From: Chloroflexia bacterium SDU3-3
GTDB taxonomy: Bacteria > Chloroflexota > Chloroflexia > Chloroflexales > Roseiflexaceae
Direction: 5' to 3'
DNA length: 64,000 nucleotides
Assembly (NCBI GenBank): GCA_009268125.1
Contig: WBOU01000016.1
Location: forward strand, 62,001 to 126,000
The position numbers and the translations under genes were made by a program. Of the stretch, positions 1 through 64,000 are shown piece after piece. Each line of letters starts with the position of its first letter. Position 1 is the stretch's first letter. Below the pieces are notes generated by a model. That model searched no databases, was not told the origin of the DNA, and saw only the letters and a program-made list of their open reading frames with translations.

Positions 1-192
1 ACCAGCTATCAGCGCGCCCAGCGCGGTAATATCCTGGCGGCTGCTATCGCCCTGAGATGCAATGACTTGCCCACTTTTGTCGAGAAGCAGAGCATGGTTC
101 CCCTGCGTATCCTCGACAAGGTGCGCCAGACACTCCTCGATCTGGGCTACCTCTTCAGTCGGGACAATGACACTGGTGAGCTGTGGATCCAT
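1..192 (-). CDS. Roadblock/LC7 domain protein, C-terminus cut by window edge
   Basis: The reverse strand reads an open frame from an ATG at 192 to the window edge, about 64 residues with no stop. The translation contains IEECLAHLVEDTQGNHALLL followed by DKSGQVIASQG and ALGALIAG. This is the usual start of a Roadblock/LC7 (MglB-like) domain: an amphipathic helix, a beta strand, a D-x-x-G turn and a second strand. Bacterial family members bind Ras-like small GTPases or act as their activating proteins. The start is supported by AGGATACGCC just upstream and a TATAAT-like -10 at 258-263. Any partner GTPase would lie outside the window. The fold call is fairly secure; the cellular role is unknown. 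Confidence 0.7.
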   Translation of the reverse strand, partial: MDPQLTSVIVPTEEVAQIEECLAHLVEDTQGNHALLLDKSGQVIASQGDSSRQDITALGALIAG

Positions 193-257
193 GGCGTATC
201 CTATCCTGTTTGCTGTGGTACCCGCGCCGGGGAAACGCGATCCTGCCCGACGCTGCT

Positions 258-263
258 ATTATA
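258..263 (-). promoter_or_regulatory. -10 like element upstream of the Roadblock gene
   Basis: The reverse strand reads TATAAT about 65 bases upstream of the ATG at 192. No convincing -35 hexamer is seen at 17 bp, so this is only a candidate. Confidence 0.35.
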
Positions 264-292
264 CTACATTCGTCAGCGAGACGCGCCTGCGA

Positions 293-580
293 TCATGCCT
301 CGGCGCCATTCGCGCGCTCTTTCTCTTTCGGCGGCCGACCAGTGCGGATGTTCCGCAGCGAGTGAATAGTAGCAGAAATTGCGCGATCTGCCCACCCGTA
401 GATGGTTGGGCGGCTCTTGCTGAGATCGTCGGCGATCTGAGTAACATTTGTTCGGTATTCAGGATCAAACGTTGCGAGGTTAATCCGCGCCGATGCCACA
501 ATCTGAAGGATTTCTTCCTCGGTGAGGTTATGATCGCGGATAAGCTTTTTTGCACGTTTGCTACTCAGATCCAGGCGCAT
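293..580 (-). CDS. Small helix-turn-helix protein (95 aa), function unknown
   Basis: This 95-aa basic protein has a strong ribosome site (AAGGAGGGCGCAT) directly before the ATG at 580. Residues about 45-75 (TNVTQIADDLSKSRPTIYGW) look like a helix-turn-helix, with a predicted recognition helix around SRPTIYGWADRAI. The tail is charged (TGRPPKEKERANG). It resembles the N-terminal HTH half of IS630-type or Homeodomain-like transposase proteins, but nothing of a transposase follows, so it could be a stand-alone regulator or a remnant. It lies upstream of, and in the same direction as, the Roadblock gene, with a 100-bp gap and a separate -10-like element between them. Confidence 0.6.
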   Translation of the reverse strand: MRLDLSSKRAKKLIRDHNLTEEEILQIVASARINLATFDPEYRTNVTQIADDLSKSRPTIYGWADRAISATIHSLRNIRTGRPPKEKERANGAEA

Positions 581-973
581 ATGCGCCCTCCTTACCGCAT
601 GTGCTGATTCGCAGCCCTGCCGTCGGACACGGAAGACAGGATATCGGGTCGGAATTGTTTGTCATCATATCATACCCACCACGGGCTGTCCAGTACTGTT
701 TGTAAATAGTAATCGGCGGGTGCGCTCATAGGTATAGCATAGTACTCATGTCACTACAAAGCATAGCGATGACCTAGGCTTAGCCTGTGCGAAATCGAGA
801 TGCACAGCAGATCGTGGCCGCGAGGGCCGACACTTACAGCGCCGCTTTGGCCCAAGCTGGCGGCGAAGTGTAAATGTTTGCCCAGCAAAACAAAAAAGGC
901 GCGGCCACACGATCGTGTGGCCGCGCCCCAGCGCGGGTGCCTAGCCGCCAAACGGCCAGGCATGCTGCCAAGC
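581..973. other. Intergenic region (393 bp) with the hsp20 terminator
   Basis: No open frame here looks coding. Besides the long hairpin at 898-927 there is a weaker imperfect inverted repeat at about 829-874 (ACACTT and GCCGC arms pairing with GCGGCG and AAGTGT). The stretch 640-780 is noticeably AT-richer than its surroundings. I see nothing else in it. Confidence 0.5.
892..927 (-). terminator. Intrinsic terminator of hsp20
   Basis: A perfect 13-bp stem (GGCGCGGCCACAC) with a GATC loop occupies 898-927. On the reverse strand it is followed by a run of six T (complement of 892-897), about 47 bases after the hsp20 stop. Confidence 0.9.
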
Positions 974-1456
974 TTAGTTGTTGCTCGCCGCCAGCTCGGG
1001 CTGGCCAGCGCCCACGCTCACGCTGATCTTGCGCGGCTTGAGCGCCTCGGCCTTGGGGATGACTAGGTTGAGCACGCCGTGCTCTAGGCTGGCGCGGATG
1101 CCCTCGGCGTTGACCGTGGTGGGCAGCGAGATGCTGCGCTGGAACGCGCCAAACCGGCGCTCGACACGGTGGTAGCTGCGCTCCTTGCTCTCCTGATCCT
1201 GCTTGACCTCGCCACGGATGGTGAGCACGTTGTTCTCGACGGTGATGTCCAGATCCTCAGGCTTCAGGCCGGGCACGGCGGCCTCGACCACAAAGGCGTC
1301 CTTGGTCTCGCTCAGATCCATGGCGGGGGCGAAGGCAGCGCCTGGGCGGCGCGGGGCGGCAGCAGGCGAGACGACACTATCCTCAAACAGCTGCTGCATG
1401 GCCTCGCGCAGAGTCATCATGTCCTGGACAGGGTCCCAGCGATTCAGGCTTGTCAT
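974..1456 (-). CDS. Hsp20/alpha-crystallin small heat-shock protein
   Basis: ATP-independent holdase chaperone of about 160 residues that keeps unfolding proteins soluble, in the cytoplasm. An N-terminal arm (MTSLNRWDPVQDMMTLREAM) is followed by the alpha-crystallin domain (about residues 42-140): AMDLSETKDAFVVEAAVPGL, then VLTIRGEV, FGAFQRSISLP and the A-x-L-x-x-GVLNLVIPK motif. The conserved I-x-I-type tail is represented by KISVSV. The frame is open seven codons further upstream, but AAGGAGAA at 1463-1470 sits correctly for the ATG at 1456. It diverges from the histidine kinase gene and ends in a strong terminator, so it is probably monocistronic. No CIRCE element was seen. Confidence 0.95.
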   Translation of the reverse strand: MTSLNRWDPVQDMMTLREAMQQLFEDSVVSPAAAPRRPGAAFAPAMDLSETKDAFVVEAAVPGLKPEDLDITVENNVLTIRGEVKQDQESKERSYHRVERRFGAFQRSISLPTTVNAEGIRASLEHGVLNLVIPKAEALKPRKISVSVGAGQPELAASNN

Positions 1457-1591
1457 GGCAACTTCTCCTTGTATCATTTATCTATGTCAGGTGGCCCGCG
1501 GCTCGACTTTTGCTGTCCATCTGCCGCGTTGCCGTACGTGTATTAGTATATTCAGCGTATGTTAGAATAGCGTCTGTGGAGCGCTAGAGCA

Positions 1592-3217
1592 ATGTTAGAT
1601 ACCTCCGACAAACGACTTCGCCAGCGCGAGCTGCTGCTGCGGATCAGCAGCGCCCTGACCGAGCAGCTCGACCTTGGGTACGTGCTCAACCTCGTGATCG
1701 ATGTGGCCGTGGATCTGCTGGCCGGCACATCCGGCCTGATCGGCCTGCGCGACGAGGATGGGCAGGTGCGCGTGCACGCCGCCGCCCGCCTGCCTAGAGA
1801 GACATGGTCGGCCTTCGAGCCGCTGCTGGCGCTGCCCCCCACCGAGAGCTACGCCGTGGGCCGCGCCTTGGGCGAGATCGCCCGCACCACCGCGCTGCCG
1901 CTGCGCCAGGCTATTGCGCTGCCGCTGGTGTTTCGCGGCAATGCTATCGGCATCATCTATGTGTTTCGCGCCGCCGTGAACGTGGCCTTCACCCGCGAGG
2001 AGCAGGATCTGCTCACCGCGTTTGCCGACCAGGCCGCGATCGCCGTGACCAACGCGCGGCTGTACCAGGGCGTGCTACGCGAGAAGCAGCATCTGGATGC
2101 GATCATCGAGCAGAGCGCCGACGGGGTGATGATCCTTGATGCGCGCTGGCGGATCACCACGTTCAACCGCGCGATGGAGCGGCTGACCGGCTGGTCGCGC
2201 GATGAGGCCATGGGCCGCCCCTGCGCCGAGGTGCTGGGCATCTGCACGCCCCAGGGCGTGAATATCTGCCAGGTGGACTGCCCGCTGCACCGCCAGCCCG
2301 CACCGGACGACCCGGTGGTGGAGGGCTGGATCGGCGCGCGCGACGGGCGACAGCGCTATGTGCAGAGCCGCTACGCGGTGCAGCGCGGCGCGGGCGGCGA
2401 GTTCCAGAGCGCGATCGCCAATGTGCGCGACATCACCCGCCAGCGGATCGAGGAGGAGATGCAGAACACCTTCATCTCCGTGGTCTCGCACGAGCTGAAG
2501 ACCCCGGTGAGCATCATCAAGGGCTACGCCGAGACGCTGGCCCGCGAGGATGCGCACTGGGATGCGGCAACCATGCTCGACGGCCTGCACGTGATCGCCG
2601 AGGAGTCCGACCGGCTGGCCGCGCAGATCCAGGGCCTGCTGGATGCCTCGCGGCTCCAGGCGGGCGGCATGCGGCTCGACCCGGTGGATTTTGCGCTGGC
2701 CCCGCTGGCCAAGGATCTGGTCGAGCGCTTCCAGGTGCAGGCGGGCGAGGCGTTCAGCTTCGAGCTGCGGCTGGCCGAGGACATGCCCAGCGTGCACGCC
2801 GACCGCGAGCGGGTGCGCCAGATCTTGGAGAACCTGCTCTCCAATGCGGTGAAATACAGCCCCGATGGCGGCACCATCCGCCTGACGGCCCGCGCCGACG
2901 GCGGCTACGCCGTGATCGCGGTCAGCGACCAGGGCGTGGGCATCCCCCCCGAGGAGCAGCCGCTGGTGTTCCGCCGCTTCTACCGCGTGGACAACCGCCT
3001 GCGCCGCTCGACGCCGGGCACGGGGCTGGGCCTGTTTCTGAGCAAGGCGCTGGCCGAGGCCCACGGCGGGCGCATGTGGGTCGAGAGCCAGCCGGGGCGC
3101 GGCTCGCGCTTCTTCTTCACGCTGCCCCTGGCCACCCCGCAGCTGACCGACGCCACGCCGCCCGAGCCACCCGAGGTTCCCTTCAAGCCATTTGGCCTGC
3201 TGACCCATGAGGAATAG
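1592..3217 (+). CDS. Soluble GAF-PAS sensor histidine kinase
   Basis: A 541-aa sensor kinase without transmembrane segments, so it should sense a cytoplasmic signal. Order: an N-terminal helix ([20 protein letters not shown]), a GAF domain (about 20-155), a PAS domain (about 168-290, starting [14 protein letters not shown]), the dimerisation helix with the phospho-accepting His300 in [19 protein letters not shown], and the ATPase domain with NAVKYSPDG (N box), [10 protein letters not shown] (G1) and [18 protein letters not shown] (G2). The ligand cannot be read from sequence. The response regulator starts two bases after its stop, making the pair a cognate two-component system, and sppA follows in the same tight operon. 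Confidence 0.95.
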
Positions 3218-3219
3218 CT

Positions 3220-3933
3220 ATGTCTGAGATACGCGATAAACTGGTGCTGGTGGTGGATGACGAGCAGCGGCTGGTCAACTTCATGCGCATGAACCTGGAG
3301 CTGGAGGGCTGCCGCGTGATCAGCGCCTCGAACGGGCGCGAGGCGCTCGACCGCGTGCGCGAGGATATGCCCGACGTGGTGCTGCTGGACATCATGATGC
3401 CGGGGATGGACGGCTACGAGACACTGCGGCGCATCCGCACCTTCTCGCAGGTGCCGGTGCTCATTCTGACCGCCAAGGACGAGGAGGAGGACCGCATCCG
3501 CGGGCTGGAGCTGGGGGCCGACGACTACATCGGCAAGCCCTTCGGCCACCGCGAGCTGATCAGCCGCATCCGTGCGGTGCTACGCCGCCACTACACCCAG
3601 CCGCCCGAGCCGCAGACGCTGGTGCAGGTGGATGAGCGCCTGACGATCGACTTCGCCCGCCGCGAGGTGCTGATCAACGGCGAGCGCATTAACCTGCGGC
3701 CCACCGAGTACCGCCTGCTCTACCACCTGGTGCAGAACGCGGGCTATGTGATGACCCACGAGCAGCTGCTGAGCAAGGTCTGGGGGCCGGAGTACCACGA
3801 CGAGTCGCACTACCTGCGACTGTACATCACCTACCTGCGGCAGAAGATCGAGGAAGACCCATCCAGCCCGGTCTACATTCTGACCGAGCGAGGCGTGGGC
3901 TACCGCTTCGTCGACTTTAAGCGCGGCGAGTAG
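3220..3933 (+). CDS. OmpR/PhoB-family response regulator
   Basis: A 237-aa transcription regulator and partner of the kinase just upstream. The receiver domain (1-125) has the acidic pair DDE, the phospho-acceptor Asp57 in [13 protein letters not shown], the switch Thr84 (ILTAKD) and Lys106 (IGKPF). The C-terminal winged helix (about 135-235) includes [17 protein letters not shown] and ends [14 protein letters not shown], the usual end of an OmpR-type domain. Overall it is KdpE-like in appearance. Spacing is 2 bp from the kinase and 3 bp to sppA, which makes autoregulation of the operon plausible. Target promoters are unknown. Confidence 0.95.
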
Positions 3934-3936
3934 CCT

Positions 3937-5607
3937 ATGATCGGGCACATCATCGCCGCGCTGATCAACACCACGCGGGCCGTGCGCAACGGCTGGCGGG
4001 CGCTGCTGCGCTGCCGTGTGGACTACGTGCGCATCCCGCTGCGGGGCGCGCTGCCCGAGCTGCCGCCCCACGCGCCGCGCTGGCAGCGCCTGCTGCGGCG
4101 CGGGCCAGCCCAGCCCAGCCTGACGGCGCTGCGCCGCCAGCTAGCCCAGGTGGCCGACGACCCGCAGTCCACGGGCGTGCTGCTGGAGATCGGCGCGCTG
4201 GCCACGGGCTGGGCCACGCTCCAGAGCCTGCGCGACGAGCTGCGGGGCTTCCGCGCGCGGGGCAAGCGCGTGGTGGCCTACATCACCGCGCTCGACGCGC
4301 CGGGCTACTACCTGGCCTGCGCCGCCGACGAGATCGTGATGCCGCCCAGCGCGGTGTTTCAGGCCACAGGGTTCGCCAGCGAGGTGCAGTACCTGGGCGA
4401 CGCGCTGGCCCGCGTGGGGATTGTGGCCGAGGTCGAGGCCGTCTCGCCCTACAAGGCGGCCTACGAGCGCTTCACCCGCGCCGACATGTCGCCCGAGAAC
4501 CGCGCCCAGCTGGAGCGGCTGATCGACCAGCGCTACCATGCGCTGCTGGCCGCCGTGGCCGAGGGGCGCGGCACCACGCCCGAGGCGGCCCGCGAGCTGA
4601 TCGACCGCGCGCCCATGGGCAGCGCCGATGCGCAGGCGGCGGGCCTGATCGACGCGCGGCTGTACGAGGATGAACTGGCTCGGCACCTGGGCGCGGGCCA
4701 GGAGGCCAAGCTGCTCCCGTGGGCCAGGGCAAAGGGCGCGCTGCGCTTGCCCATGGCCCGCTACCGCAAGGGTGTGGTCGCCGTCATCCCGGTGGAGGGC
4801 ACGATTGTGGCGGGGGCCAGCCAGCGGCTGCCGCTGCCACTGCCGCTGCTGGGCCAGGTGCAGGCCGGGTCAGACAGCATCGCCCAGGCGGTGCGCGCCG
4901 CCGAGCGAAGCGGGCAGATCGCCGCCGCCGTGGTATATGTCAACTCGCCGGGCGGCGACGCCTTCGCATCCGACCTGATCTGGCGCGAGGTGCTGCGGCT
5001 GAAGGCCAAGAAGCCGGTGGTGGTGGTGATGGGCGACATGGCCGCCTCGGGCGGCTACTACCTGGCCGCGCCCGCCTCGGCGATCTTCGCGCAGCCGGGC
5101 ACGGTGACGGGCAGCATTGGCGTGATCGCGATGCGCCCGGTAGTGGGCGGGCTGCTGGAGAAGGCCAGCATCCACACGGCCAACATCCGGCGCGGCGCGA
5201 ACAGCGGCATGTACAGCATCACCCAGCCGCTGAGCGAGGGCGAGCGCGCCGCGTGGCACCGCCTGATCGAGACGATCTACGCCGACTTCAGGCAGCGGGT
5301 GGTGGCGGGACGCGGCATGGCCGAGGCCGAGCTGGAGAAAATCGCGGGCGGGCGGGTGTGGTCGGGCAGCGACGCGCTGCGGCTCGGGCTGGTGGACGCG
5401 CTGGGAGGGCTGCCCGAGGGCATCCGCAAGGCCCAGGAGCTGGCCGGGCTGCCGCCAGACGAGCGCGCGCCCTTCGCGGTGCTGCGCGGCGGCGCGGGGC
5501 TGCCGCCCCAGCCCTTCCCCGCCGAGGGCCTGGCCGCGCTGCTGGCCTGCGCCGAGGATGGGCTGAGGCCGCGCCTGTGGGCTATTCTACCGTTCGTGGG
5601 GCTGTAG
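3937..5607 (+). CDS. sppA: Signal peptide peptidase SppA, long (two-domain, 67K) type
   Basis: A 556-aa serine peptidase of family S49 with two tandem ClpP-like domains, which degrades leftover signal peptides at the membrane. The N-terminal domain carries the general-base lysine in SPYKAAYERF; the C-terminal domain carries the nucleophile in GDMAASGGYYLAAP, preceded by VVYVNSPGGDAFASD. This split dyad and the length match the E. coli-type enzyme rather than the short archaeal or Bacillus form. The N-terminus (MIGHIIAALINTTRAVRNGW) is only weakly hydrophobic, so membrane anchoring is uncertain. It starts three bases after the response regulator, suggesting that the two-component system controls envelope protein quality (inference). 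Confidence 0.92.
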   Translation: MIGHIIAALINTTRAVRNGWRALLRCRVDYVRIPLRGALPELPPHAPRWQRLLRRGPAQPSLTALRRQLAQVADDPQSTGVLLEIGALATGWATLQSLRDELRGFRARGKRVVAYITALDAPGYYLACAADEIVMPPSAVFQATGFASEVQYLGDALARVGIVAEVEAVSPYKAAYERFTRADMSPENRAQLERLIDQRYHALLAAVAEGRGTTPEAARELIDRAPMGSADAQAAGLIDARLYEDELARHLGAGQEAKLLPWARAKGALRLPMARYRKGVVAVIPVEGTIVAGASQRLPLPLPLLGQVQAGSDSIAQAVRAAERSGQIAAAVVYVNSPGGDAFASDLIWREVLRLKAKKPVVVVMGDMAASGGYYLAAPASAIFAQPGTVTGSIGVIAMRPVVGGLLEKASIHTANIRRGANSGMYSITQPLSEGERAAWHRLIETIYADFRQRVVAGRGMAEAELEKIAGGRVWSGSDALRLGLVDALGGLPEGIRKAQELAGLPPDERAPFAVLRGGAGLPPQPFPAEGLAALLACAEDGLRPRLWAILPFVGL

Positions 5608-5669
5608 CTTCTTATAGTGAACCGATAGCGATGCCCGATTATGTGCGTCGTTATCGGTTAAAGAATAAT

Positions 5670-5774
5670 CGCCCTCCGTTGAACATTTTTCGCCCTCCGT
5701 CGGACATTTTTCGCCCTCCGTCGAGCATTTTCCACCCTCCGTCGAACATTTTTCACCCTCCATCGAACATTTTT
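5670..5774. repeat. Five tandem copies of a 21-bp unit
   Basis: Units at 5670-5690, 5691-5711, 5712-5732, 5733-5753 and 5754-5774 share the pattern CRCCCTCCGTCGAACATTTT with one to three differences each. Because 21 is close to two helical turns, the units present the same face of the helix. They lie between sppA and the mutase promoter. Confidence 0.95.
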
Positions 5775-5799
5775 TGCTTCTGTTTATCCGTATGTGACA

Positions 5800-5815
5800 T
5801 TGGCACATCTGCCAA
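5800..5815. promoter_or_regulatory. Palindromic operator candidate TTGGCA-N4-TGCCAA
   Basis: A perfect 6-bp inverted repeat, TTGGCA CATC TGCCAA, whose right end is 15 bp before the TATAAT at 5831. A dimeric regulator bound here would cover the -35 region of the mutase promoter. The regulator is not identifiable. Confidence 0.5.
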
Positions 5816-5830
5816 GCAGCGGTGCCGGAG

Positions 5831-5836
5831 TATAAT
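5831..5836 (+). promoter_or_regulatory. -10 element (TATAAT) of the mutase promoter
   Basis: A consensus TATAAT 35 bases upstream of the ATG at 5872. No good -35 is seen at 17 bp, where the palindrome lies instead, suggesting an activator- or repressor-dependent promoter. Confidence 0.55.
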
Positions 5837-5871
5837 GGCCGCAAGACACGCGACAACGATGTGAGGCAGCC

Positions 5872-7428
5872 ATGAGCGATGAACATACCCCCGTGAAGAC
5901 CGTCTACCGCGCCGAGGACGGCGGCACGCCGCAGCCGGACCCCGGCCAGTACCCCTTCACGCGCGGCATCTACCCCACGATGTACAAGGGCCGCCTGTGG
6001 ACCATGCGCCAGTACGCCGGGTTCGCCTCGGCCCGCGAGAGCAACCAGCGCTACCGCTACCTGCTGACCCAGGGCCAGACCGGCCTCTCGGTGGCCTTCG
6101 ACCTGCCCACCCAGCTGGGGCTTGACTCGGACGACCCGCGCGCCGAGGGCGAGATCGGCAAGGTCGGCGTGGCGATCGATAGCCTGGAGGACATGCGCAC
6201 GCTGTTTGACGGCATCCCGCTGGACAAGGTGACGACCTCAATGACCATCAACGCCCCGGCCTCGGTGCTGCTGCTGCTGTACCAGCTGGTGGCCGAGCAG
6301 CAGGGCGTGCCCTCGGAGAAGCTAGGCGGCACCATCCAGAACGACATTCTGAAAGAGTACGCCGCGCGCGGCACCTACATCTTCCCGCCCAAGCCATCCA
6401 TGCGGCTGATCACCGACACCTTCGCCTACTGCCGCGACCACATCCCCGGCTGGAACACCATCTCGATCTCGGGCTACCACATCCGCGAGGCGGGCAGCAC
6501 GGCGGCGCAGGAGATCGCCTTCACGCTGGCCGACGGCATCGCCTACGTCGAGGCCGCCATCCGCGCCGGGCTGGATGTGGACAGCTTCGCACCGCGCCTA
6601 TCGTTCTTCTTCAACGCCCACAACGGCTTCCTGCAGGAGGTGGCAAAATATCGGGCGGCGCGGCGCATGTGGGCCACGATCATGAAAGAGCGGTTTGGGG
6701 CCAAGAAGCCGCAGTCGCAGATGCTGCGCTTCCATACGCAGACGGCGGGGTCGAGCCTGACGGCCCAGCAGCCGCTGAACAACGTAGTGCGCACCACCAT
6801 CCAGGCGCTGTCGGCGGTGCTGGGCGGCACGCAGTCGCTGCACACCAACAGCTTCGACGAGGCCCTGGGCCTGCCCACCACCGAGAGCGCCACCCTGGCG
6901 CTGCGCACCCAGCAGATCATCGCCCACGAGAGCGGCGTGGCCGAGACCGCCGATCCCTTCGCCGGATCCTACGCGGTGGAGGCGCTGACCGACGAGCTAG
7001 AGCGCGAGGCCTACGCCCTGATCGGCCAGATCGACGCGATGGGCGGCGCGGTGGCGGCGGTGGAGCAGGGCTGGGTGCAGGAGCAGATCGCCGACGCGGC
7101 CTACGCCTACCAGCAGCGCGTGGAGGGCGGGCAGCAGGTGGTGGTGGGCATGAATCGCTTCGCCAGCGCCGAGCAGGCCGCCCCGCCGATCTTCACGCCC
7201 AACCAGGCAGTGGCCGAGGAGCAGGCGGCGGCGCTGGCGCGGATCCGCGCCGAGCGCGACAACGTGGCCATGGGCGCGGCGCTCGATGCGCTGCGGGCTG
7301 CGGCGCAGGGCAGTGAGAACGTGCTCTACCCCATGCGCGAGGCGCTGCGGAGCTATGCGACGGTGGGCGAGGTGTGCGGCGTGCTGCGGGCGGTGTGGGG
7401 CGAGTACCACCCCGAGGTGCGGATCTAG
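5872..7428 (+). CDS. Methylmalonyl-CoA mutase, catalytic (alpha) subunit without B12 domain
   Basis: A 518-aa TIM-barrel subunit that interconverts (R)-methylmalonyl-CoA and succinyl-CoA by a radical mechanism. Seen: [67 protein letters not shown] and [19 protein letters not shown]. The Tyr in RQYAGF and the Arg in ARGTYIFPP correspond to the residues (Tyr89, Arg207 in the Propionibacterium enzyme) that bind the substrate carboxylate; isobutyryl-CoA mutases have Phe and Gln there. So methylmalonyl-CoA is the likely substrate. The protein stops where the cobalamin domain would begin, so a separate B12-binding small subunit must be encoded elsewhere, as in archaea and many Chloroflexota. It has its own promoter region. 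Confidence 0.92.
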
Positions 7429-7440
7429 GGCACAGGAAGA

Positions 7441-7472
7441 GGGCGGCGCAGGCTGGCCTGCGCCACTCGCCC
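7441..7472. terminator. Bidirectional terminator between mutase and NUDIX genes
   Basis: An 8-bp stem GGCGCAGG / CCTGCGCC with a CTGG loop, extended by outer GGGC / GCCC arms, lies between two convergent stop codons. There is no clear T run, so it may act mainly as a stable 3' hairpin. Confidence 0.6.
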
Positions 7473-7945
7473 TAGAGCGAGAAAGACGGATCGTCGAACA
7501 GCTGGCGCACCTGCTGCAGAATGTCGCGCTCGCGCTCGAAGCTGGCCAGGCTGAAGGCCTCGTCGAGCGCGAACCAGCGCACATCATCCACCTCGGCCTG
7601 CTGGGGCACCAGGGTGCCATCGAGGTAGCGCACCAGGAAGAAATCCACATACTTATGGATGCGGGTCGGCCCAGCGCGGAACCAGTAGTCGATGGTGGCC
7701 AGCCAGCGGTCGACCTCGCCGCTCAGGCCCGTCTCCTCGGCGATCTCGCGCACGGCGGCGGCCTCGGCGGTTTCGCCGCGCCGCACGTGGCCCTTGGGCA
7801 GGCCCCAGCGCTGGCCGCCGTTGGTGGCGATCAGGGCGACCTCCACCTGGCCATCGCTGGCGCGGTAGATCACGCCGCCTGCCGAGTAGGCGATCCGGCG
7901 ATCGTTCTCTGGGGGGGTATTCGATTTTGGCGACGATGATGACAT
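7472..7945 (-). CDS. NUDIX hydrolase
   Basis: A 157-aa protein with a complete NUDIX box: GHVRRGETAEAAAVREIAEE followed by TG, matching GX5EX7REUXEEXGU, so metal-dependent cleavage of a nucleoside diphosphate linked to another group is expected. The upstream strand GGVIYRASDGQVEVALIAT and WGLPKGHV are typical of the (di)nucleoside polyphosphate (Ap4A-like) branch, but substrate cannot be fixed. The frame is open a further 114 codons upstream, overlapping the pyrophosphatase gene; GAGGCAAC before the ATG at 7945 and the start of similarity both support the shorter form. It follows ppa in the same direction by about 80 bp, so co-transcription is likely, a sensible pairing of house-cleaning phosphohydrolases. 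Confidence 0.9.
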   Translation of the reverse strand: MSSSSPKSNTPPENDRRIAYSAGGVIYRASDGQVEVALIATNGGQRWGLPKGHVRRGETAEAAAVREIAEETGLSGEVDRWLATIDYWFRAGPTRIHKYVDFFLVRYLDGTLVPQQAEVDDVRWFALDEAFSLASFERERDILQQVRQLFDDPSFSL

Positions 7946-8027
7946 GTTGCCTCGTGCGTGTTGCGCAATGCGCTGCTGACATGGAGAGGATGACGTATCA
8001 CGCAACACGCAATACGGAACCAGAAGC

Positions 8028-8582
8028 CTACGACTCTTTGTCCATGGGGATGCGGCCCGCGCGCATGTCCCAGTAGTGGTTGATCGCGTAGCCGATCCGC
8101 TGCTTGGCGGTGGCGGCATTCTCCCAGCCCATCGGCTCGACGCGTGCGCCCTCCAGATCCTTGTACACCGTGAAGAAGTGCTCGACCTCTTTGATAAAGT
8201 GGGCGGGCAGGTCGGTGTAGTCGTGGATGTCGGCAAAGAACGGATCGTAGTGCAGCACCGCCAGGATCTTGTCGTCGGACTCGCCACGGTCGGTCATACG
8301 GAACACGCCAATCGGGCGGGCCTCGACGATGCAGCCGGTGAAAGTGGGCAGGTTGGTCATCACCAGCACATCCAGCGGGTCGCCGTCGTCATAGTAGGTC
8401 TGCGGGATGAAGCCATAGTCGCCGGGGTAGTGAACGGGTGAGTAGAGGACGCGATCGAGCTTAAACGCGCCCGTCTTCTTGTGATACTCGTACTTATTGC
8501 GCGACCCCTTGGGGATCTCGACAATAACGTGGATCACGTCCGGGACCGCAGGCCCCGGCTCAAGCTCGTGCCACAGATTCAT
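8028..8582 (-). CDS. ppa: Inorganic pyrophosphatase (family I)
   Basis: A 184-aa soluble enzyme that hydrolyses pyrophosphate to phosphate and so drives biosynthetic reactions. Family I motifs are visible: IVEIPKGSRNKYEYHKKTG, the signature DYGFIPQTYYDDGDPLDVLV with its metal-binding aspartates, and ILAVLHYDPFF with downstream HFFTVYKDLEG. Length matches the bacterial family. It is transcribed away from the translin gene and probably together with the NUDIX gene. A TGGTATAAT promoter at 8682-8690 and a leader with two hairpins lie upstream. Confidence 0.97.
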   Translation of the reverse strand: MNLWHELEPGPAVPDVIHVIVEIPKGSRNKYEYHKKTGAFKLDRVLYSPVHYPGDYGFIPQTYYDDGDPLDVLVMTNLPTFTGCIVEARPIGVFRMTDRGESDDKILAVLHYDPFFADIHDYTDLPAHFIKEVEHFFTVYKDLEGARVEPMGWENAATAKQRIGYAINHYWDMRAGRIPMDKES

Positions 8583-8618
8583 CTCTCATCATCCTCTCAA
8601 GCATCGGTGTGACACAAA

Positions 8619-8639
8619 AGGGCGGGTGTGGCCCGCCCT
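8619..8639 (-). promoter_or_regulatory. Terminator-like hairpin in the ppa leader
   Basis: An 8-bp stem AGGGCGGG / CCCGCCCT with a 5-nt loop, followed on the reverse strand by TTTTGTGT, sits 37 bases upstream of the ppa start. A second hairpin (GCAGC / GCTGC, about 8653-8668) precedes it. The arrangement resembles an attenuator or a protein-binding leader. Confidence 0.45.
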
Positions 8640-8681
8640 GCGTTCGCACGGACAGCAGCGCATTGCTGCCAGATACAAGCT

Positions 8682-8690
8682 ATTATACCA
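8682..8690 (-). promoter_or_regulatory. Extended -10 promoter of ppa
   Basis: The reverse strand reads TGGTATAAT, an extended -10, about 100 bases upstream of the ppa ATG. There is no clear -35, which an extended -10 can tolerate. Confidence 0.55.
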
Positions 8691-8815
8691 TGTACGCTCT
8701 AGATGCCATGCGGCGCACCTAGCTGCCAAACAGCCCATGCCGATCGTAAGGGCATGCGCCGCCACGGCCATGCATGGCCAGCGGGCAGAAAACCGATGAT
8801 GAAGGAGGTGACACG

Positions 8816-9448
8816 ATGAATCTTGAGGATATCGTGGCCCAGGCCGCCGGGGTGATCGAGGAGACCCACGCGACGCGCGAGCGGGCGCTGGCGCTCTCGC
8901 GCGGGCTGATCCGGCAGTGCGCCAACAGCATCCGCGCCTGCCACCGGGCCGAGTTCGTGCAGGCCCAGGCGCTGCTGGCCGAGGCCGGGGCCACGGCGGC
9001 CACACTGCGCGAGGCGCTGCGCGGCCACCCTGGCCTGTTGCACGCAGGCTATACCCAGGATGCGCTGAAGGAGTACGCCGAGGCGGCGCTGGTGTACGCC
9101 TTCCTGCGCGGCGAGGATGCGCCCGGCCCTGCGTCGCTGGGCGTGGAGCCTGCGGCCTACCTGAACGGCCTGGCCGAGGCCGCATCCGAGCTGCGCCGCG
9201 CCATCCTGGATGGCCTGCGCCATGGCCAGGTGGCGCGTGGCGAAGCCCTGCTGGGCGTGATGGACGAGGTCTATAGCCTGCTGGTGACGGTCGACTTCCC
9301 CGACGCGATCACCGGCGGGCTGCGGCGCACCACCGACGCGCTGCGGGCCGTGCTTGAGCGAACACGCGGCGACATGACCTCGGCGCTGCGCCAGGAGGCC
9401 CTAGCCGCCGCGCTGCGCGACTTCGAGCGGCGGCTGCCGCCAGCCTAG
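8816..9448 (+). CDS. Translin/TRAX-family protein
   Basis: A 210-aa, almost wholly helical protein. The start is fixed by AAGGAGGTG at 8802-8810. The seven-helix translin fold is suggested by ERALALSRGLIRQCANSIRA, a central DALKEYAEAALVYAFLRGE and a C-terminal region with MDEVYSLLVTVDFPDAITGG. Eukaryotic TRAX uses two glutamates in an E-Y-V-E motif plus an aspartate for its endoribonuclease activity in the C3PO complex. Here E86 and E89 (KEYAEA) match, and D150 is a candidate third ligand. So it may be a catalytic, TRAX-like RNase or single-strand nucleic-acid binder that forms a ring-shaped oligomer. Its stop overlaps the stop of the convergent gene by four bases. Confidence 0.75.
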   Translation: MNLEDIVAQAAGVIEETHATRERALALSRGLIRQCANSIRACHRAEFVQAQALLAEAGATAATLREALRGHPGLLHAGYTQDALKEYAEAALVYAFLRGEDAPGPASLGVEPAAYLNGLAEAASELRRAILDGLRHGQVARGEALLGVMDEVYSLLVTVDFPDAITGGLRRTTDALRAVLERTRGDMTSALRQEALAAALRDFERRLPPA

Positions 9449-10254
9449 CGCTGGGTGCTCTTCTTGGCATCGTCGTAGGAGACCACGCGCGCGCCGTTGG
9501 CGTAGTGCTCGCCGGGCGCGCTGGGCTGGGCGGTCTCCTCATCGTCGAAGCTGGCCACGCCGCCGGACGAGGACTCGCCGCCGAGCGGGCGCTCGGGCGG
9601 GGCCGCATCGCCCAGGGCTAGCTCGCGGTCGGAGACCGCGCCGCCCGGGGTGCGCACGGCGGCCACCGGCGTGGCGGCGTTGGCCGGGCGGTCGATCATG
9701 GTCGCGTCGCCATAGCGGCCCGCCATAGGCACGGCGTGGCCCTGATCGTCGTAGATCGCCACATCCACCGGCCCGCTCGACAGCATGTCGGTCTCGTTCT
9801 CGCGGATGGAGCCGGCGCCGTCGTGGGCCAGCAGCTTGCGCACCTCGAAGGCGTAGGAATCCTCGGTCTTTACGGCCACCAGGGTCTTGCCGCTCTGCAC
9901 CGCCTGCTCGTAGCGGCGGGCCTCCTCCTCGGTGATGCCCGCGCTCTGCATCAGCGCGCCAGCCAGGCCGCCCACCACCGCGCCCGCCGCCGCGCCCGTG
10001 AGCGCCGCCGCCACCGCGCCGCCCGCGATAAACGGGCCGATGCCCGGCAGCACCAGCGCCACCAGGCCAACCAGGCCGCCCCAGGCCGCGCCCACCAGCG
10101 CGCCCTCGCCCACATTCAGCTGATCGCCGTGGGCCGCGTCGGGCGCGATCAGCGAGGTGTCGTGCAGCGGGATCGAGCTGGCGCGCAGCGACTCAAGGGC
10201 GTTCTTGGCGGCCTGCGGGGTGTCGAACACTCCAAGAATAGTCACGTAGTTCAT
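9445..10254 (-). CDS. General-stress-type protein with glycine-zipper membrane segment
   Basis: A 269-aa protein. Residues 1-50 (MNYVTILGVFDTPQAAKNAL, ESLRASSIPLHDTSLIAP) form the alpha/beta domain seen in the general stress protein 17M family. Residues about 55-105 are a Gly/Ala-rich hydrophobic block (GGLVGLVALVLPGIGPFIAG, then AAAGAVVGGLAGALM) that could insert as two membrane segments. After another alpha/beta stretch (YEQAVQSGKTLVAVKTED) the last 100 residues are low complexity and acidic, probably disordered. AGGAGGACAATC before the ATG at 10254 supports this start over one 20 codons upstream. Function unknown; family members are linked to stress tolerance. Confidence 0.7.
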   Translation of the reverse strand: MNYVTILGVFDTPQAAKNALESLRASSIPLHDTSLIAPDAAHGDQLNVGEGALVGAAWGGLVGLVALVLPGIGPFIAGGAVAAALTGAAAGAVVGGLAGALMQSAGITEEEARRYEQAVQSGKTLVAVKTEDSYAFEVRKLLAHDGAGSIRENETDMLSSGPVDVAIYDDQGHAVPMAGRYGDATMIDRPANAATPVAAVRTPGGAVSDRELALGDAAPPERPLGGESSSGGVASFDDEETAQPSAPGEHYANGARVVSYDDAKKSTQR

Positions 10255-10376
10255 GATTGTCCTCCTACCGATAGGCGGCACCGCAGCCGCCTGCTCTGCC
10301 GCTCTGCTATGCAAGCCGCGTGCCAGCCGCTACAGGATCGTATCAGGCCGCTCTCATAATCGCACGCACTTGCATT

Positions 10377-10386
10377 CTGCTACACT
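10377..10386 (+). promoter_or_regulatory. Candidate extended -10 (TGCTACACT) of the double binding-protein gene
   Basis: TGCTACACT lies about 80 bases upstream of the ATG at 10465. The identical nonamer precedes the HlyD-like gene at 13392-13400, suggesting matched promoters for the two parts of the locus. Confidence 0.45.
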
Positions 10387-10464
10387 AGCCGTGGAACTTT
10401 CTGCGCGTCTGCGACGTCCAGACCATACGCACTCAACCTTTAGACAACCTGCAAGGAAGAAATC

Positions 10465-13269
10465 ATGCGACGTGTCTTCTCGCTCCTATGCCTCTGCAGC
10501 CTGCTGCTTTCTGCTTGCGGGCCAGGCAACAGCGAAGATGATGGACCCATCCCCGGGCTTGACACATCCCCTGTACCAACGGCCCAGGGCAGCGGCGACG
10601 GCACTTCCAGCGGCGCAACTATCACCTTTGCCGCATGGGAATACGAGATGAGCACCTACGAGACGCTGGCGACAAAATTCCACGAGGAAAACCCCGGCAT
10701 CAACGTCGTGATCGTATCGATGGACGAGCTGTCGAGCAGCGGCGAGAGCGACGCCCCGCAGGACGAGGTCTCGCGCATGCGGCGGGTGGTGAGCGGTGCC
10801 GACACCGCAGCCCAGAGCAGCATCTCGCCCGAGGTGGCCGCATCGGGCCTGCTGCTAGACATGAAGCCGCTGATGGAGAGCGACGCGGGCTTCAAGCGCG
10901 ATGACTTCTACCCCGGCGTGCTCGATCGCGGCACCTACGACAAGGGCATGCTGGTGCTGCCGCGCTACGTGTGGCTGCAGATCTTGGCCTATAACAAGGA
11001 TCTGTTCAAGAATGCCGGCGTGCCCGAGCCGAAATCCGACTGGACCTGGAATGACCTGTTCGGGGCCGCCGAGCAGATCGCCGCGTTCGACAGCAAGGCC
11101 TACGGCTTCTACGACCCGAGCAGCGGCTTCTACAGCCTGCTGTCGGAGATCGAGAGCCGCAAGATCAACGTCTTGGATGTGTCTGCCGCCGACGCCGACC
11201 TCACCCAGCCTGAGCTGGTGAGCGCTATCGAGAAGATCCAGGGCCTGATCACCAACCGCACGATCTACAGCGGCGTCTCCAAGGGCTCTAAGAACCAGAG
11301 CGACCCGCAGCAGGTGGTGCGCGACGGCCATGTGGGCATCTTCCCACCCGAGATGACCACATCCTATATGGAGGGCGCCACCGACATCGGCAAACCGCAG
11401 ACCGCCGCCGATCTACCCTTCACCATGGGCAAGATCAACTACCCTAAATCCGACGCGCTGCTCTCGACCATCAACAACAGCAACGTCGAGGGCTTTGTGA
11501 TCAGCTCGGGGACGCAGCACCCCAACGAGGCCTGGAAATGGGTCGAGTTCCTCTCGCGCCAGACCGACGATAGCCCCAACGGCAGGATGATGATGGTGGG
11601 CACGGGCCGTATCCCCGCACGCCAGAGCGTGGCCGAGGCCAGCAAGTTCTGGGACAACGTCGACGACGAGGCCAAGACTGCCTACCAGACCACGCTGGCC
11701 CAGCAGGTGGTGCGCATGACCAAGACGCCCGACTACACCACGCTGGGGCCGCTGAGCCAGGCGATCTACGATGTGACGACCGGCGGAAAGAAGCCCGCCG
11801 ACGCGCTCAAGAGCGCCCAGGAGCAGCTGACCGCCCAGGTGGACGAGCTGGCCAAGGCTACACCCACGCCCACGCCGCAGGCCGGGCCGGTGGTGGTGTC
11901 CACGCCGGTGCCGCAGACCGCCCCCGATGGCGCGGCGACGCTGGTCTTCAACCCGCTGGGCTACGACACCTCGTCGTTCCGCAAGATGGCCCGCACCTTC
12001 AACGACCAGAAGAACGGCTACTTTGTGCAGATCAAGGCCACCGACGTCACCACATCGCCGGTGACGCTGGCCGACGCCGCCAAGAGCGCCGACTGCTTCG
12101 CATGGTGGAACGCACCCCAGTCGGCCAACGACTTCGCCGCGCTGCTCGACCTGCAGCCCTTCTTCTCGGCGGATGCCAGCTTCAAGCAGGATGACTTCCC
12201 GCCCGCCGTGCTGAGCCAGCTCACATCCAACGGCGGCATCTACGGCCTGCCCTACACCTTCAACACCCGCGTGCTGGGCTACAACAAGACCATATTCGAC
12301 AGCGCAGGCATCGAGACGCCGACCTACACCTGGAAGCCCGACGACTTCCTGGCCGCCGCCAAGGCGCTGACCACCGGCAGCGGCGACAAGAAGCAGTACG
12401 GCTACATCCCGCTGGGCGGCGCGATCAGCGACCTCAGCTTCTTCATCACACAGTTTGGCGGCCAGCTCTCCACCGGCAGCGGCAAGGATGTGCAGCCCAA
12501 CTTCAGCGACCCGACCGTGGTCAAGGCCATCCAGTGGTACATCGATCTGGCCAAAGTCCACGGCGTGACGCCCAAGTTCACCCTGCCCTACAGTCCCAGC
12601 GACAACTCCAGCGACAACTCGTACGACATGATCCAGAAGGGCCTGGGGGCCATGTGGCTGGACAGCGGCTACGGCTCGTTCCCGGTAGGTGTCGATGGGG
12701 TGAACTCGGGGCTCAGCTGGCAGCCGGGGCTGGCACCGCTGCCGCTCGGCGGCGCAGGCATGCAGAGCGGCGACCTCTGGGTGCGCGGCTTCTATGTCTC
12801 GGCCAAGACTGAGCAGCAGCAGGGCTGCTGGGAGTGGCTGAAGTTTGTCACTTCCAATGTGAACAACCTCAATGGCGACCTGCCCGCCCGGATCTCGGTG
12901 GCCAGCTCGGCGGAGTTCACCAGCAGCGCCAACGAGACCCAGCTGCAGATGATCAAGATCTACCAGGAGGCGCTCAAGCAGCCCAGCAAGAACAACCCTG
13001 GCCTGAACGCCCTGTACAGCTCGTCGCAGTTTGGATTTGACACCTACTGGTTCTACAAGGCCATCGACGACGCGATCGAGAAGGATGCAAACTTGGCCGA
13101 GGAGCTGAAAAAGGCCGACGAGCTGACCAAGGCCAACATGAAGTGCGTGGCCGAGACCCAGAAGCCGGCCACCTGCGCCAAGCAGACCGACCCCGAGTAC
13201 GACGGCTACAACACCGAAGACCCCGACCCGAACCGCCCGATCGGCATCGAGCGAGGGTGGGGCGGCTAG
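10465..13269 (+). CDS. Lipoprotein with two fused family-1 solute-binding domains
   Basis: A 934-aa exported lipoprotein: signal MRRVFSLLCLCSLLLSACGP with the lipobox cysteine at about residue 18. It contains two copies of the sugar-type (family 1) extracellular solute-binding fold. The first (about 50-465) begins TFAAWEYEMSTYETLATKFH and includes ILAYNKDLFKNAGVPEPKSD with WTWNDLF. A Thr/Pro linker (TPTPTPQAGPVVVSTPVPQ) follows. The second (about 492-910) begins LVFNPLGYDTSSFRKMARTF and includes VLGYNKTIFDSAGIETPTYT. Normal family members have a single domain of about 430 aa. It is followed not by MalFG-like permeases but by HlyD, FtsX and ATPase genes, so it may sense or deliver substrate to that exporter-like system (inference). 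AAGGAAG precedes the start. Confidence 0.88.
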   Translation: MRRVFSLLCLCSLLLSACGPGNSEDDGPIPGLDTSPVPTAQGSGDGTSSGATITFAAWEYEMSTYETLATKFHEENPGINVVIVSMDELSSSGESDAPQDEVSRMRRVVSGADTAAQSSISPEVAASGLLLDMKPLMESDAGFKRDDFYPGVLDRGTYDKGMLVLPRYVWLQILAYNKDLFKNAGVPEPKSDWTWNDLFGAAEQIAAFDSKAYGFYDPSSGFYSLLSEIESRKINVLDVSAADADLTQPELVSAIEKIQGLITNRTIYSGVSKGSKNQSDPQQVVRDGHVGIFPPEMTTSYMEGATDIGKPQTAADLPFTMGKINYPKSDALLSTINNSNVEGFVISSGTQHPNEAWKWVEFLSRQTDDSPNGRMMMVGTGRIPARQSVAEASKFWDNVDDEAKTAYQTTLAQQVVRMTKTPDYTTLGPLSQAIYDVTTGGKKPADALKSAQEQLTAQVDELAKATPTPTPQAGPVVVSTPVPQTAPDGAATLVFNPLGYDTSSFRKMARTFNDQKNGYFVQIKATDVTTSPVTLADAAKSADCFAWWNAPQSANDFAALLDLQPFFSADASFKQDDFPPAVLSQLTSNGGIYGLPYTFNTRVLGYNKTIFDSAGIETPTYTWKPDDFLAAAKALTTGSGDKKQYGYIPLGGAISDLSFFITQFGGQLSTGSGKDVQPNFSDPTVVKAIQWYIDLAKVHGVTPKFTLPYSPSDNSSDNSYDMIQKGLGAMWLDSGYGSFPVGVDGVNSGLSWQPGLAPLPLGGAGMQSGDLWVRGFYVSAKTEQQQGCWEWLKFVTSNVNNLNGDLPARISVASSAEFTSSANETQLQMIKIYQEALKQPSKNNPGLNALYSSSQFGFDTYWFYKAIDDAIEKDANLAEELKKADELTKANMKCVAETQKPATCAKQTDPEYDGYNTEDPDPNRPIGIERGWGG

Positions 13270-13370
13270 CGGCAGGCACAAGCGGAGTGCGGCAGGCATG
13301 CTTCTAGCATGCCTACCGCACCAGAGACATCCTTCGCACGGGCCACAGTCGTAGCGCGATGGCACCGGCG

Positions 13371-13400
13371 TTGCCAGACTGAACATGGGTTTGCTACACT
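13371..13400 (+). promoter_or_regulatory. Promoter of the HlyD-like gene
   Basis: TTGCCA (13371-13376), an 18-bp spacer and TACACT (13395-13400) preceded by TGC. It is placed 97 bases before the ATG at 13497, so the transport genes can be transcribed independently of the binding-protein gene. Confidence 0.65.
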
Positions 13401-13496
13401 ATGTCTATTGACAACTTCATCTCTACCGACCCGATGCCCGTGCGATGGCCCCACCATGGCTGCAAGCGCGGCAGCCCTGCCAAGGAAATAATCTCT

Positions 13497-15125
13497 ATGC
13501 GACGTGTGCGATACATCGGCACCGCTCTCCTATCGAGCATGCTGGCCTTCCAGCTGGCCGCGTGCGGCGCGGCATCCAGCGCCCAGACCGAGGAAGCCAC
13601 CCCTACCCCGCTGCCGCCCGCCGCCGAGATCGAGCGGCCCACCTTTGTGGTCAAGCGCGGCACGATCGAGAACCCGCTGGATGTAAACGGGCGCGTCTCG
13701 CCCGTCGACCTCAAGGCCCTGGCCTTCAAGCGCGCGGGCACCGTGGCCAGCGTCCACGCCGACAAGGGCCAGCAGGTCAAGGCTGGCGATGTGCTGGCCG
13801 AGCTGAAGCAGGATGACGAGGTCGACGCCCTGCGCGAGGCCGAGGACGGTGTGACCCAGGCCCAGCGCGACCTCGACAGCGCCAAGGTGCAGCGCGATAA
13901 GCAGATCGCCCAGGCCAAGCTCGACCTTCAGGACGCCCAGGATGCGCTCAAGCGCGTGCTGCCCGGCGGTGCTGACGACCCCATCCGCGCCGCACAGAAG
14001 GAGCTGGAGGAAGCCCAGAAGGCCGCCGACACCCAGAACACCACCGGCTCCGAGGGCAAGACCGAGGCCGAGTACAACCTGGTGAAGGCTAGCGAGGCGC
14101 TCTCGGACACGCAGAAGCAGGTGAGTGCCGCCTACTGGGATGTGGTCTGGGTCGACAAGTATGGCACCGACCCCGACAACCCCTTCACCGAGACCACCGA
14201 TGAAAACGGCAAGATCATCCGCAAGCCCAACAAGCTGACCGACGAGCAGAAGCAGGCGATCAAGGACAAGTATACCGAGGCCCAGCGCACCCTGCGCGAC
14301 TCCGAGCGCGCCGTGGCCCAGGCCGAGCGTGCGCTTGAGAAGGCCCGCAAAGAAGAGATCGACGGCAACGGCGACGCCACCGAGAAGGTGGCCGAGGCCC
14401 AGAACAAGCTCAACGACATGATCAGCGGCAGCGGCAACAAAGAGCTCAGCTCGGCCCAGAAGGCCGTGAAGAGCGCCCAGCTGGCCCTTGAGGAGGCCGA
14501 GGCCGCCACGCTCAACACCGCCACCAAGGCGGTGGAAGATGCCAAGCGCGCCCTCGACAAGGCCAGGAAAAAAGTCACCGACGGCCAGATCACCGCGCCG
14601 CAGGATGGCGAGCTGATCTCGATCTCGATCGGCGAGGGCGACACCGTAGAGGCCGATAGCTTCGTGATCGAGATCGCCGACACCTCGCGGCTGGAGGTGG
14701 GGGCCGAGCTTGGGGCCGAGCAGATGCGCCAGCTCCAAGAGGGCCAGCCCGCCGAGATCACGCTGCTCTCGCGCCCCGACGTGGTGATGCCTGCCAGCAT
14801 CCGCCAGATGCCCGAGCCGTATGGCTCTGGCTCCAGCGGCAATGTCGAGTCGAAAGATCGGCGCACGCTGTTCGAGATCGCCGATTTCAAAGGGCTGGAG
14901 CTGAAGAGCGGGCAGAACGTGAAGATCCGGATCGTGCTGGAGAGCAAGGAGAATGCGCTCTGGCTGCCGCCCGACGCGGTGCGCTCGTTCGAGGGGCGGC
15001 GCTTCGTGGTGGTGCGCACCGATCAGGGCGACCGCCGCCAGACCGTGAAGGTCGGCATCGAGACCCAGGACCAGGTCGAGATCACCGAGGGCGTGGAAGA
15101 GGGCGATGTTATCGTCGGGCAGTAA
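13497..15125 (+). CDS. HlyD/MacA-like membrane fusion lipoprotein
   Basis: A 542-aa adaptor. The signal MRRVRYIGTALLSSMLAFQL-AACG has a lipobox cysteine near residue 23. A barrel-sandwich half (VASVHADKGQQVKAGDVLAE) is followed by a very long helical hairpin (about 115-360) full of Glu, Ala, Gln and Lys, with a conserved break SAAYWDVVWVDKYGTDPDNP. The second half is TAPQDGELISISIGEGDTVE, then a beta-barrel and a membrane-proximal domain ending EGVEEGDVIVGQ. In MacAB/YknXYZ systems this subunit links to the FtsX permease outside the membrane. AAGGAAATAATCTCT before the ATG at 13497 supports this start; the frame is open 32 codons upstream. The permease starts seven bases after the stop. Confidence 0.88.
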   Translation: MRRVRYIGTALLSSMLAFQLAACGAASSAQTEEATPTPLPPAAEIERPTFVVKRGTIENPLDVNGRVSPVDLKALAFKRAGTVASVHADKGQQVKAGDVLAELKQDDEVDALREAEDGVTQAQRDLDSAKVQRDKQIAQAKLDLQDAQDALKRVLPGGADDPIRAAQKELEEAQKAADTQNTTGSEGKTEAEYNLVKASEALSDTQKQVSAAYWDVVWVDKYGTDPDNPFTETTDENGKIIRKPNKLTDEQKQAIKDKYTEAQRTLRDSERAVAQAERALEKARKEEIDGNGDATEKVAEAQNKLNDMISGSGNKELSSAQKAVKSAQLALEEAEAATLNTATKAVEDAKRALDKARKKVTDGQITAPQDGELISISIGEGDTVEADSFVIEIADTSRLEVGAELGAEQMRQLQEGQPAEITLLSRPDVVMPASIRQMPEPYGSGSSGNVESKDRRTLFEIADFKGLELKSGQNVKIRIVLESKENALWLPPDAVRSFEGRRFVVVRTDQGDRRQTVKVGIETQDQVEITEGVEEGDVIVGQ

Positions 15126-15131
15126 TCCACT

Positions 15132-18035
15132 ATGCTAAAAATACCCCAAGCGATTCTGGCCGTGCTGATCACGGCGCTCAAGCGGCTGCGGGCCAACTGG
15201 GGCCTCACGCTCTGCGCCCTGATCGCCCTGACGGCTGCGGTGGCACTGGCGATGAGCATCCCCATGTACGCCGAGGCATCCAACCTGCGCCTGCTGAAGG
15301 ACGAGATCCAGAAGCAGGAGGAGCGCAACAACCGATCGGCCTTCGCGCTGCTGTTCCAGTACATCGGCTCGTGGAATGGCGCGCTGGAGTGGGATAAAGT
15401 CAAGCCCGCCGACGACTACATCAGCGGGCGCGGGCTTGACTCGCTGCGGCTGCCGCTGCACGGCCTGGGGCGTTATGTCACTACCGACATCCTCAAGCTG
15501 TACCTGCCACAGTCGTCGGCCACCGAGAACCAGTACCTCAAAGACATCAAGCTGGGCTTTCTCAGCGGGATGGATGGCCAGATCCAGATCGTAGATGGCG
15601 AGCGCCCCAAGGCGGCCAGCGGCATCAGCGATGCGGTGGAAGTGATGGTCAGCCGCGACATGGCCGACGAGGTCGGCATCAACGTGGGCGACAGCTTCAG
15701 CGTGGTGGGCAGCGCGGGCAGCAAGGTGGTGCCCATCCCCATCCGCGTCAGCGCGATCTGGCAGGCCGTGAACCCCGAAGACCCCGCGTGGTTCTACCCC
15801 ACCAGCTCGTTCAAGGATGTCATCCTGCTCAACGAGCAGAGCTACACCGGCCCGGTGGCGGCTGCGCTGCAGAAAGAGGTCGGGCTGGTGATCTGGTTCG
15901 CCCGTATGGACGGCAGCGGGCTGAACGCCGACAACGCCGGGCTGCTGCTCAGCCGCGTCGAGCGGGTGCGCGCCCGCGCCTCGGGCGCAGTGCCTGGCCT
16001 CAAGCTGGTGCAGAGCCCCGCCGAGGCGCTGGGCCGCTACCAGACGGGCGTGAGCACGCTTACCAACCAACTGCTGGTGTTCAGCGTGCCCATTCTGGCG
16101 CTGGTGCTCTACTTCGCGGCGCTGGTGGCCTCGCTGCTGCTGGGTCGCCAGCGCGCCGAGATCGCCCTGCTGAAGACCAGGGGCGTGCGCGACGCGCAGA
16201 TCCTGGGCATCTCGGTGGTGGAGTGGCTGCTGATCGGCGGCAGCGCGCTGGCGCTGGGCGCGCCGCTGGCGCTCACCTTCGCGCAGTTCATGGGCCGCAC
16301 CGTCTCGTTCCTGAATATATCCAACGATGTCGCGCCGCTCACCATCAGCGTCAACGAGAACGCCTGGGGCTACGGCCTAGTGGCGGTGGGCCTAGCCATG
16401 CTGGCCGCGCTCGTGCCCGCCGCGTTCGCCACGCGCCGCACCCTGGTGGATGAGCAGCAGCAGGCCGCGCGCTCGGTGCGCCCGCCCTTCTGGCAGCGCT
16501 CCTTCCTGGATGTGCTGCTGCTGCTGCCGCCGATCTACGGCATCTACCAGCTCCAGCGCACCGGCGGGCTTCAGCTGGGCGGCGTTGCTGGGTCCGACCC
16601 GTTTTCCAACCCGCTGCTGGTGCTGGTGCCGGTGCTGCTATGCTTCGCGCTGGGCCTGCTGGCGGTGCGCATCATCCCGTGGGTGTTCGAGCTGCTGGCC
16701 CGCGCCGCGCGCGGCCCGCGCTGGGTCGGCCCGCTGGTGGCCTTCCAGGCCTTGGCGCGACAGCCCGGCAACTATCGCGGCCCGCTGCTGCTGCTGGTGC
16801 TGACGCTCAGCCTGGCCACCTTCTCGGCATCCATGGCCGCCACGCTCGACGGCGCGATGCGCGCCGCGATCAACTACAAGGTCGGCGCGCAGACCCAGCT
16901 GCTGGAGACGGGCGAATCTACCGAGCAGAGCAGCGGCGGTGGCCAGAACGGCGGCGGTGGCGGCGGTGGCGGCGGTGGCGGCGGCGGAACACCAGACAAG
17001 AAGGACATCCAGAAAGAGCCGCGCTTCCTGTTTGTGCCCGTGACCGAGCATCTCACCGTGTCAGGCATCAAGGCCGCCAGCCGTGTGGGCATCTACGACG
17101 AGACCACCGTGAACCTGGGCGGGGCCAGCAAGCAGGTGCAGCTGCTGGGCATCGACCGGATCAACTTCCCGCAGGTCATCACCGGCTTCCCCAAGCAGTG
17201 GGGCGGCGGCCAGTCGCTAGGAGCGCTGATGAACCTGCTGGCCCGCAATGCCGACGGCGTGATCGTGAGCAAGGATGTGCTGGCCGCAGGCCTCAACATC
17301 GGCGACACCATCCCCGCATCGGTGAAGATCGCGGGCGACCAGCGCGAGGTCAAGTTCCGCATCATCGCCGCCACCGACCTGTGGCCGGGCTTCTACCCGC
17401 AGGATGCGCCGATCATGGTGGCCAATCTCGACTATATCTTCGACTCGATGGGCGGCCAGTACCCCTACGACGTGTGGATCGCCCGCGAGCCAGGCGCAAA
17501 GGTGACGGACATTATGAACGGCGTGCGCGGCCTGGGCATCACCGTGGTGGATGCGGTGGATGCGCAGGAGCAGATCGCCGCCGAGCAGGCCAAGCCGCAG
17601 CGACAGGGCCTGTTCGGGCTGCTCTCAGTGGGCTTCATCACCTCGGGCGGGCTCACGCTGATCGGCTTCCTGCTGGCCTCGCTGATCACCGCCCGCCGCC
17701 GCTCGATTGAGCTGGGCGTGCTGCGCGCCCTGGGCCTCAGCGGGCTGCAGGTGGGGCTGGCCCTAGTGCTTGAGCAGGTCACGCTGGTGATCGCCGGGCT
17801 GGCCGCTGGCACCGGCATCGGCCTCGCAGTCTCGGCATACGTAGTGCCGCTGTTCCAGGTGGGCATCCCGCCACACCCCGGCACGCCGAGCTTCCAGCCG
17901 CAGATCGCCTGGGATCAGGTCACCATCATCTACCTTGTGTTCGGGGCCGCGCTCACGCTCACCCTGCTGGCGCTGGCATGGTCGCTCGGGCGGCTGCGGC
18001 TGTTCCAGGCGGTCAAGCTGGGCGATATGAACTAA
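15132..18035 (+). CDS. FtsX/MacB-type ABC permease, long form (967 aa)
   Basis: Membrane subunit of an ABC system of the MacB/LolC class. An N-terminal membrane helix (about 18-36, LCALIALTAAVALAMSIPMY) is followed by a large extracellular domain, then a four-helix FtsX block at about 310-440 (FSVPILALVLYFAALVASLL with LLLGRQRAEIALLKTRGV). Two hydrophobic segments, a second extracellular domain (about 590-825) and a final FtsX block (GLLSVGFITSGGLTLIGFLL, TARRRSIELGVLRALGLSG) complete it. Such double-FtsX permeases work as a self-contained dimer-like unit. A glycine-rich stretch at about residues 603-620 (GGG-QNG followed by twelve or more Gly) interrupts the second external domain and is probably a flexible loop. 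One base separates it from the next gene. Confidence 0.92.
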   Translation: MLKIPQAILAVLITALKRLRANWGLTLCALIALTAAVALAMSIPMYAEASNLRLLKDEIQKQEERNNRSAFALLFQYIGSWNGALEWDKVKPADDYISGRGLDSLRLPLHGLGRYVTTDILKLYLPQSSATENQYLKDIKLGFLSGMDGQIQIVDGERPKAASGISDAVEVMVSRDMADEVGINVGDSFSVVGSAGSKVVPIPIRVSAIWQAVNPEDPAWFYPTSSFKDVILLNEQSYTGPVAAALQKEVGLVIWFARMDGSGLNADNAGLLLSRVERVRARASGAVPGLKLVQSPAEALGRYQTGVSTLTNQLLVFSVPILALVLYFAALVASLLLGRQRAEIALLKTRGVRDAQILGISVVEWLLIGGSALALGAPLALTFAQFMGRTVSFLNISNDVAPLTISVNENAWGYGLVAVGLAMLAALVPAAFATRRTLVDEQQQAARSVRPPFWQRSFLDVLLLLPPIYGIYQLQRTGGLQLGGVAGSDPFSNPLLVLVPVLLCFALGLLAVRIIPWVFELLARAARGPRWVGPLVAFQALARQPGNYRGPLLLLVLTLSLATFSASMAATLDGAMRAAINYKVGAQTQLLETGESTEQSSGGGQNGGGGGGGGGGGGGTPDKKDIQKEPRFLFVPVTEHLTVSGIKAASRVGIYDETTVNLGGASKQVQLLGIDRINFPQVITGFPKQWGGGQSLGALMNLLARNADGVIVSKDVLAAGLNIGDTIPASVKIAGDQREVKFRIIAATDLWPGFYPQDAPIMVANLDYIFDSMGGQYPYDVWIAREPGAKVTDIMNGVRGLGITVVDAVDAQEQIAAEQAKPQRQGLFGLLSVGFITSGGLTLIGFLLASLITARRRSIELGVLRALGLSGLQVGLALVLEQVTLVIAGLAAGTGIGLAVSAYVVPLFQVGIPPHPGTPSFQPQIAWDQVTIIYLVFGAALTLTLLALAWSLGRLRLFQAVKLGDMN
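16930..16988. repeat. Glycine-codon microsatellite inside the permease gene
   Basis: GGCGGT/GGC triplet repetition encoding about 16 glycines. It is a likely site of length variation by slippage. Confidence 0.8.
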
Positions 18036-18036
18036 T

Positions 18037-19092
18037 ATGACAGAACCACACTTCATCGTCGCTTCCAACCTCGTCAAGATCTTCCAGGTGGCCGACCTGG
18101 AGGTGGTCGCGCTCCAGGGCCTCGACCTAGAGGCCGAGAAGGGCGAGATCCTCACGCTGGTCGGCCCATCGGGCAGCGGAAAATCGACCCTGCTGAACGC
18201 GCTGGGCGGCCTCGATCGGCCCTCGGCGGGCAAGCTGGAGGTTGGCGGCAAAAACCTGCTGAAGCTCAGCGCCTCGGAGCTGGCCAGCTACCGCCGCGAG
18301 ACCATCGGCTTTGTGTGGCAGCAGACCGCCCGCAACCTGCTGCCCTACCTCACCGCCCGCGAGAACATCGAGCTGCTGATGACACTGGCGGGCCAGAGCG
18401 GCAAGGCCAAGCGCCAGTGGGCCGACGAACTGCTGGAGGCGGTGGGCATGAGCAGCTACGCCCGCTCGCGCCCCACCCAGCTCTCCGGCGGCCAGCAGCA
18501 GCGCATCGCGATCGCATGCGCTCTGGCCAACCGCCCGCAGATCCTGCTGGGCGACGAGCCGACCGGCGAGGTCGACTGGCCGACCGCGCAGATGATTCTC
18601 AAGCTGCTGCGCGACCTGCGCGACCGCTTCGGCCTGACGATCGTGATGGTGACCCACGACCCGCGCGTGGCGGCCTGGGCCGACCGCACCATCGCCATCC
18701 GCGACGGGCGCACCAGCACCGAGACCGTGCGCATCAGCGACGAGGCCGATCTGGCCAGCGCGCCCGCCACCCACGAGACCCAGCACCTGTCCGCAGCACC
18801 CATCACCCACGAGGAGATGGTGGTGCTCGACGGCGCGGGGCGGCTGCAGATCCCCGGCGAGCAGCGCGCCCTGGCCGGGATCGGGCGGCGCGCCAAGGTC
18901 GAACTGACCGAGCAGGGCATCCTCATCCGCGCGGTAGAGGATGACCGCGGCGCATCCATGCCCGCCCAGACCGACGCCGATGGCCCGAGCGCCAGCCTGC
19001 TCTACAGCAGCGAGCCGCTCCACACCGAGAAGCCCAAAAGAAATCCGCGGCGGATCTTCCCGTGGAGCAAAAAGCCCACACCCGAGCAGTAG
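18037..19092 (+). CDS. ABC ATPase (MacB/LolD type) with C-terminal AbrB-like domain
   Basis: A 351-aa protein. The ATPase (1-225) has Walker A GPSGSGKST, a Q loop in FVWQQTARNLLPYL, signature LSGGQQQR, Walker B ILLGDEPTGEVD and the switch His in VMVTHDPR. A linker is followed by about residues 259-303: EEMVVLDGAGRLQIPGEQRA and KVELTEQGILIRAVED. This has the V-x-L-D-x-x-G-R-x-x-I-P pattern of AbrB/SpoVT/MraZ swapped-hairpin domains, normally DNA-binding or dimerising modules. Such an extension is not part of LolD or MacB ATPases. The last 45 residues are basic and Pro/Ser-rich. It sits directly after the permease and before a second ATPase gene. Confidence 0.88.
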   Translation: MTEPHFIVASNLVKIFQVADLEVVALQGLDLEAEKGEILTLVGPSGSGKSTLLNALGGLDRPSAGKLEVGGKNLLKLSASELASYRRETIGFVWQQTARNLLPYLTARENIELLMTLAGQSGKAKRQWADELLEAVGMSSYARSRPTQLSGGQQQRIAIACALANRPQILLGDEPTGEVDWPTAQMILKLLRDLRDRFGLTIVMVTHDPRVAAWADRTIAIRDGRTSTETVRISDEADLASAPATHETQHLSAAPITHEEMVVLDGAGRLQIPGEQRALAGIGRRAKVELTEQGILIRAVEDDRGASMPAQTDADGPSASLLYSSEPLHTEKPKRNPRRIFPWSKKPTPEQ

Positions 19093-19097
19093 AAACT

Positions 19098-19796
<699 letters not shown>

Positions 19797-19819
19797 CCAA
19801 CAACAGCCCCACGCATGGC

Positions 19820-19861
19820 AAAAGCGCTGCTGGAAGATTTCTCTTCCAGCAGCGCTTTTTT
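19820..19861. terminator. Bidirectional intrinsic terminator
   Basis: A 17-bp perfect stem (AAAGCGCTGCTGGAAGA) with a TTTC loop, flanked by A and T runs. It separates the ABC locus from the convergent giant surface-protein gene and fits both. Confidence 0.95.
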
Positions 19862-19877
19862 AGCCAGCCCTGAGCGC

Positions 19878-22800
19878 CTAGCGGAAAACCATAGGTAGGA
19901 AGACCGAAGAGCGCGTCGCGGAAACTCCAGGGACAAAGCTCACTGGGCCATACTCGAACACTCTGCCATCCGTATCCACCTCCTGCAGCCAGTAGTAGTA
20001 GCGCACCCCGCTGTCGGCAGCCGCGTCGTGCCAGGTGTAGCTGCCGCCCTGCAGCCCCAGCCCTGGGATCAGCACCGCTGTGACCTGAGCCGCATGGGCA
20101 CGGGTTGAATCTGTGCTCCGCAGCAGGTGAAAGCCCACCACATCCCGCTCATAGACCGTCGTCCAGGAGATCTGCACGCCCGCCGCAGTCAGGCTCGCCC
20201 CAAACGAGATGAGGTTCACAACGGTAGGGGCAACGCTCACCGGGGCTGCCGACTGATCATTCTCTGCGCCGTTATTATTCCCAGGTGTAGAGTTCGGGTC
20301 AAATTGGTCGGCGGCACGAACGCGCGCCACATTGACGATCACCCCGGAGCCGGTGATGCTCGCCGTGATCCGCAGCTCGGCCTGCGCGCCGTTGCCAACC
20401 GTCCCCACATCCCACACGCCGGTGGCGCTGTCATAGCTGCCCTGCGATGCGGTGGCCGACACAAAATCAAGCCCAGCTGGCAGCATGTCCAAGACCGAGA
20501 CATTGGTAGCCGTGCTCGGCCCATGGTTGGCCAGCGTGATCACGTAGAGCACCTGGTTGCCTGCGGCTGGGGTTGGGGCATTCACGGTCTTCACCAGCTG
20601 CAGATCGGCAGCCTGAACACCCACGGTCGCACTGCTTGTGTTATTGCTCGGATCGGGATCAGGCGTATTGGCCCCCGATATGCTGGCCGTATTGGTGATC
20701 GTGCCGATCTGAGCGACAGTGGCCGTCACCTGGAGTGTCGCGCCTGCCCCATTGCCCAACGATCCGACCGTCCACAGACCCGAGCCGCTGGCGTAGGCGC
20801 CCTGGCTCGCAGTTGCCGATACAAAGGACAGGCCGCTCGGCAGGGATTCGAGCACCTCCACGCCAGATGCCGTGCTTGGGCCATTATTGCTGACCTGAAT
20901 GGTGAAGACCACCTGGTCGCCCACATTCGGAGCCGCAACATCCACGGTCTTCGACAGCACCACATCGGCCTGCTGCCCAGTGATCGTCGCACTGCTACTG
21001 TTGTTCGCCGAGTTAGGATCGGGCTGATCTGTAGCGCTGACAGCGGCGCTATTGGTGATGCTGCCGGCCTGTGCAACGGTTGCAACCAGCGTCAGCGTCG
21101 CGCTCGCCGCATTGGCGATCGACCCCACCGACCAGATACCACTTCCAGCAGCGTACGAACCCTGGCTGGCGCTCGCTGACACAAACGTCAGTCCAGCAGG
21201 CAGCCCATCGGTAACAGCCACATTGGTGGCAGTGCTCGGGCCGCTATTGGTCACCTGGATGGTGAAAACGACATTGCTACCCACATTCGGCGTCGCCACA
21301 TCAACCGTCTTCACCACCACAATATCGGCCTGCTGCCCGCCCACTGCCGCGCTCGCCGTGTTATTGGCGCCGTTCGGGTCAGGCGGTATGGATGTCTGGA
21401 TCGCAGCATTATTGGTGATCGTACCCAGCTGCGTGACCGTAGCTACCACAAACAGCGTCGCACTGGAGCCGCTTGGCAATGCGCCAATCGACCATAGACC
21501 AGTCCCACTGTCATAGCTCCCCTGGCTCGCCGCCGCCGAGACAAAGCTCAGGCCTGCGGGCAGCAGATCCGACACCACAACACCCGACGCGGCACTTGGG
21601 CCATAGTTCACCACTTGGATGGTAAAGGTGACGTTGTCGCCCGTATTGGGCACCGCAATATCAACCGCCTTGGTGATCCCCAGATCGGCCACCTGCCCAG
21701 TGACCGACGCGCTGCTCGCGTTGTTCGAGGCATCGGGATCGGGCTGATCAGAATAGCTCACTGTGGTGTTATTCGTTATCGTGCCGGCCTGCGTCACCGT
21801 CACAACCAGCTGAAGCGTCGCATTGCCGCCGCTGAGCACGTTCCCCACCGACCATAGCCCCGTCCCGCTAGAATAGCTCCCCTGGCTCGCCATAGCAGAA
21901 ACAAAGCTCAACCCTGCGGGCAGGGCATCCAGCACCTCCACGCCTGTTGCCGTGCTCGGGCCAAGATTGGTCAGCACCAGCACAAAGGTGACATTGCTGC
22001 CCACGCTGGGCTGCGCGGTGTTGACGCTCTTGCTCAGCGCCAGATCGGCCTGCTGGCCAGTGATGCCGATGCTCGCCGTGTTGTTGGCAAGCACTGGGTC
22101 GGGCTGGTCGGCCGTGGCCACCGAGGCAGTCACGGTGATCAGGCCAGCCTGCTCAACCGTAGCCACCAGCGTCAGCGTGACGCTGGCCCCGACCGCAAGG
22201 CTCCCCACCGTCCAGATGCCGCTGCTGCTGTCGTAGCTGCCAGCAGCAGTGCTCCCCGATACCAGGGTCAGGCCTGCGGGGAGAAGGGCCAGCAGGCTCA
22301 CCCCCGAAGCATCGCTCGGCCCATTGTTCGTGAGTGTGATGGTATAGGTTGCCTGCCCGCCCACATTGGGGGTTGCGGTATCGACCGCTATCTGCACTGC
22401 CAGATCGGCCTGCTGCACAACCACCGTCGCGCTAGCGCTATTGTCGCCAAGCGTGGGGTCGATCTGAGCCAGCTTCGAGACGCCCGCTGTATTCGTTATC
22501 GACCCAGCGAGGTCGGCGCGCGCGGTGACGATAAGGCTGGCGCTCGCGCCATTGGCAAGGCTACCCACAACCCACAGGCCACTCCCGGCGGTGTAGCTGC
22601 CCGATGCGGTGCTGGCCGAGACAAAAGTCATACCCGCCGGAAGTAGATCGCTCACCTCTATGCCGGATGCGGCATTTGGCCCATTGTTTGTAACCTGGAT
22701 GGTGAAATCGAGCATGTCGCCGACATTCGGCGTTAGGTCGCTTGCAACCTTGGTCACCGCGAGATCGGCCAGTGACTGAGGCGTCGAGACGCTGCTGGTA

Positions 22801-25800
22801 TTATTCGCGCTATTGGGATCGGGCTGATCAACTGCGCTCACGCTTGCGGTGTTAAGAATCGCCGTCGTCGCATTTACCGTCACCGTAAGCTCCAGCGTAG
22901 CCGTCGCCCCATTTGCCAGCGAGCCAACATCCCAAACCCCAGTGCCGGTGCTATAAGTACCCTGGCTAGCGTTGGTGCCCGCCCAGGTGACACTCCCTGG
23001 AAGCGTGTCCAGGATCTGCACCCCAGTGGCATTGCTCGGCCCATTATTCCTCACCAGGATGGTGTATTTGATCGTGTTACCCGCAACTGGGTTTACTGTA
23101 TCCACGGTCTTGCTCACCGCCAGATCGACCTGCTGGCCGATGAGGCTAGCGCTCGCCGTGTTGTTTGCGCCGTTGGGGTCGGGCTGATCGGCGCTAGTGA
23201 TGGCGACCTGGTTGACGATCAGGCCGGGCTGGTCAACCGTGGCAACAATGGTCAGTGTGCTGCTCGCCCCATTCGCCAGATCCCCCACGCTCCATATGCC
23301 GGTCCCGGCGGTGTAGGTGCCCTGGCCTGCCGTTGCACTCACCAAGCGTAGCCCGGCAGGCAGCAGATCGCGAAGCTGCACATGGGTGGCCTGGCTTGGG
23401 CCATTATTCACCACCTGGATGGTGTAGATCACGTTGCTGCCCACATTCGGCGTAGCGTTGTCCACGGTCTTGCTCACCGCCAGATCAGCCTGCTGCCCAG
23501 TGACGCTGGCGCTGGCGGTGTTGTTGGCCGCATTGGGGTCGGGCTGATCGCTAGCCAAGATGCTGGCGCTATTGGTCAGCGCCCCAGGCTGAGCGACGCT
23601 GGCCACAATGGTGAGCACCACGCTACTGCCGCTCGCAAGGCTACCGACGGTCCATGCCCCAGTTGTGCTGTTGTAGGTACCCTGGCCCGCCACGCTCGAA
23701 ACGTAGGTTAGGCCAACTGGCAGGCTATCCTGCACCACCACACCGCTGGCAGCACTTGGCCCATTGTTGGTGAGCTGGATGCTGAAATGAACGAGCGACC
23801 CGACATCCTGCTCGCTCACATCGGCAAGTTTGACTAGGGCAAGATCGGCCTGCTGCCCAGTGATGCTGACACTCGCGGTATTATTCGTGGCGTTGGCATC
23901 AGGCTGATCGGCAGAGATAACCGAGATGCTGTTGACCATCGTGCCGACCTGCGTCACCGTCGCCACGATCTGAAGCGAGGCGGTCGCGCCATTCGCCAAA
24001 CTCGGGATCGACCACACCCCCGTGGCACTGTTGTAGCCAGCGCCTGCCGAAACAAAGGTCAGGCCCGCTGGAAGCACATCCTGAATGGTGATATTTGTCG
24101 CAGCGCTCGGGCCATAGTTTGTGGCCTGAAGGGTAAACGTGACATTCGAGCCAACATTTGGCGCGGCCGTATCCACCGTCTTGGCAAGGCCAAGATCGGC
24201 CTGCTGCCCAGTGACCGTCGCCGAATCGGTATTATCAGTCGAATCGGGGTCGGGCTGATTGGCGGCGGTGATCGTGGCGCTATTGATGATGGTGACTGGC
24301 TGCACCACCGTGGCCACCACCGTGAGCGTGGCGCTCGCACCATTCGCTAGGCTGCCCACGCTCCACAGGCCAGTGCCAGCGGTATAGCTGCCCTGGCTCG
24401 GTGCCGCAGACACGAAGGTAAGCCCCGCAGGCAGCAGATCAGTCACCGCCACGCCGGTGGCGGTGCTAGGCCCGTTGTTGCTCACCTGCACCGTGAAGGT
24501 CACATTGCTTCCGACGTTAGGAGACGCGCTGCTCACCACTTTTGTGACGGCGAGATTGGCCTGCTGGCCATTCAGGCCAGCGCTGGCGGTGTTATTGGCG
24601 CTCACTGGGTCGGGCTGGTCGGCGGCGCTGACCGACGCCGTATTGACCAGCACGCCCGCCTGGGTGACGGTGGCCACGATGGCAAGCGAGGCGCTCGCGC
24701 CATTTGCCAGGCCCCCCACAGTCCACACGCCCGTTCCAGCGGCATAGCTGCCCTGGCTCGGCGTCGCGGAGACAAAGGTAAGCCCCGCAGGCAGCAGATC
24801 GGTCACGGCCACACCCGTGGCATTGCTGGGGCCGTTGTTGCTTACCTGCACCGTGAAGGTCACGCTATCCCCTGCGTTCGGGGTGGCATCGCTCACCGAC
24901 TTGGCCAGCGCCAGGTCGGCCTGCTGCCCCGCCACTGTCGCGCTGGTGGTATTGTTGCTACTCACCGGGTCGGGCTGATCGGCGGCACTGATCGATGCGT
25001 TATTGGTGATGCTGCCAGGCTGTGTGACCGTGGCCACCATGGTCAGCGCGGCGCTCGCGCCATTCGCCAACGTGCCGAGCGACCACAGGCCGGTGCCGCT
25101 GGCATAGCTGCCCTGGCTCGGCGTCGCGGAAACCAAACTCAGGCCGCTTGGCAGCAGATCGCTCACCACCACGCCAGTGGCGCTGCTGGGGCCATTATTC
25201 ACCACCTGCACCGTAAAGGTCACATTGCTGCCCACGTTGGGGGTGGGGCGGTTCGCCGATTTGGTGATAACAAGATCGGCCTGCTGCCCCGTGACCACCA
25301 CCGAGGCGGTATTGTTCCCAGCGTTCGAGTCGGGCTGGGCCACCGCCGCGATGCTGGCCACATTGGTGATCGCACCGGCCTGCGTAACAGTGGCCACCAC
25401 AGCCAGCGTGGCGCTCGCGCCGTTCGCCAAGCTGCCAATGCTCCACAGCCCGGTTGTGTTGTTATACACCCCCTGGCTCGGCGTCGATGAGACAAACGCC
25501 AACCCGCCCGGAAGCAAGTCGCCGAGCGTTATCCCGCTGGCGGCGCTCGGGCCATTATTCACCACCTGCACCGTAAACGTGACGTTCGTGCCCACGTTGG
25601 GCGTGGCGTTGCTCACCGTCTTGGCCACTGCCAAATCGACGCGCTGGCCAACCAGTGTCGCGCTGCTGGTGTTGTTGCTGCTATCGGGGTCGGGCTGGTC
25701 GGCGGCGCTCACGCTGGCGCTGTTGGTGATGCTGCCAGGCTGCGTCACCGTAGCCACGATCTGCAGCGTCGCCACGCCACTCTTGCTGAGCGCGCCGATC

Positions 25801-28475
25801 TGCCACACGCCGCTGGCCTGGGTGTAGGTGGTGCCTGCGCTTGCGGTATGCGAGCTATAGCTGAGGCCAGCGGGCAGCAGGTCGGTCACGGCCACGCCGG
25901 TGGCATTGCTGGGGCCATTATTCACCACCTGGATGGTGAAGGTCACGCTGCTGCCCACGTTGGGCGTGGCGTTGCTCACGGTCTTGGCCACTGCCAGATC
26001 AGCCTGCTGGCCGGTCACGGTGGCGCTGGCCTGATCATTCGCCGTGTTGGTATCGATCTGGTCAAGGGCCAGAACGCTGGCGGTGTTGATCAGCGCCCCA
26101 GCCTTGGTGACCGTCGCAACAAGCGTGAGCGTGGCGGTCGCCCCAGCGCCAAGGTTGCCCACATTCCAGACGCCAGTGCCGCTGGTGTAGGTTCCCGCGC
26201 CGCTGGCCGACACAAAGAGCAGGCCGCTAGGCAGCACATCGCTGATCTGCACGCCTGTGGCAGCATTTGGCCCATTGTTTGCCACCTGCACCATGAAGGT
26301 GACATTCGCACCCACGTTGGGGGTTGCGGTGTTCGCCACCTTTGTCACCGCCAGATCGGCGAGCGCCGATGGGGTAGTCACGCTGTCGGTGTTGTTGGCG
26401 GGGTTTGGGTCGGACTGGTTGACCGCGCTGACGCTCGCGGTGTTGGTGACAGGCGTCACCACATCGACCTGCATCACGATCTGGAGGGTGGCGCTGGCAC
26501 CATTGGCCAGTGTCCCGACGGTCCATGCGCCAGTAGCGCTGTTGTAGGATGTGCCCCCGCTTGGCGTAGCCGATATAAAGCTGTAGCCCATCGGCGGCGG
26601 GTCGCTGATCACCACTCCAGTCGCTGTGCTGGGGCCGTTATTTTTGACCTGGACCGTATAGGTGATCTGATCATTCAGATTCGGATTCGCATTGCTCACC
26701 GTCTTGGTCACCACCAGATCGGCCTGCTGACCGGTCACGGTGACGCTGGATGTGTTGTTTGCGCTATTGGGGTCGGGCAGGCTCGATGCGCTGATCGTCG
26801 CCGTGTTGACAAGCGTGCCAGCCTGCGCGACCGTAGCGACCACGGTCAACGTGGCCTGCTCGCCATTGGTTAGTGCCCCGACGCTCCAGATGCCGGTCCC
26901 AGCGGTGTAGGTGCCCTTGCTCGGCGTCGATGAGACATAGGTCAGGCCAGCTGGCAGCAGATCGGTGACCGCCACGCCGCTGGTATTTCCGGTGCCATTA
27001 TTGGTCACCTGGATAGTGAAGGTCACGTTCGAGCCGACATTCACCACACTGGCGCTCGCACTCTTGGCGACCGAGAGGTCGGCGCTGCCCACCGCGACCG
27101 TAGCCGAAGATGGTCCGATCGAGACCGAGCCGATGGTGGATGAGGCCGAGTTGGTGTAGGAGCCTGCGGTGTTCGGCACATTGGCCGTGTAGACCAGGGT
27201 GAGCGTGCCATTCGCCGCAATATCGTAGCTACCATTGCAGCTACCGCCGACGCAGCTGGTGGTCGGCACACCGACGAAGTTAATCGTGCCGGTAGCCCCA
27301 GCGCTGGGCGTGCTGCTCGAATTCGCCACCGTTACCTGGCTGCCCGCGCTCAGCGCGCCAAAGCTCACGCCTGCGGGCAGCACATCGGTGATGCGGTCGA
27401 TCTTGCTGGCATAGGCCGATGGGTTCGCGATCACCACCGTGTAGGTCGCCGTGCCGCCAGTGGGCAGGCTGGTGGGGGAGACGGTCTTGGTGATGGTGAA
27501 GGGGTTAGCCGGCGGGGTGTAGGATGGGCACACCGCGTTGGCCGACGAGCAAAAGCCGAAGTTGCCGGTATACTTGAGCTGACCGCCGCTGGTCAGATCG
27601 GAATACGGGTTGGCGATGGTGCTCGCGCCCTGGCAGAGCATCTTGAAATAGTAGACCACCGTGGCCGTGTTGCTGGACGCACCACTCACGCCAGTAAAGT
27701 AGAGCCGATCATCGGCAGCGGTGGTCAACCCGGCGGTGAAGCCGGTCACCGCCGTGATATCGGTGCTCATAAGCCGGAAGCAGCCGCTGTCAAAGTTGAC
27801 ATTTCCGGCGGGCTGGATCATGGCCAGCTGGGCCCCGCCCGGATTGCCAAAGTCGTAGTTTACCGTCATGGGGATGATCTGGCCGATCACCGCCCCCGGC
27901 CCGATCACCGAGTTGAGCACCTGCCCGCCAGCATTTGCCGACACCTCGGAGCGCGTGGTGAGCGTGAGCGTGCTGCTGGTAAGCGCTGCGGTCACACCAT
28001 CGTTCACGGTCACCGTGAAGGCGCTGGTGAGCGCAGGCGGGTTCGAGCCAGCCTGGCAGGGGTAGTTCACGTAGAAGTAGAGCGGGAACGACGCGCCATC
28101 GGCCAGCGTGCCGATATAGCGCGAGCTGCTCTCGCCTGAATCCAACACGACCCCAGCCGCACCAGCGAACGCGCTGAGGTTCGCGGTCAGGTTGGTGATC
28201 GCCCCGGTGCCGCCCGCCGGATTGGTGACAAGAACTTCGATGTACATGGCCTTGGGGCCAGCTGCGCACGAGTTGTTGCTATCCTGGGTGAGATAGGGGG
28301 TTACAAGCGTGAAGGTGAGATCGCCGCTGCTGAGCGCGAAGACGCTCTGCGGGATGAAGAGCGACCAGAGGAACGCAACCATAACCCAGCGCAGCCACCC
28401 TGAAAAGCGCCGCTGAGCCCGATTCCCAAAAGCTGCCGACGAGCCATGAGTGATGCGATGCCGCAACTGTCGCAT
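19878..28475 (-). CDS. Giant secreted DUF11-repeat surface protein (about 2,865 aa)
   Basis: Signal peptide (about 27-48, WVMVAFLWSLFIPQSVFALS) after a basic N-terminus, a unique domain (about 50-345), one divergent repeat, then about 19 consecutive DUF11 repeats of about 119 residues. A typical unit opens ADLAVTKTVSNATPNVGSNV, continues TFTVQVVNNGPSxATGV and DLLPAGLTFVSATPSQGSY, and closes with ADQPDPNSANNTASATVTGQ. Each is a small beta-sandwich, so the protein should form a long rod. The C-terminal part (about 2,750-2,865) looks like a fibronectin-like domain (ISWTTVYERDVVGFHLLR) and ends SVFLPMVFR. A TTG three codons earlier is possible; ATG at 28475 was chosen. Role: envelope stalk, adhesin or sheath component by analogy. 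It has no catalytic domain. Confidence 0.93.
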   Translation of the reverse strand: MRQLRHRITHGSSAAFGNRAQRRFSGWLRWVMVAFLWSLFIPQSVFALSSGDLTFTLVTPYLTQDSNNSCAAGPKAMYIEVLVTNPAGGTGAITNLTANLSAFAGAAGVVLDSGESSSRYIGTLADGASFPLYFYVNYPCQAGSNPPALTSAFTVTVNDGVTAALTSSTLTLTTRSEVSANAGGQVLNSVIGPGAVIGQIIPMTVNYDFGNPGGAQLAMIQPAGNVNFDSGCFRLMSTDITAVTGFTAGLTTAADDRLYFTGVSGASSNTATVVYYFKMLCQGASTIANPYSDLTSGGQLKYTGNFGFCSSANAVCPSYTPPANPFTITKTVSPTSLPTGGTATYTVVIANPSAYASKIDRITDVLPAGVSFGALSAGSQVTVANSSSTPSAGATGTINFVGVPTTSCVGGSCNGSYDIAANGTLTLVYTANVPNTAGSYTNSASSTIGSVSIGPSSATVAVGSADLSVAKSASASVVNVGSNVTFTIQVTNNGTGNTSGVAVTDLLPAGLTYVSSTPSKGTYTAGTGIWSVGALTNGEQATLTVVATVAQAGTLVNTATISASSLPDPNSANNTSSVTVTGQQADLVVTKTVSNANPNLNDQITYTVQVKNNGPSTATGVVISDPPPMGYSFISATPSGGTSYNSATGAWTVGTLANGASATLQIVMQVDVVTPVTNTASVSAVNQSDPNPANNTDSVTTPSALADLAVTKVANTATPNVGANVTFMVQVANNGPNAATGVQISDVLPSGLLFVSASGAGTYTSGTGVWNVGNLGAGATATLTLVATVTKAGALINTASVLALDQIDTNTANDQASATVTGQQADLAVAKTVSNATPNVGSSVTFTIQVVNNGPSNATGVAVTDLLPAGLSYSSHTASAGTTYTQASGVWQIGALSKSGVATLQIVATVTQPGSITNSASVSAADQPDPDSSNNTSSATLVGQRVDLAVAKTVSNATPNVGTNVTFTVQVVNNGPSAASGITLGDLLPGGLAFVSSTPSQGVYNNTTGLWSIGSLANGASATLAVVATVTQAGAITNVASIAAVAQPDSNAGNNTASVVVTGQQADLVITKSANRPTPNVGSNVTFTVQVVNNGPSSATGVVVSDLLPSGLSLVSATPSQGSYASGTGLWSLGTLANGASAALTMVATVTQPGSITNNASISAADQPDPVSSNNTTSATVAGQQADLALAKSVSDATPNAGDSVTFTVQVSNNGPSNATGVAVTDLLPAGLTFVSATPSQGSYAAGTGVWTVGGLANGASASLAIVATVTQAGVLVNTASVSAADQPDPVSANNTASAGLNGQQANLAVTKVVSSASPNVGSNVTFTVQVSNNGPSTATGVAVTDLLPAGLTFVSAAPSQGSYTAGTGLWSVGSLANGASATLTVVATVVQPVTIINSATITAANQPDPDSTDNTDSATVTGQQADLGLAKTVDTAAPNVGSNVTFTLQATNYGPSAATNITIQDVLPAGLTFVSAGAGYNSATGVWSIPSLANGATASLQIVATVTQVGTMVNSISVISADQPDANATNNTASVSITGQQADLALVKLADVSEQDVGSLVHFSIQLTNNGPSAASGVVVQDSLPVGLTYVSSVAGQGTYNSTTGAWTVGSLASGSSVVLTIVASVAQPGALTNSASILASDQPDPNAANNTASASVTGQQADLAVSKTVDNATPNVGSNVIYTIQVVNNGPSQATHVQLRDLLPAGLRLVSATAGQGTYTAGTGIWSVGDLANGASSTLTIVATVDQPGLIVNQVAITSADQPDPNGANNTASASLIGQQVDLAVSKTVDTVNPVAGNTIKYTILVRNNGPSNATGVQILDTLPGSVTWAGTNASQGTYSTGTGVWDVGSLANGATATLELTVTVNATTAILNTASVSAVDQPDPNSANNTSSVSTPQSLADLAVTKVASDLTPNVGDMLDFTIQVTNNGPNAASGIEVSDLLPAGMTFVSASTASGSYTAGSGLWVVGSLANGASASLIVTARADLAGSITNTAGVSKLAQIDPTLGDNSASATVVVQQADLAVQIAVDTATPNVGGQATYTITLTNNGPSDASGVSLLALLPAGLTLVSGSTAAGSYDSSSGIWTVGSLAVGASVTLTLVATVEQAGLITVTASVATADQPDPVLANNTASIGITGQQADLALSKSVNTAQPSVGSNVTFVLVLTNLGPSTATGVEVLDALPAGLSFVSAMASQGSYSSGTGLWSVGNVLSGGNATLQLVVTVTQAGTITNNTTVSYSDQPDPDASNNASSASVTGQVADLGITKAVDIAVPNTGDNVTFTIQVVNYGPSAASGVVVSDLLPAGLSFVSAAASQGSYDSGTGLWSIGALPSGSSATLFVVATVTQLGTITNNAAIQTSIPPDPNGANNTASAAVGGQQADIVVVKTVDVATPNVGSNVVFTIQVTNSGPSTATNVAVTDGLPAGLTFVSASASQGSYAAGSGIWSVGSIANAASATLTLVATVAQAGSITNSAAVSATDQPDPNSANNSSSATITGQQADVVLSKTVDVAAPNVGDQVVFTIQVSNNGPSTASGVEVLESLPSGLSFVSATASQGAYASGSGLWTVGSLGNGAGATLQVTATVAQIGTITNTASISGANTPDPDPSNNTSSATVGVQAADLQLVKTVNAPTPAAGNQVLYVITLANHGPSTATNVSVLDMLPAGLDFVSATASQGSYDSATGVWDVGTVGNGAQAELRITASITGSGVIVNVARVRAADQFDPNSTPGNNNGAENDQSAAPVSVAPTVVNLISFGASLTAAGVQISWTTVYERDVVGFHLLRSTDSTRAHAAQVTAVLIPGLGLQGGSYTWHDAAADSGVRYYYWLQEVDTDGRVFEYGPVSFVPGVSATRSSVFLPMVFR
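20240..27090 (-). repeat. About 19 tandem repeats of about 357 bp coding for DUF11 units
   Basis: Recognisable at each unit boundary by codons for GQQADLA and, mid-unit, for NNGPS and DLLPAGL. Units are diverged but some neighbours remain very similar (for example those around 24,400-25,200), as expected from unequal crossing-over. Confidence 0.9.
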
Positions 28476-28627
28476 GGTGATCAACCCCTATCTTGCGTAA
28501 TACCACAGGTAATGTAATAGCTAGATAAAGATACCGGGGGCAGCGGCATGCATCCATTACTAAGCAGCAGCGGGATGGTAACAAAATTATCTGAATCTCG
28601 GCAGGCGCTGATCAATACTACGGAGGC

Positions 28628-29197
28628 TCATAGAGCGCCCTCGGCTCCTGCGTGCGCCGCATATAGGCGGGCGCGCACGCGCTCGACCACGATCTCATCT
28701 TGCAGATCCCAGCCCCACTCGGGGCGGAGCTGCGGGCGCTTGTGCGGCGTCAGCACCAGCAGATGCGGGCTGGCCTGGGCCAGCCAGTAGCACAGCAGCG
28801 GCAGCCACGACGGCGCGACCAGATGCATGGCGAAGCTACACACGATCAGCGTGTAGCGGCGGCCCGCCATGGCCCCCGCCGCCACATCCTCGAATGAGAG
28901 CGGCTCGGCGGGCTGGCCGGTGCGCTCCTGGTAGGCGCGGGCGGTGTAGGGGTCGGCCCCATCTACCTGGGCCGCGCCCAGCTCGCGCAGGGCCAGGGTG
29001 GCCTCGCCACTGCCGCAGGCCAGATCCAGCACGTGGCCCAGGTCGAGTCGGTGGGCGCGGGCCACAGCGGCGATGGCGCGGCGCAGCGCCGCCTCGTGCG
29101 GGTTGCGGTAGGTGTCGCCCTGGGTGCGGTAGAAGCCCTCCACACCATAGCGCTGGTAAGCGTGGCGGACCGACTCATCCTCATAATCTTCTGACAT
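28628..29197 (-). CDS. Class I SAM-dependent methyltransferase
   Basis: A 189-aa protein. The SAM-binding motif I is HVLDLACGSGEATLALRELG, followed by VDGADPYTARAYQERTG (the acidic end of strand 2) and a later YTLIVCSFAMHLVAPSWLP (motif IV/post-motif region). It is shorter than most family members, and the substrate is unknown; metabolite or lipid methylation is as likely as any other. AGGAGATAGCT before the ATG at 29197 supports the start, which begins MSEDYEDESVRHAYQRYGVE. It is transcribed toward the giant surface-protein gene, 143 bp away. Confidence 0.85.
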   Translation of the reverse strand: MSEDYEDESVRHAYQRYGVEGFYRTQGDTYRNPHEAALRRAIAAVARAHRLDLGHVLDLACGSGEATLALRELGAAQVDGADPYTARAYQERTGQPAEPLSFEDVAAGAMAGRRYTLIVCSFAMHLVAPSWLPLLCYWLAQASPHLLVLTPHKRPQLRPEWGWDLQDEIVVERVRARLYAAHAGAEGAL

Positions 29198-29280
29198 AGC
29201 TATCTCCTGATCGATGCAGCTGTTCTGACGATCGGCTCTTGGCCACACAGCCATCCCATGCAAGGCTGCCCCCTTGAATA

Positions 29281-29322
29281 GTATGCTCGCTGGGTTTGGC
29301 TTGGCCAAACTAGCGAGCATAC
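29281..29322. repeat. 42-bp imperfect palindrome between divergent genes
   Basis: Outer arms GTATGCTCGCT / AGCGAGCATAC (11 bp, perfect) and inner arms GTTTGGC / GCCAAAC (7 bp) around a TTG loop. It lies between the methyltransferase and the lipid-kinase genes, so it is not an ordinary 3' terminator. Confidence 0.85.
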
Positions 29323-29424
29323 GAAAAGGCAATATTCCTTGCTGCCGCAGGCAAAAGCCCGCTATCACGAGGGCGGCAGATCTTGGTATCATAGCACGGC
29401 GAAGCCGAGCACAGGGAGGGCGCG

Positions 29425-30339
29425 ATGCAGCAGTGGACGATCATCCTGAACCCGTGGGCGGGCAAGGGAGCGGCGGGGGCGCAGCGCGGCGCGCTAGAGG
29501 CCGCGCTGGGTGCGGCGGGCGTGCCCTACACCATCCTCACCACGCACGCGCAGGGCGGCGCGACCGAGCTGGCGTGGCAGGCCATCGCGGCGGGGGCGAC
29601 CCACGTGGTGGCGGCGGGCGGCGACGGCACGCTCAACGAGATCGTGAACGGCATCAAGGGGGCCGAGGCCGAGCACGGGCAGCGCGTGCCGCTGGGCATC
29701 ATCCCGATCGGCACCGGCAACGACTTTATCAAGTCGCTGGATGGCTTTGATGCGGGCGATATCACCGGCGCGATCCGCCGGATCGTGGAGGGGCGCACCA
29801 GGCGGGTGGACCTGGGCCGCGTGGAGGTGGCTGGCTACGAGCCGCGCTACTTTTTGAACGGCCTGGGCGTGGGCCTAGATGCGCAGATCGCCTTCGAGGC
29901 GCGCCAGATCACCAACCTCAAGGGCACGGCGGTATACCTGCTGGCGATCATCCGCGCGCTGGCCAAGTACCGCGCCGCGCCCATGCAGGTGCAGCACGAC
30001 GGGCGCAGCATCCGGCGGCGGCTGATGTTCGCCACCGTCGGCAACGGGCGCTGCGAGGGCAGCGGCTTCTACGTCACCCCCGAGGCCCAGATCGACGACG
30101 GCCTGCTCGACCTGTGCCTGATCAACACCATGCGGCTGGACGAGATCATCCGCTACATCCCCAGGGTGATGGATGGCACCCACACCAAGATCAAGCACGT
30201 GACGATGGGCCGCACCGCCGAGGTGCAGATCGCATGCGGACAGGGCCTGCCGGTGGCGGTGGATGGCGAGGTCATCTCGATCAGCGCGCGCGAGATCCGC
30301 GCGGCGGTGCTGCCTGCGGCGCTGGAGATCTTCTTTTAG
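29425..30339 (+). CDS. Diacylglycerol/sphingosine kinase-family lipid kinase (YegS/DagK like)
   Basis: A 304-aa ATP-dependent kinase expected to phosphorylate diacylglycerol or a related lipid at the inner face of the membrane. The N-terminal nucleotide-binding domain has ILNPWAGKGAAG, the diagnostic VVAAGGDGTLNEIVNGIKG and IPIGTGNDFIKSLDGF. The C-terminal beta-sandwich has FLNGLGVGLDAQIAFEARQI and closes with LPVAVDGEVI, the conserved end of the family. Length is typical. ATG at 29425 follows CAGGGAGGGCGCG. A TATCAT -10-like sequence lies at 29397-29402. Confidence 0.93.
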   Translation: MQQWTIILNPWAGKGAAGAQRGALEAALGAAGVPYTILTTHAQGGATELAWQAIAAGATHVVAAGGDGTLNEIVNGIKGAEAEHGQRVPLGIIPIGTGNDFIKSLDGFDAGDITGAIRRIVEGRTRRVDLGRVEVAGYEPRYFLNGLGVGLDAQIAFEARQITNLKGTAVYLLAIIRALAKYRAAPMQVQHDGRSIRRRLMFATVGNGRCEGSGFYVTPEAQIDDGLLDLCLINTMRLDEIIRYIPRVMDGTHTKIKHVTMGRTAEVQIACGQGLPVAVDGEVISISAREIRAAVLPAALEIFF

Positions 30340-30342
30340 TTT

Positions 30343-30404
30343 CCACCACGAAGATTCTTCACCACCAAGACTCCAAGGGGATAAGAATCCCACGAAGACG
30401 CGGG
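30343..30404. repeat. Dispersed intergenic repeat, copy 1
   Basis: Contains CACCACGAAGATTCTTCACC, then CCAAGACTCCAAGG and, 13 bases on, CACGAAGACGCGGG. It starts three bases after the lipid-kinase stop. The same building blocks recur at 56383, 56531, 59011, 59194 and 61022. Confidence 0.75.
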
Positions 30405-30674
30405 ACGATAAAACTGATTGATCGTAGCAATCCAAGATTATCAGCAGGGCAAAATGCCACCGCAACGCAAAACGTAGAGCATACGTATTCTGTATGATGT
30501 TTCTTCGCATCTTGGTGATGAATCTAGTTTCTTTCCTGTGCGCCTTTGCACTTTAGTGGCATTTGATCCACTCTAACCGCTGATATATTGAATCTTCGGT
30601 AGCGATCATACTCTTTAAACAAGAGCTCATAGATCAGAAGGAGAGTTCAAACAAAGCTATCTCACTACACAAAA

Positions 30675-30701
30675 TTGCCATACTATATGGCTATATATAA
30701 T
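30675..30701 (+). promoter_or_regulatory. Promoter candidate for the GT87-like gene
   Basis: TTGCCA (30675-30680), a 15-bp spacer and TATAAT (30696-30701), about 62 bases before the start. The spacer is short. Confidence 0.4.
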
Positions 30702-30763
30702 CTATTCCTAATAATTGCAGCTCCAAACGCACCTTAGCGTACTCTTTCAATACAAGGAACCAT

Positions 30764-31687
30764 ATGAAACGGCGATTAGCTATCGTTATCTTGGCGGGTG
30801 TAGTCGCAGGCCTTTGCAGTGGGCTATATCAAGCAGGCGTATTTGGCATCAGCTGGGATTTTCCAGGGTGGGGAGCAGGAGATTTCACATGGCCACTGGT
30901 GGCAGCGCGAGATATGTTGCATGGAGAAAATCCCTATGCCCGAACATACCCCTATGGCATAGTCAGCTACCCTATGACCACTGTAATAGCTGCGATGCCC
31001 TTGGTTTTGTTTCCAGACGCATGGGCGGCGGGCATATTTATCGGCCTATCGACAGCGCTGCTCACCTGGGGGCTCACACGCGATGGGCGATACTGGCCGC
31101 TCTGGATGCTAGCCTGCTACCCATTCTGGCAGTGCGTTCAGGTTGCAAACTGGTCTATCCTCATCACCGCAGTAGCGCTTACACCTGTGCTCTATCCGCT
31201 GCTTGTAGTAAAACCTCATATTGCAGTACCAATAGCCATTACCCAGATAACGTGGCGACGTGCTCTGGTGGCTGGTGCACTCGTCATCGTATCGCTCATC
31301 ATCATGCCGTCGTGGCCAGCGCAATGGATACATAATGTGCAGGCATACGCCGGACGGCCTGCTATTCTCTTACCTGGCGGGATACTACTGCTGCTCGCTG
31401 GTCTGGCTTGGCGAGACCTCAGAGGGCGATACCTTTTCCTGTATTCGCTTGTGCCACTTCGAGCATTCTATGATTATCTGCTGCTCTTTGTTATACCATC
31501 ATCGAGGCAGAGCCTCATGCTCCTGGTCATCGCATCATGGATCCAATACTGGTGCTGGTATCTTTTCCCAAAATGGACAAGTGTCGGCCTGATAGTATTT
31601 CTTTTTCTCCCCTGCCTTGGAGAAGTTCTCTACCCCTTAGCCCAACGATGGATTAGTCACTACCGAAACCCGCAGCCTACTATATGA
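30764..31687 (+). CDS. GT87/DUF2029-like membrane glycosyltransferase (short)
   Basis: A 307-aa multi-spanning membrane protein with about eight hydrophobic segments. An N-terminal helix (RLAIVILAGVVAGLCSGLYQ) is followed by an acidic loop GWGAGDFTWPLVAARDMLHG and ENPYARTYPYG. This D-F-x-x-x-x-x-A-x-x-x-L-x-G-x-NPY pattern is the hallmark of polyprenol-phosphate-sugar-using GT-C enzymes of the GT87/DUF2029 group; VVKPHIAVPIAI later matches their conserved KP loop. The family is usually 380-450 aa, so this copy is short. G+C content and codon use are clearly lower than in the neighbours, suggesting acquisition. AAGGAACCAT precedes the ATG. Confidence 0.65.
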   Translation: MKRRLAIVILAGVVAGLCSGLYQAGVFGISWDFPGWGAGDFTWPLVAARDMLHGENPYARTYPYGIVSYPMTTVIAAMPLVLFPDAWAAGIFIGLSTALLTWGLTRDGRYWPLWMLACYPFWQCVQVANWSILITAVALTPVLYPLLVVKPHIAVPIAITQITWRRALVAGALVIVSLIIMPSWPAQWIHNVQAYAGRPAILLPGGILLLLAGLAWRDLRGRYLFLYSLVPLRAFYDYLLLFVIPSSRQSLMLLVIASWIQYWCWYLFPKWTSVGLIVFLFLPCLGEVLYPLAQRWISHYRNPQPTI

Positions 31688-31721
31688 AACGAGGATAGAG
31701 AGCTGGCCCAACAATTTGAAA

Positions 31722-31766
31722 CCGCCCAGATGTGACATAGCTCACTCCTATGCCACATCTGGGCGG
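31722..31766. terminator. Terminator hairpin between convergent genes
   Basis: A 13-bp stem CCGCCCAGATGTG / CACATCTGGGCGG extended, across one mismatch, by CATAG / CTATG. It lies between the GT87-like and GH127 stops. The T content after it is modest on both strands. Confidence 0.7.
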
Positions 31767-31774
31767 CATGGGCG

Positions 31775-33694
31775 CTACTCGCGCACCCAGACGGTCATCG
31801 CGCCAGCCTCGCGGTTGTCCCAGGTGTAGTAGGGGATGGCGCGCAGGGCGCAGGGCACCAGCGTGGGCGGCGCGGCGCGGTAGAGCGCGCCTTCCCAGCC
31901 CGCGTCGGCCAGGGCGCTGGCGGTGGTCTCCACCACCACCACACCGCCCAGCAGCTCGGCGTCGAAGCGGGCGGTCAGCTCGGCATCGGCGGGCAGCCGG
32001 ATGCGGCGGATGGGCACCCCGTGGTCGGCCTGCTCCAGGCAGTAGACCAGCGGGCCGCGCTGGATGGCCACGCTGGCCACGTCGTCGCTCACATCGGGGT
32101 GGGCGTAGACGCGCTGCACCGGCATGGGCAGGTCGAGCGTCACCACATCGCCGTCGCGCCACTCGCGCTGGATGAGGGCGTAGCCGCGCTCCACGCTCGC
32201 GGCCAGATCGACCGGCTGGCCGTTCACGCGCAGGCTCGGGGCGGCGCACCACGCCGGGATGCGCAGGCGCAGGCCGAAGCTGGCGGGCGTCGCCAGCCCC
32301 ACCGTCAGGCTCACCACACCATCCCAGGGGTAGCTGGTCGCCTGTCGCAGCGTCACGTCGCGCCCGGCCACGTGCAGCCGCGCCTCGCCTGCGGCGTAGA
32401 GATGCACCGCCACATCATCCTGGCCCTGGGCGTAGACATAGCCGCCCAGCGAGGAGAAGATACGCGAGAGGTTCGGCGGGCAGCACGGGCAGTGGAACCA
32501 CTGCTGGCGGTGGTGGCCGCCGTCGCTGGCCAGCGGGTTGTCGTAGAAGAAGTGCGTGCCCTCCAGCGAGACGCCGCTGAGCACCGCGTTGTACAGCGCC
32601 AGCTCCATCACATCGGCGTAGCGCGCGTCCAGCTCGATCTCCAGCATGCGCTGCGCCCAGAACACCAGGGCGATCGCCGCGCAGGTCTCGGCGTAGGCGC
32701 TCTTGTTGGGCAGATCGTAGTCGCTGGTGAAGCCCTCGTTATCCTTGGAAGAGCCGATGCCACCCATCACGTACATGCGCTTGGTGGTGAGGTGCGTCCA
32801 CAGACGCTGGCATGCCTCCAGCAGGCTGGCATCGCCATCCTCGGCAGCCAGATCGGCCATGGCGCTGTAGAGATACATGGCGCGCACGGCGTGGCCCACC
32901 ACCTCGTGCTGGTCGCGCACAGGGCAGTGCGACTGGCTGTACTCGTAGTTTTTGAACCAGTAGTCGCTGGGCTTCGAGCCGCGCGCGATCGCCTCCTGGT
33001 CGAAGTAGTGGGGCTGCTGGCCGCGCTCATCCACAAAGTAGCGGGCCATGTCCATGTAGCGCTGCTCGCCGGTGGCGCGGGCCAGCTTCACCAGGGCCAG
33101 CTCCACCTCGGGGTGGCCGCAGTAGCCGCGCCGCTTGCCCGGCTCGCGCCCGAACACCGAGCCGATGTAGTCGGCGTAGCGGCACACGATCTCCAGCAGG
33201 CTGCGCTTGCCGGTGGACTGGAAGTGCGCCACCGCCGCCTCGATCAGGTGGCCCGCGTCGTATAGCTCGTGCCAGTCGCGCATGTTGGTCCAGCGCTTGT
33301 CGGTCTCCACATGGCCAAACCAGCTGTTCAGGTAGCCATCGGGCAGCTGGCCCTTGCCGATCGCCACGATCACCTCATCCACCAGCGCGTCCAGCTCGGG
33401 GTTGGGGTGGGTGGCCAGGCTGAAGCTGGCGGCCTCGATCCACTTGGCGATGTCCGAGTCCCAGAACAGCAGCGGGAAGTTGGCCTTGATGCCGCCCTCG
33501 CGCACATCCTGCGGCCAGTCGCCCACCAGCGCGTCCACGCGCCCGGTGGTGCGGCACTGCTGGTAGATATGCGGGATGGTGCGCTCGCGGTTGACGCGCT
33601 GGCGCTCGGCCCAGAACGTGCCGGTGAGCGTGACCTGGGTGTGCGAGACGGAGGAGCGGCGGATGCTGTGGGAGGTTGGGGTCGTTGGGGTCAT
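31775..33694 (-). CDS. GH127 beta-L-arabinofuranosidase (DUF1680)
   Basis: A 639-aa (alpha/alpha)6-barrel glycosidase that releases L-arabinofuranose from beta-linked arabino-oligosaccharides. The zinc-thiolate catalytic set of the Bifidobacterium enzyme HypBA1 is present: the acid/base Glu in DNEGFTSDYDLPN (16 residues before), the ligands Glu and Cys in AYAETCAA (about residue 333), and the Cys cluster in WFHCPCCPPN (about 400-405), which includes the nucleophile. No signal peptide, so it works in the cytoplasm on imported oligosaccharides. It is the last gene of the operon with two permeases and a binding protein, under a LacI-type regulator. AAAGGAAAGATCC precedes the ATG. Confidence 0.93.
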   Translation of the reverse strand: MTPTTPTSHSIRRSSVSHTQVTLTGTFWAERQRVNRERTIPHIYQQCRTTGRVDALVGDWPQDVREGGIKANFPLLFWDSDIAKWIEAASFSLATHPNPELDALVDEVIVAIGKGQLPDGYLNSWFGHVETDKRWTNMRDWHELYDAGHLIEAAVAHFQSTGKRSLLEIVCRYADYIGSVFGREPGKRRGYCGHPEVELALVKLARATGEQRYMDMARYFVDERGQQPHYFDQEAIARGSKPSDYWFKNYEYSQSHCPVRDQHEVVGHAVRAMYLYSAMADLAAEDGDASLLEACQRLWTHLTTKRMYVMGGIGSSKDNEGFTSDYDLPNKSAYAETCAAIALVFWAQRMLEIELDARYADVMELALYNAVLSGVSLEGTHFFYDNPLASDGGHHRQQWFHCPCCPPNLSRIFSSLGGYVYAQGQDDVAVHLYAAGEARLHVAGRDVTLRQATSYPWDGVVSLTVGLATPASFGLRLRIPAWCAAPSLRVNGQPVDLAASVERGYALIQREWRDGDVVTLDLPMPVQRVYAHPDVSDDVASVAIQRGPLVYCLEQADHGVPIRRIRLPADAELTARFDAELLGGVVVVETTASALADAGWEGALYRAAPPTLVPCALRAIPYYTWDNREAGAMTVWVRE

Positions 33695-33764
33695 TGGATC
33701 TTTCCTTTAGCCTATGCCATAGCGCGCCAGAGACACCGGCGCGGGGAGATGTCAGATCGTGCCG

Positions 33765-34664
33765 CTAGCCCTTTGTCCCGGTCATCACGATGCCCTGGAC
33801 AAAGTAGCGCTGCGCAAGGAAGAATAGCACGATGATCGGCGTGATCATCACGGTGGATGCCGCCATCAGGTACTGCCACTGGGTCGAGTAGAGGCCCTTG
33901 AACATCGCCAGCCCCAGCGCGATCGTGTACTTGTCGTGCGAGGAGATGTAGATCAGCGGCCCCATAAAATCATTCCACGAGTTGATGAAGGTAAAGATCG
34001 CCACCACCGCCAGCGACGCACCAGCCAGCGGCAGCATCACCTGGGCGTAGATGCGGATCTCGCCCGCGCCATCGATACGCGCCGCCTCCACCAGATCGGA
34101 TGGGATGGTGCGGAAGAACTGGCGCAGCAGGAAGATGTTAAAAATGCCCCCGCCAAACCACGGCGGCACCGTCAGCGGCAGATAGGTATCGATCCAGCCG
34201 AGGTACTTGAACATGATGTACTGCGGGATCATCGTCACCGCGTAGGGCAGCATCAGCGCGCTCAGCAGCAGCACGAAGAAGAAATCGCGCCCTGGGAAGC
34301 GCAGCCGCGCGAAGCCGTAGGCCGCCATGGACGAGGTGAGCAGCACGCCCGCCATCGTCACCAGCGTGATCAGCAGCGTGTTCAGGCTGAACTGGCCAAA
34401 CGGCACCTGCGAGAGCGCATCCGGGTAGTTCTGCCAGCGCACCGGGTTCGGTATCCACTGCGGCGGGTAGAGAAACACCTGCTGCTGGGTCTTCAGCGAG
34501 GTGCTCACCAGCCACAGGAAGGGCGCGAGCATCAGCGCCGCGCCGCCCAGCAGCATAGCCCATACCAGCGCGCGCCCGGCCCGCTGCCGCCTGCGCTGGG
34601 CCGCCAGGCTCGGCTGGGCCGCCTCGGTCGCGCCGGGGCGTAGGTCTTTCACATGAGCTGACAT
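33765..34664 (-). CDS. Carbohydrate ABC permease, MalG/AraQ type
   Basis: A 299-aa inner-membrane permease with six predicted helices, the first at about 33-55 (ALVWAMLLGGAALMLAPFLW). The EAA loop that docks the ATPase is VEAARIDGAGEIRIYAQVML. The C-terminus VQGIVMTGTKG is typical of the MalG side (xxGLxxGAVKG). It pairs with the permease immediately upstream (20-bp gap) and imports what the adjacent binding protein captures, presumably arabino-oligosaccharide. No ATPase gene in the operon. Confidence 0.93.
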   Translation of the reverse strand: MSAHVKDLRPGATEAAQPSLAAQRRRQRAGRALVWAMLLGGAALMLAPFLWLVSTSLKTQQQVFLYPPQWIPNPVRWQNYPDALSQVPFGQFSLNTLLITLVTMAGVLLTSSMAAYGFARLRFPGRDFFFVLLLSALMLPYAVTMIPQYIMFKYLGWIDTYLPLTVPPWFGGGIFNIFLLRQFFRTIPSDLVEAARIDGAGEIRIYAQVMLPLAGASLAVVAIFTFINSWNDFMGPLIYISSHDKYTIALGLAMFKGLYSTQWQYLMAASTVMITPIIVLFFLAQRYFVQGIVMTGTKG

Positions 34665-34684
34665 GTGGTTTCCTCCTGCGCCGC

Positions 34685-35611
34685 CTAGCGGCCATCATCC
34701 TCGTAGTGCACCTGGCGGCCCAGGAAGCGAAACACAAACACCGACAGCACCACCACGATCGCGAACAGCACCCAGGCCAGCGAGGCCGCGTAGCCCATGC
34801 GAAAATCGGTGAAGGCGCGGCGGTACAGGTAGAGCGCGTAGAACAGCGTGGAGTTCTGCGGCCCGCCGTTGGTGATGATGTAGCCCTGCGTGAAGGTCTG
34901 CAGCGCGCCGATCAGGCCCATCAGCAGGTTGAAGAAGATCACCGGCGACATCAGCGGGATAGTCACATGGATGAAGCGGTGCCAGTAGCCCGCGCCATCC
35001 AGCTCGGCGGCCTCGTAGAGCTGCTGTGGCACGCCCTGAAGCCCGGCGAGGTAGATCAGCATCGAGCCACCCACGCCCCACAGGCTCATGGTGATCAGCG
35101 CGGGCATGGCCCAGTGGGTGTCCTGGAGCCACAGGATCTTGGGCAGGCCCAGCGTGCGCAGGCCCGCGTTCAGCAGCCCAAAGTCGGAGTTGAACACCCA
35201 GGCCCACAGCATAGCGTTGGCCACCACCGGCACGATGCTGGGCAGGTAGAACAGCGTGCGGAAGACCGAGATCCCGCGCACGTTCACATTCATCAGCAGC
35301 GCCACCGCGAAGGCGGCGATCTGGAACAGCGGCACCGAGACCAGCGTGAAGTAGGCCGTCACCTTCAGCGACTGCCAGAACAGCGGGTCGCGGAACATGT
35401 CCTGGTAGTTGCGCAGGCCCACGAACTCGGGCGGGCGCAGCAGATCCCACTCGGTCAGGCTCAGCCATGCCGAGAACAGCATCGGCCCCACAATCCAGAT
35501 CAGGAAGCCCAGGATGGCCGGGCCGGTGAACAGGTAGCCAAACAGCGCCTCGCGGCGGGCATTTGGCGAGCGGAACGTCCGCACCACGCTCCACGATGAG
35601 AGATTGAGCAT
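34685..35611 (-). CDS. Carbohydrate ABC permease, MalF/AraP type
   Basis: A 308-aa permease with six predicted helices, the first at about 23-45 (FGYLFTGPAILGFLIWIVGP). It contains the EAA loop YEAAELDGAGYWHRFIHVTI and FYLPSIVPVVANAMLWAWVF. The open frame extends 123 codons further upstream through the end of the binding-protein gene in the wrong frame; the ATG at 35611 after GGGGGCGAT is the likely start. It forms the heterodimeric channel with the MalG-type partner. Confidence 0.93.
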   Translation of the reverse strand: MLNLSSWSVVRTFRSPNARREALFGYLFTGPAILGFLIWIVGPMLFSAWLSLTEWDLLRPPEFVGLRNYQDMFRDPLFWQSLKVTAYFTLVSVPLFQIAAFAVALLMNVNVRGISVFRTLFYLPSIVPVVANAMLWAWVFNSDFGLLNAGLRTLGLPKILWLQDTHWAMPALITMSLWGVGGSMLIYLAGLQGVPQQLYEAAELDGAGYWHRFIHVTIPLMSPVIFFNLLMGLIGALQTFTQGYIITNGGPQNSTLFYALYLYRRAFTDFRMGYAASLAWVLFAIVVVLSVFVFRFLGRQVHYEDDGR

Positions 35612-35691
35612 ATCGCCCCCTATGGTTGTATACACCACGCTGTGTCGAGCCTGGGGCCGCGCCCGCCCGTGGTGGCGCGGCCCCGCAGGCG

Positions 35692-37101
35692 CTAGGCCTT
35701 GGCCTTGGCCAGCGCTTCCTCGGCCTGCTTGATCACATCGGCGGTCAGCGCGTCGGCGGCGCTGGACTGGCCGATCCACACCGGGTCGAGCGCGGCGGTG
35801 ATGATGGTGTTGGCCTCGCTGTAGCCCGGCGGGTAGGGGTAGATCCGCGAGTGCTTGGCCAGGTAGTCGGTGGCGATCTGCTCGTAGCCATCGGGGTGCA
35901 CCCCCGGCGTGATCCAGCTCTTCAGGCCCTCCTCGCTGAGCAGGCTGGTGTGGCTGGGCAGCCACAGGCCAACCTTGCACAGCCCGCGCTGGTAGTCATC
36001 CGAGGAGAGGAAGGACAGCAGCTTCCAGGCGGCGTCGGGGTTCTTGGTGCCCTTGGCGATCACGTGCATGTGGGCCTGGGCCTCCGTCACCGCCGTCTTG
36101 ATCTTGGGCAGCACGCCGCAGCCGAACTTGAAGCCCAGCGTGGCGATATCCATCACCGACCACGAGCCGTCGGCCAGCATGGCCAGCTTGCCCGAGGCCA
36201 TCATCTGCACCGCGCTCATGCCCAGCTGGTCGAGCTGGGCGGTCTGCGGGGCCACGTGGTGCTTGTTCATCAGGTCGGCCAGGGCCTGGTAGGCCTCCAC
36301 GGTCGCCGGGTCGCTGGCCTTGCACACGCCATCCTTGCTAATGAAATCGCCGCCGTTCATGTAGGCCACCACATCGCGCGGCAGGTTCCAGGTGGCCCAG
36401 CTGACGCCCCACTGCTGGATGTTGTTGGCGTCGAAGCCATCTTCGCCGGGGTGCTTGCCCGCCGCGTCCAGGGTCAGCTTGCGGGCGTTCTCGACAAACT
36501 CCTCCCAGGTCCAGGCTTTCACCGCATCGGTAGAAGGCGGCTGAACCCCCGCTTTTTCCAGCATTTCGACATTGTAGTAGAGATGGTGGATGACGTAGCA
36601 CGAGCCGATGCCGTACCATTTGCCGTTGTAGGTGGCGCGGTCGGTCTCCTGGGGCTGCAGAAAGTAGTCGGCCTTGCCGATCACAGGGTCGGCCTTCACA
36701 TAGTCGGTGATGTCCAGCACCTGATCGCGGATCACGTAGTCGAGCATGTTGCCCGTCCAGAAGATGTCGGGCGGCGTGCCACCGGCCAGCATGGTCTTGA
36801 GCTTGGTCTCGTAGTCGGCGTTGGGGGTGTGCAGCCACTCGACCTTGATGTCGGGGTTGCGCTGCTGGAAGAGCTGGAGCGACTTGTCGACGTTCTCTTT
36901 CTCCAGCACGGTGCCCCAGCCCAGCATGCTCACCGTGGTCTGCCCGCCCTGCGCGGCGGGGCCGGATGTGCCGCCCGCCTGGGTGCCTGGGCTGCCGCCG
37001 CACGCGGCCAGCACCGGGCCAAAGGCCGCCGCACCGGCAGCGCCCGCCGCAAACCGCAGCAGCTGTCGCCGTGACATGGGTCGTCGTTGACGCGATTCCA
37101 T
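35692..37101 (-). CDS. Sugar-binding lipoprotein of the arabinoside importer (family 1)
   Basis: A 469-aa extracellular solute-binding protein. The signal carries a twin-arginine motif (SRRQLLRFAAG) and a lipobox (PVLAACGG), so it should be exported folded by Tat and anchored by a lipid. The mature part has the family-1 pattern: KSLQLFQQRNPDIKVEWLHT, LKTMLAGGTPPDIFWTG and GKWYGIGSCYVIHHLYYNVE. The ATG at 37101 follows AAAGGAGAAACC; the conserved N-terminal MSRRQ begins eight residues in. First gene of the operon, with two LacI-type operators 110-165 bp upstream. Context suggests arabino-oligosaccharides as ligand, but the fold does not prove it. Confidence 0.92.
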   Translation of the reverse strand: MESRQRRPMSRRQLLRFAAGAAGAAAFGPVLAACGGSPGTQAGGTSGPAAQGGQTTVSMLGWGTVLEKENVDKSLQLFQQRNPDIKVEWLHTPNADYETKLKTMLAGGTPPDIFWTGNMLDYVIRDQVLDITDYVKADPVIGKADYFLQPQETDRATYNGKWYGIGSCYVIHHLYYNVEMLEKAGVQPPSTDAVKAWTWEEFVENARKLTLDAAGKHPGEDGFDANNIQQWGVSWATWNLPRDVVAYMNGGDFISKDGVCKASDPATVEAYQALADLMNKHHVAPQTAQLDQLGMSAVQMMASGKLAMLADGSWSVMDIATLGFKFGCGVLPKIKTAVTEAQAHMHVIAKGTKNPDAAWKLLSFLSSDDYQRGLCKVGLWLPSHTSLLSEEGLKSWITPGVHPDGYEQIATDYLAKHSRIYPYPPGYSEANTIITAALDPVWIGQSSAADALTADVIKQAEEALAKAKA

Positions 37102-37210
37102 CGGGGTTTCTCCTTTTGCTGTATTCGCGATCTCAGGGGCCGCCGTGGCCCACAAGGGAACAAGCCAGCGCTATGGAAACCGTGGCCACCGCCATGTGGC
37201 CATATGGAAT

Positions 37211-37226
37211 TTCTAACCGATTAGAA
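37211..37226. promoter_or_regulatory. LacI-type operator 1
   Basis: TTCTAACCGATTAGAA, one mismatch from a perfect palindrome with the central CG typical of LacI-family sites. Its centre is 39 bp from operator 2, close to an integral number of helical turns. Confidence 0.8.
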
Positions 37227-37249
37227 TGCGGCCATAAAAAAGAATAGAT

Positions 37250-37265
37250 TTCTAATCGATTAGAA
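37250..37265. promoter_or_regulatory. LacI-type operator 2
   Basis: TTCTAATCGATTAGAA, a perfect 16-bp palindrome upstream of the binding-protein operon. Confidence 0.85.
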
Positions 37266-37354
37266 TATGGCTATAAAAGAAGTCGGGTTCTGGCCACGCC
37301 GCATCGCCAAGCCACCCCCAGGCATACGCCGCCGCATGCCGCACGCCTATGCTG

Positions 37355-38395
37355 CTATGCCGACGCCCGTTGGACCACCGTCACACCCATCACCTCCGCC
37401 TGCGGCTGCAGATCGTCATCGCCCTCGATCTGCTCCAGCAGCAGATCGCCCGCCCGCTCGCCCAGGTCGGCCAGCGGAATATGTATAGTTGAAAGCGGCG
37501 GCACCACCTGCCGCGCCAGATCGATATCATCACACCCGAACAGCGCCACATCCTCGGGCACGCGCAGGCCGCGATGGCGGGTCTCCTCGATCACCCGCAC
37601 GGCCAGATGGTCGTTGGCGGCAAAGATCGCCGTGGGCGGCAGCTCCATGTCGAGCAGCTGTCGAATGCTCGGCAGCGCCCGCCCGGCATCCCAGGTGTCG
37701 CCCACCACCAGCGCGGGGTCGAAGGCGATGCCGTGGTGATCGAGCGCGTCGCGGTAGCCCGCGATCCGGCTCTGGGCCGTGCCATAGCGCCGATCGCCCG
37801 CCAGGTGCGCGATCCGGCGGTGGCCCTGGGCGATCAGGTGACTGACCGCCTCGTAGCTGCCGCGCCGGTCGTCGTAGCGGATGGAGCTGAGGCCGAAGCG
37901 CGGCGAGCCGGGCTGCTCGATGCACACGCAGGGCAGCTGGGTGGCGGCCACGCGCTCCAGCAGCGCATCGGTGGCTGGGGCCTCCTCGACCAGGCGCACC
38001 ACCACGCCATCCAGCCGCCCGCTGCGCAGCAGGGCATCCACCGCGCCCAGATCCTCGCCCACCAGCATGGGGTAGACCAGCATGTAGTAGCCGTGCTCCT
38101 TCAGGCGCATGGTCAGGCCAGTGAGGATGGTAGCCGAGTAGGCGGCGGTAAACACGCTCGACGCGTAATAATCATTGACAATTAGGGCAACCGTGTTGGT
38201 GCGCTGGGCGCGCAGCCCGCGGGCGAAGGCGCTGGGGTGGTAGTCCAGCTCGTGGATGGCGCGCAGCACACGCTCACGCACCTCGGGGGAGGTGGGGCGT
38301 GGGCCATTGTTGATCACATAGGAGACCACCGCCGTGGAGACGCCAGCCAGCCGCGCCACATCCTGATGAGTCACCCGCTTCTTAGGTCGCACCAT
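37355..38395 (-). CDS. LacI-family transcription regulator of the arabinoside operon
   Basis: A 346-aa regulator. The HTH is at residues about 8-27 (THQDVARLAGVSTAVVSYVI), followed by the hinge helix YHPSAFARGLRAQRT and a periplasmic-binding-protein-like sensor (about 65-340: TVALIVNDYYASSVFTAAYS, IAHLAGDRRYGTAQSRIAGY, IFAANDHLAVRVIEE and LFGCDDIDLARQVVPPLSTI). Two operators of its expected type lie ahead of the adjacent operon and a partial one directly before its own ATG, so it should repress both until an arabino-sugar binds. The effector is inferred from the GH127 gene. Confidence 0.93.
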   Translation of the reverse strand: MVRPKKRVTHQDVARLAGVSTAVVSYVINNGPRPTSPEVRERVLRAIHELDYHPSAFARGLRAQRTNTVALIVNDYYASSVFTAAYSATILTGLTMRLKEHGYYMLVYPMLVGEDLGAVDALLRSGRLDGVVVRLVEEAPATDALLERVAATQLPCVCIEQPGSPRFGLSSIRYDDRRGSYEAVSHLIAQGHRRIAHLAGDRRYGTAQSRIAGYRDALDHHGIAFDPALVVGDTWDAGRALPSIRQLLDMELPPTAIFAANDHLAVRVIEETRHRGLRVPEDVALFGCDDIDLARQVVPPLSTIHIPLADLGERAGDLLLEQIEGDDDLQPQAEVMGVTVVQRASA

Positions 38396-38404
38396 GGTTC
38401 TCTA

Positions 38405-38420
38405 TTCTAATCGATTTGCG
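38405..38420. promoter_or_regulatory. Partial LacI-type operator at the regulator's own start
   Basis: TTCTAATCGATTTGCG matches the left 12 bases of operator 2 exactly and then diverges. It lies ten bases upstream of the lacI-type ATG, suggesting weaker autorepression. Confidence 0.6.
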
Positions 38421-38490
38421 TGCCAAAGCAACTATAGCACAGAGGCCACGATGCTGTCAATAGTTTTCCCCGCGCGGCGCGAAAAAGCGC

Positions 38491-38520
38491 TTGTGCAGAA
38501 CCGCGCAGATCTGGTATACT
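38491..38520 (+). promoter_or_regulatory. Promoter of the parB-tgt operon
   Basis: TTGTGC (38491-38496), an 18-bp spacer and TATACT (38515-38520) preceded by TGG. The ParB-like ATG is 79 bases downstream. Confidence 0.65.
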
Positions 38521-38598
38521 CTGGCCCGAACAGACGTTTTGAATTAAGTGTCGCCGCGCCCATTTTGGTGCGGCGCTCCTGTGCATTTGGAGCGATTG

Positions 38599-39669
38599 AT
38601 GAAACTTCTCTACCTCGACCCACGCACCATCGATGCCGACCCCTCGGGGGTCCGCGAGAGCCCCGGCGACATCGCCGGGCTGGCCGCCACCATCGCCGAG
38701 CAGGGGCTGCTGCAGCCGCTGGGCGTGGTGGAAAGCGGCGGCGGGCGCTACCGCGTGGTCTACGGCAACCGCCGCCGCGAGGCATCGCTGAAGCTGGGGC
38801 TGGAGAAAGTGCCCTGCATCGTGCTGGAAAACGACGACCCGCACACCCTGCTCCAGCAGCTGACCGAGAACCTGCAGCGCCAGGATCTGAACGATCTGGA
38901 GAAATCCAAGGCCTTCGCCCGCCTGCGCGAGCTGATCCAGGAGCGTGGCGAGCTGACCGGCGAGACCGAGCTGGATGATGCGGTGGGCGTGGCGGTGGGC
39001 CTCACAGGCCGCACCATCCGGCGCTACATGGGCCTGCTCGACCTGCCCGAGGAGATCCACGACATGCTGCGCACCGGCGAGCTAAGCGTGACCCAGGCCC
39101 AGCACCTGCGCCGCATCAGCAACCAGCGCACCCAGATCGAGCTGGCCAAGGCCGCCGTGGAAGAGGGCATGTCGGCAGCCGAGCTGAGCCGCCTCTCCAG
39201 CTACTTCGCCGCCAACCCCGGCATCTCGCTAGACACCGCGCTTGAGGCCCTGCAGCAGGGTGTCGAGGTGCGCGAGCAGCACGCGCCTGCGGTGGCCGCT
39301 GGCGGCGGGCCGCTGGCCAAGGTGGGCGCTGGCTCGTTCGCCACCCGCGAGGAGAGCGACGACGACCTGTGGGACGATGACGAGCAGCCCAAGGACGACG
39401 GCGACGGCATCAACATCGAGTCGGTCACCATCGAGAACCAGCCCAAGAACAAGTCGCGCGTGTTCCGCATCCGCTCGCTCGACCAGATGGTGGATGAGAC
39501 CGACCGCCTGGCCCGCGCCCATGTCGAGGGCGACCTGGAGAAGTGGGTGAAATCGGACGAGGGCGCATCCTTCAAGGTGCGTCTGCTGATCAAGCAGCTC
39601 AACTCGCTGCTGCGCGCGCTGCAGAACACCGCCAGCGAGCAGGGCTGGGCCACGGGGGATGAGGAGTAG
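38599..39669 (+). CDS. ParB/Spo0J-family DNA-binding protein
   Basis: A 356-aa protein with the ParB N-terminal CTPase-type domain: AATIAEQGLLQPLGVV, YRVVYGNRRREASLKLGLEK (the GxRR box) and LTENLQRQDLNDLEKSKAF. A central HTH follows (VGLTGRTIRRYMGLLDLPEE, LSVTQAQHLRRISN). The C-terminal third is unlike chromosomal ParB: an acidic stretch (EESDDDLWDDDEQPKDDGDG) and a new helical tail. No parA and no parS-like 16-bp palindrome was noticed nearby, so it may be a nucleoid-occlusion or gene-regulating relative. GGAG is seven bases before the ATG. tgt follows after two bases, so the two are one transcription unit. Confidence 0.85.
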   Translation: MKLLYLDPRTIDADPSGVRESPGDIAGLAATIAEQGLLQPLGVVESGGGRYRVVYGNRRREASLKLGLEKVPCIVLENDDPHTLLQQLTENLQRQDLNDLEKSKAFARLRELIQERGELTGETELDDAVGVAVGLTGRTIRRYMGLLDLPEEIHDMLRTGELSVTQAQHLRRISNQRTQIELAKAAVEEGMSAAELSRLSSYFAANPGISLDTALEALQQGVEVREQHAPAVAAGGGPLAKVGAGSFATREESDDDLWDDDEQPKDDGDGINIESVTIENQPKNKSRVFRIRSLDQMVDETDRLARAHVEGDLEKWVKSDEGASFKVRLLIKQLNSLLRALQNTASEQGWATGDEE

Positions 39670-39671
39670 CA

Positions 39672-40904
39672 ATGCCGCTGAGCTTTGACATCCTGCACCG
39701 CGACCCCGAGAGCCGCGCCCGCGTGGGCCTGATCAGCACCGGCCACGGCGTGGTCGAGACGCCGGTGTTCATGCCGGTGGGCACGCGCGGCTCGGTCAAA
39801 TCGCTCACCCCCGAGGAGGTGAGCGACGCCGGGGCGCAGATCATCCTGGGCAACACCTACCACCTCTACCTGCTGCCGGGGCACGAGCTGATCGCGCGGC
39901 AGGGCGGCCTGCACAAGTTTATGGGCTGGGATGGCCCCATCCTCACCGACTCGGGCGGCTTCCAGGTGTTCTCGCTGGTCTACGGCGGCATCGCCGACGA
40001 GGTGAAGGGCCGCCGCCCGGCCCACCCCGAGGCCATGAAGAACATGGTGAAGATCACCAGCGACGGCGTGATGTTCCGATCCTACCTGGATGGCTCGAAG
40101 CATCTGTTCACCCCCGAGCGCAGCATCGAGATCCAGAAGGGCATCGGGGCCGACATCATCCTGTGCTTCGACGAGCTACCGCCGTTCCGCCAGGGCTACG
40201 ACTACACCAAGAAGTCCATGGCCATGACCCACCGCTGGGCGCAGCGCTGCCTCGACTTCCACCAGCGCACGCGCGGCGGCGAGGGCCTGCCCTTCGCCCA
40301 GCCTAACCCCGACCAGTCGCTGTTTGGGATCGTGCACGGCGGTGTGTTCCCCGACCTGCGCAAGGAGAGCGCCGAGGTGGTGGGAACCATGGGCTTCGAC
40401 GGCCTGTGCATCGGCGGCTCGCTGGGCGCGAACAAGGCCCAGATCTACGAGGTGGTGGACATGACCATCCCGCACATGCCGGATGCGCTGCCCCGCCACC
40501 TGCTGGGCATCGGCGATGTGGATGACCTGATCGAGGGCGTGGCGCGCGGCATCGACATGTTCGACTGCGTCAGCCCCACGCGGCTGGGCCGGCATGGCAC
40601 CGCGCTGGTGCGCGACCGCGCGCGGCGCTTCAAGCTGAACCTCTCCAACGCGGCCCTGCGCGAAGACCCCGGCCCGATCGACGCCGCGTGCGGCTGCTAC
40701 ACCTGCCAGAACTACAGCCGCTCCTACATCCACTACCTGTTCCGCGCCCAGGAGCTGCTGGCCATCCGCCTGGTGAGCCTGCACAATGTGGCCTTCCTCT
40801 GCAACCTGATGCGGCAGATCCGCGAGAGCATCCGCGCGGGCTGCTTCGGCGAGCTGCGCCGCGAGTGGCTGGGCGAGAGCGCCACGCCGATCGCGGGCCT
40901 CTAG
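39672..40904 (+). CDS. tgt: tRNA-guanine transglycosylase (Tgt), queuine-type pocket
   Basis: A 410-aa enzyme exchanging guanine 34 in GUN anticodons for a queuosine precursor. Seen: TDSGGFQVFSL, the catalytic Asp298 in GIDMFDCVSPTRLGRHG and the zinc site CGCYTC-x-n-YIHYLFR. In the bacterial preQ1 enzymes the pocket reads FDECTPYP and GGLAVG; here it reads FDELPPFR (Leu169 for Cys158 of Zymomonas) and GGSLGA (Gly252 at the Val233 position, with one residue missing after it). The eukaryotic queuine enzyme likewise has Val for Cys and Gly for Val, which enlarges the pocket. Together with the ECF importer just downstream this suggests use of salvaged queuine rather than preQ1 (inference). Confidence 0.93.
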   Translation: MPLSFDILHRDPESRARVGLISTGHGVVETPVFMPVGTRGSVKSLTPEEVSDAGAQIILGNTYHLYLLPGHELIARQGGLHKFMGWDGPILTDSGGFQVFSLVYGGIADEVKGRRPAHPEAMKNMVKITSDGVMFRSYLDGSKHLFTPERSIEIQKGIGADIILCFDELPPFRQGYDYTKKSMAMTHRWAQRCLDFHQRTRGGEGLPFAQPNPDQSLFGIVHGGVFPDLRKESAEVVGTMGFDGLCIGGSLGANKAQIYEVVDMTIPHMPDALPRHLLGIGDVDDLIEGVARGIDMFDCVSPTRLGRHGTALVRDRARRFKLNLSNAALREDPGPIDAACGCYTCQNYSRSYIHYLFRAQELLAIRLVSLHNVAFLCNLMRQIRESIRAGCFGELRREWLGESATPIAGL

Positions 40905-40935
40905 CGCGGCAGCGCCATACGACCGTTGGGCACAC

Positions 40936-40963
40936 AACACCCCCGCAGCGCTGCGGGGGTGTT
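40936..40963. terminator. Hairpin terminator after tgt
   Basis: A perfect 13-bp stem AACACCCCCGCAG / CTGCGGGGGTGTT with only CG as loop centre (28-bp palindrome), 31 bases after the tgt stop. There is no T run, so read-through into the ECF genes is possible. Confidence 0.7.
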
Positions 40964-41040
40964 GCCATACCCCATGCCTACCCTTACAGGGCGTTTGCCT
41001 GAATCAGATGCGCTATCCTGCAGGCATAGGCCAGCCGCTA

Positions 41041-41049
41041 TGCTATAAT
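41041..41049 (+). promoter_or_regulatory. Extended -10 promoter of the ECF operon
   Basis: TGCTATAAT, a full extended -10, 68 bases before the ATG at 41117. No good -35 match is seen. I looked for a preQ1-type riboswitch in the leader and saw none. Confidence 0.6.
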
Positions 41050-41116
41050 GGCCGACACCCATGTGTTATGGTGACACAGATTCTCGGGCGCACTCGCAGT
41101 CAGGAAAGGAGCCCTG

Positions 41117-41956
41117 ATGGAAACCACCCGACGCCTCAGGCTGAACAGCACATCGCTTGTCCTCATCCCCCTCGCGATCGTGATCAACATCGCGATCGGC
41201 CAGCTCGCCGCAGGCACCCCGGTCTACCTCGACAGCATCGGCACGGTGCTGGTGGGCGCGCTGATGGGGCCGCTGATGGGCGCGCTCACTGGCATGCTCA
41301 GCAACCTGATCTGGGGGGCGGCGACCAGCAGCGTCCCCACGGCCTCATTCTTCTATGTGGCAGGCACTATCGGCCTGATCGCCGGGTTCGCAGGCAAGCA
41401 GCGCCTGTTCCTGCGCGCATCGCCCCGCTGGTTCTCGGCGGTGGTCGGCGCGATCTTCCTGTTCGCGCTCACGCTCTTCGTGCTGATGTTCATCGGGCGC
41501 ACCATCGACAGCGAAGGCAACTCGGTGCTGCCAACCATGCAAGATCTGTTTGTCAGCAACTGGTTCATCTTCGTGCTGGCGCTGGCGGCTGGGGCGGTGG
41601 CGGGCTACGCCGTGCTGCAGCGTGGCGGCTACGCGGGCATGATCGGGCTGCTCACCGGCGTGCTCTGCGCGATCATCGCCGCGCCGACGGCGGCCTACTT
41701 CTTCAGCGGCGTGACCGGTGGCGGCACCGACATGCTGGTGGCGCTCTACCGGGCCAGCGGGGCCAATATCATGGGCTCGGTGCTGGCGCAGAGCACCACA
41801 TCCGACCCCTTCGATAAGATGACCTCGTTTATGCTGGTCTGGCTGATTTTGCAGGCCTTGCCCCGGCGCATCCTGGCGCGCTTCCCCTATGGCCTGCCAG
41901 AAACAGCAGACGATCAGCACGTCCCGGCAGAACCGCTGGCCAGTCGTCTCTCATAG
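41117..41956 (+). CDS. ECF transporter substrate-binding (S) component, possibly queuine/queuosine type
   Basis: A 279-aa membrane protein with about six helices: SLVLIPLAIVINIAIGQLAA, VLVGALMGPLMGALTGML, FVLALAAGAVAGYAVLQRG and others. The motif TPVYLDSIGTVLVGALMGP, followed by a Gly-rich helix, is typical of an S-component group. It is encoded directly ahead of EcfT and a fused EcfA, making a dedicated (group I) importer, and follows tgt. Rodionov and colleagues predicted an S family (QrtT) for queuosine precursors from such linkage; whether this protein belongs to QrtT I cannot confirm. AAAGGAGCCCTG precedes the ATG. The C-terminal 25 residues are hydrophilic. Confidence 0.75.
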   Translation: METTRRLRLNSTSLVLIPLAIVINIAIGQLAAGTPVYLDSIGTVLVGALMGPLMGALTGMLSNLIWGAATSSVPTASFFYVAGTIGLIAGFAGKQRLFLRASPRWFSAVVGAIFLFALTLFVLMFIGRTIDSEGNSVLPTMQDLFVSNWFIFVLALAAGAVAGYAVLQRGGYAGMIGLLTGVLCAIIAAPTAAYFFSGVTGGGTDMLVALYRASGANIMGSVLAQSTTSDPFDKMTSFMLVWLILQALPRRILARFPYGLPETADDQHVPAEPLASRLS

Positions 41957-42009
41957 ATCAGCATGCAGGCCAGCGACGAGGCTCGCCTGCACAAGCTCAT
42001 GCTACGCCT

Positions 42010-42783
42010 ATGATGATCTACCGCCCGGGAACCAGTCTGCTGCATCAGCTTCACCCCCTCACCAAGCTGGCCATTGTGGCCACGCTTGGCATGACGGTCT
42101 ACCTCTTCCCCACCCTCTGGCTCGCGCCGCTGATCTTCGCGCTGCTGCTGCTCATAGCCCAGCGCATCCAGGCGGCGGGCGCGCTGCTGCGTGTGATCGC
42201 GGGCACGCTGCTGCCGCTGTTCTGCTCGCTGTTCCTCATCCAGGGGCTGCTCTTCCCGCCGATCGGCGCGCAGGCGATCGCCCAGCTTGGGCCAGTGCGG
42301 CTCACCGACGGCGGCCTGCTGCTGACCTTCACCACCGCCACGCGGCTGCTGATGCTCTGCGCGGGCCTGATGCTGCTGATGTTCACCACCCACCCCGCCG
42401 ACCTCACCGCCGCGCTGGCTCAGATCGGCATGCCGCGCAGCATCGGCTATATCGTGCTGGTGAGCATCCAGATCATCCCCGACATGCTGGCCCGCGCCCA
42501 GGGCATCCTCGACGCCCAGCAGTCGCGCGGGCTGGATGTGCGCGGGCTGCGGCGGCTGTGGGCGCTGCCCGCCCTGGTCGGCCCGCTGATCGTGGGGGCC
42601 CTGGCCGATGTCGAGGAGCGCGCCATGGCCATCGAGTCGCGGGCCTTCCTGGCCGAGGGGCCAAAGACCGATCTGCGCCGCCCGCACGACTCGCCGCGCC
42701 AGCGCGGGGTGCGCTGGGGCGCGCTGACGCTGATCGGCATGATGGTGATCGCCCGCTGCGCGCTGCTGGTGGTGGGATCATGA
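42010..42783 (+). CDS. ecfT: ECF transporter transmembrane coupling protein EcfT
   Basis: A 257-aa membrane protein that transmits ATPase movement to the S component. The two coupling-helix motifs are visible as AQQSRGLD (about 171-178) and MAIESRAFLAEGPKT (about 205-219), corresponding to the A-R-G and E-R-x-F boxes of EcfT. Four or more helices precede them (LTKLAIVATLGMTVYLFPTL, LTFTTATRLLMLCAGLMLLM). Its stop overlaps the ATG of the ATPase gene (ATGA). Confidence 0.9.
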   Translation: MMIYRPGTSLLHQLHPLTKLAIVATLGMTVYLFPTLWLAPLIFALLLLIAQRIQAAGALLRVIAGTLLPLFCSLFLIQGLLFPPIGAQAIAQLGPVRLTDGGLLLTFTTATRLLMLCAGLMLLMFTTHPADLTAALAQIGMPRSIGYIVLVSIQIIPDMLARAQGILDAQQSRGLDVRGLRRLWALPALVGPLIVGALADVEERAMAIESRAFLAEGPKTDLRRPHDSPRQRGVRWGALTLIGMMVIARCALLVVGS

Positions 42784-44432
42784 GCACGCTGTCGCTGCAC
42801 AATATCAGCTTCACCTACCTAGCCGCGCGGCAGCCAGCCCTGCGCGATATCTCGCTGGCCATTGGCCAGGGCCAGATCTGCGGCGTGGTGGGCACGATCG
42901 GCGCGGGCAAATCGACCCTGGCCGCGCTGTGCGCCGGTTTCATGCCGCAGTTCTTCCAGGGCCGCATCTCCGGCAGCGCGCTGCTGGATGGCCGCGATCT
43001 GCTGGCCAGCAGCGTGGCCGAGCTGGTGCGCCACGTGGCGCTGGTGCGCCCCGACCCCTACAGCCAGATCTCGGGGGCGCGCTTCAGCGTGGCCGAGGAG
43101 GTGGCGTTCGGGCTGGAAAATCTGGGCGTTCCCGCCCCCGAGATCTACCAGCGGGTCGAGCAGGCGCTGGACGCCATGGAGCTGTGCCACCTGCGCGACC
43201 GCTCGCCCTATGCGCTCTCGGGCGGGCAGCAGCAGCGGCTGGTGATCGCCGCCGCGCTGGCGCTGCGCCCCGCCGTGCTGGTGCTGGATGAGCCGACCGC
43301 CCAGATCGACCCGCTGGGCCAGCACCGCCTGGCCGACCTACTGCGCGCGCTGGCCCGCAGCGGCACCGCCATCCTGGTGGCCGAGCACCGGCTGGAGTGG
43401 CTGGCCGAGCTGGCCGACCACGTGCTGGCGCTCGACGAGGGCCAGCCGATCGCCTACGGCCCGCCCGCCGAGGTGCTGGCCAGCCCGCTGCTGGTCGAGC
43501 GCGGCATCGGCTGGCCGCGCCCGACGGCGCTGGTGGCCCACATGCGCGCCCAGGGCGCGCTGCCCGCCCACACGCCCCTGCCCATCACCGAGCAGGGCGC
43601 GATCGAGGCGCTGCATGGGCTGGCGCTGCCGCCGCGCCTGCCAGCGCCGCCGCCCGCCCCAGCCGCGCCCATCGTCGCGCTCGACATGGTGCGCTACCGC
43701 TACCCCACGGGCGTGGAGGCGCTGCGCGGCGTGAGCCTGCGGATCGCACCGGGCGAGCGCATGGCCCTGCTGGGGCCGAACGGCGCGGGCAAGAGCACCC
43801 TGGTGCGGCACCTGAACGGGATTATTCACCCCAGCGCAGGCCAGGTGCAGATCGGCGGCCAAGAAGCGCGCCGCCGCAGCGTGGCCCAGCTGGCCCGCAC
43901 GGTCGGCGTGGTGTTCCAGGACACGCGCAACCAGCTGTTCGCCCACACCGTGCGCGACGAGGTGGCCTTTGGGCCGAAGAACCTGCGCCACAGCCCAGCC
44001 CGCGTGGCCCAGCTGGTGGATGCCGCGCTGGATGCGCTGGGCCTGCGCGCTGTGGCCGCCGAGCACCCCTACGATCTGCCGCCCGCGATGCGTCGGCTGG
44101 TAGCCATCGCTTCGGTGCTGGCCATGGAGCCGCCGCTGCTGGTGCTCGATGAGCCGACCGCCGGGTTGGATGGCCCTTCCACCCAGCGCATCCGGGCGCT
44201 GTGCGAGCAGCGCATGCGTGCAGGCCAGAGCACCCTGGTGGTGTCACACGATTTGGACTTTTCATACGAGGCGCTCGACCGCGTCATCCTGCTTGATCAG
44301 GGTCAAATCGTGTTCGATCTGCGCTGGGAAGCGTTCGACGAGCAGCATATTCGTACGCTTCGTACAATTGCTGGACTGCCACTGGCGCTGCGCCTTGACC
44401 AGCCCACGGCGCATCGTGAGGCGGGAGCCTAG
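42780..44432 (+). CDS. Fused ECF ATPase (EcfA-EcfA' in one chain)
   Basis: A 550-aa protein of two ABC ATPase domains. Domain 1 (about 1-240) has Walker A GTIGAGKST (about 40), signature LSGGQQQR and Walker B VLVLDEPTAQID. Domain 2 (about 300-545) has Walker A GPNGAGKST (about 332), Q loop VFQDTRNQLFAHTVRDEVAF and Walker B LLVLDEPTAGLD, but its signature is degenerate: YDLPPAMRR instead of LSGGQ-RR. One composite ATP site is therefore probably weak. The ATG at 42780 overlaps the ecfT stop; the much longer upstream open frame is an artefact of GC-rich sequence. Confidence 0.9.
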   Translation: MSTLSLHNISFTYLAARQPALRDISLAIGQGQICGVVGTIGAGKSTLAALCAGFMPQFFQGRISGSALLDGRDLLASSVAELVRHVALVRPDPYSQISGARFSVAEEVAFGLENLGVPAPEIYQRVEQALDAMELCHLRDRSPYALSGGQQQRLVIAAALALRPAVLVLDEPTAQIDPLGQHRLADLLRALARSGTAILVAEHRLEWLAELADHVLALDEGQPIAYGPPAEVLASPLLVERGIGWPRPTALVAHMRAQGALPAHTPLPITEQGAIEALHGLALPPRLPAPPPAPAAPIVALDMVRYRYPTGVEALRGVSLRIAPGERMALLGPNGAGKSTLVRHLNGIIHPSAGQVQIGGQEARRRSVAQLARTVGVVFQDTRNQLFAHTVRDEVAFGPKNLRHSPARVAQLVDAALDALGLRAVAAEHPYDLPPAMRRLVAIASVLAMEPPLLVLDEPTAGLDGPSTQRIRALCEQRMRAGQSTLVVSHDLDFSYEALDRVILLDQGQIVFDLRWEAFDEQHIRTLRTIAGLPLALRLDQPTAHREAGA

Positions 44433-44859
44433 CCGCAGCCCCACCCTTTGGCAAAATCCTTTGCCTTCCTAATCACCAAAAGCGATATTTTTCACAAGCC
44501 CCTCAATCCGCATGCGCAGCCAGCGTAGGCATAGTGGAGCTGCGGTATACATGCCGACCAAACTACCTAGGTAATTGCCACCGCCTCAGCCCTCAAGATT
44601 AGGCAGTTCTGCCGTTGTTGCTTTCCACCAAAGAAGATAGACTGCCCTTCATCACCCCGTTATAAGTTCAGTAAACTTACAAATGCACCAACAACGATGT
44701 GTGCGTACCACAACCCATAACAGGCAGCCATCGCCGGGATGCCCTGGGTATGCGAAAGGAGAGCCAAGCGCGCCTCCCGGTCTAACCGTTCACATCATCT
44801 CCACACTCGTCCGAGGATTTGCCCTGCACGGCTGATTTGACGAAAGGAATCAGAAACCC
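44433..44859. other. Intergenic region upstream of the ngcEFG-like operon
   Basis: A 427-bp gap without coding signs, less GC-rich than its flanks. It holds the inverted repeat at 44663-44679. A GGTATACA at about 44550 could be a -10 but lacks a partner. Confidence 0.5.
44663..44679. promoter_or_regulatory. Inverted repeat TAAGTT-N5-AACTTA, operator candidate
   Basis: A perfect 6-bp inverted repeat about 180 bp upstream of the amino-sugar importer. No regulator gene is adjacent. Confidence 0.4.
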
Positions 44860-46392
44860 ATGGCACGGAACGACCTTCTCTCTCGTCGCAAATTCCTCAA
44901 GCTGGCGATGCTCTCCGGTGGCACCGCCGCCGCTGGCTCGCTCCTGGCTGCATGTGGCACATCCACGCCCGCCGCTAGCACCGCCGCCCCTGCCCAGGCC
45001 ACCGCTGCGCCGGTAGCCAGCGCAGCAGCCGCCGAGGCCACCGCTGCGCCGGTAGCCAGCGCAGCAGCCACCGCCGAGGCCGCAGCGGGCGGGCTGCCCT
45101 TCACCGTGGCCGCCGACGCGCTCGACCCCTTCAAGCTGGCCACCGATGTCGAGGTGGATGGCGTGTTCTTCGCAGGCGGCTTCGGCGATGGCTACCTGAA
45201 GAACACCGGCACGTGGATGGAGCAGATCCACCCCGGCCTGAAGGTCAAGGTGCAGGGCATCCAGCAGGTCGGACCGCAGCTGCAGCCGCGCTTCGTGGCC
45301 GGCAACCCGCCGGATGTGGTGGGCAACAGCGGCGCGAACAACCTAGACACGGTGGGCCTGCTGAACGAGGGCCAGCTGCTCGACCTGAGCGCGCTGATGG
45401 ACGCACCCTCGCTCGACACCCCCGGCAAGACCTTCAAGGAGACGCTCATCCCCGGCTCGCAGGATGACGGCGTGTACGAGGGCAAGCAGATGTACCTGAA
45501 CATGGCCTACACCGTGTTCGGGCTCTGGTACTCGAAGACGGCCTTTGAGAAGGCGGGCTACACCTACCCCAAGACCTGGGCCGAGATGCTCACGCTCTGC
45601 GAGGACATCAAGAAGGGCGGCGTCGCGCCGTGGACCTACCAGGGTAAGTACCCCTACTACCTGCGCGAGTGGGTGCTGCCAACCCTGATCTACAAGAACG
45701 GCGGCAACGCCCCGCTGATCAAGATCGACAACCTAGAGGCCAGCGCCTGGTCCGACCCGTCGGTGGTGCAGGCCGTCGAGGATCTCTACGCGCTGTGGGA
45801 CAAGGGCTACATCCTTGAGGGCACCGCCGGTATGACCCACACCGAGGCGCAGACCGCGTGGCTCCAGGGCAAGGCCTTCTTCATCCCCTCGGGCAACTGG
45901 CTTGAGAACGAGATGAAGACCACCACCCCCGCCGACTTCACTATGGTGATCGGCGCGATCCCCGGCTACGCCGATGGCAAGGGCGATCAGAATGGCGTGC
46001 AGGCGGTCGGCGGTGAGCCGTTCTTCGTGCCTTCCAAGGGCGCGCACCCCCAGCACGGCCTAGAGTTCCTGCGCGTGATGCTCTCGAAGAACTCGGCCAA
46101 GTGGTTCGCCGAGAACGTCAGCTCGGTGATGCCGGTGCTGAACGGCACCGAGGGTGCGAACATCTCCGCTGGCATGCAGTCCTCGCTCGACCTGGCCAGC
46201 ACGGCCAACGGCGCGATCGTGCGGCTGAACTACGGCACATGGTATCGCCGCCTGTACGATGAGGGCGATGTCTACCTGGGCGAGCTGATGACGGGCGTGA
46301 AGAAGCCCGCCGACTTCATCCAGGCCATGCAGAGCCTAGCCGACGAGATCGCCAAAGACCCCGACACCAAGAAGTACACCCGCTCGGCCTAG
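44860..46392 (+). CDS. NgcE-like N-acetylglucosamine/chitobiose-binding lipoprotein
   Basis: A 510-aa Tat-exported lipoprotein: SRRKFLKLAMLSGG (twin arginine) and SLLAACGT (lipobox). It resembles the Streptomyces NgcE family along its length: LQPRFVAGNPPDVVGNSGAN, YLNMAYTVFGLWYSKTAFEK, YPKTWAEMLTLCEDIKKGG, WTYQGKYPYYLREWVLP and FFIPSGNWLENEMKTTTPAD. NgcE delivers N-acetylglucosamine and chitobiose to NgcFG. A low-complexity Ala/Thr linker (about 38-75) contains a 34-bp duplicated DNA segment. The two permeases follow in order E-F-G. Confidence 0.88.
   Translation: MARNDLLSRRKFLKLAMLSGGTAAAGSLLAACGTSTPAASTAAPAQATAAPVASAAAAEATAAPVASAAATAEAAAGGLPFTVAADALDPFKLATDVEVDGVFFAGGFGDGYLKNTGTWMEQIHPGLKVKVQGIQQVGPQLQPRFVAGNPPDVVGNSGANNLDTVGLLNEGQLLDLSALMDAPSLDTPGKTFKETLIPGSQDDGVYEGKQMYLNMAYTVFGLWYSKTAFEKAGYTYPKTWAEMLTLCEDIKKGGVAPWTYQGKYPYYLREWVLPTLIYKNGGNAPLIKIDNLEASAWSDPSVVQAVEDLYALWDKGYILEGTAGMTHTEAQTAWLQGKAFFIPSGNWLENEMKTTTPADFTMVIGAIPGYADGKGDQNGVQAVGGEPFFVPSKGAHPQHGLEFLRVMLSKNSAKWFAENVSSVMPVLNGTEGANISAGMQSSLDLASTANGAIVRLNYGTWYRRLYDEGDVYLGELMTGVKKPADFIQAMQSLADEIAKDPDTKKYTRSA
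44997..45069. repeat. Two direct copies of a 34-bp segment in the NgcE-like linker
   Basis: Copies at 44997-45030 and 45036-45069 are identical and offset by 39 bp, coding for a repeated ATAAPVASAAA block that spaces the lipid anchor from the binding domain. Confidence 0.9.
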
Positions 46393-46526
46393 CCGAGCAC
46401 GGGCGCGGCGGCCTGCCCCACCCCCGCCGCGCCCGCCTCCCAGCCGATTCCCACATGTCGCAGCGCCGATTCTGCGGCATACTCAACACAGCCATCTCGC
46501 TCCCAAAAGCCCCGCGCGGAGGTCGT

Positions 46527-47414
46527 ATGAACCAGGGTAAAAGAGGCCTGATTGTTTCTTTCCTCGCTGTCCCGCTGCTGCTGTACGGCGTGTTTGTGCT
46601 TGTGCCGTATATCGCCGCAATGGTGTTTGCCTTCACAAAATGGCGCGGCCTCTCGGCAAATATTTCATTTAATGGCATCAATAACTTTATCAAACTCTCG
46701 AATGACAGCAACTTCCTGAACGCCCTGAGCCACAACGGCGTCGCCCTGATCGTGCTGCCGGTGTGCATCGTGGGGCTAGCGCTGTTCTTCGCCTTCCTGT
46801 TCACGCAGGGCATCCGCTTCGCGCGCTTCTTCCGCATCACCTTCTTCTTTCCACAGGTTATGTCCACCGTGGTGGTGGCGGTGCTGTGGAGCTTCATCTT
46901 CCACCCCACCATCGGCCTGATCAACGGCACGGCCACCGCGCTGGGCATCAGCGGCCTGAAGGGCTTCCCCTGGCTTGGTAACGCTTCCACGGTCTTCCCC
47001 GCCGTGCTGGCGGTGACGATCTGGCAGGCCGTGGGCTTCTACATGGTGATGTTTGTGGCCGGCATGCAGAACATCCCCACATCCTACTACGAGGCCGCCA
47101 AAATCGACGGGGCCACGCCCTGGGTGCTGTTCTGGCAGATCACCGTGCCGCTGCTGTGGGACACGCTGCGCACCGCAATCATCTTCCTGGCCGCCGGTGC
47201 GATGGACCTGTTCGCGCTGGTGAACGTGATGACCAACGGCTCGGGCGGGCCAAGCCGGGGGGCCGATGTGCTCTCGACCTACATGTACCAGACCGCCTTC
47301 ACCCGCAGCGAGTTCGGCTACGCCTCGGCCATGGGCTTGGTGCTGCTGCTGATCGTGCTGGGCATCTCGCTGGTGAGCATGCGCCTCACCGCCCGCGACT
47401 CGCTTGAGTTCTAA
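46527..47414 (+). CDS. NgcF-like carbohydrate ABC permease (MalF side)
   Basis: A 295-aa permease with six helices: GLIVSFLAVPLLLYGVFVLV first, then LIVLPVCIVGLALFFAFLFT and others. EAA loop: YEAAKIDGATPWVLFWQITV. The start at 46527 is supported by GCGGAGGTCGT; the frame is open 24 codons more upstream. It forms a channel with the next gene's product, which begins 19 bases after its stop. Confidence 0.9.
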   Translation: MNQGKRGLIVSFLAVPLLLYGVFVLVPYIAAMVFAFTKWRGLSANISFNGINNFIKLSNDSNFLNALSHNGVALIVLPVCIVGLALFFAFLFTQGIRFARFFRITFFFPQVMSTVVVAVLWSFIFHPTIGLINGTATALGISGLKGFPWLGNASTVFPAVLAVTIWQAVGFYMVMFVAGMQNIPTSYYEAAKIDGATPWVLFWQITVPLLWDTLRTAIIFLAAGAMDLFALVNVMTNGSGGPSRGADVLSTYMYQTAFTRSEFGYASAMGLVLLLIVLGISLVSMRLTARDSLEF

Positions 47415-47433
47415 CCCCGAGGAGCAACCCGGT

Positions 47434-48348
47434 ATGGCTATCATCACCAAATCCCAGCAGAAATCCCCTGCCCCCGCGATCGCCTCGGGGCGAGTCAGCC
47501 CCATCGCTCTCATCGGCAAGATCTTGCTCTACGCCGTGCTGGCCGCCTGGGCGGTGGCCGTGATCTTCCCGATGGGCTGGGCCGTGCTCAGCTCGCTGAA
47601 GAGCGACCAGGAGATCTTCTTCAGCCCGTGGTCCATGCCCCAGCAGCTGCTGTTCGAGAACTTCGCCCGCGCGTGGACCAAGGCCCAGCTGGGCGCGTAT
47701 GTGGGCAACACCCTGCTGGTGATGGTGCCCGCGCTGTTCTTCACGCTGCTGCTCTCGGCCATGGTGGCCTATGTGCTGGCCCGCTTCGAGTTCTTTGGCC
47801 GCGACGTGATCTTCTACACCTTCCTGATCGGCATGACCTTCCCGATCTTCCTGGGCCTGGTGCCGCTGTACTTCGTGATGCAGAGCCTGCGCATGCTCAA
47901 CTCGTTCTTCGGGCTCATCCTGGTGTACATCGCCTACTCGCTGCCATTCACGGTGTTCTTCCTCACCAGCTTCTTCCGCACCCTGCCCAAGGAGCTGGCC
48001 GAGGCCGCCACGATCGACGGCGCAAACCAGTACCAGATCTTCTTCAAGGTGATGCTGCCGCTGGCCCAGCCCGGCCTAGTGACGGTGGGCATCTTCAACT
48101 TCCTGGGCATGTGGAACCAGTATATCCTGCCCAACGCGCTGATGAACAACGCCGGGCTGGATGACGGCCAGACGCGCTACGTGCTCTCGCAGGGCCTCTA
48201 CTACCTGCAGAACCAGCAGCAGTACTCCAACGACTGGAGCGGCCTGTTCGCCGCCGTGACGATCGTGATGATCCCCACGCTGGTGGTCTACATCATCTTC
48301 AACGAGCAGATCCAGAAGGGCCTCACGGCTGGCGCGATCAAGGGCTAG
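47434..48348 (+). CDS. NgcG-like carbohydrate ABC permease (MalG side)
   Basis: A 304-aa permease with six helices (ILLYAVLAAWAVAVIFPMGW first). EAA loop: AEAATIDGANQYQIFFKVML. It ends KGLTAGAIKG, the conserved MalG-type C-terminus. GAGGAG 13 bases before the ATG fits; a TTG start ten codons upstream, overlapping ngcF, is less likely. No ATPase gene follows, as in Streptomyces, where MsiK serves several sugar importers. Confidence 0.9.
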   Translation: MAIITKSQQKSPAPAIASGRVSPIALIGKILLYAVLAAWAVAVIFPMGWAVLSSLKSDQEIFFSPWSMPQQLLFENFARAWTKAQLGAYVGNTLLVMVPALFFTLLLSAMVAYVLARFEFFGRDVIFYTFLIGMTFPIFLGLVPLYFVMQSLRMLNSFFGLILVYIAYSLPFTVFFLTSFFRTLPKELAEAATIDGANQYQIFFKVMLPLAQPGLVTVGIFNFLGMWNQYILPNALMNNAGLDDGQTRYVLSQGLYYLQNQQQYSNDWSGLFAAVTIVMIPTLVVYIIFNEQIQKGLTAGAIKG

Positions 48349-48438
48349 GCGCACATCCGCACCGCGCCGCTGCCTCGTATCTCCACCAAGGGCGCAGATC
48401 TCGCTGCGCCCTGCCCCGTGTAGAGAGAGCGAGCAGGA

Positions 48439-49902
48439 ATGCCCACCCACATCCACTGGTTCCGCCGCGACCTGCGGCTGGCCAACAACCCCGCGCTCAG
48501 CGCCGCCGCCCGCGAGTCCGGCGGGGCCGTCATCCCAGTGTTCATCCTCGACCACGCGCTGCTGCGCCCCGAGAAGGCCGCCCCGGCGCGGGTGCAGTTC
48601 CTGATCGAGTCGCTGGCGGCGCTGGATGCGGCGCTGCGCCAGCGCGGCAGCGCCCTGGTGGTGCGCCAGGGCGACCCGGCCAGCGCCCTGGCCCAGCTGG
48701 CCGCCGAGCACCATGCCAGCGCGGTCTTCTTCAACCGCGACTACACGCCCTACGCCCGCTCGCGCGACGCATGCGTGGCCCAGGTGCTGGGCGAGCGCGG
48801 CATCCCCGCGCGCAGCTTCGCCGACCAGGGCCTAATCGAGCCGCCCGACCTGCTCACCAAGGGCGGCACGCCCTACACGGTGTTCACGCCCTACTACCGC
48901 CAGTGGCGGCCCCAGGCCGAGCATAGCCTGGCCGCCCCGCTGCCCGCCCCGGCGGCGCTGGCCGCGCTGCCGCCAGGCTGCGACCACGGTCACATCCCCA
49001 CGCTGGCCGAGCTGGGCCACGCGCCCGTGGCGCGGCCCACGCGCGGCGGCGAGGGCGCGGCCCTGGCCCAGCTGGCCCATTTCACCGATCTGGACAACCC
49101 GCACGGCATCGCCCACTACGCCAGCCAGCGCGACACCCTAGCGCTGCCCGCCACATCGCAGCTCTCGGCCCACCTGCACCTAGGCTGCGTGGATGGCCCC
49201 ACCTGCATGCGCGCCGCGCTAGAGGCCGCCCAGTGCGCCGCGCCCGCTGCGGCCCCCCAGATCGAGAGCTGGGTGCGCCAGCTGGCCTGGCGCGACTTCT
49301 ACACCCAGATCCTCTGGCACCACCCTCACGTGCGGCGCGGCGCGTTCCGCCGCCAGTACGACACGATCGCGTGGGAGAACAGCCCCCAGCTGTTCCAGGC
49401 CTGGTGCGAGGGCCGCACTGGCTACCCGATCGTGGATGCGGCCATGCGCCAGCTGCGCGACGAGAGCTGGATGCACAACCGCGCCCGCATGATCGCCGCA
49501 TCATTCCTAGTAAAAGATCTGCTGATCGACTGGCGCTGGGGCGAGGCCTTCTTCTTCCGCCACCTGCTGGATGGCGACCTGGCCAACAACAACGGCGGAT
49601 GGCAGTGGGCGGCGGGCACCGGCACCGACGCGCAGCCCTACTTCCGCATCTTCAACCCCACCAGCCAGGGCCAGAAGTTCGACCCCGACGGGGCCTACGT
49701 GCGCCGCCACGTGCCCGAGCTGGCCAGCCTGCCCAGCGACTACATCCACCAGCCCTGGGCCATGCCGCCCGCGCTCGCGCGCGAGCTTGGCTTCCAGATC
49801 GGCAAAACCTACCCCGCGCCCGTGGTCGACCACGCCGCCCAGCGCCCGCGCGCCATCGCGCTCTACCATGTGACCGGCAACCAAAACAGCCACGAACTGT
49901 AG
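48439..49902 (+). CDS. phr: Deoxyribodipyrimidine photolyase (class I)
   Basis: A 487-aa light-driven repair enzyme that splits cyclobutane pyrimidine dimers using reduced FAD. The N-terminal antenna-binding domain starts HIHWFRRDLRLANNPALSAA; the FAD domain has QLAWRDFYTQILWHHPH, MHNRARMIAASFLVKDLLID and NNNGGWQWAAGTGTDAQPYF with RIFNPTSQGQKFDPDGAYV. These are the class I signature blocks with the Trp and Asn residues around the flavin. It could in principle be a cryptochrome, but length and motifs favour photolyase. AGCAGGA precedes the ATG. Independent of the importer genes upstream. Confidence 0.94.
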   Translation: MPTHIHWFRRDLRLANNPALSAAARESGGAVIPVFILDHALLRPEKAAPARVQFLIESLAALDAALRQRGSALVVRQGDPASALAQLAAEHHASAVFFNRDYTPYARSRDACVAQVLGERGIPARSFADQGLIEPPDLLTKGGTPYTVFTPYYRQWRPQAEHSLAAPLPAPAALAALPPGCDHGHIPTLAELGHAPVARPTRGGEGAALAQLAHFTDLDNPHGIAHYASQRDTLALPATSQLSAHLHLGCVDGPTCMRAALEAAQCAAPAAAPQIESWVRQLAWRDFYTQILWHHPHVRRGAFRRQYDTIAWENSPQLFQAWCEGRTGYPIVDAAMRQLRDESWMHNRARMIAASFLVKDLLIDWRWGEAFFFRHLLDGDLANNNGGWQWAAGTGTDAQPYFRIFNPTSQGQKFDPDGAYVRRHVPELASLPSDYIHQPWAMPPALARELGFQIGKTYPAPVVDHAAQRPRAIALYHVTGNQNSHEL

Positions 49903-50341
49903 CCATATCACATCTCGTGGTTGCGATTTTCAACGTCCAGTGCTATAGTAAGCGCGAAACTGGCGGCAGAAAGCGATAGGGGCGCTCCAACCACAGTTTT
50001 ATCAGGATCTCAAGAACCTAAACAAGTGGGGCTGGCACGCCGACGATAGACACCCCGGCAGTGCGCCCACCCTGGCATGTCTCGATGTGAGCCGCACCAT
50101 ACCCTGTGCATCTGCAACAGGCGTACCGTGTTGGCCGCCACATCCCATGCTCTGGGCGTGCGCGAGATGCACTGGGGTTTCTAGGGCACATGGCAAGCAT
50201 GGTAGCGCAGCATATGGCTTTGGAATGGCACATGTCCATCCCTGGCCTCCGCGACACCACACCGAGCAAGGTACGCTCGCCACACCCGCCCACGGCACCA
50301 GCATGCCCGCTCATGTTGACAAGGAGCGAAGTACACAACCA
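49903..50341. other. Long leader of the NYN-LOTUS gene
   Basis: A 439-bp gap. A good promoter at 49921-49949 places a likely start of transcription near 49956, leaving about 385 nt of leader. The gene's frame stays open through much of it but the composition (rich in Cys, His, Trp) is not protein-like. Confidence 0.5.
49921..49949 (+). promoter_or_regulatory. Promoter of the NYN-LOTUS gene
   Basis: TTGCGA (49921-49926), a 17-bp spacer and TATAGT (49944-49949) preceded by TGC: both boxes and the extended -10 are good. Confidence 0.7.
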
Positions 50342-52381
50342 ATGCCGAATGACTCACATCGCCCGGATGTTGCGGTCTTCATCGACTTCGAAAACGTCTA
50401 CGTCAGTGTTCGCGACAAACTTGACGCCAACCCCAACTTCGAATCGATCATGGATCGCTGCGAGGATCTAGGCCGCGTGGTGATTGCCCGCGCCTACGCC
50501 GACTGGTACCGCTACCCTCGCGTCACAAGTGCGTTGTACGCCAACAGCATCGAGCCGATGTACGTGCCGACCTACTATTACGATCGCGAGATGGGCCGCA
50601 CCGGCCGCCCGATCAAAAATAGCGTCGACATGAACCTCTGCGTCGATGCGATGAAAACCCTTTACACCAACCCCAACATCGAGAAATTTGTGCTCGCCAC
50701 CGGCGACCGCGACTTCATCCCGCTCGTGAACACCATCCGCCAGCAGGGCAAGGATGTGATCGTGATCGGCATCGGCGGCGCGGCCTCGGCCCACCTGGCC
50801 CAGAGCGCCGACGAGTTCATCTTCTACGAGGCGCTGGTCGGCAAGAAGACCGGCGGCACGATCGACGATGTGCCGCGCGCCAAGATGCCCGAGAAGGGCC
50901 GCGAGGGCTACGAGCACAGCAGCAGCAGCAACAGCGAGGACGCCCCGACGCCCCCTCGCCGTGGCGAGCGCGAGAACAGCCGCCCCAACGAGCGCGAGCA
51001 CAGCGCGCCCACCCCGGCGGTCAGCGTGCCCACCCCTGCTCCCGCCGAGCCAGCCCAGCCCGACATCTACGACACGTTGGTCAAGGCCATCCACCTTGCC
51101 CGCGAGCGCGGCTACGTCTGCTCGTTCGGCTCGCTCAAGCTGCTGATGAAGGAGCTGATGGGCGGCGATTTCAAAGAGAGCCGCTACAAGGATGTCCAGG
51201 GCCGTCCGTTCGCCAAGTTCAAGGACTTTGTGCTAGAGGGCGAGCGCCGTGGCCGCGTGCAGGTGTTCACCAACGGCACCGTGAACGAGGTGTTCCTGCC
51301 CGGCGAGGATCCCTACAAGCTCTCGCAGTTCGCCGCCGAGCTGAAGGTGGATGCCGACACTGACCTGCCGACCGTGGAGGCCACCACGGTGCCCACCACC
51401 GACCAGCGCGGCGAGCGCGCTGGCTCCACCGGACGCCGCCGCCGCCGCCGCCGCCCCAGCCGCCAGTCGGACCGCAACGGCGATGGCAGCTTCGAGGATG
51501 CCACCGAGGAGTTCGAGGCCGAGTCGCTGGAGAGCGCCACGCTGCCCGAGCTGCCCGAGCTGCCCAGCGATTCCCGCTCCGACGAGGTCTTCGAGGAGCT
51601 GCTGGAGCGGATCGAGACCGAGGACGCACGCCTCGCCCAGGCCGCCGAGGAGCAGCCCGCAGCCGAGGAGCAGCCCGTGGCCGAGGCCGCAGCGCCCGCA
51701 GCCGAGGAGCAGCCCGAGGCCGCAGCGCCCGCAGCCGAGGAGCAGCCCACGCTGCCTACCCGCCCCTTCGAGGAGGGCGACTGGGCGTTCCTGCGCACGG
51801 TGATCAGCGCCTACGGCAAGCCCGCATCCTTCGCGCAGATCCACGATCTGCTGCGCGGGGCGCGCAATCAGCAGAGCATCACCCGCACCAACGAGGAGCT
51901 GCGCTCGCTCGTGAAGCAGGCGATCAACAACGGCCTGCTGCTGCGCCAGGGCAAGGGCAACCGCATCTCGTATCGGCTCGGCGAGGCCGCGCCCCTTGTG
52001 GCCGAGGCCGCCCCTGAGTCGAATGATCTGGTCTCGGTGATCGATCAGGCCGCCGAGGAGACGCCCAGCGCCGACCAGGTCGAGCCAGCCGCCGAGCGGG
52101 CCCAGCCCGAGGTAGCCGCCGAGGTCGCAGCGCCCAAGCGCTCCACGCGGCGGCGCAAGGCGGCCCCCAAGGCCGAGCCAGCGCCCGAGGCCGTAGCGCC
52201 CGAGCCAGCCGCCCCCGAGGAGCCAAAGGCCGCACCCAAGCGCTCCACACGCCGCAAGGCGGCCCCCAAGGCCGAGCCAGCGCCCGAGGCCGCAGCGCCC
52301 GAGCCAGCCGCCCCCGAGGAGCCAAAGGCCGCACCCAAGCGCTCCACGCGGCGGCGCAAGCCCACGGCGACCGAGGAGTAG
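50342..52381 (+). CDS. NYN/PIN-like domain protein with LOTUS (OST-HTH) and basic tail
   Basis: A 679-aa predicted RNA-processing protein. The NYN domain (about 8-175) shows VAVFIDFENVYVSVRDKLDA, the acidic residues KNSVDMNLCVDAMKTLY and VLATGDRDFIPLVNTIRQQG; these Asp residues match the metal site of PIN-like nucleases of the LabA/MARF1 type. A LOTUS/OST-HTH domain (about 240-325) follows: YDTLVKAIHLARERGYVCSF and GRPFAKFKDFVLEGERRGRV. A basic patch (GRRRRRRRPSRQ), acidic AAEEQP repeats and a second winged-helix-like domain (about 475-560) come next. The tail repeats PKRSTRRRKAAPKAEPAPE, like a histone or SRP-type nucleic-acid clamp. The ATG at 50342 is chosen from similarity; the AAGGAG is unusually far (about 16 bases), so the start is uncertain. 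Confidence 0.85.
   Translation: MPNDSHRPDVAVFIDFENVYVSVRDKLDANPNFESIMDRCEDLGRVVIARAYADWYRYPRVTSALYANSIEPMYVPTYYYDREMGRTGRPIKNSVDMNLCVDAMKTLYTNPNIEKFVLATGDRDFIPLVNTIRQQGKDVIVIGIGGAASAHLAQSADEFIFYEALVGKKTGGTIDDVPRAKMPEKGREGYEHSSSSNSEDAPTPPRRGERENSRPNEREHSAPTPAVSVPTPAPAEPAQPDIYDTLVKAIHLARERGYVCSFGSLKLLMKELMGGDFKESRYKDVQGRPFAKFKDFVLEGERRGRVQVFTNGTVNEVFLPGEDPYKLSQFAAELKVDADTDLPTVEATTVPTTDQRGERAGSTGRRRRRRRPSRQSDRNGDGSFEDATEEFEAESLESATLPELPELPSDSRSDEVFEELLERIETEDARLAQAAEEQPAAEEQPVAEAAAPAAEEQPEAAAPAAEEQPTLPTRPFEEGDWAFLRTVISAYGKPASFAQIHDLLRGARNQQSITRTNEELRSLVKQAINNGLLLRQGKGNRISYRLGEAAPLVAEAAPESNDLVSVIDQAAEETPSADQVEPAAERAQPEVAAEVAAPKRSTRRRKAAPKAEPAPEAVAPEPAAPEEPKAAPKRSTRRKAAPKAEPAPEAAAPEPAAPEEPKAAPKRSTRRRKPTATEE
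52133..52370. repeat. Direct repeats of 102 and 99 bp coding for the basic tail
   Basis: CCCAAGCGCTCCAC recurs at 52133, 52235 and 52334. The two full units are nearly identical and differ by one codon, so the number of basic KRSTRRK boxes can change by recombination. Confidence 0.9.
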
Positions 52382-52392
52382 GAATAGACGGC

Positions 52393-52421
52393 GGGGGCGG
52401 CCTCATACGCCGCCCCCTTTA
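52393..52421 (+). terminator. Terminator between the NYN gene and trpF
   Basis: A 9-bp stem GGGGGCGGC / GCCGCCCCC with a 7-nt loop, followed by TTTA. Confidence 0.75.
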
Positions 52422-52449
52422 TGCGTAGCCTAGCCAAAAGAGCGCAAGC

Positions 52450-53103
52450 ATGCGAACCGAGGGCATCGTCAAAATCTGTGGAGTGCGCACCATCGAGCAC
52501 GCGCTGGCCGCCGCCCAGGCCGGGGCCGACATGATCGGGCTGGTCTTCGCGCCCTCGCGGCGGCAGATCAGCCCCGAGCAGGCCGCCCAGATCGCCAGCG
52601 ACCTGCGGGCCAGCGGCGTGGCTGTGCCGCTGCTGGTGGGCCTGTTCGTCAATGCCGCGCCCGAGGAGATCGCCCGCACGGCCCAGCTGTGCGGCCTCGA
52701 CCTCATCCAGCTGAGCGGCGACGAGCGGCCCGACGTGCTGGCCCAGCTGCCGCCGCTGCCCGTGCTCAAGTCGCTGCGGCTGGCCGATGACCACGGCGAG
52801 GCCGCATGGCTCGATCTGTCGCCCGAATACTTCACGCCGCTAGTGGATGCCCACGTGCCGGGCAGCTACGGCGGCACCGGCGCAATGGCTAACTGGCAGC
52901 GCGCGGCGACGCTGGCGCGCATCCGCCCGATCATGCTGGCCGGGGGGCTTTCGCCCGCCAACGTGGCCCAGGCGATCGCCCTGGTGCAGCCCTGGGCCGT
53001 GGATGTGAGCAGCGGTGTCGAGCAGGATGGCCAGAAGAGCAGCGAGCTGATCCGCAGCTTTGTGTCCAACGCGCGGCAGGCCGCCTGGCAGGCTCAGCCG
53101 TGA
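52450..53103 (+). CDS. trpF: Phosphoribosylanthranilate isomerase
   Basis: A 217-aa TIM-barrel enzyme of tryptophan synthesis, converting phosphoribosylanthranilate to the carboxyphenylamino-deoxyribulose phosphate. The start VKICGVRTIEHALAAAQAGA holds the catalytic Cys; GLVFAPSRRQISPEQAAQI, IQLSGDE, VPGSYGGTGAMANWQ with the phosphate-binding turn, MLAGGLSPANVAQAI and WAVDVSSGVEQDGQKSSELI complete the conserved set. No other trp genes are adjacent. The phosphoesterase GTG start overlaps its stop by four bases. Confidence 0.96.
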   Translation: MRTEGIVKICGVRTIEHALAAAQAGADMIGLVFAPSRRQISPEQAAQIASDLRASGVAVPLLVGLFVNAAPEEIARTAQLCGLDLIQLSGDERPDVLAQLPPLPVLKSLRLADDHGEAAWLDLSPEYFTPLVDAHVPGSYGGTGAMANWQRAATLARIRPIMLAGGLSPANVAQAIALVQPWAVDVSSGVEQDGQKSSELIRSFVSNARQAAWQAQP

Positions 53104-54587
53104 AGATCGCTGGCCTCATCCGCCGCATCCTCCAGCTGATCGCGATCGCGGCGATCATACGCTGGGCGGTGATGCGCCTACGCCGCGTGCTGCTGCTGCC
53201 TACCGGCGACACCACCGAGCACATCCGAGCCGATCAGGTGGCCAGGATGCGGCGGATCGTGGTGAGCGACCTGCACATGGGCGCTGGCGACCGCGCCGAC
53301 GACTTTATCGACGACGATGAACTGGCCTCGTTCATTCACAATTATGTCGAGCGCGAAGAGCCGGTCGAGCTTATCCTCGCTGGCGACACCTTCGAGTTCC
53401 TGCAGGTGCGGCTGCCAGGCATCGGCGACTACGAGTTTTCGAGCCGGGCCGCCAACGCCCGCCTGAACGCCATCCTGACGGCGCACGCCCCGGCCATCGG
53501 CGCGCTGCGCAGCTTTGTGGCCCGCCCGGAAAACCAGCTCACGATCATGATCGGCAACCATGATTTTGAGCTACACTATGCGAGCGCCAAACACCTGCTG
53601 CGCGAGGCCCTGGGGCTGGCCGAGAACGACCAGCGCCTGCGCTTCTGCATCAGCTACGAGGGCTGCGGCGTCTATATCGAGCACGGCAACCAGTTCGACA
53701 GCTGGAACACCTTCGTGCACTTCGGCGGCATCACCCAGCCGTTCGAGATTGTGCGCGGCACCCGCGTAGTGAAGGATGTGATCAACCCACTGGAGAGCGA
53801 CCCGCTCGATGTGGCGACCCTGATCGACAACGTCAAGCCGACATCGGCGTTCCTATGGTACATGCTCTCGCTGCCACGTCTGCGCAACCCCGACGCACGC
53901 CGGTACGTCACCCGTGGCCTGCTGCGCATGTTTCGCACCGTGGCCATCCCCACCACCTACAGCCCCCACCCGGTGCTGATGGTGCGCGAGGAGCTGCTGG
54001 GCGCACCCGGCGAGACCCTGCACCGCGAGATGGCCATCCAGCAGCTGTACGAGCTGGAGCCAGATCTGCGGGCGGCAGCGGCGGCCAGCCACGGCGGGCA
54101 GGAGCCGGTGCTGCAGATCCGCCAGCGCGTGGCCCAGGGCGTCACCAAGCGGCTCACCAGAGCGCGCGGCCAGGCCCTAGATGACCTGCAGATCGAGGCC
54201 CAGCGCAACCTGCGCGAGGAGATCCGGGCCTTCAAAACCCAGACCCAGCGGGCCATGGCGCGGATCGCATCCGGCGACGAGCATGGCCACAACACGCTGT
54301 TTATCTGCGGCCATACCCACACCGCCGAGGTAGTGGCGCTCGGCGACAAAAAGACGTATATTAACACCGGCACATGGACCGAGGTAGTATGGAATATCGC
54401 CTCGGGGCTGTACGAGTCGCGGCGGTTCCCATTCCTCGAGATCACCTACCCCGATGGCAGCGACTCACCCGATGGGCGGCTGCTAGTCTGGTACGGTGCC
54501 GAGAGCGAGCCGCAAGAGTGGAATGATATCGAGGGTTCTGAGGGGGAGACCCCTATCACCATGCCTACTAAGGAGGACACCCAATGA
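53100..54587 (+). CDS. Calcineurin-like metallophosphoesterase
   Basis: A 495-aa protein with an N-terminal hydrophobic segment (about 6-26, RRILQLIAIAAIIRWAVMRL) and a two-metal phosphoesterase domain: VVSDLHMGAGDRADDF, LILAGDTFEFL, MIGNHDFEL and FICGHTHTAEVV, giving the D-x-H, GD, GNHD and GHTH ligands. Large insertions lie between the third and fourth motifs (about 190-395). After the last motif comes YINTGTWTEVVWNIASG, common in this membrane-associated branch. Substrate unknown; UDP-diacylglucosamine or phospholipid-type roles are known only for other branches. GTG start overlaps trpF, and its stop overlaps the start of the next gene. Confidence 0.85.
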   Translation: MKIAGLIRRILQLIAIAAIIRWAVMRLRRVLLLPTGDTTEHIRADQVARMRRIVVSDLHMGAGDRADDFIDDDELASFIHNYVEREEPVELILAGDTFEFLQVRLPGIGDYEFSSRAANARLNAILTAHAPAIGALRSFVARPENQLTIMIGNHDFELHYASAKHLLREALGLAENDQRLRFCISYEGCGVYIEHGNQFDSWNTFVHFGGITQPFEIVRGTRVVKDVINPLESDPLDVATLIDNVKPTSAFLWYMLSLPRLRNPDARRYVTRGLLRMFRTVAIPTTYSPHPVLMVREELLGAPGETLHREMAIQQLYELEPDLRAAAAASHGGQEPVLQIRQRVAQGVTKRLTRARGQALDDLQIEAQRNLREEIRAFKTQTQRAMARIASGDEHGHNTLFICGHTHTAEVVALGDKKTYINTGTWTEVVWNIASGLYESRRFPFLEITYPDGSDSPDGRLLVWYGAESEPQEWNDIEGSEGETPITMPTKEDTQ

Positions 54588-54925
54588 AATGGTTCTGGCG
54601 CATTCTGGGCCTCGCCGCCCTCACCGGCTTCGCATTCGTGGTGGTGCGTGCGATCAAGCAGTATCGCGAGGATAGCGTGTTCGACCTGGCCCCCGCTGGC
54701 GCAACCTCGGGCGGCTACGGCAGCTCGCGCAGCATCAGCCCCGAGCTGCTGGCCATCCTGGCCGACCCGGGCGACAAAGGCCCGGTGGAGCTGGTGAGCG
54801 ACAACGGCAAAGAGTGGCTGGTCAACCGCCGCAACGGGTTCCGCTACCCCGTCGAGGATGGGATCCCGATCATGCTGCTGGAAGAGGGCGAGAAGAACAA
54901 GGACGAGAGCCTGATCGCCCACTAG
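54584..54925 (+). CDS. Membrane-anchored Trm112-like domain protein without zinc cysteines
   Basis: A 113-aa protein: an N-terminal membrane helix (about 5-25, RILGLAALTGFAFVVVRAIK), a Gly/Ser linker, then residues about 50-104 (SPELLAILADPGDKGPVELV, WLVNRRNGFRYPVEDGIPIM). This matches the YcaR/Trm112 pattern L-L-x-I-L-x-C-P-x-C-K-G ... Y-P-I-x-D-G-I-P-x-M, but both Cys of the first CxxC and the second pair are replaced (DPGDKG, NRRNG). So the zinc site is lost and a structural or partner-binding role is likely. ATGA overlap with the phosphoesterase gene suggests the two proteins act together at the membrane. Confidence 0.75.
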   Translation: MKWFWRILGLAALTGFAFVVVRAIKQYREDSVFDLAPAGATSGGYGSSRSISPELLAILADPGDKGPVELVSDNGKEWLVNRRNGFRYPVEDGIPIMLLEEGEKNKDESLIAH

Positions 54926-54939
54926 ACGATGCCTGGGAC

Positions 54940-54979
54940 AGAAGCCGGAGACCGCACACGCGATTTCCGGCTTCTCTTT
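54940..54979 (+). terminator. Terminator of the trpF-phosphoesterase operon
   Basis: A 10-bp stem AGAAGCCGGA / TCCGGCTTCT with a 16-nt loop, followed by CTTTG, 15 bases after the stop. Confidence 0.7.
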
Positions 54980-55043
54980 GCGCTGAGACGCGGCGCTTTG
55001 GGGCTTCGGGAAGCACGCCGAACGCCCCGCAGAGAACGGCACT

Positions 55044-55334
55044 ATGGTCAATGAATATACCTACCGCACGATCGATATCGAGCGGAGAGGCGTTGGTAGG
55101 CGCTACACTTGGCTGCCGGTTGACTCGCTCGACCGCGGCTCGTTTACGATCGACTGCACGGGCGCGTATGTCCGCCCGGCCATGTACGACATCCGGCCCG
55201 GCGATATCGTGCGCTGGCGCGAGGGCGCGGTGCTGGTCGAGGGCGTGATCAGCCATGTGGATGTCGGCAGCGAGCGCTTCTCTGCCACGATCGAGCAGGC
55301 GCACCCACTCCCCCCCGAGACGTTCTGCCCCTAA
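55044..55334 (+). CDS. Hypothetical protein (96 aa)
   Basis: A small, unrecognised protein. It has an N-terminal basic part (YRTIDIERRGVGRRYTWLPV) and a compact beta-rich C-terminal half (MYDIRPGDIVRWREGAVLVE, GVISHVDVGSERFSATIEQA) that looks like a small barrel. No signal peptide or membrane segment. The ribosome site before the ATG is weak, and overlapping frames are open in this GC-rich region. I keep it because its composition is protein-like and it fills the gap between a terminator and a convergent gene. Confidence 0.5.
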   Translation: MVNEYTYRTIDIERRGVGRRYTWLPVDSLDRGSFTIDCTGAYVRPAMYDIRPGDIVRWREGAVLVEGVISHVDVGSERFSATIEQAHPLPPETFCP

Positions 55335-55343
55335 CGATCTTCG

Positions 55344-55781
55344 CTACTGCTCCTGTGTCACCTGGCGCAGCTGGGCCAGCTGGTTGGCCGCCTCGCCGCC
55401 CCAGGGCGAGCCTGGCTCCAGCGCCAAGAAACGCTCAAGGTCGGCGGCGGCCTGCTGTGGGTCGCCGTGAAACCGCCGCACCAGCCCGCGCTGCAGGTAG
55501 GCCTCGCCCCACTCGGGCGCGCAGGCCACTGCCCGATCCAGATCCTCCAGCCCCACCGCCACCTCGCCCAGCTCGCGGCAGAGCAGCACGCCCCGCCGCA
55601 GGTAGGCCGCCGCAAAGCTGGGCCGCAGCCCCAGTGCGCGGCCAAACGAGCCGCGCGCCAGCCCGAAGAAGCCGCGCTCGTGTGTGAACAGCCCCCACTG
55701 GGTCATGCTCAGCCCCCACGCGTAGAAGAAGTAGGATGCCCAGCGCCGCCAGAGCGGCAGCTGCGGTTCGGGGTTCGCCAT
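55344..55781 (-). CDS. TPR-repeat protein
   Basis: A 145-aa protein with a short hydrophobic/aromatic N-terminal region (LWRRWASYFFYAWGLSMTQW) and about three tetratricopeptide repeats (AAYLRRGVLLCRELGEVAVG, EAYLQRGLVRRFHGDPQQAA, ANQLAQLRQ). TPRs form helical scaffolds for protein contacts; no partner is evident. AAAGGAACAACCC supports the ATG at 55781. Its 3' end faces the 96-aa hypothetical gene. Confidence 0.8.
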   Translation of the reverse strand: MANPEPQLPLWRRWASYFFYAWGLSMTQWGLFTHERGFFGLARGSFGRALGLRPSFAAAYLRRGVLLCRELGEVAVGLEDLDRAVACAPEWGEAYLQRGLVRRFHGDPQQAAADLERFLALEPGSPWGGEAANQLAQLRQVTQEQ

Positions 55782-55893
55782 GGGTTGTTCCTTTCTTGGG
55801 CGGGACGCGCCCATGCAGTGCGGAAGGGAGCGCCACGCTCTCTAGTATAATCCTCTGCGGCAAGCCCATTTCTTGTGGAGAGGAACGCTCACA

Positions 55894-56361
55894 ATGACAC
55901 ACCCAGCCCTTCCCAGCCTGCACATCCGTCCCGCCGCTCCCAGCGATGCAACGGCGCTGCGCGGCCTGCTCCAGTCTGTCGATCTGCTCACCGACGATCT
56001 GATCACCCCGCGATCGCACTACTGGCTGGCCGAGGACGGCGGGGGCCAGCTCTACGGCTCGGCAGGGATCGAGTGCGGCGCGCGGGCGGCGATCATGCGC
56101 AGCGTGGCGGTGGCCCCAGGCCAGCGCGGCGGCAGCCTGGGCGCGCGGCTGGCGGGCTACGCCATCGGCTTCGCGCGGCGGCTGGGCTACCCCGCGCTCT
56201 ACTGCTTCAGCACCCGCGCGGGGGCCTACTGGCAGCGTATGGGCTTTGTGGGCGTGCCCATCGCCGAGCTGGCCATCGCCCTGGCCGATGTGCCCCAGGT
56301 GCGGCGCTTCCAGGCGATTGGCAAGCTGCAGCAAGAGACGGCGTGGCGGCTCGATCTGTGA
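55894..56361 (+). CDS. GNAT-family N-acetyltransferase
   Basis: A 155-aa acetyltransferase. It begins LHIRPAAPSDATALRGLLQS; the acetyl-CoA site is SVAVAPGQRGGSLGARLAGY (the R/Q-x-x-G-x-G/A-type motif A is slightly altered to QRGGSLG), and a later strand-helix is PALYCFSTRAGAYWQRMGFV. The short form with an early acidic loop (LLTDDLITPR) resembles ArsN2-type enzymes linked to arsenic resistance, but no ars genes are near, so the substrate is open. GAGAGG precedes the ATG at 55894, preferred to an ATG seven codons upstream. Confidence 0.85.
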   Translation: MTHPALPSLHIRPAAPSDATALRGLLQSVDLLTDDLITPRSHYWLAEDGGGQLYGSAGIECGARAAIMRSVAVAPGQRGGSLGARLAGYAIGFARRLGYPALYCFSTRAGAYWQRMGFVGVPIAELAIALADVPQVRRFQAIGKLQQETAWRLDL

Positions 56362-56382
56362 GGATCCGAAGAAAGAAACCAG

Positions 56383-56408
56383 TTCACCCCGAAGACGCGA
56401 AGGCGAGG
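56383..56408 (+). repeat. Dispersed intergenic repeat, copy 2
   Basis: TTCACCCCGAAGACGCGAAG and GCGAGG directly after, in forward orientation. Confidence 0.65.
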
Positions 56409-56530
56409 CTGATATTTTGACCTTATATACGAACTTCTGAACCCCAGGCCGGATGCGTTAATCTCATGCTGGAAACCTGAACCCCAGCACATTTGACGCA
56501 GGCCTCACAATCATAATGCACCATTCCGGC

Positions 56531-56600
56531 CTTCGCGCCTTCGCGATTTGATGATGAACTGGCCGATTTGTTGCTTGGTATCTTGGATTCTTGGTGGTAC
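56531..56600 (-). repeat. Dispersed intergenic repeat, copy 3
   Basis: Reverse strand: TACCACCAAGAATCCAAGAT and ACCAAG, then after a 28-bp interval CGCGAAGGCGCGAAGG. Opposite in orientation to copy 2. Confidence 0.7.
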
Positions 56601-56650
56601 ACAGCTGCTGCCGATCGGGCATGCATAGACCCTGGCTTAAAGATTCATGC

Positions 56651-56679
56651 TTGATCTATACGAACGCATGTGCTATACT
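56651..56679 (+). promoter_or_regulatory. Promoter of the 54-aa protein gene
   Basis: TTGATC (56651-56656), 17-bp spacer, TATACT (56674-56679) preceded by TGC; about 47 bases before the ATG. Confidence 0.7.
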
Positions 56680-56725
56680 ATCTTTCCAGAGTTGGCACAC
56701 GGTTGCTACACAGAGGGAAGAGCAT

Positions 56726-56890
56726 ATGTATACCAAACGAATAGTTTATGACCGTGAGACCCACGACTACGCGATGTACTTGGACGACGAGCTTATCGGC
56801 TTCGCCCGCAGCTACCACGAGGCCGAGACCATCCTCGACCAGCTGGTGTTCGAACTGCTCAGCAAGCAGCGCTTCCGCGATGCCGCGTAG
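56726..56890 (+). CDS. Small conserved-looking protein (54 aa)
   Basis: The protein reads MYTKRIVYDRETHDYAMYLD, ELIGFARSYHEAETILDQLV and ends LLSKQRFRDAA. It has the look of a small beta-hairpin plus helix. GAGGGAAGAGCAT precedes the ATG, a good promoter lies upstream and a terminator 23 bases after the stop, so it is a complete stand-alone gene. I do not recognise a function; the form (Y-D-R-E-T-x-D-Y-x-x-Y-L-D) is reminiscent of small proteins in mobile or plasmid-like regions, which is only an impression. Confidence 0.7.
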   Translation: MYTKRIVYDRETHDYAMYLDDELIGFARSYHEAETILDQLVFELLSKQRFRDAA

Positions 56891-56912
56891 TCTACCGACA
56901 ACCTGCCGATAG

Positions 56913-56948
56913 AAAAGCGCGCGAGCGACACCGCCCACGCGCTTTTTT
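56913..56948. terminator. Terminator of the 54-aa gene
   Basis: A 9-bp stem AAAAGCGCG / CGCGCTTTT with further T. It can serve the convergent Sua5 gene too. Confidence 0.8.
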
Positions 56949-56969
56949 CATGCTCGAACGCTACCCGCG

Positions 56970-58031
56970 CTAGCCCACCTCGATCACGTGGCCCTCGGTG
57001 GCGCGCAGCAGCCGATCCCAGATCGCCAGCCCCAGCCCGCCCTGCTCGAACGAGCGCACCACCATCACATCCACCGTGCTCTCCAAGGCCCGCAGCCCGG
57101 CGAACAGCCGCGCGCCCACCTCGGCCAGGTTCGCGCACGAGCCGAGCGAGGCCACCAGCGCGCCCGCCTCGCGAAACAGCGCGGCATCCTCATCGCCCAC
57201 CAGCGCGCCCACGCGCTGCCCCTGGGCTAGGCGCGCGCGCACCTCGGCCAGCATGCTCGCCAGGGCCGCCGCGCGCGGGCCACGGTAGAGCAGCACCGGG
57301 GCATCGGGCGCGTAGTGCTTGAGCATCTGGCCGGGCGCGGCAGCGGCGTGGTCCTCGGCCACATAGCGCGGCTGGTAGAGCAGGTCGGGCAGCGCCGCGC
57401 GCAGATCCTCGATCGGGATGCCGCCGGGGCGCAGCAGCTCGGGGCGCGGGCCGAGCAGGCTCACCACCGTGGACTCCAGGCCGATCCGCGTGGGGCCGCC
57501 ATCCAGCACCATAGGGATGCGCCCCGCCAGATCGTGCATCACATGGGCGGCGGTGGTGGGGCTGGGGCGGGTGAACAGGTTGGCGCTGGGCGCGGCCACC
57601 GGCAGCCCAGCGGCCCGCAGCAGCGCCAGCGCCACGGGGTGGTCGGGCATGCGCACCGCCACGCTGTCCATGCCCGCCGAGACATTGGGCGGGATGCGCT
57701 GGCCGCGCGGCATCACCAGGGTCAGCGGGCCGGGCCAGTAGCGCCGCACCAGGGCCAGCGCGCCCTGCGGCACCGCGCGCACAATCGCCTCAAGCTGGTC
57801 GAGCGCGTGGATGTGCACGATCAGCGGGTCGGATGTGGGGCGGCGCTTGGCCGCGAAGATCCGGGCCACCGCCTCGGGGTCGAAGGCGTTCGCGCCCAGG
57901 CCGTAGACCGTCTCGGTCGGGAAGGCCACCAGCTCGCCGCGCCGCAGCACATCGGCGGCCAGCGCCACGCGCTCCGGCGCGGGACCGAGCGGGTCGACCG
58001 CCAGCAGTTGGGTTTCGTAGGATATTGTCAT
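56970..58031 (-). CDS. L-threonylcarbamoyladenylate synthase, Sua5 type
   Basis: A 353-aa enzyme forming threonylcarbamoyl-AMP from threonine, bicarbonate and ATP for the t6A37 modification of tRNA. The YrdC domain (about 20-215) shows LVAFPTETVYGLGANAFDPE, FAAKRRPTSDPLIVHIHALD, WPGPLTLVMPRG, VAVRMPDHP, APSANLFTRPSPTTAAHVMH and GLESTVVSLLG. The Sua5 C-terminal Rossmann-like domain (about 250-350) follows the linker with APGQMLKHYAPDAPVLLYRG. The ATG at 58031 lies 23 bases after the stop of the membrane-protein gene; a longer upstream frame runs through that gene and is not used. Confidence 0.93.
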   Translation of the reverse strand: MTISYETQLLAVDPLGPAPERVALAADVLRRGELVAFPTETVYGLGANAFDPEAVARIFAAKRRPTSDPLIVHIHALDQLEAIVRAVPQGALALVRRYWPGPLTLVMPRGQRIPPNVSAGMDSVAVRMPDHPVALALLRAAGLPVAAPSANLFTRPSPTTAAHVMHDLAGRIPMVLDGGPTRIGLESTVVSLLGPRPELLRPGGIPIEDLRAALPDLLYQPRYVAEDHAAAAPGQMLKHYAPDAPVLLYRGPRAAALASMLAEVRARLAQGQRVGALVGDEDAALFREAGALVASLGSCANLAEVGARLFAGLRALESTVDVMVVRSFEQGGLGLAIWDRLLRATEGHVIEVG

Positions 58032-58054
58032 TGGGAAGAAGTCAGGCCGACGCC

Positions 58055-58912
58055 CTAGCGGAAAGTCACCACCACCACGCCAGCGAACATGATCGTGCCG
58101 ATAGCGGCGTACTCCACCATCACCTGCCGTGTCAGCGACTGCTGAAGGTGGTGCTGCAGCAGCCCGCACACGATATAGAAGATAACCAGCAGCATAGCGC
58201 CGCCCAGCAAAAATGGCGCGGCCCAGTAGTTGAGCGCCCACAGCGACTCGCCCAGCACCACGCCCACCGTCAGCGCCAGCAGGAAATGGCCCGCGCGCGG
58301 TGCCGACCACTGCAGCAGGGCGTACGAGAGCATCGCCGCCGCGCCACCCACCAGCGCGCCCGAGTAGAGCCAGCGCAGTCGCGCGTAGTAGATCGCGCAG
58401 AAGCAGGCGTAGCCCAGAGTGTAGACGATCACCTGCAGGGCCAGCTGGGCGCGCGTGCGGTTCTCGACCACGCGGTCGAGCGCGTAGTGCTGCGCCACCA
58501 GCGAGCCAAACACCAGCACGCCCACCGCGCTAAGCGCCAGGATAAAGGCCAGCGTCTGCAGCGACTCGCTGAATAGGCGAAAAAACGCAAACGAGGCCAC
58601 GATCGACATCGACGGCAAGATCCAGAACGCCGGGGCCACCTCCAGCGCCAGCCGCCCGAGCCGCAGCGTCGGCAGCTTGCGCGACTGCATCGCCGGGTGC
58701 GAGCGGATGAAAACATCCGCACCCGTGCTGGTGATCAGCACCAGCGCCGCGATCAGCAGCCACGAGACGGTGATGACCGGAAAGTCGCCGCCGAGCCACA
58801 CGCGGAAGATGGCCGGGTTGACGTCGATCGCAAATATTACCGCCATGCCGAGCACCACCAGGATGACGAGCGAGACGATGCGGTCATAGCGGGGGGTAGG
58901 CGATGGAACCAT
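58055..58912 (-). CDS. Multi-spanning membrane protein, function unknown
   Basis: A 285-aa protein with about eight hydrophobic segments (VSLVILVVLGMAVIFAIDV, VSWLLIAALVLITSTGADVF, LQTLAFILALSAVGVLVFGS, AGHFLLALTVGVVLGESLWA, LGGAMLLVIFYIVCGLLQHH and others). No recognised catalytic motif; similar-looking proteins occur in Chloroflexota genomes as far as I recall. GAGGAGACCA before the ATG at 58912 supports this start over one six codons upstream. Probably transcribed with the Sua5 gene. Confidence 0.75.
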   Translation of the reverse strand: MVPSPTPRYDRIVSLVILVVLGMAVIFAIDVNPAIFRVWLGGDFPVITVSWLLIAALVLITSTGADVFIRSHPAMQSRKLPTLRLGRLALEVAPAFWILPSMSIVASFAFFRLFSESLQTLAFILALSAVGVLVFGSLVAQHYALDRVVENRTRAQLALQVIVYTLGYACFCAIYYARLRWLYSGALVGGAAAMLSYALLQWSAPRAGHFLLALTVGVVLGESLWALNYWAAPFLLGGAMLLVIFYIVCGLLQHHLQQSLTRQVMVEYAAIGTIMFAGVVVVTFR

Positions 58913-59010
58913 TGGTCTCCTCAGTTGCATTGGTATCAGCAGACGATTCTAGCCCGCTTTAGGCATGGTGTCAAACCACCGCACATCGCACCAACACAAA
59001 GAGAATGGAT

Positions 59011-59080
59011 ACCACGAAGGCGCGAAGACACGAAGGCAGTACGAAGCGCATTTCCCACCAAGACGCCAAGGCTCCAAGGG
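59011..59080 (+). repeat. Dispersed intergenic repeat, copy 4
   Basis: The most complete copy: ACCACGAAGGCGCGAAGACA, CGAAGGCAGTACGAAG, then CCACCAAGACGCCAAGGCTC and CAAGGG. Confidence 0.8.
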
Positions 59081-59193
59081 AGCAAAAAACGCGAGAGAAG
59101 GCGAGCAGCCACCCCGCCACACCCGTGCGGCGACGGTGCCGATAGCGTCTTGATGGCCATATGTACGAGCACCAGCCGCCCACACCAGAAAAA

Positions 59194-59220
59194 CTTCGCG
59201 CCTTGGAGTCTTCGTGGTTA
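59194..59220 (-). repeat. Dispersed intergenic repeat, copy 5
   Basis: Reverse strand: AACCACGAAGACTCCAAGGC and GCGAAG; opposite orientation to copy 4. Confidence 0.7.
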
Positions 59221-59373
59221 AAAATCCGCCAAATGGCCAGAAAAAGATCCTGCCGCAGACCCAGCGAAAGGCCAGTAGCATACAAAAAAGAAGTGGTACA
59301 ATTTCAGCCAACCCAAGCAATCTGCGCGCAGCCCGCCCGGCCAGCGCGCCCACAGAAAGCGATAGCGACACCC

Positions 59374-60090
59374 ATGGCACAGACACCACTGCGCATTCTC
59401 TGCATCTACGCCCACCCCGACGACTTCGAGTTCATGGTCGGCGGCAGCGTGGCCCGCTGGGCCGACGAGGGGGCCGAGGTGACCTACTGCGTGATCACCG
59501 ACGGTGCGGCGGGCAGCAACACCCCTGGCGAGGATCTGCGCCAGCTGGTGAAGACCCGCGAGGCCGAAGAGCGCGCCGCCGCCGCCATCCTGGGCGTGAA
59601 GGATGTGATCTTCCTGGGCTACGCCGACGGCATGCTGGAGCCAAGCCTGCAGCTGCGCCGCGAGCTAACCAAGATCATCCGCCAGCTGCGCCCCGACCGC
59701 GTGGTCTGCGGCGATCCGGCGGCGATCTTCTACGGCGACGGCTACATCAACCACCCCGACCACCGCGCCGCTGGCGAGGCCGCGCTCTACGCGGTGTTCC
59801 CCAGCGCCGTCAGCCGCCCGATCTTCCCCGAGCTGCTAGCCGAGGGCTACGAGCCGCACCAGGTGCGCGATGTCTACATCTCGGGGGCGCTCCAGCCCAA
59901 CGCCTATCTGGACATCACCAGCACCATCGACCGCAAGGCCGAGGCCGTGCAGGCCCACCGCTCGCAGGTTGGCCCCGAGGTGGCCGAGTGGGTGCGCCAG
60001 GGCGCGCAGGAGACCGGCAAGGCCGCCGAGATGGCCTACGCCGAGTCGTTCCGCGTGATGACCCTGGTGCGCGAGCAGGCCGCCGAGTGA
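59374..60090 (+). CDS. LmbE/PIG-L-family zinc deacetylase
   Basis: A 238-aa enzyme expected to remove N-acetyl groups from GlcNAc-type or related substrates. Zinc ligands: His and Asp in IYAHPDDFEFMVGG and the His in NHPDHRAAGE; the ITDGAAGSNTPGEDLRQLV loop and VIFLGYADGML are also family features. The usual AHPDDE reads AHPDDFE here. The frame continues 71 codons upstream through repeat sequence; the ATG at 59374, where similarity begins, is used. The GTG of the next gene overlaps its stop. An MshA-like glycosyltransferase lies nearby on the other strand, so a thiol-glycoside pathway is conceivable but unproven. Confidence 0.87.
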   Translation: MAQTPLRILCIYAHPDDFEFMVGGSVARWADEGAEVTYCVITDGAAGSNTPGEDLRQLVKTREAEERAAAAILGVKDVIFLGYADGMLEPSLQLRRELTKIIRQLRPDRVVCGDPAAIFYGDGYINHPDHRAAGEAALYAVFPSAVSRPIFPELLAEGYEPHQVRDVYISGALQPNAYLDITSTIDRKAEAVQAHRSQVGPEVAEWVRQGAQETGKAAEMAYAESFRVMTLVREQAAE

Positions 60091-61007
60091 CGGCGGGCGA
60101 CGGCCCCACGCGCCACGTGGTGGGCGCGGGCGACGCTGGCCAGCCCGTGGGCGAGCTGGCGGCGCGGCTGCTGGGCGACCCGGCCCGCGCCGCCGTGGTG
60201 CAGGCCCACGGCGGCCTGTGGCTGGGCCGCGAGCGCGTGCTGGATGCGGCCCGCCCCGCCCCCGAGGGCGAGCTGCTCACCATCAGCCAGCCGCCCGATG
60301 GACGCTACGCCCAGGCGGCGATCACGCCCGAGCAGGTGCTGTACGAGGACGCCGACCTGATCGTAATCGATAAGCCCGCCGGGGCCTATGTGGAGGCCAC
60401 GCCGTGGGATGTGGGCGGGCACCTGCTGGCCGCCGTAGGCCAGCTGCTGGCCCGGCGCGATGGCGCAGCACCGCCGCTGCACCTAGCCCACCGGCTCGAC
60501 CGCGACACCAGCGGCGCGCTGGTGTTCTCGAAAAACCCCGAGGTAAACCCGCGCCTGCAGGCCACCTTCGCCCACGGCGAGGCCCACAAGCAGTACCTCT
60601 GCCGCTGCCAGGGCGCGCCCGCCCAGGATGCCTACGACCTCTCCACCGGCCACGGGCGCGGCGCGAAGGGCCGCTTCCGTGTCTACCCCGCCGAGGAGGT
60701 GGGCCGCGAGCTGCCGCAGGGCGGCGGCACCGTGAAGGCCATGCGCACCCGCCTGGAGGTGCTGCGCCGCGATGGCGACAGCGCGCTGGTGCGGGCCTTG
60801 CCCGCCACTGGCCGCACCCACCAGATCCGCCTGCACATGGCCCACGCGGGCCACCCGCTGCTGGGCGACACCAAGTACGGCGGCCCGGCGGCCTGGCGCG
60901 ACCAGCCGCTGCCCTACCACCTGCTGCACGCCGAGCTGCTGCGCATGCCACACCCGCGCACCGGCCAGCCCTTGGAGATCGCCGCCGCGCCTGTGTGGTG
61001 GGGCTAG
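60087..61007 (+). CDS. RluA-family pseudouridine synthase
   Basis: A 306-aa RNA-modifying enzyme. An S4-like N-terminal part (about 1-75) is followed by the catalytic domain: VLYEDADLIVIDKPAGAYVE, the catalytic Asp in AHRLDRDTSGALVFSKN, KQYLCRCQG and ALPATGRTHQIRLHMAHAGH with PLLGDTKYGG. rRNA or tRNA target positions cannot be told. GTG start at 60087 overlaps the LmbE stop (GTGA); the open frame reaches far upstream through the LmbE gene, which is not coding in this frame. Confidence 0.9.
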   Translation: MTAGDGPTRHVVGAGDAGQPVGELAARLLGDPARAAVVQAHGGLWLGRERVLDAARPAPEGELLTISQPPDGRYAQAAITPEQVLYEDADLIVIDKPAGAYVEATPWDVGGHLLAAVGQLLARRDGAAPPLHLAHRLDRDTSGALVFSKNPEVNPRLQATFAHGEAHKQYLCRCQGAPAQDAYDLSTGHGRGAKGRFRVYPAEEVGRELPQGGGTVKAMRTRLEVLRRDGDSALVRALPATGRTHQIRLHMAHAGHPLLGDTKYGGPAAWRDQPLPYHLLHAELLRMPHPRTGQPLEIAAAPVWWG

Positions 61008-61021
61008 CTCAAGGCGCACCG

Positions 61022-61052
61022 TTTACCACCAAGGATCCAAGACACCAAGGGG
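61022..61052 (+). repeat. Dispersed intergenic repeat, copy 6
   Basis: TTTACCACCAAGGATCCAAG followed by ACACCAAGGGG, directly after the pseudouridine synthase gene. Confidence 0.7.
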
Positions 61053-61059
61053 ACACAAA

Positions 61060-61086
61060 AGGCCGAGATCTACCCGATCTCGGCCT
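61060..61086 (-). terminator. Terminator of the MshA-like gene
   Basis: An 11-bp stem AGGCCGAGATC / GATCTCGGCCT with a 5-nt loop; on the reverse strand TTTTGTGT follows. It can also stop forward transcription. Confidence 0.8.
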
Positions 61087-61107
61087 CGCTCTTCCCAAAA
61101 ATCAACC

Positions 61108-62367
61108 CTACGCCACGCGCTGCGCCAGCCGCTCAAGCTGGGATCGGTAGACGCTCAGGATCTCGCCTGCGACGCTTGACCAGCCGTACTGCGTGGCCCG
61201 CTCGCGTGCGGCCCGGGCCATGGCCTCGCGCATGTCGGCATCCAGCAGCAGCCGCTCCAGGCGATCCGCCAGGGCGGCGGGGTCGTCGGGCGGGGTGTGC
61301 AGGCCGCTCACCCCATCCTCCACAATCAGGGCGGGGCCGCCAGCGCTGGTGGCCACCACAGGCCGCCCGCAGGCCAGCCCCTCCAGCGCGGCCATGCCAA
61401 ACGACTCGTAGTGCGAGGGCATGGTCACGATATCGGCGGATGCATAGTAGAGCGGCAGTCGGTCCTGCGGCTGCGCGCCCGCGAAGCGCACCGCCTGCTC
61501 GACCCCCAGGCGCGCGCGCAGGGCGTGCAGGCGGCGCTGCTCGGCGTTCCACTGGCGGCGCTCGCCCTCGCCGCCACCGCCCACCACCAGCGCGTGCAGC
61601 GTCTCGCGCCACGCAGGGTGGCGCTGGTGCAGCATGGCCACCGCCTCGATCAGCGCGTCAATGCCCTTCAGCGGCTCGATGCGGCCCACCAGCAGCACCA
61701 GGCGGTGCGGCGCGGGCGGCAGGCCCAGGGCCTCGCGGGCCTGGCCCAGCGAGCGCGGCTTGAAGCGCCGCAGATCCACCCCGCAGGGGATGGTGTGCAC
61801 CTTGGCGCACTCGGCCCCGGTGTGCCACACCAGGTCGGCGCGGTCGCGCGAGGTGGCCGCCACCAGCGCGTCGGCCTCGGCGGAGATCCGCCGCTCGATC
61901 TCGACCCGCCGCACCGTCTCGCGCTCCTCGTCGCTGCGGGCCACACGGTTCTTCAGCGCCCCGAGGGTGTGGAACATATGCACCATCGGCGCGCCCCAGG
62001 CCCGCCGCAGCTCCATGGCCGCCAGCCCCGAGAGCCAGTAGTGGCTGTGGATCACGTCGTAGCTCAGATCCTCACCCTCGGCGAAGCAGCGGGCGCGGCT
62101 CACGAACTCGGGCATGTGCTCGATCAGCCAGTTCTTGTCGTAGGGCACCGGCGGGCCGGCGCGCAGGTGCACCACGCGCACCCCCGGCTCGATGTCCACC
62201 TTCAGCGGCACCCGCTCATCCTGCGTGCGGGTGAAGATATCCACCGCCACCCCGGCGCGGCCAAGCTCGCGGCTCAGCTCGCGCACATACACATTCATCC
62301 CGCCCGCCTCTTTGCCGCCCAGGCTCGCCAGGGGGCTAGAGTGGGCGCACAGCATCGCAACTCGCAT
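61108..62367 (-). CDS. GT4 glycosyltransferase, MshA/sucrose-phosphate-synthase-like
   Basis: A 419-aa retaining glycosyltransferase of GT-B fold. The N-terminal domain has LGGKEAGGMNVYVRELSREL (acceptor-side GGMNVYV loop as in MshA), DVIHSHYWLSGLAAMELRRA and HTLGALKN. The donor-binding C-terminal domain has IPCGVDLRRFKP, VLLVGRIEPLKGIDALIEAV and the E-x7-E motif in PSHYESFGMAALEGLACGRP with VVATSAGGPALIVEDG. MshA makes GlcNAc-inositol phosphate for mycothiol, but the same type also includes sucrose and lipid glycosyltransferases, so donor and acceptor are open. ATG at 62367 chosen by similarity; ribosome site weak. Confidence 0.88.
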   Translation of the reverse strand: MRVAMLCAHSSPLASLGGKEAGGMNVYVRELSRELGRAGVAVDIFTRTQDERVPLKVDIEPGVRVVHLRAGPPVPYDKNWLIEHMPEFVSRARCFAEGEDLSYDVIHSHYWLSGLAAMELRRAWGAPMVHMFHTLGALKNRVARSDEERETVRRVEIERRISAEADALVAATSRDRADLVWHTGAECAKVHTIPCGVDLRRFKPRSLGQAREALGLPPAPHRLVLLVGRIEPLKGIDALIEAVAMLHQRHPAWRETLHALVVGGGGEGERRQWNAEQRRLHALRARLGVEQAVRFAGAQPQDRLPLYYASADIVTMPSHYESFGMAALEGLACGRPVVATSAGGPALIVEDGVSGLHTPPDDPAALADRLERLLLDADMREAMARAARERATQYGWSSVAGEILSVYRSQLERLAQRVA

Positions 62368-62501
62368 GGCCGCAAGTATCCTCACATCACCATATGCGGC
62401 CCGACCGTGGGGCCGCCACACCAACAACTGCTACGTACAAAAGAACGTTTTGTTTTCACGCCCATGCGCCTGCAGGGGCGGTGCCGCACCGCCGAACACA
62501 A

Positions 62502-62530
62502 AGAGCACGGGGCGTGCCGCCCGGTGCTCT
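62502..62530 (-). terminator. Terminator of the beta-lactamase-like gene
   Basis: Stem AGAGCAC / GTGCTCT with inner GGGCG / CGCCC pairing; the reverse strand continues TTTGTGTTC. A second small hairpin (GGCGGTGC / GCACCGCC) lies next to it at 62477-62493. Confidence 0.75.
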
Positions 62531-62572
62531 CTGTAGGCTTTTGGAATGCGCCGCGCTGGGCGGGCGTGGCTG

Positions 62573-64000
62573 CTACTCGCCGCTGACCGTCAGCGGGTTG
62601 TAGTAGCTGTAGGCCAGCCGCGCCACATTGCCCAGCAGGCGCTGCGTGAAGGTGTCCTTGTACACCTCGCCTGACTGGTAGGCGTAGATGGCGATCACAA
62701 AATCGCCGCCCGGCGTGCGCACGATGCCCGCATCGCCCTGCACCTCGGGCTGCGCCCAGCCGCTCTTGTGGGCCACCTCGGTGCCCTCGGGCAGGCCCGA
62801 GACCATACGCTTGGTGTCGGCGTTGCGCTTCAGCAGCTCGATCATCTCGGCGCAGCGCTTGGCCGTCATCGTCTCGGGGAACTTCTCCACCAGCTTGCCG
62901 CCGCCCTTCGCGCACTGGTCGATCAGCACGTAGATCTGGGCCATCTCGTAGGGCGTGGTGCGCTGCACCGGGCTAGAGTTGGTGAAGGGGGCTTCGCCCG
63001 CCTTCTTGGGGCCAACCTTGTACTTGGGCTTGTAGAGCTTGATAAAGTCGTTGGCCTCGAACGGCGTGTACTGGTAGGTGGTGGTCAGGCCCAGGTCGGC
63101 CAGGGTATCGCTCATCAGCTGGATGCCCTCGAAGGCCGACTCGGTGGAGGTGCCGCCCACCGACATCGCCATCACGTCGTTGGCGCGCAGGTTGTCGCTG
63201 TCGATCACCATCTTCTCGATCGCGCTCATCTGCTTGGCCGTGAACGAGTCGACGTGGGCGTAGGCGTTCAGCAGAATGCCGACCTTGATGGTGCTGGCGG
63301 TGCTGAAGGCGGTGCCCTTGTTCACGCTGGCCAGCTCGTCGCCGCTCTTCAGATCGTAGATGTAGACGCCCAGCACGGCGGTGGTCTTCTTGGCCGTGGC
63401 GGCGTAGGCCTCGGCCAGGGCCTCAAGCTCCTGCTGCAGCTGCTCCTTGGTGGGGCGCGCGTCGGGCGAGGGCGGGGCCAGGGTCAGCTCCAGCGTGAGC
63501 GGCTGGGTGTAGGCCAGGGTGGCCAGGTGCTGCTCGACCTTGGGCAGGGCCGCGTCCACATCCAGCGACTCGGCGGCGTGCAGCACGAAGCTGGCCGAGA
63601 TCGCCTTGGTGTCGCGGATGGCCTCCACGCCGCTGCTGGCGTTGCTGGCCGCCGGGGCCAGCGCGTCGAGCGCGGCCTTCAGCTTGGCCTCGTCGTAGAT
63701 CAGCACCAGCGGGATGTCGTCGCCCGCCGTGGCGGTCAGGGCCTTGGCTACCATCGCATCCACGTCGGGGGCCAGGCCGATGGCCTCTGGCTCCAGCGTG
63801 GTGGTCACCCCGCCCGTCACCAGCGTCACCGGCTCGGCGTCATCCTTCACAACATCGGCCAGCGCGGCGCGGGCCTGCTCGGCATCCATGCCGCCCAGCT
63901 TCACGCCCGCCGCCGTCACGCCATCCGCGATCAGCGGCACGGCGGTGGGCGCGGGGGTGGCGGTGGGCGCGAGGGTGGCGGTGGGCGCGCTGGTCGGGGC
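62573..64000 (-). CDS. Beta-lactamase class A-like serine hydrolase with YoaR-like domain, N-terminus cut off
   Basis: The frame runs to the window edge (476 codons) without a convincing start; the GTG at 63940 is most likely internal. Visible order: an Ala/Pro/Thr linker (APTATPAPTA type) at the edge, a peptidoglycan-binding YoaR/VanW-type domain (about the first 150 residues: VTAAGVKLGGMDAEQARAAL), then the serine hydrolase domain with SXXK (STIK in TASTIKVGILLNAY), SDN (VIDSDNLRANDVM) and K-S-G (VAHKSGWAQP) in the right order. The missing N-terminus probably holds a signal or anchor. Either a beta-lactamase or, more likely with this architecture, a cell-wall-related hydrolase. Confidence 0.85.
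   Translation of the reverse strand, partial: APTSAPTATLAPTATPAPTAVPLIADGVTAAGVKLGGMDAEQARAALADVVKDDAEPVTLVTGGVTTTLEPEAIGLAPDVDAMVAKALTATAGDDIPLVLIYDEAKLKAALDALAPAASNASSGVEAIRDTKAISASFVLHAAESLDVDAALPKVEQHLATLAYTQPLTLELTLAPPSPDARPTKEQLQQELEALAEAYAATAKKTTAVLGVYIYDLKSGDELASVNKGTAFSTASTIKVGILLNAYAHVDSFTAKQMSAIEKMVIDSDNLRANDVMAMSVGGTSTESAFEGIQLMSDTLADLGLTTTYQYTPFEANDFIKLYKPKYKVGPKKAGEAPFTNSSPVQRTTPYEMAQIYVLIDQCAKGGGKLVEKFPETMTAKRCAEMIELLKRNADTKRMVSGLPEGTEVAHKSGWAQPEVQGDAGIVRTPGGDFVIAIYAYQSGEVYKDTFTQRLLGNVARLAYSYYNPLTVSGE

Follow-up and report, generated by a model that had tools for sequence, protein, structure and literature searches.

Research on C3PO mostly concerns RNA silencing, in which human TRAX works together with its paralogue, translin. 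The catalytic residues of TRAX are given as E126, E129, D193, and E197 in PMC9753400, and translin is described in PMC9246224 as retaining only Glu197 of these. Single-gene forms are known from archaea: the C3PO of Archaeoglobus fulgidus (AfTrax; structures 3zc0 and 3zc1) and that of Nanoarchaeum equitans (NEQ131; 5jr9, 5jrc, and 5jre), a homomeric TRAX solved with both ssRNA and ssDNA, which, according to PMC9051087, degrades RNA by itself through oligomerization. Bacterial translins were the subject of an earlier paper (Gupta 2012, cited in PMC3834833). The original prediction for this locus, which called translin-fold proteins best known from eukaryotes, underrates the prokaryotes in view of these solved archaeal homomers and of the 2012 paper on bacterial translins. 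The gene described here is a further bacterial member of this already known kind of protein. With a probability of roughly 0.74, we read its product as a bacterial TRAX, a C3PO-type catalytic subunit that would assemble into a homo-oligomer and use four acidic residues and a divalent metal for endonucleolytic cutting of RNA.

The window (the whole 64,000-nucleotide stretch analyzed) comes from Chloroflexia bacterium SDU3-3, and the TRAX-type gene, identified by its open reading frame, sequence and profile matches, and predicted fold, is a real gene that occupies positions 8816–9448 of the forward strand (210 codons plus a stop). The open reading frame had been predicted at exactly this position and length (210 aa), and both the motif K85-E86-Y87-A88-E89-A90 and the residue D150 pointed out at that stage are present in it. 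As read from the sequence, a Shine-Dalgarno element (AAGGAGGT; 8802–8809, forward strand) lies 6 bases ahead of the ATG at 8816; the same frame opens earlier in the open reading frame listing, at 8774, but the start at 8816 is favored because its ribosome site is better. Identity among the Chloroflexota homologues sampled (69 sequences, the window protein included) is 44–68%, and the open reading frame therefore encodes a real, constrained protein. A divergent inorganic pyrophosphatase gene (8028–8582, reverse strand) is separated by 233 bases from the start of the TRAX-type gene. The neighbors in the window (pyrophosphatase, NUDIX, YflT, and mutase genes) were seen at no other fetched locus (for some loci, the flanks cover only 1.5 kb) and are therefore silent on the function of the TRAX-type gene. 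Elsewhere in the window, a tRNA-Thr called by ARAGORN at 10012–10092 (reverse strand) lies inside a glycine-rich YflT-like open reading frame (9445–10314), overlaps a 12-base tandem repeat, and is probably a false call. A 21-base tandem repeat in five copies (5669–5774) is found just upstream of a methylmalonyl-CoA mutase gene, and a 2868-aa open reading frame with many similar repeats (19878–28484, reverse strand) resembles a surface protein.

The window protein is a member of the TRAX branch of the translin superfamily. By sequence, its best match in the PDB is AfTrax (phmmer, 1.3e-18), and a profile built from 43 Chloroflexota sequences matches AfTrax at 7.7e-39, NEQ131 at 1.9e-15, human TRAX at 1.9e-6, and fly Trax at 4.2e-6. 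A Pfam scan of the window protein returned zero families above the cut-off; the Translin family (PF01997) falls below threshold (E 0.042, 14.3 vs. 25.9 bits), so that plain Pfam annotation would miss this protein, although 39 of the 43 aligned family sequences match PF01997 at E ≤ 1, the best at 1e-6. The predicted structure (AlphaFold2 monomer, 74 sequences) is all helical, with a pLDDT of 97.4 and a pTM of 0.91, and the translin fold spans the whole chain of this model; seven of the 80 genome-scan loci had been removed from the alignment used for it by filters for >90% identity or ambiguous residues. Foldseek gave 49 PDB matches at E ≤ 1e-3, every one of them a translin or C3PO entry. With VIA-align, the model superimposes on the Archaeoglobus C3PO at 1.3 Å over 190 residues (Z 25.0, 30% identity), with Z scores of 22.4 for the Nanoarchaeum C3PO (18% identity), 20.8 for human TRAX, and up to 18.2 for translin chains; ranks 1–16 are all translin or C3PO, and the row that follows reaches a Z of only 9.5. 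The translin fold and the TRAX-like character proposed at the outset are both borne out by these searches, as is the expectation that profiles would detect the similarity, which the matches to AfTrax (7.7e-39) and human TRAX (1.9e-6), among others, put well above chance level.

The catalytic positions were compared across 199 fetched homologues (163 bacterial and 36 archaeal rows) and human TRAX, the register of the four acids between the window protein and human TRAX being set through the AfTrax and NEQ131 alignments. The relevant segments of human TRAX (3pja chain, aligned with NEQ131 by phmmer) are GLQEYVEA (123–130) and GVADLTGEL (190–198). All three glutamates that mark TRAX at 126, 129, and 197 are found in the window protein, as E86 (codon 9071–9073, forward strand, as are all codons given here), E89 (9080–9082), and E125 (9188–9190), and each is Glu in 199 of 199 homologues. 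The acid at the D193 position is E121 (9176–9178), where 162 of the 199 homologues have Glu and the other 37 Asp. The translin subfamily has lost its catalytic residues save Glu197; here, all four positions are acidic, and we therefore class the protein as TRAX-type and not translin-type. The original prediction had matched E86 and E89 to the E-Y-V-E motif of TRAX, and the alignment with E126 and E129 agrees; it had also proposed D150 (9263–9265) as a possible third metal ligand, and this part does not hold, since D150 stands opposite an Arg in human TRAX and a Glu in AfTrax and NEQ131, and it is E121 and E125 that match D193 and E197. On these alignments, D150 probably lies outside the TRAX-type catalytic set, but position 150 is acidic in every one of the 199 homologues (Asp in 165, Glu in 34) and may play a supporting role at the site. 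The residue pairs at 121/150 are E/D in 156 rows, D/E in 28, D/D in 9, and E/E in 6; the swap between them amounts to three independent pairs on the tree, too few for significance in a sign test.

Two features separate the bacterial branch from the archaeal one and count against the C3PO-type reading. The third catalytic residue is Glu rather than Asp, Asp occurring at position 121 in 33 of 36 archaeal but only 4 of 163 bacterial rows, and the residue beside E86 is K85 in all 163 bacterial rows and not one of the 36 archaeal rows, where, as in human TRAX, a Gln is found. On the unrooted tree of all 199 rows, a single change suffices for the archaea/bacteria label and a single one for position 85, and position 121 requires four; on an unrooted tree of 98 rows, from which 101 of the 199 sequences were left out as short or similar, the 75 bacterial rows fall on one branch (SH-aLRT 97). 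The two AfTrax constructs, 3zc1 and 3zc0, are distinguished by an Asp-to-Ala replacement at the position equivalent to E121, as would be expected of a catalytic mutant co-crystallized with RNA. We know of no test of an Asp to Glu swap at the third acid of TRAX, and the natural change seen here lends itself directly to probing the mechanism.

The family was found in 166 of 301 Chloroflexota genomes, in 128 of 151 genomes of the phylum containing the Chthonomonas calidirosea locus (which we take to be Armatimonadota), in 26 of 148 genomes of the phylum of a goat-rumen bacterium locus, and in 48 of 148 genomes of the phylum of the Archaeoglobi locus, so that a C3PO catalytic subunit is present in more than half of the sampled Chloroflexota and in most of one further phylum. 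This list of phyla is incomplete, because the genome scan took the 80 most AfTrax-like of 523 confirmed loci. Among 14 named control genomes there were matches in three, all of them archaea, and one region without a match (L036) was excluded from every count. A mobile or viral origin is unsupported: neither the plasmid (72,556) nor the phage (50,697) records contained a family match, the 57 pattern matches in viral contigs yielded zero confirmed relatives, and PADLOC found nothing. The window's genome has a single copy of the family. The two features of a eukaryotic C3PO, a translin-type subunit and an Argonaute/Piwi partner, were both absent from it: the family search revealed no second, translin-type subunit (PF01997, which was also used, misses the window protein too), and there was no PF02171 match. 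The presence of TRAX in a bacterium lacking Piwi raises the question of its role beyond RNAi. A possible paralogue occurs in a genome of the Chthonomonas phylum, where an additional, divergent match to TRAX (G377:C125:7330-7878; 45.5 bits) lies in a 541-aa open frame. What looks like an 862-aa TRAX fusion (L048) is without any Pfam domain, and we interpret it as read-through from upstream.

Gene context was counted in the 119 loci, 113 of them bacterial and 6 from Archaeoglobi, that had longer flanks. As a raw count, an SSB gene occurs near TRAX in 25 of these, upstream in 24, the exception (L033) having it ∼3.8 kb downstream; a DUF3467 gene is nearby in 26, and the two occur together in 19. 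Both lie upstream on the TRAX strand, with gaps that are often a few bases, and at one locus (L139, TRAX at 5977) both are directly upstream of TRAX. The SSB C-terminal tail is acidic and has [DE][IL]PF (IPF or LPF) in all 25 cases. Downstream of TRAX, 17 loci encode a split Cas4-like nuclease (N half in 16, C half in 16), which combines Cas4-like cysteines with a PD..EVK..QLxAY core; with one hydrophobic stretch in each half, it is apparently membrane-anchored, judging from the sequence. The N half carries RASE-Y-C-RAWW and the C half carries PD..EVK..QLxAY and CxxCG..C, for example at L091:6610-6861 and L094:1774-2307. At least one of the three partners is present in 38 of 119 loci, always on the TRAX strand. 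The SSB context is found in Chloroflexota loci only, and the window itself lacks it; since five changes of the SSB label suffice on the tree, the 25 cases are far from independent. The predicted DUF3467 structure has a pLDDT of only 74.7 and no significant match in the PDB, where a Sub1-like entry (4bhm) at rank 34 (E 1.1) provides no more than a hint of Sub1 likeness. In a second arrangement, TRAX is accompanied by RNase HII (24 of 119 loci), UPF0102 (20), ThiD2-ThiE (24), and a H+-pyrophosphatase (23). Of 30 loci from the archaeal phylum, 20 carry downstream of TRAX a gene that belongs to a single sequence cluster, the examined member of which is SepRS (TIGR00470, 1e-202), 14 of 30 carry upstream a gene of another such cluster (examined member UPF0147), and an ERCC4/HHH nuclease (one member examined) is nearby in 11 of 30. 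The archaeal gene pair, exemplified by L180:1-1482, agrees with the TRAX-SepRS operon of PMC5424206.

Two other readings concern whether the protein is a nuclease of this kind at all. That it is a haloacid dehalogenase-like phosphatase is extremely improbable, even though the NCBIfam model NF011160 (PRK14562.1-5), which bears the name "haloacid dehalogenase superfamily protein," matches it above the cut-off (1.8e-96; 321.7 vs. 291 bits): the Pfam scans contained no HAD family, and the structure is predicted to be a helical bundle of the translin type, so the protein passes the cut-off of a family whose name its fold and sequence contradict. Six NCBIfam models (NF011156–NF011161), all with this name, match the window protein. 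This name appears to be a long-standing misannotation inherited by the NCBIfam model, and it hides the TRAX-type family in databases. We also think it improbable that the protein is a non-catalytic, translin-like scaffold that binds, protects, or chaperones RNA or ssDNA. The shared fold, on which translin chains reach a Z of 18.2, and conserved basic residues that would suit binding (including R21, R29, H43, R127, R128, R170, and R177) are consistent with such a role, but all four catalytic positions are acidic in 199 of 199 rows, a conservation that is hard to explain without catalysis, and translin keeps Glu197 alone according to PMC9246224.

The remaining readings accept a nuclease and differ in its substrate. 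The SSB, DUF3467, and split Cas4-like genes (25, 26, and 17 of 119 loci), together with RNase HII at 24 loci and the ERCC4/HHH nuclease at 11 of 30 archaeal loci, could point to an enzyme that acts on DNA, i.e., on the ssDNA of forks or repair sites, working alongside SSB and a Cas4-like protein, and the Nanoarchaeum C3PO has been solved with ssDNA (5jre). Binding of ssDNA is different from its cleavage, however, and the SSB context is confined to Chloroflexota and absent at the window. The pairing of RNase HII with UPF0102, moreover, is widespread among bacteria for reasons of its own. The literature describes C3PO enzymes as RNases (PMC9051087, PMC9246224, and PMC9753400), and we regard cleavage of DNA as rather unlikely. 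Unlikely, too, is a nuclease of tRNA processing or tRNA quality control, which the archaeal SepRS neighbors favor (20 of 30 loci, as in the operon of PMC5424206), and with which the apparent removal of pre-tRNA fragments by the Neurospora C3PO, reported in PMC3834833, would fit: SepRS is missing among the named bacterial neighbor clusters, and this reading is weakened because tRNA genes do not cluster near the family, with only 15 in the 1.17 Mb of flanks of the 119 loci and three of these within 1 kb.

The C3PO-type reading would work as follows. The product of one gene would form a homo-oligomer, as the Archaeoglobus and Nanoarchaeum enzymes do, and the single copy and lack of Piwi in the window's genome make such an archaeal-style assembly likely by analogy. 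In it, E86 and E89 (helix 78–97) together with E121 and E125 (helix 112–134) would hold a divalent metal, the third acid being nearly always Glu in bacteria in place of the Asp of archaea and human TRAX, and RNA would be cut endonucleolytically within the assembly or at its rim. The most likely job for such an enzyme would be to trim or clear short RNA, single-stranded or nicked, with SSB-coated DNA as the site of action in some lineages, and the SSB, RNase HII, and Cas4-like neighbors favor RNA at sites of DNA replication or repair as the substrate. In fission yeast, loss of translin or Trax is reported to increase R-loops at two loci, and translin is argued there to act otherwise than as a ribonuclease (PMC9246224); by analogy, the R-loop result is compatible with a DNA-linked role for bacterial TRAX but is no proof of it. 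A more speculative proposal, to which we give a low probability, is that the Chloroflexota possess a module for genome maintenance composed of SSB, DUF3467, TRAX, and the split Cas4-like nuclease, itself apparently anchored in the membrane; within this module, C3PO would remove RNA from SSB-coated ssDNA. Its RNA targets could then be primer remnants, R-loops, or nicked RNA, and an ancestral role of C3PO at DNA would be implied, with RISC activation as a later eukaryotic use.

Among the known systems, human TRAX in C3PO (3pja and 3qb5) has E126/E129/D193/E197 where the window protein has E86/E89/E121/E125, but acts with translin, whereas the window's genome contains neither a second copy nor Piwi. 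AfTrax is, like the window protein, a single-gene TRAX of the same fold, with its E..E and E in register and an acid at the third position; AfTrax has Asp here against Glu in the window protein, it has a Gln in place of K85, and AfTrax-related archaeal genes often adjoin SepRS. The homomeric NEQ131 also has the four catalytic positions in common with the window protein, from which it differs in its overall sequence (18% identity), in the Asp at the third position, and in the Gln for K85. Relative to the known bacterial translins, the newer part is the SSB-DUF3467-TRAX-Cas4 context, for which we found no description in the open-licence literature, and the operon with SSB provides a testable lead on TRAX function.
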